A stretch of 22,297 nt of DNA, taken from positions 1-22,297 of IMG/VR virus record IMGVR_UViG_3300032229_001015. One strand, written 5' to 3'. The notes below the pieces were generated by a model, which was given only the letters and a program-made list of their open reading frames with translations, searched no databases and was not told where the DNA came from. The translations under genes and the position numbers were made by a program. Position 1 is the first letter of the stretch, and the number at the start of each line of letters is the position of its first letter. The stretch comes from a virus. This document shows positions 1 through 22,297 of this stretch, piece by piece.

Positions 1-28
1 AATATTATAGAGGGGTAAGTTTCAATTT

Positions 29-1411
29 ATGAATAAAAATTTTGATTATTTAGGCAATCAGTTTCAGTTACAATTATTAAACCAAATTATAGAAGATAAG
101 GACTTTTCATCATCTATTATGGATGTAATTGAATCTTCGTATTTCGATAACAAGTATTTCAAAATCATTATTCAGATGATTAAAGAATACTTTTCGAAAT
201 ATGAGTCAACCCCAAACTTCGATACATTAGAACAGATTGTTAAATCTGAAATAACACAAGAACTTGTGGCAAAGATTGTGTTGGACACAATCAAACAAGT
301 AAAGGAAGCTCCGTTTGAAGGGACTGTGTTCGTTCAGGAAAAGGCTTTAAAGTTTTGTAAACAACAAGAACTTCAAAAGGCTATGGACAGAGCACAAAAG
401 ATTATCACCGAAGGTGACTTCGAATCTTATGATAAGGTTGAAGGTTTGGTGAGAGACGCTCTTCAGGTTGGTCAAACTGACAAGGGAACTTCAGATATTT
501 TCACTGGTCTTGATACTGTATTAGAAGAAGACTATCGTCATCCAATCCCCATGGGTATTGTTGGAATTGACAAACTTCTCAAGGGTGGTTTGGCAAAAGG
601 AGAAATTGGTGTTATCTTAGCACCGACAGGTGTGGGAAAGACGACGATACTTACCAAGATTGCAAACACAGCATTTAATTTGGGTTATAATGTTCTTCAA
701 ATATTCTTTGAAGACAACCCAAAGATTGTTCAGAGGAAACACTTCACAATATGGACTGGTATCGAACCTGATAATCTTGCTAACCACAAAGAAGAGGTTA
801 TGTCAAAGATTACTGAGATTCAAGAGACAATGAAAAACAAATTGGTTCTTAAGAAACTTGCGTCTGATACCATGACAATGAATCAAATAAAGAATCAAGT
901 CAGAAAAATGATTGCTGAAGGAAATAAGATTGATTTGATTTTATTGGATTATATTGATTGTGTTCTTCCTGAATCAACTTCAAAAGATGAGTGGAAAGCC
1001 GAAGGTTCTGTAATGAGAGGGTTCGAGGCTATGTGTCACGAATTGAATCTCGTTGGATGGACTGCTACACAAGGTAATAGGTCTTCAATTTCGTCTGAAG
1101 TTGTTACTACTGACCAAATGGGTGGCTCAATTAAAAAGGCTCAGGTTGGTCACGTAATCATCACTGTGGCTAAGACACTTCAACAAAAGGAGATGAACTT
1201 GGCAACAATTGCAATCACCAAATCCCGTTTGGGTAAGGACGGAGTTGTTTTTGAAAACTGTAAATTCAATAATGAATTATTGGAGATTGATACTGAATCA
1301 TCAGTAACTTTCTTAGGTTTTGAAGAACAACAAGAAGAAAGAAAAAGAGATAGAGTTAAGGAGCTTCTTGAGAAAAGAAAAGAAAGAGAATCACAGCAAA
1401 AAACAATTTAA
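29..1411 (+). CDS. Replicative DNA helicase, DnaB/T4 gp41-like
   Basis: This 460-residue protein looks like the hexameric replicative helicase of a T4-like phage, which unwinds the fork 5'-3' and works with a primase. The sequence shows a Walker A motif APTGVGKTT at about residues 198-206 (Lys204), a Walker B stretch ILLDYID at about 304-310 (Asp307), and a downstream KSRLGKDG segment of the kind that supplies the arginine finger in RecA-like helicases. The first ~170 residues are helical and less conserved, as expected of the N-terminal domain. The C-terminus is a charged helix rich in Glu, Arg and Lys. Its length is close to T4 gp41 (about 475). The ATG at 29 is the first in frame. A GAGGGG run lies about 12 bases upstream, too far and too isolated to call a ribosome binding site. 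It could equally be labelled DnaB-like; the family is clear and the exact subfamily is less so. Confidence 0.93.
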   Translation: MNKNFDYLGNQFQLQLLNQIIEDKDFSSSIMDVIESSYFDNKYFKIIIQMIKEYFSKYESTPNFDTLEQIVKSEITQELVAKIVLDTIKQVKEAPFEGTVFVQEKALKFCKQQELQKAMDRAQKIITEGDFESYDKVEGLVRDALQVGQTDKGTSDIFTGLDTVLEEDYRHPIPMGIVGIDKLLKGGLAKGEIGVILAPTGVGKTTILTKIANTAFNLGYNVLQIFFEDNPKIVQRKHFTIWTGIEPDNLANHKEEVMSKITEIQETMKNKLVLKKLASDTMTMNQIKNQVRKMIAEGNKIDLILLDYIDCVLPESTSKDEWKAEGSVMRGFEAMCHELNLVGWTATQGNRSSISSEVVTTDQMGGSIKKAQVGHVIITVAKTLQQKEMNLATIAITKSRLGKDGVVFENCKFNNELLEIDTESSVTFLGFEEQQEERKRDRVKELLEKRKERESQQKTI

Positions 1412-1460
1412 TTAAATATCTACTTTTTTTGAAAAAAACTTATTTTTTTTATTAAAACTA

Positions 1461-1483
1461 ATGGTCGGTTATATGCCGACCAT
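1461..1483 (+). terminator. Hairpin after the helicase gene, possible terminator
   Basis: A perfect 8-bp inverted repeat (ATGGTCGG at 1461-1468, CCGACCAT at 1476-1483) encloses a 7-base loop, 50 bases after the helicase stop. It is not followed by a T-run, but it is preceded by T-rich and A-rich runs (1424-1450). It may end helicase transcripts or protect their 3' ends. A weaker hairpin, AAAATC/GATTTT at 1496-1510 followed by TT, lies just downstream. The terminator role is inferred. Confidence 0.4.
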
Positions 1484-1484
1484 A

Positions 1485-1491
1485 TATTTAT
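1485..1491 (+). promoter_or_regulatory. TATTTAT motif upstream of the reductase gene
   Basis: This is one of seven TATTTAT copies lying in the short gaps before gene blocks. This copy sits 51 bases before the ATG at 1543, immediately after the 1461-1483 hairpin. A promoter role is inferred from recurrence and position only. This copy is the least well spaced of the set. Confidence 0.3.
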
Positions 1492-1542
1492 CATTAAAAT
1501 CAACGATTTTTTGATAAAAAAAACACATTTAAAATTTTAACA

Positions 1543-3405
1543 ATGGACATTTCAAACAGGATTTTATCGGAAATTACAGTGTATATGAAATACGCTAAGT
1601 ATATTCCAGAACTAAAGAGAAGAGAGACATGGCAGGAACTTGTCACGAGAAACATGGAGATGCATATTAAGCAATATCCGAATATCGAAAAAGAGATTAG
1701 AGAGAATTACATGTATGTTTACAGAAAGCAGGTATTACCTTCAATGAGGTCAATGCAGTTCGCAGGTAAACCAATTGAAATTTCACCTAACAGAATTTAC
1801 AATTGTGCCTTTGCACCGATTGATGATTGGAGAGTATTCTCTGAAATCATGTTCTTACTTTTGGGTGGAACAGGTGTAGGTTATTCAGTTCAGAAACATC
1901 ACGTTGATGTTTTACCTGAAATCAGAAAACCAAATAAAGAAAGAGGAAGAAGATGGTTGGTTGCTGACTCAATCGAAGGATGGGCTGACGCTGTTAAAGT
2001 GTTGGTTAAATCATATTTCTTCGGTGGTTCAAAAATTGAATTTGATTTTTCAGACATCAGACCTAAAGGAGCAAGACTTGTTACTTCAGGAGGTAAAGCA
2101 CCTGGTGCTCAACCACTTAAAGAATGTCTTATCAAATTGGAAGGTATTCTTGATTCAAAAGAAAATGGTGAAAAACTAAGACCAATTGAAGTTCATGATA
2201 TTGTTTGTCATATTGCAGATGCAGTATTGGCTGGTGGTATCAGAAGAGCAGCACTTATCTCATTATTCTCAGCAACTGACGAAGAAATGATTGGTTGTAA
2301 GAGTGGAGCATGGTGGGAAACAAATCCACAAAGAGGTAGAGCTAATAACTCAGCAGTTTTAATGAGACACAAAATCACTAAAGACTACTTCATGGATTTA
2401 TGGAAGAGAATTGAAGCAAGTGGAGCAGGTGAACCTGGTATCTACTTATCAAACGATAAAGATTGGGGAACAAACCCTTGTTGTGAAATTGCTTTAAGAC
2501 CATTCCAATTCTGTAACCTTACAGAGGTTAACGTATCTAACGTTGCATCTCAAGAAGATTATGAAGATAGAGTTAGAGCGGCGTCTTTCATCGGAACATT
2601 ACAAGCAGGATATACAAACTTTCACTACCTAAGACCAATTTGGCAAAGAACAACTGAAAAAGATGCGTTAATTGGAATTTCAATGACAGGTATCGGTTCA
2701 GGAGCTGTTTTAGGTTTGAATATGAAATCAGCGGCTAAAGTGGTTAAAGAAGAAAACAAAAGAGTTGCGGAATTACTAGACATTAACCCAGCGGCAAGAA
2801 CAACAACTGTTAAACCTGCGGGAACAACATCTTTAACATTGGGCACATCTTCAGGTATCCACGCTTGGCATAATGATTATTATATCAGAAGAGTTAGAGT
2901 TGGAAAGAACGAAGCAATTTATTCACACTTGAAGACTAATCACCCTGAATTAGTTGAAGATGAATACTTCAGACCACACGACACAGCGGTTATCGGAATT
3001 CCACAAAAAGCACCTGAGGGGTCAATCTTAAGAAACGAATCACCAATTCAATTATTAGAAAGAGTGAAAAAAGTTCAACAAGAATGGATTAAACCAGGAC
3101 ATAGAAATGGAAATAACGCTCACAACGTATCTGCAACTATCTCTATTAGAGAACATGAGTGGCCAGCTGTTGGTGAGTGGATGTGGGAAAATAAAGAATA
3201 CTATAATGGTCTTTCAGTATTACCTTACGATGGGGGAAGTTACATCCAGGCTCCTTTTTCTGATTGTGATAAAGAAGAGTATGAAAAATTGATGAAAACG
3301 TTAAATGATGTTGATTTATCAAAAATTGTTGAGATGGATGATGATACAGATTTAAGTGGTGAGGTTGCTTGCGGAGGAGGTGCTTGCGAAATTGTGATGG
3401 CATAA
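1543..3405 (+). CDS. nrdJ: Adenosylcobalamin-dependent ribonucleoside-triphosphate reductase (class II)
   Basis: This enzyme should reduce ribonucleotides to deoxyribonucleotides for phage DNA synthesis, using a radical generated from coenzyme B12. It would need no separate small subunit and no oxygen. The sequence resembles the monomeric Lactobacillus RTPR type. The expected cysteines are visible: Cys88 in an NCAF context and Cys324 in FCNL as the active-site redox pair, Cys313 with Glu315 in NPCCE as the thiyl-radical Cys and its acid partner, and a C-terminal CGGGAC pair (Cys610, Cys615) for re-reduction. The 11-residue spacing between Cys313 and Cys324 matches Cys408/Cys419 of the Lactobacillus enzyme. 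At 620 residues it is shorter than that enzyme (about 739), with part of the loss between Cys88 and Cys313. The ATG at 1543 follows an A-rich leader without Shine-Dalgarno, and a strong terminator follows the stop. The substrate (NTP rather than NDP) is inferred from the family. Confidence 0.93.
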   Translation: MDISNRILSEITVYMKYAKYIPELKRRETWQELVTRNMEMHIKQYPNIEKEIRENYMYVYRKQVLPSMRSMQFAGKPIEISPNRIYNCAFAPIDDWRVFSEIMFLLLGGTGVGYSVQKHHVDVLPEIRKPNKERGRRWLVADSIEGWADAVKVLVKSYFFGGSKIEFDFSDIRPKGARLVTSGGKAPGAQPLKECLIKLEGILDSKENGEKLRPIEVHDIVCHIADAVLAGGIRRAALISLFSATDEEMIGCKSGAWWETNPQRGRANNSAVLMRHKITKDYFMDLWKRIEASGAGEPGIYLSNDKDWGTNPCCEIALRPFQFCNLTEVNVSNVASQEDYEDRVRAASFIGTLQAGYTNFHYLRPIWQRTTEKDALIGISMTGIGSGAVLGLNMKSAAKVVKEENKRVAELLDINPAARTTTVKPAGTTSLTLGTSSGIHAWHNDYYIRRVRVGKNEAIYSHLKTNHPELVEDEYFRPHDTAVIGIPQKAPEGSILRNESPIQLLERVKKVQQEWIKPGHRNGNNAHNVSATISIREHEWPAVGEWMWENKEYYNGLSVLPYDGGSYIQAPFSDCDKEEYEKLMKTLNDVDLSKIVEMDDDTDLSGEVACGGGACEIVMA

Positions 3406-3422
3406 TCGTTAAATAAGATAAT

Positions 3423-3454
3423 AAAAAAAGGGTAACAAATGTTACCCTTTTTTT
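3423..3454 (+). terminator. Intrinsic terminator after the reductase gene
   Basis: Seven A residues plus GGGTAAC (3423-3436) pair perfectly with GTTACCC plus seven T residues (3441-3454) around an AAAT loop. This is a classic Rho-independent terminator and, being symmetrical, could act from either side. It ends the helicase/reductase block 18 bases after the reductase stop and insulates it from the HNH and structural genes. Confidence 0.9.
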
Positions 3455-3495
3455 GTGTAAGGGAGAATTAATTATAAAAAATCCCCGTTAGTGGA

Positions 3496-3502
3496 TATTT
3501 AT
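3496..3502 (+). promoter_or_regulatory. TATTTAT motif just before the HNH gene
   Basis: TATTTAT continues as TATTTATAATATATG, ending only 5 bases before the ATG at 3508. If it works as a -10-like element, transcription would begin at or inside the start codon and give a leaderless mRNA. The spacing is identical to the copy at 4168-4174. The function is inferred. Confidence 0.4.
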
Positions 3503-3507
3503 AATAT

Positions 3508-4005
3508 ATGAAAAGAGTTTGTCCAAAATGTGAATGTGAGATAGTTTACAATAATTATAAATCTTATCATTCCGCAAAAACTAGAAATAGCGTTTGTCGG
3601 AGTTGTAGAACAAGAATTGCGAATGCAAGTGATAAAAGAAATTCTAAAATGGAAAACAACCCCGCATGGAAGGGATATAAAGAAATACCTTTTAGTTGGT
3701 TTAGTAAATATTTTGAAAGAAAAGGAAAAAAAAGAGTTGGAAGTATAAAAATTACAGATGTATATGACATATGGGTAAGACAAAATAAAAAATGTGTGTT
3801 GTCAGGAATTGAAATTGATTTTATAAAAAGAAAAGACGGAATCTCAGCTTCAATAGATAGAATAGATTCAAATAAAGAATATAATATTGAAAATATTCAA
3901 CTAGTTCATAAAGATGTTAATTTGATGAAAAATAATTTTAATCAAGAATATTTCTTAATTATTTGTGAAAAAATTTGTAATGAAAGAAAAGAAAAAAATA
4001 GTTAA
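3508..4005 (+). CDS. HNH endonuclease, probable free-standing homing type
   Basis: This 165-residue protein probably nicks or cuts DNA and promotes its own spread. An N-terminal zinc-finger-like part has CPKC at residues 5-8 and CRSC at 30-33. The HNH core follows: CVLSG at 96-100, SIDRID at 115-120, then NIENIQLVHKDVN with His134 and Asn138, and a downstream NNFNQEYF segment. This layout is common in phage HNH proteins, in which the first His of the motif is often replaced as here. The gene looks even more AT-rich than its neighbours. It sits directly after the reductase terminator with its own TATTTAT motif, consistent with a mobile insertion near an nrd gene, a common site for phage homing endonucleases. 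Its last 26 bases overlap the next gene. Whether it is active and what it targets cannot be read from the sequence. Confidence 0.85.
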   Translation: MKRVCPKCECEIVYNNYKSYHSAKTRNSVCRSCRTRIANASDKRNSKMENNPAWKGYKEIPFSWFSKYFERKGKKRVGSIKITDVYDIWVRQNKKCVLSGIEIDFIKRKDGISASIDRIDSNKEYNIENIQLVHKDVNLMKNNFNQEYFLIICEKICNERKEKNS

Positions 4006-4159
4006 ACTTCTCCCTTCTCATTTTTATGAGGAAAATGGTAGAACTGTGTTCACCGAGGAATATCATGTAGATAGGGGATACTGTTGTGGGAATCGATGTA
4101 GGCATTGCCCTTTTGAACCAAAGGCTCAAAAGGGTAATATCTATTTAAGAAAAAAATAA
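3980..4159 (+). CDS. DUF5522-like small cysteine-rich protein
   Basis: This 59-residue protein contains a segment like the DUF5522 family of Bacteroidota: FYEENGRTVFTEEYHVDRG at residues 15-33, then GYCCGNRCRHCPF with Cys35, Cys36, Cys40 and Cys43. The function of the family is unknown. The four cysteines suggest metal or iron-sulfur binding, but that is a guess. I chose the ATG at 3980, which overlaps the end of the HNH gene by 26 bases. An in-frame GTG at 3965 would add five residues. The N-terminus is Lys-rich. The gene is an odd companion for phage structural genes and looks host-derived. An inverted repeat (4108-4134) lies inside its 3' half. The family call is fairly sure; the role in the phage is unknown. 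Confidence 0.75.
   Translation: MKEKKKIVKLLPSHFYEENGRTVFTEEYHVDRGYCCGNRCRHCPFEPKAQKGNIYLRKK
4108..4134 (+). repeat. Inverted repeat inside the DUF5522-like gene
   Basis: CCCTTTTGA (4108-4116) and TCAAAAGGG (4126-4134) are perfect reverse complements with a 9-base loop. The hairpin could form in the mRNA about 45 bases before the gp25-like start. There is no T-run after it, so a terminator role is doubtful. It may be an RNA stability or attenuation element, or chance. Confidence 0.4.
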
Positions 4160-4167
4160 TCCAAGTA

Positions 4168-4174
4168 TATTTAT
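4168..4174 (+). promoter_or_regulatory. TATTTAT motif just before the gp25-like gene
   Basis: TATTTATCACATATG places the motif end 5 bases before the ATG at 4180, exactly as before the HNH gene. It is a candidate late promoter for the baseplate genes and, if so, predicts a leaderless transcript. The function is inferred from position and recurrence. Confidence 0.45.
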
Positions 4175-4179
4175 CACAT

Positions 4180-4653
4180 ATGGCAGATGGAGTTACATAT
4201 GGATTGAATTTCCCATTTCAGGATTCGACGAGAGGGGATTATTTACAACTAACCGAATTTCAAAGACAAGAAGTTAGGGCTGACCTAATTCATTTATTGT
4301 TAACAAGAAAAGGTTCAAGATATTATCTTCCTGATTTTGGAACAAGACTTTATGAATTTGTATTTGAACCTTTTGACGGATTAACGTTTAGTGCTATTGA
4401 AGCTGACATTAGGGATTCTATCCAAAGATACATGCCAAATCTATTAGTTAATAAAATAACCATAGAACCTGCAGACCCCGCAAATGAGTCAGATACTCAA
4501 ACAAATACTGTAGCAGTTGGTGATGCTAAAATGTATGACATTTACAGATTACCTGGTAAGGGAACCGCAGATTACACTGCAAAAATCAAAATAGATTATG
4601 CAACAAATTCACAAACATTTAGTGAGAGTGATTTTATAATTATCAATATTTAA
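4180..4653 (+). CDS. Baseplate wedge protein, T4 gp25-like
   Basis: This 157-residue protein belongs to the gp25-like baseplate family (gpW in P2), which joins the wedge to the tail tube and sheath end and helps start sheath assembly. The recognisable core is around residues 40-70: a helix EVRADLIHLLLTRKGSR followed by YLPDFGTRLYEFVFEP, the family's conserved helix, turn and PDFG-L-FEP segment. Family members often have Glu-Pro-Arg near the turn; here it reads KGSR. The C-terminal half ends in beta-strand-like segments and is somewhat longer than in the minimal family members. The stop is 5 bases before the next gene, which is baseplate-J-like. This is the adjacency seen in contractile phage and related injection systems. 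The start is the ATG at 4180, with no Shine-Dalgarno. Confidence 0.9.
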   Translation: MADGVTYGLNFPFQDSTRGDYLQLTEFQRQEVRADLIHLLLTRKGSRYYLPDFGTRLYEFVFEPFDGLTFSAIEADIRDSIQRYMPNLLVNKITIEPADPANESDTQTNTVAVGDAKMYDIYRLPGKGTADYTAKIKIDYATNSQTFSESDFIIINI

Positions 4654-4658
4654 GATAG

Positions 4659-6497
4659 ATGGCAAACCGTAAAATATCATACACAACAAGAGATTATCAG
4701 GCAGTAAGAACCGAACTTCTTAACTACGTAAGAACGTATTATCCTGAGTTAATTCAGGATTTTAACGATGCATCGGTATTTTCGGTTTTCATTGATTTGA
4801 ATGCGGCGATTGCGGATAACCTTAACTATCAAATTGATAGAAGTATCCAAGAGACTGTTCTTCAATATGCACAACAAAAATCATCAATCTATAACATTGC
4901 CAGAACTTACGGATTAAAAATCCCGGGTCAAAGACCATCGGTTGCTTTAGTGGACTTTTCAGTTACAGTTCCTGCGTTTGGAGATAAAGAAGATGAAAGA
5001 TATTTGGGAACATTAATTAGAGGGTCTCAAGTAGTTGGTGCTGGTATCGTTTTCGAAAATGTGAATGATATAGATTTTGCATCACCATACAACTCAGAGG
5101 GATTTCCCAATAGACTCAAAATACCAAATTTCAATGCCAACGGAGTTCTTATCAACTACACAATAACAAAAAGAGAAGTTGTTGTTAATGGTATTACAAA
5201 AGTATTCAAAAGAGTTATTACACCAAATGATGTAAAACCTTTCTTTGAATTATTCTTACCTGAAAAGAACGTATTAGGTATCACAAGTGTATTATTGAAA
5301 AACGGAACACAATATACTAACGTTCCAACAACCGCAGAATTCTTAGGTTTAGAGAACAGATGGTATGAAGTTGATGCTTTAGCCGAAGATAGAGTCTTTG
5401 TTGAAGACCCAACAAAGGTATCAGACCAACCCGGTATTAAAGTTGGAAGATATATTCAAACACAAAATAGATTCATCACAGAATTTACACCTGAAGGATT
5501 TAAGAAAATGACTTTTGGTGGGGGAACAAACACAGCACAAGATGCTTTGGACCAATTCACAACAATTGGTGCAACGTTGGATTTACAAAAATATTCAAAT
5601 AACCTTTCATTAGGCTCTGCTCTAACACCTAACTCAACACTGTTCGTTCAATATAGAGTTGGAGGTGGTTTGGCAACAAACTTAGGAACTAACATTATTA
5701 ACCAAGTTGGAACAGTTACTTTCTTCGTTAATGGACCTTCAGAGAACACAAACTCTGCTGTTGTAAACTCTCTAAGATGTAATAACGTTACTGCCGCTAT
5801 TGGTGGGGCGGGTGTTCCTTCTTTAGAAGAAATCAGAAACTATGTTTCGTTTAACTTCGCCGCACAGAAAAGAGCGGTAACAGTTCAAGACTATGAGTCC
5901 ATATTGAGAAACATGCCATCACAATATGGTGCACCTGCTAAGGTATCCATAACTGAAAATGATAATAAAATTTTGATTCAAATTTTATCATATGACACAT
6001 CAGGAAAGTTAACAAGTATTGTGTCAAATACATTGAGACAAAATATTGCAAATTATCTTTCTAACTACAGAATGATGAACGACTATATTTCAATTCTTAG
6101 TGCTGAAGTTATTGATTTGAGTATTGATGTTTCAATCGTATTGGATTCAGCACAAAACTCTGGACAGGTTATCTCTGATGTTATTGATAAAGTTTCTGCT
6201 TACTTTAATCCACAGACAAGACAACTAGGTCAGAACGTATATCTATCAGAATTAAAGAGTATAATACAAAATTCAAATGGAGTATTGACTGTTACAAGTG
6301 TTGATGTGTTCAATGAGGTTGGAGGACAATATTCATCTGCTGAAACATCGATGGTATATTCTAATCCTGAAACAAAGGCAATTGGTCCTGTTGATGATAC
6401 AATTTTTGCACAACCAAACCAAGTCTATCAAATAAGATACCCTAATAAAGATATTAGAGTATCTGTGAAGAATTTCCAAACAGTAACATTATCTTAA
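4659..6497 (+). CDS. Baseplate wedge protein, gp6/baseplate-J-like
   Basis: This 612-residue protein matches T4 gp6 (about 660 residues) in size, position and style. gp6 forms the ring-like core of the wedge that transmits the signal for sheath contraction. The N-terminus (residues 1-90) has YTTRDYQAVRTELLNYVR and a helical segment around LNYQIDRSIQETVLQYA, typical of baseplate-J proteins. The C-terminal third holds KRAVTVQDYESILRNMP (from about residue 405) followed by a repeated alpha-beta pattern, including the stretch starting NYRMMNDYISILSAEV, which resembles the gp6 dimerising domain. The ATG at 4659 lies 5 bases after the gp25-like stop, so the two genes are surely co-transcribed. After its stop comes an 87-base gap with two TATTTAT copies, which suggests transcription restarts there. 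Confidence 0.88.
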   Translation: MANRKISYTTRDYQAVRTELLNYVRTYYPELIQDFNDASVFSVFIDLNAAIADNLNYQIDRSIQETVLQYAQQKSSIYNIARTYGLKIPGQRPSVALVDFSVTVPAFGDKEDERYLGTLIRGSQVVGAGIVFENVNDIDFASPYNSEGFPNRLKIPNFNANGVLINYTITKREVVVNGITKVFKRVITPNDVKPFFELFLPEKNVLGITSVLLKNGTQYTNVPTTAEFLGLENRWYEVDALAEDRVFVEDPTKVSDQPGIKVGRYIQTQNRFITEFTPEGFKKMTFGGGTNTAQDALDQFTTIGATLDLQKYSNNLSLGSALTPNSTLFVQYRVGGGLATNLGTNIINQVGTVTFFVNGPSENTNSAVVNSLRCNNVTAAIGGAGVPSLEEIRNYVSFNFAAQKRAVTVQDYESILRNMPSQYGAPAKVSITENDNKILIQILSYDTSGKLTSIVSNTLRQNIANYLSNYRMMNDYISILSAEVIDLSIDVSIVLDSAQNSGQVISDVIDKVSAYFNPQTRQLGQNVYLSELKSIIQNSNGVLTVTSVDVFNEVGGQYSSAETSMVYSNPETKAIGPVDDTIFAQPNQVYQIRYPNKDIRVSVKNFQTVTLS

Positions 6498-6503
6498 CAG
6501 GTT

Positions 6504-6510
6504 TATTTAT
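6504..6510 (+). promoter_or_regulatory. TATTTAT motif, first copy before the 1765-residue gene
   Basis: This copy lies 7 bases after the gp6-like stop, in the run GTTTATTTATTTC and 74 bases before the next ATG. It may be a secondary promoter or chance in an AT-rich gap. The better-placed copy is at 6564-6570. Confidence 0.2.
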
Positions 6511-6531
6511 TTCATTATTGAGTTATAATTC

Positions 6532-6561
6532 TAATGTGTGTTCCCAAAAAAATTCACATTA
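6532..6561 (+). repeat. Inverted repeat in the 6498-6584 gap
   Basis: TAATGTG (6532-6538) pairs with CACATTA (6555-6561) around a 16-base loop. It ends where the AACTATTTATAA element begins. It could end upstream transcripts weakly, or form part of a regulator site. There is no T-run, so I make no firm call. Confidence 0.25.
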
Positions 6562-6572
6562 ACTATTTATAA
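6561..6572 (+). promoter_or_regulatory. AACTATTTATAA candidate late-promoter element
   Basis: This 12-base sequence recurs exactly at 15441-15452. In both places the TATTTAT core ends 14 bases before an ATG that opens a structural operon (6585 and 15465). Identical sequence and identical spacing make a promoter role more likely here than for the other copies. If it acts as a -10-like box, the mRNA leader would be only about 7-9 bases. Confidence 0.5.
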
Positions 6573-6584
6573 CTAAACATCTTA

Positions 6585-9500
6585 ATGGGTCAATCGTATA
6601 GGATTAGGACCGAACTCGGTGTTAACAAGACGATAAACGTTCAAATAGACCAAGAGTTCGAATTTCTTGAGATTTTATCTCTCAAACTTCAACAGGAAGA
6701 CATATACGTTAGAGCTTGCTCTGATTATGGTGTTCTTGTAGGTAGAGTTACAGCCAATAATGGATTAGGTGTTCCTAATGCCCGAGTTGCTGTTTTTATC
6801 CCTATCGATGTTGTTGACCAATCAAATCCAATCATAACATCAATTTATCCTTATAGGTCTGTTGATGATAGAAATGAAGATGGTTATAGATATAACCTAC
6901 TTCCATATGAGAAATCATATTCAAAACACGCAGCCACAGGAACATTACCATCGAGAATTGATGCGTTAACTGCTACAACAGTTGTGGACATCTACGACAA
7001 ATATTATAAATTCACTGCAAAGACAAACGAGAGTGGAGACTACATGATTATGGGTGTTCCACTTGGTATTCAAAATATCTTGATGGATGTTGATTTATCT
7101 GACATAGGTGAATTCTCTTTGACACCTCAAGATTTGATTAGGATGGGTTTAGCAACTGATGCTCAGGTTGCTGGAGATACTTTCAGAACCTCAACAGACT
7201 TAAACTCATTACCACAAATTATTTCAATAAATAAACAGATTGAAATTTCACCTCTTTGGGGTGAACCTTCAATATGTCAAATAGCCATCAACAGATTGGA
7301 TTTTGATTTAAGAGATGATGCCAATGTTGATATCCAACCAACATCAGTGTTCATAGGTTCAATTTATTCCACACCTGATACTTTCAGAATAAAAGGTGGT
7401 AGAGATGGATTGGGTGGAAAAGTTAGAGATAATTTCGGAAATTTATGCCAACTACAAGCAGGACCGGGTCAGATATTGGCAGTAAGACAGACAATACAAA
7501 TTGATTCTGACGGGAATCCAATATTAGAAGAATATAGATTAGAACAAAGTGGGAATATAATTGACGGAAATGGTTCATGGTTAACAGAATTACCAATGAA
7601 CTTAGATTATATTGTGACTAATGAATTTGGAGAAAAAGTTTTATCGAATGACCCAACAATAGGTATTCCAACAAAGGCGAAATATAGGTTTAAGACAAAA
7701 TGGCAACAATCTAATGAGTTGTCTGAACAAACAAGAAGACCATACTATTTGGTTCCAAACGTGAGAGAATATGGTTGGTTTAATCAAAACTCTGACCCTA
7801 ACCTTACAGGAGGAAACGACCAACTGGCGAGTTCCTACTATTTCGGATTAGATTGGTCGGGATACACAAAAGGGTTTTCTACGACTCAAAAAAATAAGAA
7901 ATTAAACGAGATAATTAATTGTCAAGATACATTTTATCAATTTGATTTCAATAGAGTTTATACGGTATCAGGATTAATTGACCAATATAAAAGTGGTGGT
8001 AGAGGTAAATTTGTAGGAATTAAAGAAATTGATAGTAACGAGTGTGCTGATTCGGTTAATAAATTCCCTGTTAATGAAGGATTTAGAAACTTTGATTTCA
8101 TTTATTTTCTGTTTGCGATAATTTTCCAAGTTATTCAGATAATCGGACTACCGTTGTTGATTTTATATCATTTTGTTTCTTGGTTATATAATAATTTTGC
8201 GGTTGTTATTGCCGGGGCTTTAATTTTCTTTCTTATTAAAGCTATAGCTGGAACTGTGGCTGAGGGACAGGCATACGTTCTTGCAGTAGCGGGAAATCCG
8301 CTAACTTGGAATATGATTTTATTTTTAGGTGGAATCTTATTAAGGTTAGTATTCTATGGATATCTTTTGAGAACATTAGTCAAAAATTTTGGTAAACTCA
8401 CTTCATATAATTTTGGCACCATAAAGTTGGCAATGATTCAATATCCTGACTGTCAAGCTTGTGAGTGTAATAATGGAAGTGTTACGCCCGTGACTACTAA
8501 TACTGAAGATGTTCCACCGACACCTTCTCAAATTACTCAAGTTGCTAATAATGATTCATATCTTACGACATTAGAAACTTACCTTGCTACGCAGCCAATA
8601 GTTACAAACACGGTGAGTCGTGATAATGAAAATTATGATAGTGTATTAAACATTATTGCAACATCATTCTCACAACCTTTATCAGGTGTTCCATCTGCAG
8701 CAAAAAATCCAAAAATCTATCATACAACTCGTTCACAAAAATTTGGAAGACCGGCTGGTGAAAATGTTAAAAACATGTTTGGACTTACACTCGATTTGCC
8801 AATCGGTGAAAGAATTAACATTTATAATTTGAGGTCTAAATTCTTTGATAATACCAATAAAATTAAAGTAACATTTGCGACTGACAACAATCAAGGTTTT
8901 CATTATGACAATACTTTGACAGTGTTAACTTCTGGGGATTATACACCTGGTGATTTAATTACATTCGTTAATCCAGGAAATTCACAAGACCCCAACTATA
9001 GATGGACAGGAACAACAAAAGGAGGTCAATTAATATCTGGATTGACTGGTAAAGTCCCAACGGGCATTATACCAATTACCGTAAATTATGCCACTTCACA
9101 GACTAGCGACGCATCAACTAATTATACTTTACCAACTGGTTTTACTCCAACATGTGTAACAAGTGTTACTATTAATGTGACTGAGGCTGGGACTTTTTCA
9201 TATTTAACTTGTTATGGAGATAAAAGCGCTACTACTAAATCTATTGGTGTTCACACAATTACAGATGTTGATTGTATTGATTTAAGTTCTTTGGGTGGGT
9301 TGGCAGTTTATACTGTGACAGGATATGGTGATGAATGTAGAGGATATGACTATCCTATGGACATTGAATATTATCAAGTCTTGACTGCGATTACAGTTAC
9401 CAAAACCGTGATTAACAATTCACCGGTGTATTCTTTACCGGGATTAGCGACGACTAATTCAAATGGAATAACTGCAAACCCAAGTTTTTGGAATCAATTA

Positions 9501-11882
9501 ATTCAACCATCAACAATTATAACATTTGATGAATGTAGAAACGGATATTTCGGAACAAATCCAACAAACAATAGAAATAATATATGGTATGAAAAACTCA
9601 ATGCAACTTATCTCAATGAGTTCGAAACACAAAAAGTTTTGATATTACAAAGAGGAGTTGACCCTTATTCACCACAATATGTGAACAAATATGGTATTGG
9701 AAGAATATTGGGACACCCAAATGAGGACGACGTTGTTATTACCGCTTCGACAAGAGTCAATGTGCCCATACAAAAACTTCCTGCGGGTTCAACAACTACG
9801 GTTCAACAACATAACGTTCAAAGTAATATATTCTACCAATCAAACTTTTTCCAACCAATCAATCCACCAGTTAGCACACCGGGATTAACATTCAGTGCCT
9901 TCACAACATCACTTGTTGGATTCTACGGAGCTCTCGATAGTAACAACAGTTCAATAACAGCCTTGGGGAACTCATATTATTCTAACAATTATATCGATGT
10001 AATATCTAACGGGGGAGTCATTAGTAAAACTAGTAATGTTTTTACTCAATTGCCAGAGTTTCCAAATTATCCAACAGGTTTTGGACCTGGTTCTACTGAA
10101 ACAAGATATAATAATTCAGATGACTTATCTGGTGGAGCAATTTTAGATGGTAATTATAGATTCACAAATGATGACCTTTTTGCTTTTAGACCTTGTGATG
10201 CGACGTCTTATACAAGGTATGATGCCATAACGGAACAATTATACTATAGTCCATCGTTGTTACCAATATTTTCAGCAAACCCTTTAAGTATTACAACTGA
10301 CTTAACTGTTATGAGAACAGATAGGCTCCCATCGTCTGATTTTGCAGATAATGGTCCGAATTGGGACGGAAGTGTTTCATTATTACAACAAAACTTAGGT
10401 TTCCAAGTCTATAATCTTACAACAGGAGAATCTGTTGGTGGTGTTGTTTTCAGTCAAGGTGCTGAAACTATAACCGCAGATATTGAAGGTCAATATGCCC
10501 AAGGGAATGTATTAGCGTCTTTGAATGACTGTGACAGAATGGTTGGTTTAACTTGTTATTCAGGTGATGGAACAAACTTTGGTATTGAATTAGGATGTGA
10601 GGGTGTAGATGCAATTGATAATGGATGTTATGTTATGGTAAGAAAACCTTTGACAGATTTATTTAATGGTAAAGACTTCAAAACATTTGCTGAGTGGGGA
10701 TTCAGATATAGATTCTTTTATGCTTTATGTAGAGGTGTGTTATCTCAGTCTTTTACAAATAATTGGGTCAATGGTTCACTATTTATGTTCCCTATCCAAG
10801 TTGATAGATACTTCAATAGTCAAAACAAACCAGAACCACCAGTCTTTCCAAAAAAATTAATATATTTCGACTCTGATACAAACAACTTCTATTTTAGAAG
10901 TTCACCATATGTTTCAACATCTACATCGAATCCATTTATTGGAAGACCTACAACTGACGATGTCAGTCCAATTAATAATAGAAATTTATTATTCCCAACA
11001 ACAATAGTTAATTTGGGAATGAAAGACTCTTTCTATGATGAAATAACATTCGAACCCTCAACTGCTTCGTATGTCATGTCAAATCTTAATTCAACAAGTT
11101 ATTCAGACACTTCAGATATTGTTAACCTTTTCGTTATTAGTAGAATTACTGATGAAAAGTTTTTACAACAACTAATACCTTTGGGTGACAACTCATTGAA
11201 TCAATTGTTCAATAGATATGGAACAGGTCTTTCAACATTACCAAGACAAAGAATTGACGCTGACTTAGCTCAGATGATGTCAATTAACTCGGAGTTTGGT
11301 GTTATACCATTTTCACCTGAATTTTATCCGTCAAATGGAAATGCTAATGACCCTGTTAAAGTTATTGGAACTCCAGGTAATCCGACTATGGGAATATTTT
11401 TCTCATCAACAACATTTAACTTACAAGACAAGGATTATATTTCACCTGGAATTATAAACTTCAGACCTGACCCGAATCAAACTGCGGTGACATATGATTT
11501 TGGAATCAAATCACAACAAGTTCCATTCTATCAGTGGAGTTTAAGACAAGGTGGTGTTTCTAATATTTTCGGAAGTGAAAGAAACAACTGGGCAACAACA
11601 ATTAGTGATATTACAGAATATCCTTATCAGGCTGTAAGTAGAAGAAGGGTTGCAACTCCCAACTATTATTATGGAAATAATACCGCATACGATATATTCC
11701 AAAGAGGATATATATTCAGTGTAACAAATACAAGCACACCACAGAACATGACTTACGATACATTCACCATGTCTCAAAGTAGTAGGTTTTTAGTTGGAGC
11801 ACCATATCATTTTTACTTTGGACTAATCAAAGGAGAAACTGCGTTGGATAAATTCAAAACTAAGTATGGAGCAAATGAATAA
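6585..11882 (+). CDS. Giant baseplate/tail structural protein with internal membrane-like segments
   Basis: This 1765-residue protein follows the gp6-like gene, the place gp7 holds in T4, and is probably a peripheral baseplate or tail protein. No single family covers it. Near the N-terminus, GVLVGRVTANNGLGVPNARV (about residues 49-68) and a later KTNESGDYMIMGVPLG segment resemble a carboxypeptidase-regulatory-like beta-sandwich, split by an insertion. Residues about 503-599 are strongly hydrophobic, enough for three or four membrane helices, which is very unusual for a baseplate protein. A Cys cluster CQACEC (Cys623, 626, 628) follows. The remaining ~1100 residues are rich in Asn, Thr, Ser and Tyr and look beta-structured. 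The start is an ATG 14 bases after the AACTATTTATAA element. The stop overlaps the next start. It could be a natural fusion of two or more proteins. Structural role likely; exact role unknown. Confidence 0.8.
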   Translation: MGQSYRIRTELGVNKTINVQIDQEFEFLEILSLKLQQEDIYVRACSDYGVLVGRVTANNGLGVPNARVAVFIPIDVVDQSNPIITSIYPYRSVDDRNEDGYRYNLLPYEKSYSKHAATGTLPSRIDALTATTVVDIYDKYYKFTAKTNESGDYMIMGVPLGIQNILMDVDLSDIGEFSLTPQDLIRMGLATDAQVAGDTFRTSTDLNSLPQIISINKQIEISPLWGEPSICQIAINRLDFDLRDDANVDIQPTSVFIGSIYSTPDTFRIKGGRDGLGGKVRDNFGNLCQLQAGPGQILAVRQTIQIDSDGNPILEEYRLEQSGNIIDGNGSWLTELPMNLDYIVTNEFGEKVLSNDPTIGIPTKAKYRFKTKWQQSNELSEQTRRPYYLVPNVREYGWFNQNSDPNLTGGNDQLASSYYFGLDWSGYTKGFSTTQKNKKLNEIINCQDTFYQFDFNRVYTVSGLIDQYKSGGRGKFVGIKEIDSNECADSVNKFPVNEGFRNFDFIYFLFAIIFQVIQIIGLPLLILYHFVSWLYNNFAVVIAGALIFFLIKAIAGTVAEGQAYVLAVAGNPLTWNMILFLGGILLRLVFYGYLLRTLVKNFGKLTSYNFGTIKLAMIQYPDCQACECNNGSVTPVTTNTEDVPPTPSQITQVANNDSYLTTLETYLATQPIVTNTVSRDNENYDSVLNIIATSFSQPLSGVPSAAKNPKIYHTTRSQKFGRPAGENVKNMFGLTLDLPIGERINIYNLRSKFFDNTNKIKVTFATDNNQGFHYDNTLTVLTSGDYTPGDLITFVNPGNSQDPNYRWTGTTKGGQLISGLTGKVPTGIIPITVNYATSQTSDASTNYTLPTGFTPTCVTSVTINVTEAGTFSYLTCYGDKSATTKSIGVHTITDVDCIDLSSLGGLAVYTVTGYGDECRGYDYPMDIEYYQVLTAITVTKTVINNSPVYSLPGLATTNSNGITANPSFWNQLIQPSTIITFDECRNGYFGTNPTNNRNNIWYEKLNATYLNEFETQKVLILQRGVDPYSPQYVNKYGIGRILGHPNEDDVVITASTRVNVPIQKLPAGSTTTVQQHNVQSNIFYQSNFFQPINPPVSTPGLTFSAFTTSLVGFYGALDSNNSSITALGNSYYSNNYIDVISNGGVISKTSNVFTQLPEFPNYPTGFGPGSTETRYNNSDDLSGGAILDGNYRFTNDDLFAFRPCDATSYTRYDAITEQLYYSPSLLPIFSANPLSITTDLTVMRTDRLPSSDFADNGPNWDGSVSLLQQNLGFQVYNLTTGESVGGVVFSQGAETITADIEGQYAQGNVLASLNDCDRMVGLTCYSGDGTNFGIELGCEGVDAIDNGCYVMVRKPLTDLFNGKDFKTFAEWGFRYRFFYALCRGVLSQSFTNNWVNGSLFMFPIQVDRYFNSQNKPEPPVFPKKLIYFDSDTNNFYFRSSPYVSTSTSNPFIGRPTTDDVSPINNRNLLFPTTIVNLGMKDSFYDEITFEPSTASYVMSNLNSTSYSDTSDIVNLFVISRITDEKFLQQLIPLGDNSLNQLFNRYGTGLSTLPRQRIDADLAQMMSINSEFGVIPFSPEFYPSNGNANDPVKVIGTPGNPTMGIFFSSTTFNLQDKDYISPGIINFRPDPNQTAVTYDFGIKSQQVPFYQWSLRQGGVSNIFGSERNNWATTISDITEYPYQAVSRRRVATPNYYYGNNTAYDIFQRGYIFSVTNTSTPQNMTYDTFTMSQSSRFLVGAPYHFYFGLIKGETALDKFKTKYGANE

Positions 11883-13566
11883 GTTTACACTCATACCAAG
11901 TTCTCAACAGTATAAGTCAGCTCCTGCAAATGACCAAGAAGTATCTATTACTTTAGAACAAAAACAACAGGAAATCACTGAATATGATAGAAGTTCAACA
12001 CTGAGCTTAGCAGAAGTTTTTGATAGTGAAAGACAGGGTTGCACAGTTTTTAGACCTACATTTAAAATAAGTTATTTGTATGGTAATGTAATAACGGGAA
12101 CTACCGAATACATACCTTTTAAAAATAATATGTTTTATGTTGGTGCAGATGCGTCTATACAAAATGGTATTTGGAAAGGATTCCCACAATACTATGAATT
12201 TGATTTTTACAGACCAAACATAAGTGACCAACATTTAGACTATAAAGCAAAAAGTGCCTACACATATAATTGGACATATTATGTTTCTTATGCATTTGAA
12301 AATGATGAAAATAAAAAGTTGTATACAACACTATCAAGTCAAAATACTTGGATTGCCAAAAATGGTATTCCATTTACAATCAATAATGCTCAATCAAATG
12401 GTAGTAGAGTTATCAGGTTTGAATGTGTTGCACCTCATGGATTAACTATTGGAGAGTTTGTTCAGTTATCTTTTAGTTACAAACAGAATGATATCTTTGA
12501 AGTATACTCTTTAGGTAATGATACATTTGACAGCCAACCGTATATTTTTAATATTTTCAATAATGGATTTACAGGAAGCACATTTTTAAATGGTAAAGTT
12601 GGAACTTTTAAGAGGGTCCTTAATCCTGATAATTTATTGGAAACAACATCGAAATATTATGTGAGAAAACATAAAATCCTTACTAACTTAGACGACTTAA
12701 TTATAACTAAATCAGGGTTTGAAAAGAATGTTTTCAACGAAGAAAAAAAACTTGAGTTAAGTTCACTGACCCCAAACAATGTTACTAGAATCAGTCAAAA
12801 GACAAGTAGTAATGCTTATAATGTCTCATCTGCAATTGATTTCAATTTTAGTGGAGTTACTGATAATCAAAAAAGACCTCTCTCTGAAATATTCTTAACA
12901 ATTGTTTTCAAAGGTTACACAGGTTGGTTTAATGCACCATCAAATGGTGTTGGATTGAAACAAGGGTGGAAGTTTAATTTATCATCATCACCCAATTTTT
13001 ATTGGGACCAAACATTTGTTGAATCAAACACAACGGTGCCTTTATCATCTTACACCAAAACAAACGGAGTTACCAAAACTTTCTATTATAATGGGGACCT
13101 TAAGAAGGATGATATTATGGATGGTGATTTCTGTGAGTGGAATGACTATGAACAACTTGAAAGAGTCATCTCACCATATATTCAAAAGATTAAGTTTAAT
13201 CAAAATATATTTTCAACCACTCAGTTTCCTGACACTAATGCTCCGGGTTATTATTATGAACCACATAACAGTATGACACTCAGAACATTCTCTGATTACA
13301 TTGAAACAGGAAATGTTGGACAAGTTGAAAACGTTCCATCATATTGTTTCTTTTCAAATGCGGACCAACAGTTCAGATGGAGAGATTTATATACTTATGG
13401 ATTCGTTGATAACTTAGGGAGAGGAGTTGACTATCCATTCTTAAACAGTGCCCACTACCCATATCAAGGGATAATATTTAGATTAATACCTGAAGGTTCC
13501 AATTTCAATGGAAATCTTCTTGGTATTGCTTACCCAGAAAAACCACTTATCGATGGATGTGAATAA
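11875..13566 (+). CDS. Structural (baseplate/tail) protein of unknown family
   Basis: This protein of 563 residues is not one I recognise. It is rich in Asn, Tyr, Phe and Thr and seems mostly beta-structured, without signal peptide or membrane segments. A TGWFNAPSNGVGLKQGW region and a Trp-rich segment around FRWRDLYTYGFVDNLGRG stand out. The ATG at 11875 overlaps the previous stop (ATGAATAA), a typical coupled start. An in-frame ATG at 11866 would add three residues. The next gene begins inside its last codons. Its place between a giant baseplate protein and other tail genes, and the tight coupling, suggest a component of the same baseplate sub-assembly, perhaps in the position of T4 gp8. 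That equivalence rests on position alone. Confidence 0.8.
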   Translation: MNKFTLIPSSQQYKSAPANDQEVSITLEQKQQEITEYDRSSTLSLAEVFDSERQGCTVFRPTFKISYLYGNVITGTTEYIPFKNNMFYVGADASIQNGIWKGFPQYYEFDFYRPNISDQHLDYKAKSAYTYNWTYYVSYAFENDENKKLYTTLSSQNTWIAKNGIPFTINNAQSNGSRVIRFECVAPHGLTIGEFVQLSFSYKQNDIFEVYSLGNDTFDSQPYIFNIFNNGFTGSTFLNGKVGTFKRVLNPDNLLETTSKYYVRKHKILTNLDDLIITKSGFEKNVFNEEKKLELSSLTPNNVTRISQKTSSNAYNVSSAIDFNFSGVTDNQKRPLSEIFLTIVFKGYTGWFNAPSNGVGLKQGWKFNLSSSPNFYWDQTFVESNTTVPLSSYTKTNGVTKTFYYNGDLKKDDIMDGDFCEWNDYEQLERVISPYIQKIKFNQNIFSTTQFPDTNAPGYYYEPHNSMTLRTFSDYIETGNVGQVENVPSYCFFSNADQQFRWRDLYTYGFVDNLGRGVDYPFLNSAHYPYQGIIFRLIPEGSNFNGNLLGIAYPEKPLIDGCE

Positions 13567-14356
13567 GTATATAATGACACCGAACCAGGGGGCAGATAGA
13601 CTAATCAATATCCCTGTGCAACTATCTTGGGATTATTTGGGTAATGACCAAAGTATTGAAGTATATGAGGAAGAGGTTATTACTGAGGTAATTGGTGTTG
13701 GTAGAGACTTTGAAGTTTCAAGATTTGCCAATCAGTTTTATTCTGGTATCACTCAGATAATCACAGAAATCAATTATGAGTTTTATTTTTATTCGGGAGG
13801 AACTTTAAGTTCTTCTACGAATTGGAAAATGGATTACACCGCTGAAGGATTCAGTGTTGAAGACATTTATTATTATAATAATAATTTTACCAATTCATTT
13901 TTTAAGTTAGACTTCTATGATAGTAGAGATGAGAAGAGTCAAATTAATTATCTGACAATCATTATACCAACACAACAAGGGTATAAGATGCCAGCGATGA
14001 TGCAGAGAACTCCTGTTGAAATTAAAATGCCAAAGTTCACTTTGGATTATGTTGGAGATAAGGAAGGGTTCTTTATTTATTGGTTGAAGAAAAGAACATT
14101 TTTGAATATTGACACCTTTTTCATGACAGCCAAATTCTTTAATGCGGAGAAAGGATATTTTGTTAAGATGATGAACCAAGGACAATTCAACATAGTTGCA
14201 AATCCTTTCAATTTTGATACTTTAACAAACTTCTATTATCCCGTTAAATTGAATTACGACACTCAAACTTATGAAGTGTTTAATAGTAACAATCAGAGAG
14301 TTGGATTACCAACCAACCCGATAAAATGGTATGAATATGTTAACCCACCACAATAA
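13553..14356 (+). CDS. Structural protein of unknown family, 267 residues
   Basis: I do not recognise a family. The protein is beta-rich with many aromatic residues, has no membrane segment, and carries a conserved-looking centre around MQRTPVEIKMPKFTLDYVGD followed by GFFIYWLKKRTFLNIDTFF. I place the start at the ATG at 13553, which overlaps the preceding gene by 14 bases. The open frame extends upstream to 13508, but that part is out of frame with, and inside, the preceding coding sequence. A GTG at 13559 is another possibility and would make its start (NKYIMTP) line up with NKFTLIP of the preceding protein. The stop TAA shares its last A with the next ATG (TAATG). Location and coupling point to a baseplate or tail part. 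Confidence 0.78.
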   Translation: MDVNKYIMTPNQGADRLINIPVQLSWDYLGNDQSIEVYEEEVITEVIGVGRDFEVSRFANQFYSGITQIITEINYEFYFYSGGTLSSSTNWKMDYTAEGFSVEDIYYYNNNFTNSFFKLDFYDSRDEKSQINYLTIIIPTQQGYKMPAMMQRTPVEIKMPKFTLDYVGDKEGFFIYWLKKRTFLNIDTFFMTAKFFNAEKGYFVKMMNQGQFNIVANPFNFDTLTNFYYPVKLNYDTQTYEVFNSNNQRVGLPTNPIKWYEYVNPPQ

Positions 14357-15441
14357 TGGATTATAATTTTATTATATCACCCGAGAATATTCAAGGAGAC
14401 CTTGTAATAGTCAACTATGAGAATCAACCTGTTGGTGTTTATTCAGGAATGACTCAGATTTTGACCGCAGGTCCTAATGGAAGTTCAATCCTAACTGGAT
14501 TAAGTGTTAATATTCTTTTGACACAGACAGCAGTTGATGCGGGATATTATTCACCATTTGACGGAGCAATTCTACAAAAAGATGTGGTTGCTAATTTCAT
14601 ATTCTCCTCAACAACAGGAAATCCATACACGTATTATGTTTATAACACTTCTAGTGATTTCCAAAAGTTTTTAGAGTTATCACAATATTCAATTGATTGG
14701 GGAGACGGTTCACAGATTGAGGCGTTCCCACAAACAATACCTAACTACATCTCACATCAATACCCAACCAATACACCCGACCAATATAAAATTACAGTAA
14801 GACAGATAAACCCTTGGGGTATTACTATTGTAGAAAAAACAGTGAACACACCATACACTGAAGTTGTTGCATCTAACCCACAAGGAACTGCATATTTCGT
14901 TTCGAATAATGGAAATTGGAGTGCAACACCTGTGAGTTACAATTATATATTTTCAGGTGATGCTGTTAACGAAGTTCAACCTCAAGAATCGTATAATTAC
15001 GTAACAGTTCCATACACCATTTCGGGATTGACAGTTTCAAGACTTAATGAACTTCAGCCATACGGTAATCTCACACCACAACAAAGAATTGGATTACCAA
15101 TTATCCAAAACGGACAGATATGGGGAACGATTACAAACATAGACCCTTTATTTACGGCATACACAATCAACACAGTTGATTATTATGATTTCAGTGGAGG
15201 GACAACAATATTTTTTGAACAATCTTATGGATTCACAAGTGATAACTTAACCGCAGTTCCAATCACAAAGAACGAGGCTTTACTAAAGGTTATGGACCAA
15301 CCACAGATTCAAACGGATGTGTTTGTTGAAAGAGGTAAGAACAGCGCATACGAGAGAGTTCAGAGGTTAGGAGAGGTTGATAATCTTGGAGACATGATTA
15401 ATTATGGATATGGATTTTTTAACGTTGAAAATAAGGACTAA
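14356..15441 (+). CDS. Structural protein with PKD-like domain
   Basis: This 361-residue protein carries a PKD-like beta-sandwich at about residues 105-170: SQYSIDWGDGSQIEAF with the diagnostic WGDG turn at 115-118, then SHQYPTNTPDQYKITV, corresponding to the HxY and strand segments of PKD domains. Such domains usually mediate protein or carbohydrate contacts, here probably in a tail spike, fibre attachment or baseplate part. The C-terminal segment QTDVFVERGKNSAYERVQRL followed by GEVDNLGDMINYGYGFF looks like a conserved assembly or docking module, but I cannot name it. The start overlaps the previous stop by one base (TAATG). It is the last gene of the operon opening at 6585. Its stop codon directly abuts the next candidate promoter element. 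Confidence 0.8.
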   Translation: MDYNFIISPENIQGDLVIVNYENQPVGVYSGMTQILTAGPNGSSILTGLSVNILLTQTAVDAGYYSPFDGAILQKDVVANFIFSSTTGNPYTYYVYNTSSDFQKFLELSQYSIDWGDGSQIEAFPQTIPNYISHQYPTNTPDQYKITVRQINPWGITIVEKTVNTPYTEVVASNPQGTAYFVSNNGNWSATPVSYNYIFSGDAVNEVQPQESYNYVTVPYTISGLTVSRLNELQPYGNLTPQQRIGLPIIQNGQIWGTITNIDPLFTAYTINTVDYYDFSGGTTIFFEQSYGFTSDNLTAVPITKNEALLKVMDQPQIQTDVFVERGKNSAYERVQRLGEVDNLGDMINYGYGFFNVENKD

Positions 15442-15452
15442 ACTATTTATAA
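15441..15452 (+). promoter_or_regulatory. AACTATTTATAA candidate late-promoter element (second exact copy)
   Basis: This is identical over 12 bases to 6561-6572 and starts on the last base of the preceding stop codon. TATTTAT ends 14 bases before the ATG at 15465. The sequence between is almost pure A (AAAAAAACAAAAAC), a favourable context for Bacteroidota translation starts. It is a candidate promoter for the operon 15465-21841. Confidence 0.5.
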
Positions 15453-15464
15453 AAAAACAAAAAC

Positions 15465-16373
15465 ATGGCAATAGGCTCATACGGAACAATTAGACCAAGT
15501 GATGTTTCACCCGAAGATGTGGAAATACAAATGGTCTATACACCATCAAGAGATGTGACAGAAGATTTCACATTGACAACACTCGATGCACCGACAATAT
15601 TAAGACCATACTTTAATAACTCAGCAACAGGTGGAAACACTGGTGTTGAAGTTCTTGGTGGTCTATACAATCTTACATTACCTGCCGAACAATTCAATGC
15701 AATTGGAATTTATACATTATACTTAAGACCTGCACAGATTAGAACTGTGATTACAGATTGTGGAGTCTTAAATGCACTACCAAATGTTAAAGGTATTATT
15801 ATTGACATTACAAACGTCCCAACTGAATTCCAAAATAATTTTGTTCCTCAAGGTCTTGTTGGTTTTAGAGTTGAATATTTGAATAGCGACGGAACAAAAA
15901 TACCAAATTTCTTCAGAGTGGTAACTTCAAGTTTTTTCTGTGAACCAGTTGTAACAAACGAAGTTAATACAACACAAAAGGCAATTAGATATAGATATGT
16001 TGATGGTTCTGCTAACTTATTATTTTTAACATTATCACCTTCATCATCACCAACTAATAACCCAAATGCTACACCATTTATCGGACAGCCCGACCAAAGC
16101 ATTATTATTTCAAATACTTTCTTTAACCCTGTATCTATTGAGATTGAAATGGTTGAATACGATGTATCATCTCTTGCGATTGCTCTTTATGGTAATCAAA
16201 CTAAATCTATTGATGATGGTATCTACACAATCTATGATTCTGAAAACAATATCTACAGACAATACAACCTTTATGAAATTAGAGACCAATTTAACGCTCT
16301 TCTTTATGAGGTTAGACAAAACCGTGGAAATAATATCGATTTCAGTAAAAACTTTACAACAATTACTAGTTAA
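15465..16373 (+). CDS. Structural protein of unknown family, 302 residues
   Basis: I do not recognise this protein. It starts MAIGSYGTIRPSDVSPEDVE and appears mostly beta-structured in its first 200 residues, with a low-complexity Ser/Asn/Pro stretch SPSSSPTNNPNATP at about residues 190-205. The C-terminal ~60 residues (DGIYTIYDSENNIYRQYNLY onward) look helical, perhaps a docking helix. There is no signal peptide or membrane segment. It is the first gene after the AACTATTTATAA element. Its stop overlaps the start of the 994-residue tail-protein-I-like gene by one base (TAATG), so the two are translationally coupled and likely bind each other. A baseplate or tail-completion role is inferred from context. 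Confidence 0.78.
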   Translation: MAIGSYGTIRPSDVSPEDVEIQMVYTPSRDVTEDFTLTTLDAPTILRPYFNNSATGGNTGVEVLGGLYNLTLPAEQFNAIGIYTLYLRPAQIRTVITDCGVLNALPNVKGIIIDITNVPTEFQNNFVPQGLVGFRVEYLNSDGTKIPNFFRVVTSSFFCEPVVTNEVNTTQKAIRYRYVDGSANLLFLTLSPSSSPTNNPNATPFIGQPDQSIIISNTFFNPVSIEIEMVEYDVSSLAIALYGNQTKSIDDGIYTIYDSENNIYRQYNLYEIRDQFNALLYEVRQNRGNNIDFSKNFTTITS

Positions 16374-19357
16374 TGGCAACATCAAGAAGCAAATATTTTT
16401 ACCCTCCGAGACCAGGTAATGGTGCGGGGACATTTTCCGATAACATTGTTGGATTACAAACAGTTAATGGAGGAGGTCTCACGCTCGGAACATTTGACTT
16501 TAATACTGTAGTTACTGAGAAGGTTAACAGATTCTTTAACGTAGGTGCATTTTCTGAACTTATTAGTTTGGAAGGGTTGGGTATTGATGACTTAACTGAA
16601 AGTAGAAGAATACAAGCGACACAGTTCCAAGTTTATCCGAACTATGACGTGTCTCAGGTTCTTAATTTTACAATGTATGGTTCACTTTCCAAAAGATTCA
16701 GTGTTTCCATAACTAAGATTATCAACTATTTCCCAGCTTCACTTGATGTTCAATACGAAACTGAAAATTTCTTAACAGGAGACACTGCGGTTAATATATC
16801 ATATAGTGCTTTGGAAGATGAAACATTCTTCAGAGTGAACCTCGATAGAATATTCAATCCGTTTGGTATTGATTACACTATAAGTGCGGCAACGAATTTA
16901 TCTTTAAGAGAAATTGTTGTATCACCACTTAGAAACTTGACTGAGACATATCTTGATTATGTTATAAATCTCAGTGGTATGTCATATCCCGTGGTTTCTT
17001 TTAATCCATCAGATTCACTTACTTCAGGATACATTGAATTTTATGTTTCGGGTGCGCCTTTTGGGACAACAGCCACAACATTTGAAGACAATTTTACAAT
17101 AAGACCTAGTGATTATATTGTTGATAAAAGTTTCTCAGAAAACTTTGATGAGGTTGAGAAATTTTTATTGAACAGACTTATAGTTCCAGAATATACTGCG
17201 TTTTTCCAAGTCCCACAACAAAACGAAGCGGGACAATATTATACTCAGTTCACTCAAGTAACATGGCCGAAAGAAGGTCCTTGGAATTTGAATATCCGTG
17301 GAATCTCTTTCGACCAATACCTTGAACAACTTCAAGAAATTGCAATCAATTTGGATTCATTCAAAACAAATTTGATTTCAAGATTTTTGGTAACCGATTC
17401 CTTAAAAGAGTTTGATACCCTTGGACAAAAAGTTGAAAAAATATTCCAAATATATGGAAGAAGTTTTGACCAAGTAAAACAGTTTATCGATACGTTGGGA
17501 TACATGAACTCAGTTAACTATAATGTTGGAAATGACATACCATCTCAACTATTGGTTAACTTATCTCAAACATTAGGTTGGCAATCAAATTTTTCTCCGA
17601 TAACAGAGGAGGATTTTTTAACTTCTGTTTTTGGAAACCAAAGTAATACAAACTATCCTGGTTATGCAAGAGCATTAACACCAACAGAATTAAACTACGC
17701 CTATTATAGAAATCTAATTTTAAATGCTGCATATCTTTTCAAATCAAAAGGAACGAGAAGGTCTGTTGAATTTCTTCTTAGATTAATTGGAGCACCTGAT
17801 TCTTTGATTGAATATAATGAACACATTTATTTGGCTGACCAAAGAATTGATTTAGAAAGATTTGATACTCAATGGGCACAAATTTCTGGTGGAACGTATG
17901 TTGAACAAACACCATCATATCTACCAGGAACAACATACAAAATCAAAGGACAAACGTTCAGTGCATATACATCAACAACAACATATGAAACTGCCAGAAT
18001 ATTAAGAAGTGAGTATCCAATTGATGCTGAAGGATATCCTAAAGCACCAAGAGACACAGAAACATATTTCTTCCAAATAGGCTCTGGTTGGTATGAAACT
18101 ACGCCACAACACAGAAGTCCTGACGAAGTTCAAGTAACAGGTAACGTGTTTACAGGACAGAATTATAATATTCAAACTCAGTTACAACCGTTCACCTATG
18201 GACAACCATATCTTGACAGATATAGAGATTTTCCATATATGACCGAAGGGTTCAAATTGAGAAAGGTTGTAGATAACAATAAATCATGGTTATCAGATGA
18301 CGAAAAGATTAGAGTTTCAACACAAGGAGACTATAATGCATATTATTATGTTTCTAATGAGAAGTTAGTTCTTAACGTAAAGAATGTTGATTTATTCTTA
18401 AATCCTGCACAAGGTTTTGTGTATGATGTTTGGAGAGAGTCAGTTGAATATGATTACCCCATTCCTGAATCAGGATTAACGGTAGGATATCCTGTTCCCG
18501 GTGGTGTCGATTGGACTTTTATAAATCCTGAGCCAAAGAAGAAAACGTTTTTTGAATTCTCACAAACATTTTGGGAGAACATGATTAACGTTAGAAACAG
18601 ACAATACATCACTGATGGTAAGACAGGAGGATATCCCGTATTACAATCAATCTTTTGGAAATATTTGGAATCAGAACAAACCGTTGGTATTCCAAATAAC
18701 AAATACACATATCAAAAACTAATTGATTATGTTGAAAACTTAGGACCTTATTGGACAAAGTTGATTGAACAAATGATTCCTGCAACTACAATTTGGATGG
18801 GGGGAGTTAAATACGAAAACTCAATTTTCCACAGACAAAAATTTGTTTATAGAAGACAAAGAGGTTGTCAGTTTGTCCCTGTTCCAAAATTACCTTGTTC
18901 ATTAGATGCTGAAATATTTCCTACTGATTGTGATTCCGAATTTGTGGAATTTTCAATATATCCATGGCTTAATGGGGACGTTCAGGTATCAAGTTTTGAG
19001 GCGATATTGAATAATGTCTTATCAAACTACTTTAAAAATGAAGGTTTGTTATCAACCCAATGTGATTTGAATTCTGTTGTTGCAACTTGGTATGTTGATT
19101 TAAAAATTGGTTCTAACACAATTATCCAAGAATCATTCTTTACAGGATATGGTAATACAGATGTGCCTACAACAACCGAGTGGAGAAATGCTTTGTTAGA
19201 GTATCTTCCTAATTTATATAATTATGGGTATACTTTCTTCATTCAGGGTAATATAATAAAAATTACGAGTATAACCGCAACACCTATTTATATTGATGAA
19301 GTAATCAGTCTAAACGCGGGAATTTCATTCACAATTAATTGCACGACAGTATCATGA
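16373..19357 (+). CDS. Baseplate protein with tail-protein-I (gpI/gp7)-like core
   Basis: This 994-residue protein likely forms part of the baseplate wedge and anchors fibres. The first ~330 residues are a beta-rich arm. Residues about 340-500 are helical and resemble the tail-protein-I family of contractile tails, with the hallmark SKGTRRSVEFLLRLIGAP segment at about 458-475 (a KGT followed by a helix, as in P2 gpI). The next ~350 residues are a beta-rich insertion with many Tyr and Trp. The C-terminal ~120 residues (from about 870) form a separate domain containing CDL at 897-899, followed by SFFTG and a W--L-LP segment. The same pattern ends the next protein. The start overlaps the previous stop (TAATG) and the stop overlaps the next start (ATGA). 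The gpI relation is an eye-level judgement; a gp7-like label is also possible. Confidence 0.78.
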   Translation: MATSRSKYFYPPRPGNGAGTFSDNIVGLQTVNGGGLTLGTFDFNTVVTEKVNRFFNVGAFSELISLEGLGIDDLTESRRIQATQFQVYPNYDVSQVLNFTMYGSLSKRFSVSITKIINYFPASLDVQYETENFLTGDTAVNISYSALEDETFFRVNLDRIFNPFGIDYTISAATNLSLREIVVSPLRNLTETYLDYVINLSGMSYPVVSFNPSDSLTSGYIEFYVSGAPFGTTATTFEDNFTIRPSDYIVDKSFSENFDEVEKFLLNRLIVPEYTAFFQVPQQNEAGQYYTQFTQVTWPKEGPWNLNIRGISFDQYLEQLQEIAINLDSFKTNLISRFLVTDSLKEFDTLGQKVEKIFQIYGRSFDQVKQFIDTLGYMNSVNYNVGNDIPSQLLVNLSQTLGWQSNFSPITEEDFLTSVFGNQSNTNYPGYARALTPTELNYAYYRNLILNAAYLFKSKGTRRSVEFLLRLIGAPDSLIEYNEHIYLADQRIDLERFDTQWAQISGGTYVEQTPSYLPGTTYKIKGQTFSAYTSTTTYETARILRSEYPIDAEGYPKAPRDTETYFFQIGSGWYETTPQHRSPDEVQVTGNVFTGQNYNIQTQLQPFTYGQPYLDRYRDFPYMTEGFKLRKVVDNNKSWLSDDEKIRVSTQGDYNAYYYVSNEKLVLNVKNVDLFLNPAQGFVYDVWRESVEYDYPIPESGLTVGYPVPGGVDWTFINPEPKKKTFFEFSQTFWENMINVRNRQYITDGKTGGYPVLQSIFWKYLESEQTVGIPNNKYTYQKLIDYVENLGPYWTKLIEQMIPATTIWMGGVKYENSIFHRQKFVYRRQRGCQFVPVPKLPCSLDAEIFPTDCDSEFVEFSIYPWLNGDVQVSSFEAILNNVLSNYFKNEGLLSTQCDLNSVVATWYVDLKIGSNTIIQESFFTGYGNTDVPTTTEWRNALLEYLPNLYNYGYTFFIQGNIIKITSITATPIYIDEVISLNAGISFTINCTTVS

Positions 19358-21504
19358 TGGCAGCACCACCAAATATCACCCCTTTAAATTACACGGTAAA
19401 CGTGACTGGAGATTGTAGTAATAATTCTTCAGGTATTATTTCTATCTTTGTTAGTGGAGGAACTCCTCCTTATTCATTTGATTGGCAAGATTTTTCACCA
19501 TGTGTTAATTCTGCTGGTCTTTGTGAAAAATTTGGTGTAGTTGGGGGAAATTATTCAGTTAGAATTAATGATAGTTCGTTACCACAAAACTTTCAGTTTA
19601 TTGTGAACATACCTGTGTCTAATGGAGTGTGTGCATCAATCGCACAGGTTCAGAACACAACTTGTAATTTTTTCAATGGAGCTGTAACAGGTTCTTCAAA
19701 TTCAGATTATTCTTCAACATTATTTTATCTTGTTGATTCGGGAGATACTTTATTACAATCAGCCACCACCGCAGTCCAAGACGTTGTTTTTACAAATTTA
19801 AGTGCGGGAACTTATAATTTAATTGCATTTGATTTAGGAGGATGTAGTGCAAGAACTCAAAGTTTTATTGTTGATAATTCAACATCATTAGATTTTGGTT
19901 TTTATGTTGTTCCAAATTCAAACTGTGGTTCAAATCAAACTAATGGTAAGTTATATGTAACAGGAGTTACAGGAACTGCACCGTTCACATATAATTGGAG
20001 TGTAGGAACTTCAACAGGTTCAACCCTTACAGGTTTAACTGCGGGAGTTTATTCTTGCACCGTTACTGACGCATATGGATGTCAAGCCAGCCAATCCGCT
20101 GAAATAACCACAGTTAATCCATTAGCTTTTGGATATTTTTCAGCGTCTACACCGACTTGTTTCGAAAGTGATGGTTCACTCACTTTATATATAACAGGAG
20201 GAACGGCACCTTATTATTATTCTGCGTCAACAGGAAACGTAGACGTTAGTTACTTACAGCAATTTGCATTGAGTGGACTTTCTTCAGGAACATACACTTT
20301 TTCAGTGACAGACGCGGGTCTTTGTAATATAAACGTAACAACAAGTTTACAGTCACCACAAAGTATAGCCTCAGTTGACATATCATCAACCAATTCAAAC
20401 TGTTCTTCAAACGACGGTTCAATCACAGTTGCCATATCACAAGGTAGCACACCATATACATACACGTTAGTTAAACCAAATGGTGATACTTTAAACACAC
20501 AATCAGCTCAACCTTTACAAGTTTACACAGGATTAGAAGAAGGAACTTATACAGTCTTTGTTTCAGATGTAACAGGTTGTGGAACCAGTCAAGAAGTATA
20601 TATCTTGGCTCAAGACACATTCACAATATCAACATCAATTACAGGAACAACTTGCGGAGCAAATAATGGAGCAGTTCAGGTCATCAGAACAACAGGTGGA
20701 ACAGGTCCTTATGACTTCTCTTTGGATGATGACCAAATTATATTAGACACCTCTTTATCCGCAATAACATTCTCAAATGTTTCTGCAGGACAACACACAG
20801 TAACAGTAACAGATTCAACAGGTTGCACTCAAACTCAACAAGTTGTAGTTACCTCTAAACCTTTATTAACATTCTCACTTTACTCCGAAGGTTGTGGAAC
20901 AGGAAATGAAGGTGTGTTAACAGCATTCATATCTTCAGGAACTCCGCCATTTACATTTGATTGGTCAAACAATGTTTCAGGAAATCCTCAGCAAATATCA
21001 GTTTCGGGATTAAGTGCGGGGACATATACTTTAACAATCGTAGATGCAAACGCTTGTTCATATCAAAGAACTGCGGTTATATCTTGTGATGCCAATTTTG
21101 TTTCATATCAAACATATTTGATGGGTTCAGAATCTTTAACAGTTCAATCTCAATCTCAGTGTGGTTTATTACAAATGTTAAATGATGGTTATCAAGATTT
21201 AATACAAGGAAATGAAAATTGTGATTTGATAAGTGCGGTTTATACTGCAAAAGTTTATACCGAACCTGGCGGACTTTCAAATCAACAATCTTTTTACACA
21301 GGAACAACACTTAACATTGCACCTTCCGACAACTTATGGTATGATACTATAAAGACTTTGTTATTAACAATACCTGGTATTTCAAATGTTGTGGTTGACC
21401 CAATAAACAACGAGTTATCAATTTCTACAGACCCTAACAATACGACTATTACAAGTCAAAAAATAGTTATAGAGTTGATAATCAATTATGATATAAATTG
21501 TTAA
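19354..21504 (+). CDS. SprB-repeat fibre/adhesin-like protein
   Basis: This 716-residue protein is probably a tail fibre or spike that contacts the host surface. It is built mainly of seven SprB-type repeats of about 78-87 residues (first Cys of each at residues 21, 104, 191, 269, 350, 434 and 514). Each follows the pattern C...G.I...GG.PY.Y.W...L.AG.Y...V.D..GC; for example SGGTPPYSFDW in repeat 1 and GLTAGVYSCTVTDAYGC in repeat 3. SprB repeats are known from the gliding adhesin SprB and other surface proteins of Flavobacteria. There is no signal peptide, as expected for a virion protein. The C-terminal ~120 residues are a non-repeat domain shared with the preceding protein (CDL at 623-625). 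The ATG at 19354 overlaps the preceding TGA; a second ATG at 19357 is equally possible. An open frame from TTG 19339 is less likely. Confidence 0.87.
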   Translation: MMAAPPNITPLNYTVNVTGDCSNNSSGIISIFVSGGTPPYSFDWQDFSPCVNSAGLCEKFGVVGGNYSVRINDSSLPQNFQFIVNIPVSNGVCASIAQVQNTTCNFFNGAVTGSSNSDYSSTLFYLVDSGDTLLQSATTAVQDVVFTNLSAGTYNLIAFDLGGCSARTQSFIVDNSTSLDFGFYVVPNSNCGSNQTNGKLYVTGVTGTAPFTYNWSVGTSTGSTLTGLTAGVYSCTVTDAYGCQASQSAEITTVNPLAFGYFSASTPTCFESDGSLTLYITGGTAPYYYSASTGNVDVSYLQQFALSGLSSGTYTFSVTDAGLCNINVTTSLQSPQSIASVDISSTNSNCSSNDGSITVAISQGSTPYTYTLVKPNGDTLNTQSAQPLQVYTGLEEGTYTVFVSDVTGCGTSQEVYILAQDTFTISTSITGTTCGANNGAVQVIRTTGGTGPYDFSLDDDQIILDTSLSAITFSNVSAGQHTVTVTDSTGCTQTQQVVVTSKPLLTFSLYSEGCGTGNEGVLTAFISSGTPPFTFDWSNNVSGNPQQISVSGLSAGTYTLTIVDANACSYQRTAVISCDANFVSYQTYLMGSESLTVQSQSQCGLLQMLNDGYQDLIQGNENCDLISAVYTAKVYTEPGGLSNQQSFYTGTTLNIAPSDNLWYDTIKTLLLTIPGISNVVVDPINNELSISTDPNNTTITSQKIVIELIINYDINC
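19414..21057 (+). repeat. Seven tandem SprB-type repeats (protein level)
   Basis: Repeat units begin at the Cys codons at 19414, 19663, 19924, 20158, 20401, 20653 and 20893, and the last one ends near the Cys codon at 21055. The spacing is 249, 261, 234, 243, 252 and 240 bases. The units are diverged at the DNA level, so they are old or diversified rather than freshly amplified. Repeat 2 lacks the GG.PY.Y core and is the most degenerate. Confidence 0.85.
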
Positions 21505-21505
21505 T

Positions 21506-21841
21506 ATGGTTCAGGTAAGAATAGAAGGAATAAGTGGAGCGGTATATCCAATTTCAGTTTTTATTGCAGATTATTATGGGAATAATCAAACGTTAATTGG
21601 AACCATATTATCAGGTCCCGTACCACCTCAAGTAAGTTACAATACAAGTATTCCAAGCTTGTTTTATACCGCACCGCAAATAATGCTCATCTTAAGAGAC
21701 TCTGCGGGTTGTGAAACATTCCAATTATTAGACTGCACATTTGGTTGTGCGTTCGAAATTACAATTCAGGAAGTAAATTGTGTTGTTAACGTATCTATCG
21801 AAGAAGGAGTGTGTGGGTTTAACATTGTTTGCACAACATAA
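21506..21841 (+). CDS. Small beta-rich fibre-associated protein
   Basis: This 111-residue protein has no signal peptide or membrane segment. It looks all-beta, with YPISVFIADYYGNNQTLIGT, then FYTAPQIMLILRDSAGCETF, and six cysteines, five of them in the last ~45 residues. The pattern of a short beta-domain with Asp/Tyr/Gly turns and a GCE-F segment resembles the head domain of the next gene product and the strands of the SprB-type repeats, so I suspect a fibre-tip or adaptor role. The ATG at 21506 is separated by one base from the previous stop (TAATATG), so it is coupled to the SprB-repeat gene. A hairpin at 21848-21866 follows the stop, making this the last gene of the operon from 15465. The function is not established. 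Confidence 0.72.
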   Translation: MVQVRIEGISGAVYPISVFIADYYGNNQTLIGTILSGPVPPQVSYNTSIPSLFYTAPQIMLILRDSAGCETFQLLDCTFGCAFEITIQEVNCVVNVSIEEGVCGFNIVCTT

Positions 21842-21847
21842 CGTGTC

Positions 21848-21870
21848 GAAACTTAATTATAAGTTTTTAA
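21848..21870 (+). terminator. Probable terminator of the 15465-21841 operon
   Basis: AAACTTA (21849-21855) and TAAGTTT (21860-21866) pair perfectly around an ATTA loop and are followed by further T residues (to 21868). A G-T wobble at 21848/21867 may extend the stem. The stem is AT-rich and weaker than the 3423-3454 terminator, but it lies 7 bases after a stop codon at the end of an operon. Confidence 0.55.
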
Positions 21871-21892
21871 AATAAAGTTCACTGAAACAATA

Positions 21893-21928
21893 CATCTGCG
21901 GTATTTATTAAATAAAAATTCGCGGATG
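21893..21928 (+). promoter_or_regulatory. Leader with TATTTAT motif inside an inverted repeat covering the start codon
   Basis: TATTTAT at 21902-21908 lies 17 bases before the ATG at 21926. It sits in the loop of an inverted repeat: CATCTGCG (21893-21900) pairs with CGCGGATG (21921-21928) with one G-T wobble, extendable by one A-T pair (21892/21929). If transcription begins upstream, the hairpin would bury the ATG. If it begins at the motif, the left arm is absent and the ATG is free. The role is inferred. Confidence 0.4.
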
Positions 21929-22297
21929 TCATTATATTCCATAATAGTAACTAACAATGCCCCTGGTTGCGGAACAGAAATCGAACAACAACTTACCGTT
22001 ACCGCTTGCACAACGTATATTGTAAGACTTACTTCCAACTCAAATGCTATAGGTCCTTTCAATGTTTATGTTGATACTACAGGGTCAACACCAATCTATT
22101 CCGCACAGACAAGAACTCAGATGATTAATGGTGTGGAAGTCCAACTTGGACCGTGTGCAACACCAACACCGACTCCAACTCCATCTGTAACACCAGCAGA
22201 ACAAACACCAACACCAACTCCAACAATATCTCAAACACCAACTATTACTCCAACAATAACGCCAACAATAAGCGAAACACCAACTCAAACGCCTACA
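21926..22297 (+). CDS. Fibre-like protein with Thr-Pro-rich linker, partial (3' end outside window)
   Basis: The frame is open from the ATG at 21926 to the right edge, giving 124 codons with no stop, so the gene continues outside the window. The first ~77 residues form a beta-rich head (YSIIVTNNAPGCGTE at the start; FNVYVDTTGSTPIYSAQTRT; then a GVEVQLGPC end). From residue 79 on, the protein turns into a Thr-Pro-rich linker (TPTPTPTPSVTP and variants such as ISQTPTITPTITPT). Such linkers act as stiff extended spacers, so a fibre or surface-displayed structural protein is likely. The start is supported by the TATTTAT motif 17 bases upstream and by the preceding terminator. An open frame on the opposite strand (22085-22288) is only the complement of the linker. 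Confidence 0.75.
   Translation, partial: MSLYSIIVTNNAPGCGTEIEQQLTVTACTTYIVRLTSNSNAIGPFNVYVDTTGSTPIYSAQTRTQMINGVEVQLGPCATPTPTPTPSVTPAEQTPTPTPTISQTPTITPTITPTISETPTQTPT
22160..22297 (+). repeat. Thr-Pro codon repeat (low complexity)
   Basis: From 22160 to the edge the DNA is an imperfect array of ACA/ACT/ACC/ACG and CCA/CCT/CCG codons, broken by ATA, TCT, GTA, GAA and CAA codons. It encodes the linker of the last gene. Such arrays can change length by slippage or recombination. Confidence 0.8.

Follow-up and report, generated by a model that had tools for sequence, protein, structure and literature searches.

Results

The fibre-like gene and its surroundings

The stretch of DNA analysed here (the window) is a virus record of 22,297 bases that carries genes for a DnaB-like helicase, a ribonucleotide reductase, an endonuclease VII-like protein and T4-type baseplate wedge proteins. 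The features needed below lie at its end:

21506–21841, + strand: upstream gene (111 aa), possible source of read-through RNA
21892–21901, + strand: left arm of the hairpin, ACATCTGCGG, 5' of the presumed RNA start and so missing from RNA begun at the gene's own promoter
21902–21908, + strand: TATTTAT, motif of the presumed late-type promoter, part of the loop and apical stem
21904–21916, + strand: near-palindromic core TTTATTAAATAAA, which makes the apical stem and is kept in most relatives
21913, + strand: presumed RNA start, about 5 nt past the motif, placed from motif-to-start distances
21920–21929, + strand: right arm of the hairpin, TCGCGGATGT, including the start codon
21926–22297, + strand: fibre-like gene, start codon at 21926–21928, continuing past the window end

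The product of the last gene has a conserved N-terminus of about 75 amino acids, a Pro/Thr-rich stalk and a variable C-terminus. By this architecture it appears to be fibre-like, no family match giving a more exact name: Pfam has no family for the gene or for five longer relatives, PHROGs has none for the gene, and a nucleotide search of the gene region among named phages gave no match. Relatives of the N-terminal domain were likewise absent from 50,697 phage records at E 1e-3. A weak PDB match to a Toxoplasma chain (E 1.5e-4) covers the repeat region and was judged compositional. The gene two upstream (19339–21504) matches SprB repeats in Pfam and Hoc-like head decoration proteins in PHROGs; the SprB repeats are a hint of a Bacteroidota host.

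A same-strand ORF ends 40–106 nt before the motif in all 45 distinct sequences of this locus that we compared (see below), which makes read-through into the fibre-like gene plausible. No promoter motif besides TATTTAT was found before the upstream genes in the window; the + strand has one loose match, at 12497, to a host-type promoter consensus. Upstream in the window an A+T-only hairpin is followed by a U run and could lower read-through; a terminator scan that required G-C pairs did not report it. Elsewhere, a GGTCGG/CCGACC hairpin (1464–1484) directly 5' of the TATTTAT ahead of the ribonucleotide reductase gene is perhaps the terminator of the helicase gene.

TATTTAT as a presumed promoter motif

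An earlier note on this DNA took TATTTAT for a promoter motif, and the longer contigs of related phages bear this out. In the window its count is no higher than chance (11 vs 10.7 expected); what is unusual is its placement. The + strand holds 10 of the 11 copies, and seven of these 10 lie in gaps before genes (1485, 3496, 4168, 6504, 6564, 15444 and 21902). When 7-mers were counted in the 60 non-coding bases before genes, TATTTAT came first in each of seven longer contigs and tied for first in the window. The T4 late motif TATAAATA was rejected as the promoter on this ground; before genes, TATAAAT counts 2–12 per longer contig (n = 7) and 0 in the window, vs 18–63 and 5 for TATTTAT. In a contig of 165.5 kb, TATTTAT occurs 43 times in these upstream bases vs 14 for its reverse complement, where 0.70 would be expected from coding sequence. 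Gene calls on the contigs were mechanical, and covered 200 kb of the 317 kb of contig G003 and 100,000 of the 101,887 bases of G006.

The distance from the motif to the start codon is also informative. Among 259 genes it is 0–3 nt in 3, 4 nt in 41 and 5 nt in 30, with a second peak at 13–17 nt (87 of 259). The sharp lower edge at 4–5 nt is simply explained if RNA begins about 5 nt after the motif, and TATTTAT is thus likely, on its placement, to be promoter-like with an RNA start at that distance. The start codons that lie 4–5 nt past the motif (71 of 259), of which the endonuclease VII-like and gp25-like genes of the window are examples (3496–3508 and 4168–4180), suggest that many mRNAs are leaderless.

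Of 30 motif-bearing genes in contig G005, 20 were scanned; 10 had no match, 5 matched families of unknown function, and the remaining 5 could be named, each as a structural protein (tail tube, portal, prohead protease, head-tail adaptor and, by a weak match, tape measure). Within the window, genes preceded by the motif include the gp25-like and other tail-region genes but also those for ribonucleotide reductase and endonuclease VII, so that 'late-type' is a fair reading of the motif and not a proof. No gp55-like late sigma factor was named among 20 chosen proteins of the approximately 160 gene calls of contig G001, and nothing that we judged relevant to TATTTAT was found in the open-licence literature on phage promoters, on T4-like or Bacteroidetes late promoters, or on leaderless late phage transcripts. 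In two contigs, divergent genes have a TATTTAT on each strand between them (G001:70273/73035 and G005:71155/73164), which looks like a two-way promoter region.

A predicted hairpin over the start codon

The inverted repeat described in the earlier note is present where it had been placed, covering the ATG at 21926–21928 and enclosing TATTTAT: ACATCTGCG (21892–21900) pairs with CGCGGATGT (21921–21929) with one U-G wobble. A second wobble, G21901–U21920, extends the stem to 10 pairs (21892–21901 with 21920–21929), and within the loop UUUAU and AUAAA are predicted to form a small apical stem. The 42-nt hairpin alone has a predicted energy of −13.2 kcal/mol, which none of 200 shuffles equals (mean −3.74, sd 1.66). 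With 66 nt, 2 of 200 shuffles do as well, and at 144 nt little of the excess remains (z −1.30; 22 of 200 shuffles do as well). Because the excess drops as flank is added, a single fold would not settle the hairpin; the relatives do. No Shine-Dalgarno sequence is evident before the start codon in the window, no U run follows the right arm there, and an Rfam search gave no match.

Conservation in related phages

Viral contigs were scanned with the N-terminal domain of the gene, which yielded 81 related loci: the main scan kept 80 of 98 relatives, and one locus (L031) was added from another scan. With the window they make 82 rows, which collapse to 45 distinct arm pairs. In one locus (L070) the start codon was placed 6 nt further upstream, at an in-frame ATG, and in two (L079 and L080), where a pair of motifs overlap, the first one was taken. 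TATTTAT lies 21–25 nt before the ATG of the same gene in all 81 loci and in the window, and it comes directly after the left arm in 82 of 82 rows, a placement with which RNA begun past the motif would lack that arm. The surrounding block is mostly GTATTTATTWAATAAAA among the relatives; with at most one mismatch, the extended block is present in all seven longer contigs, two of which have a second match.

In one register, 372 of 495 cells (75%) are paired across the 45 arm pairs, whereas registers slid along the alignment pair in 35–47% of cells. A second count of slid registers gave 35–50% over all pairs and 61% for the subset k3–10 slid by +4. The percentage paired and the covariation score exceed all 500 column shuffles and the two-sided cells exceed 499; the two-sided pair count and the pair-type count do not stand out (438 and 365 of 500 shuffles as high). 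When whole right arms were swapped between sequences, the observed pairing was reached in 2 of 2000 trials. As the sequences are related, we also used a null in which columns were simulated independently along a tree built from the coding region (total length 9.4). Against this null the summed covariation excess is 16.1 (null −0.1, sd 4.6, P = 0.0005), although the register slid by −1 also reaches P = 0.005.

The covariation comes mostly from a single pair, k = 10 (P = 0.001), which joins the left arm to the first base of codon 2 and is A-U in 27 of the 45 sequences, U-A in 7, U-G in 2, C-G in 1 and other in 8. Pairs 4 and 6 are marginal (P 0.026 and 0.049) and the remaining eight show no covariation. 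U-G pairs are plentiful, in 28 and 24 of 45 sequences at two positions, which argues for pairing in RNA rather than a DNA palindrome. The comparison of arms that the earlier note had proposed thus found pairing kept in register with wobbles and some compensatory changes, the covariation residing mostly in one pair. Near-complete stems occur in the window, in L002, L003, L004, L019 and L021, and in the distant L070; L062, L071–L073 and L081 have a stem with an internal loop in the unchanged register, and in many other relatives mismatches break the stem or a different fold closes the start. The arrangement is conserved in these phages, though energetically weak in 7 of the 45 sequences, and the predicted fold and the conserved register point to an RNA helix that would close the start codon.

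Predicted opening of the start codon in the two RNA forms

If RNA starts about 5 nt past the motif, own-promoter RNA is without the left arm. For the window, the predicted cost of opening the start is 13.6 kcal/mol in the full RNA vs 3.0 kcal/mol in the own-promoter RNA, and the medians over the 45 sequences are 7.7 and 2.8 kcal/mol. Forty control genes, which are other TATTTAT genes, give 4.3 vs 2.4 kcal/mol, and the differences exceed those of the controls (Mann-Whitney p = 2e-5, relatedness ignored), although some controls are likewise large (10.9, 8.2 and 6.9 kcal/mol). Folding both forms gave a difference of the kind that the earlier note had supposed: the opening cost drops more than at the controls, but the difference is below 2 kcal/mol in 7 of the 45 sequences (L005, L037, L045, L055, L061, L063 and L082) and about 2 kcal/mol in L032 and L056. 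The pairing probability of the AUG alone discriminates weakly between the forms (above 0.8 in 26 vs 17 of 45).

The G+C-rich ends of the arms are a feature of the fibre-like gene rather than of TATTTAT promoters at large. GG precedes the motif in 42 of 45 sequences of this gene vs 18 of 253 other TATTTAT genes, and CGG or CGA precedes the start in 37 of 45 vs 1 of 253. The 253 may still include up to two copies of the fibre-like gene (in G003 and G004); the counts are unchanged under an alternative exclusion of this gene.

Similar arrangements at other genes

We rejected the idea that TATTTAT genes as a class have masked starts: the median opening cost over 245 such genes, copies of the fibre-like gene included, is 4.81 vs 4.73 for shuffles. 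The strong tail is nevertheless enriched, with 9 of the 245 genes at 11 kcal/mol or above (shuffle mean 2.4, maximum 5), and five of them are copies of a single other gene, which encodes about 125 amino acids and in which CATAACAATA-TATT-TATTGTTATG covers the start. Its coordinates, and those of a third gene, are:

G001:62099–62479, − strand: approximately 125-aa gene, with orthologues in G002, G003, G004, G005 and G007 (loci L268–L347)
G001:56201 (+ strand), G002:58512, G003:57281, G005:56609, G006:91835: GGATTAT...ATAATCC repeat sites

The start codon of the 125-aa gene lies in a 10-bp palindrome that encloses TATTTAT, and the motif is only 4 nt before the start. Among 80 of its 293 loci, 66 pair fully, 7 partly and 7 not at all, and the stems show wobble changes of three kinds and a single two-sided change; the loci are 86–100% identical in protein and hence not independent. 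At the third gene, in five contigs, the motif lies within the GGATTAT/ATAATCC inverted repeat upstream of the start. The occurrence of a similar arrangement at other genes indicates that the promoter-in-hairpin arrangement probably arose more than once.

Discussion

In this work we examined a hairpin that holds a promoter-like motif in its loop and a start codon in its stem. We consider it probable, with room for doubt, that positions 21892–21929 act as a promoter-choice translation switch for the fibre-like gene. Read-through RNA from the upstream tail operon would carry both arms, fold and close the start codon, while RNA begun at the TATTTAT promoter of the loop, about 5 nt past the motif, would be without the left arm and have an open start. 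Our computed results are the presence and conservation of the hairpin, the placement of TATTTAT as at a promoter, and the predicted difference in opening; from them we infer the RNA start, the read-through and the effect on translation. The likely use would be to tie protein output to the gene's own promoter, independently of transcription of the upstream operon. The anatomy of the switch put forward in the earlier note is well supported, but its predicted effect is small in 7 of the 45 sequences.

Other readings of the same hairpin have to be considered. It could be a processing site or a 3'-end protector of the upstream tail-operon mRNA, with closure of the start as a side effect; in the window it lies 51 nt past the upstream stop codon, and all 45 sequences have a same-strand ORF that stops shortly before it. 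We find this unlikely, since the pairing takes in the start codon and runs on into codon 2, where covariation is strongest, and no U run comes after the right arm; for mere 3' protection, neither a position at the start codon nor a promoter in the loop would be required. That the inverted repeat is instead a protein binding site, as a DNA operator or in RNA, for example for an autoregulator, appears slightly less probable still. An operator that overlaps a late promoter is described for I-TevI in the part of PMC2988022 that concerns it, and the core TTTATT-W-AATAAA is almost symmetrical in most relatives; yet the abundant G-U pairs suit RNA pairing and not DNA symmetry, and the sequences of the arms change while their pairing stays. 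A protein may nevertheless bind the RNA.

The arms might also be a gene-specific extension of the promoter on one side and a translation start context on the other, complementary by chance. Both arm ends are conserved in sequence, and consensus arms alone give much pairing, right-arm swaps averaging 355.7 of 495 paired cells vs 372 observed. Chance complementarity would, however, hardly account for the register and covariation tests, and such arm ends are rare at the 253 other TATTTAT genes, so that we rate it as low as a protein site.

Returning to the promoter-choice switch, only motifs of the same class were found upstream, and insulation from the operon therefore fits better than early/late timing: a working switch would uncouple the gene's output from the upstream operon instead of dividing early from late expression. 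A wider proposal, which is possible but which we hold as doubtful, is that a far-T4-like lineage, in which late-type promoters carry TATTTAT and many mRNAs are leaderless, has promoter-in-hairpin insulators at several genes, each translated only from own-promoter RNA despite transcription of the whole operon. For a large group of uncultured, T4-related phages, the analysis provides a promoter motif that can be tested and points to mRNAs that are probably leaderless. If the switch is real, concealment of a start codon in read-through RNA, a device known from T4, is also used far from T4, with a different promoter and in the service of a presumed virion protein, and such a hairpin can, besides timing expression, keep the outputs of genes of one expression class apart.

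Among the nearest named phages, judged by the portal protein of contig G005, are Flavobacterium phage vB_FspM_immuto (38.0% identity), Microcystis phage Mel-JY01 (35.8%) and Rhodothermus phage RM378 (33.7%), all below 40%. In immuto TATTTAT is likewise over-represented before genes (31, against 9 for the reverse complement) but ranks second, and the nearest named phages lack the N-terminal domain of the fibre-like gene (50,697 phage records, E 1e-3).

The closest known systems are in T4 and Aeh1. For T4 e (lysozyme), soc and 49, the passages of the review PMC3014915 that treat these genes describe a hairpin that closes the translation start in read-through RNA and a promoter in the region of the left arm that yields RNA without that arm, and the locus studied here is predicted to be like them, as so described, in both respects. 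It differs in that T4 uses TATAAATA and has long RNAs of the early class, whereas here the motif is TATTTAT and the upstream genes have the same motif class only; TATAAATA is the gp55-dependent late promoter of T4, and is not what was found upstream of genes here. The products differ too, being fibre-like here and serving lysis, capsid decoration or recombination in T4. For the homing endonuclease genes I-TevI, I-TevII, I-TevIII and segB of T4 and mobE of Aeh1, the relevant part of the review PMC2988022 reports a hairpin that masks the ribosome binding site in upstream-initiated RNA, and a late promoter sited so that late RNA cannot form the hairpin. Our locus shares with these genes, as far as that account goes, a hairpin and a promoter placement that would block it in own-promoter RNA; those hairpins mask a Shine-Dalgarno sequence, whereas the stem here contains the start codon itself, and the fibre-like gene is not a homing endonuclease. 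In conclusion, the promoter-in-hairpin arrangement is known from T4, and what is new here is the motif, the type of gene, the start codon in the stem and, probably, the purpose.
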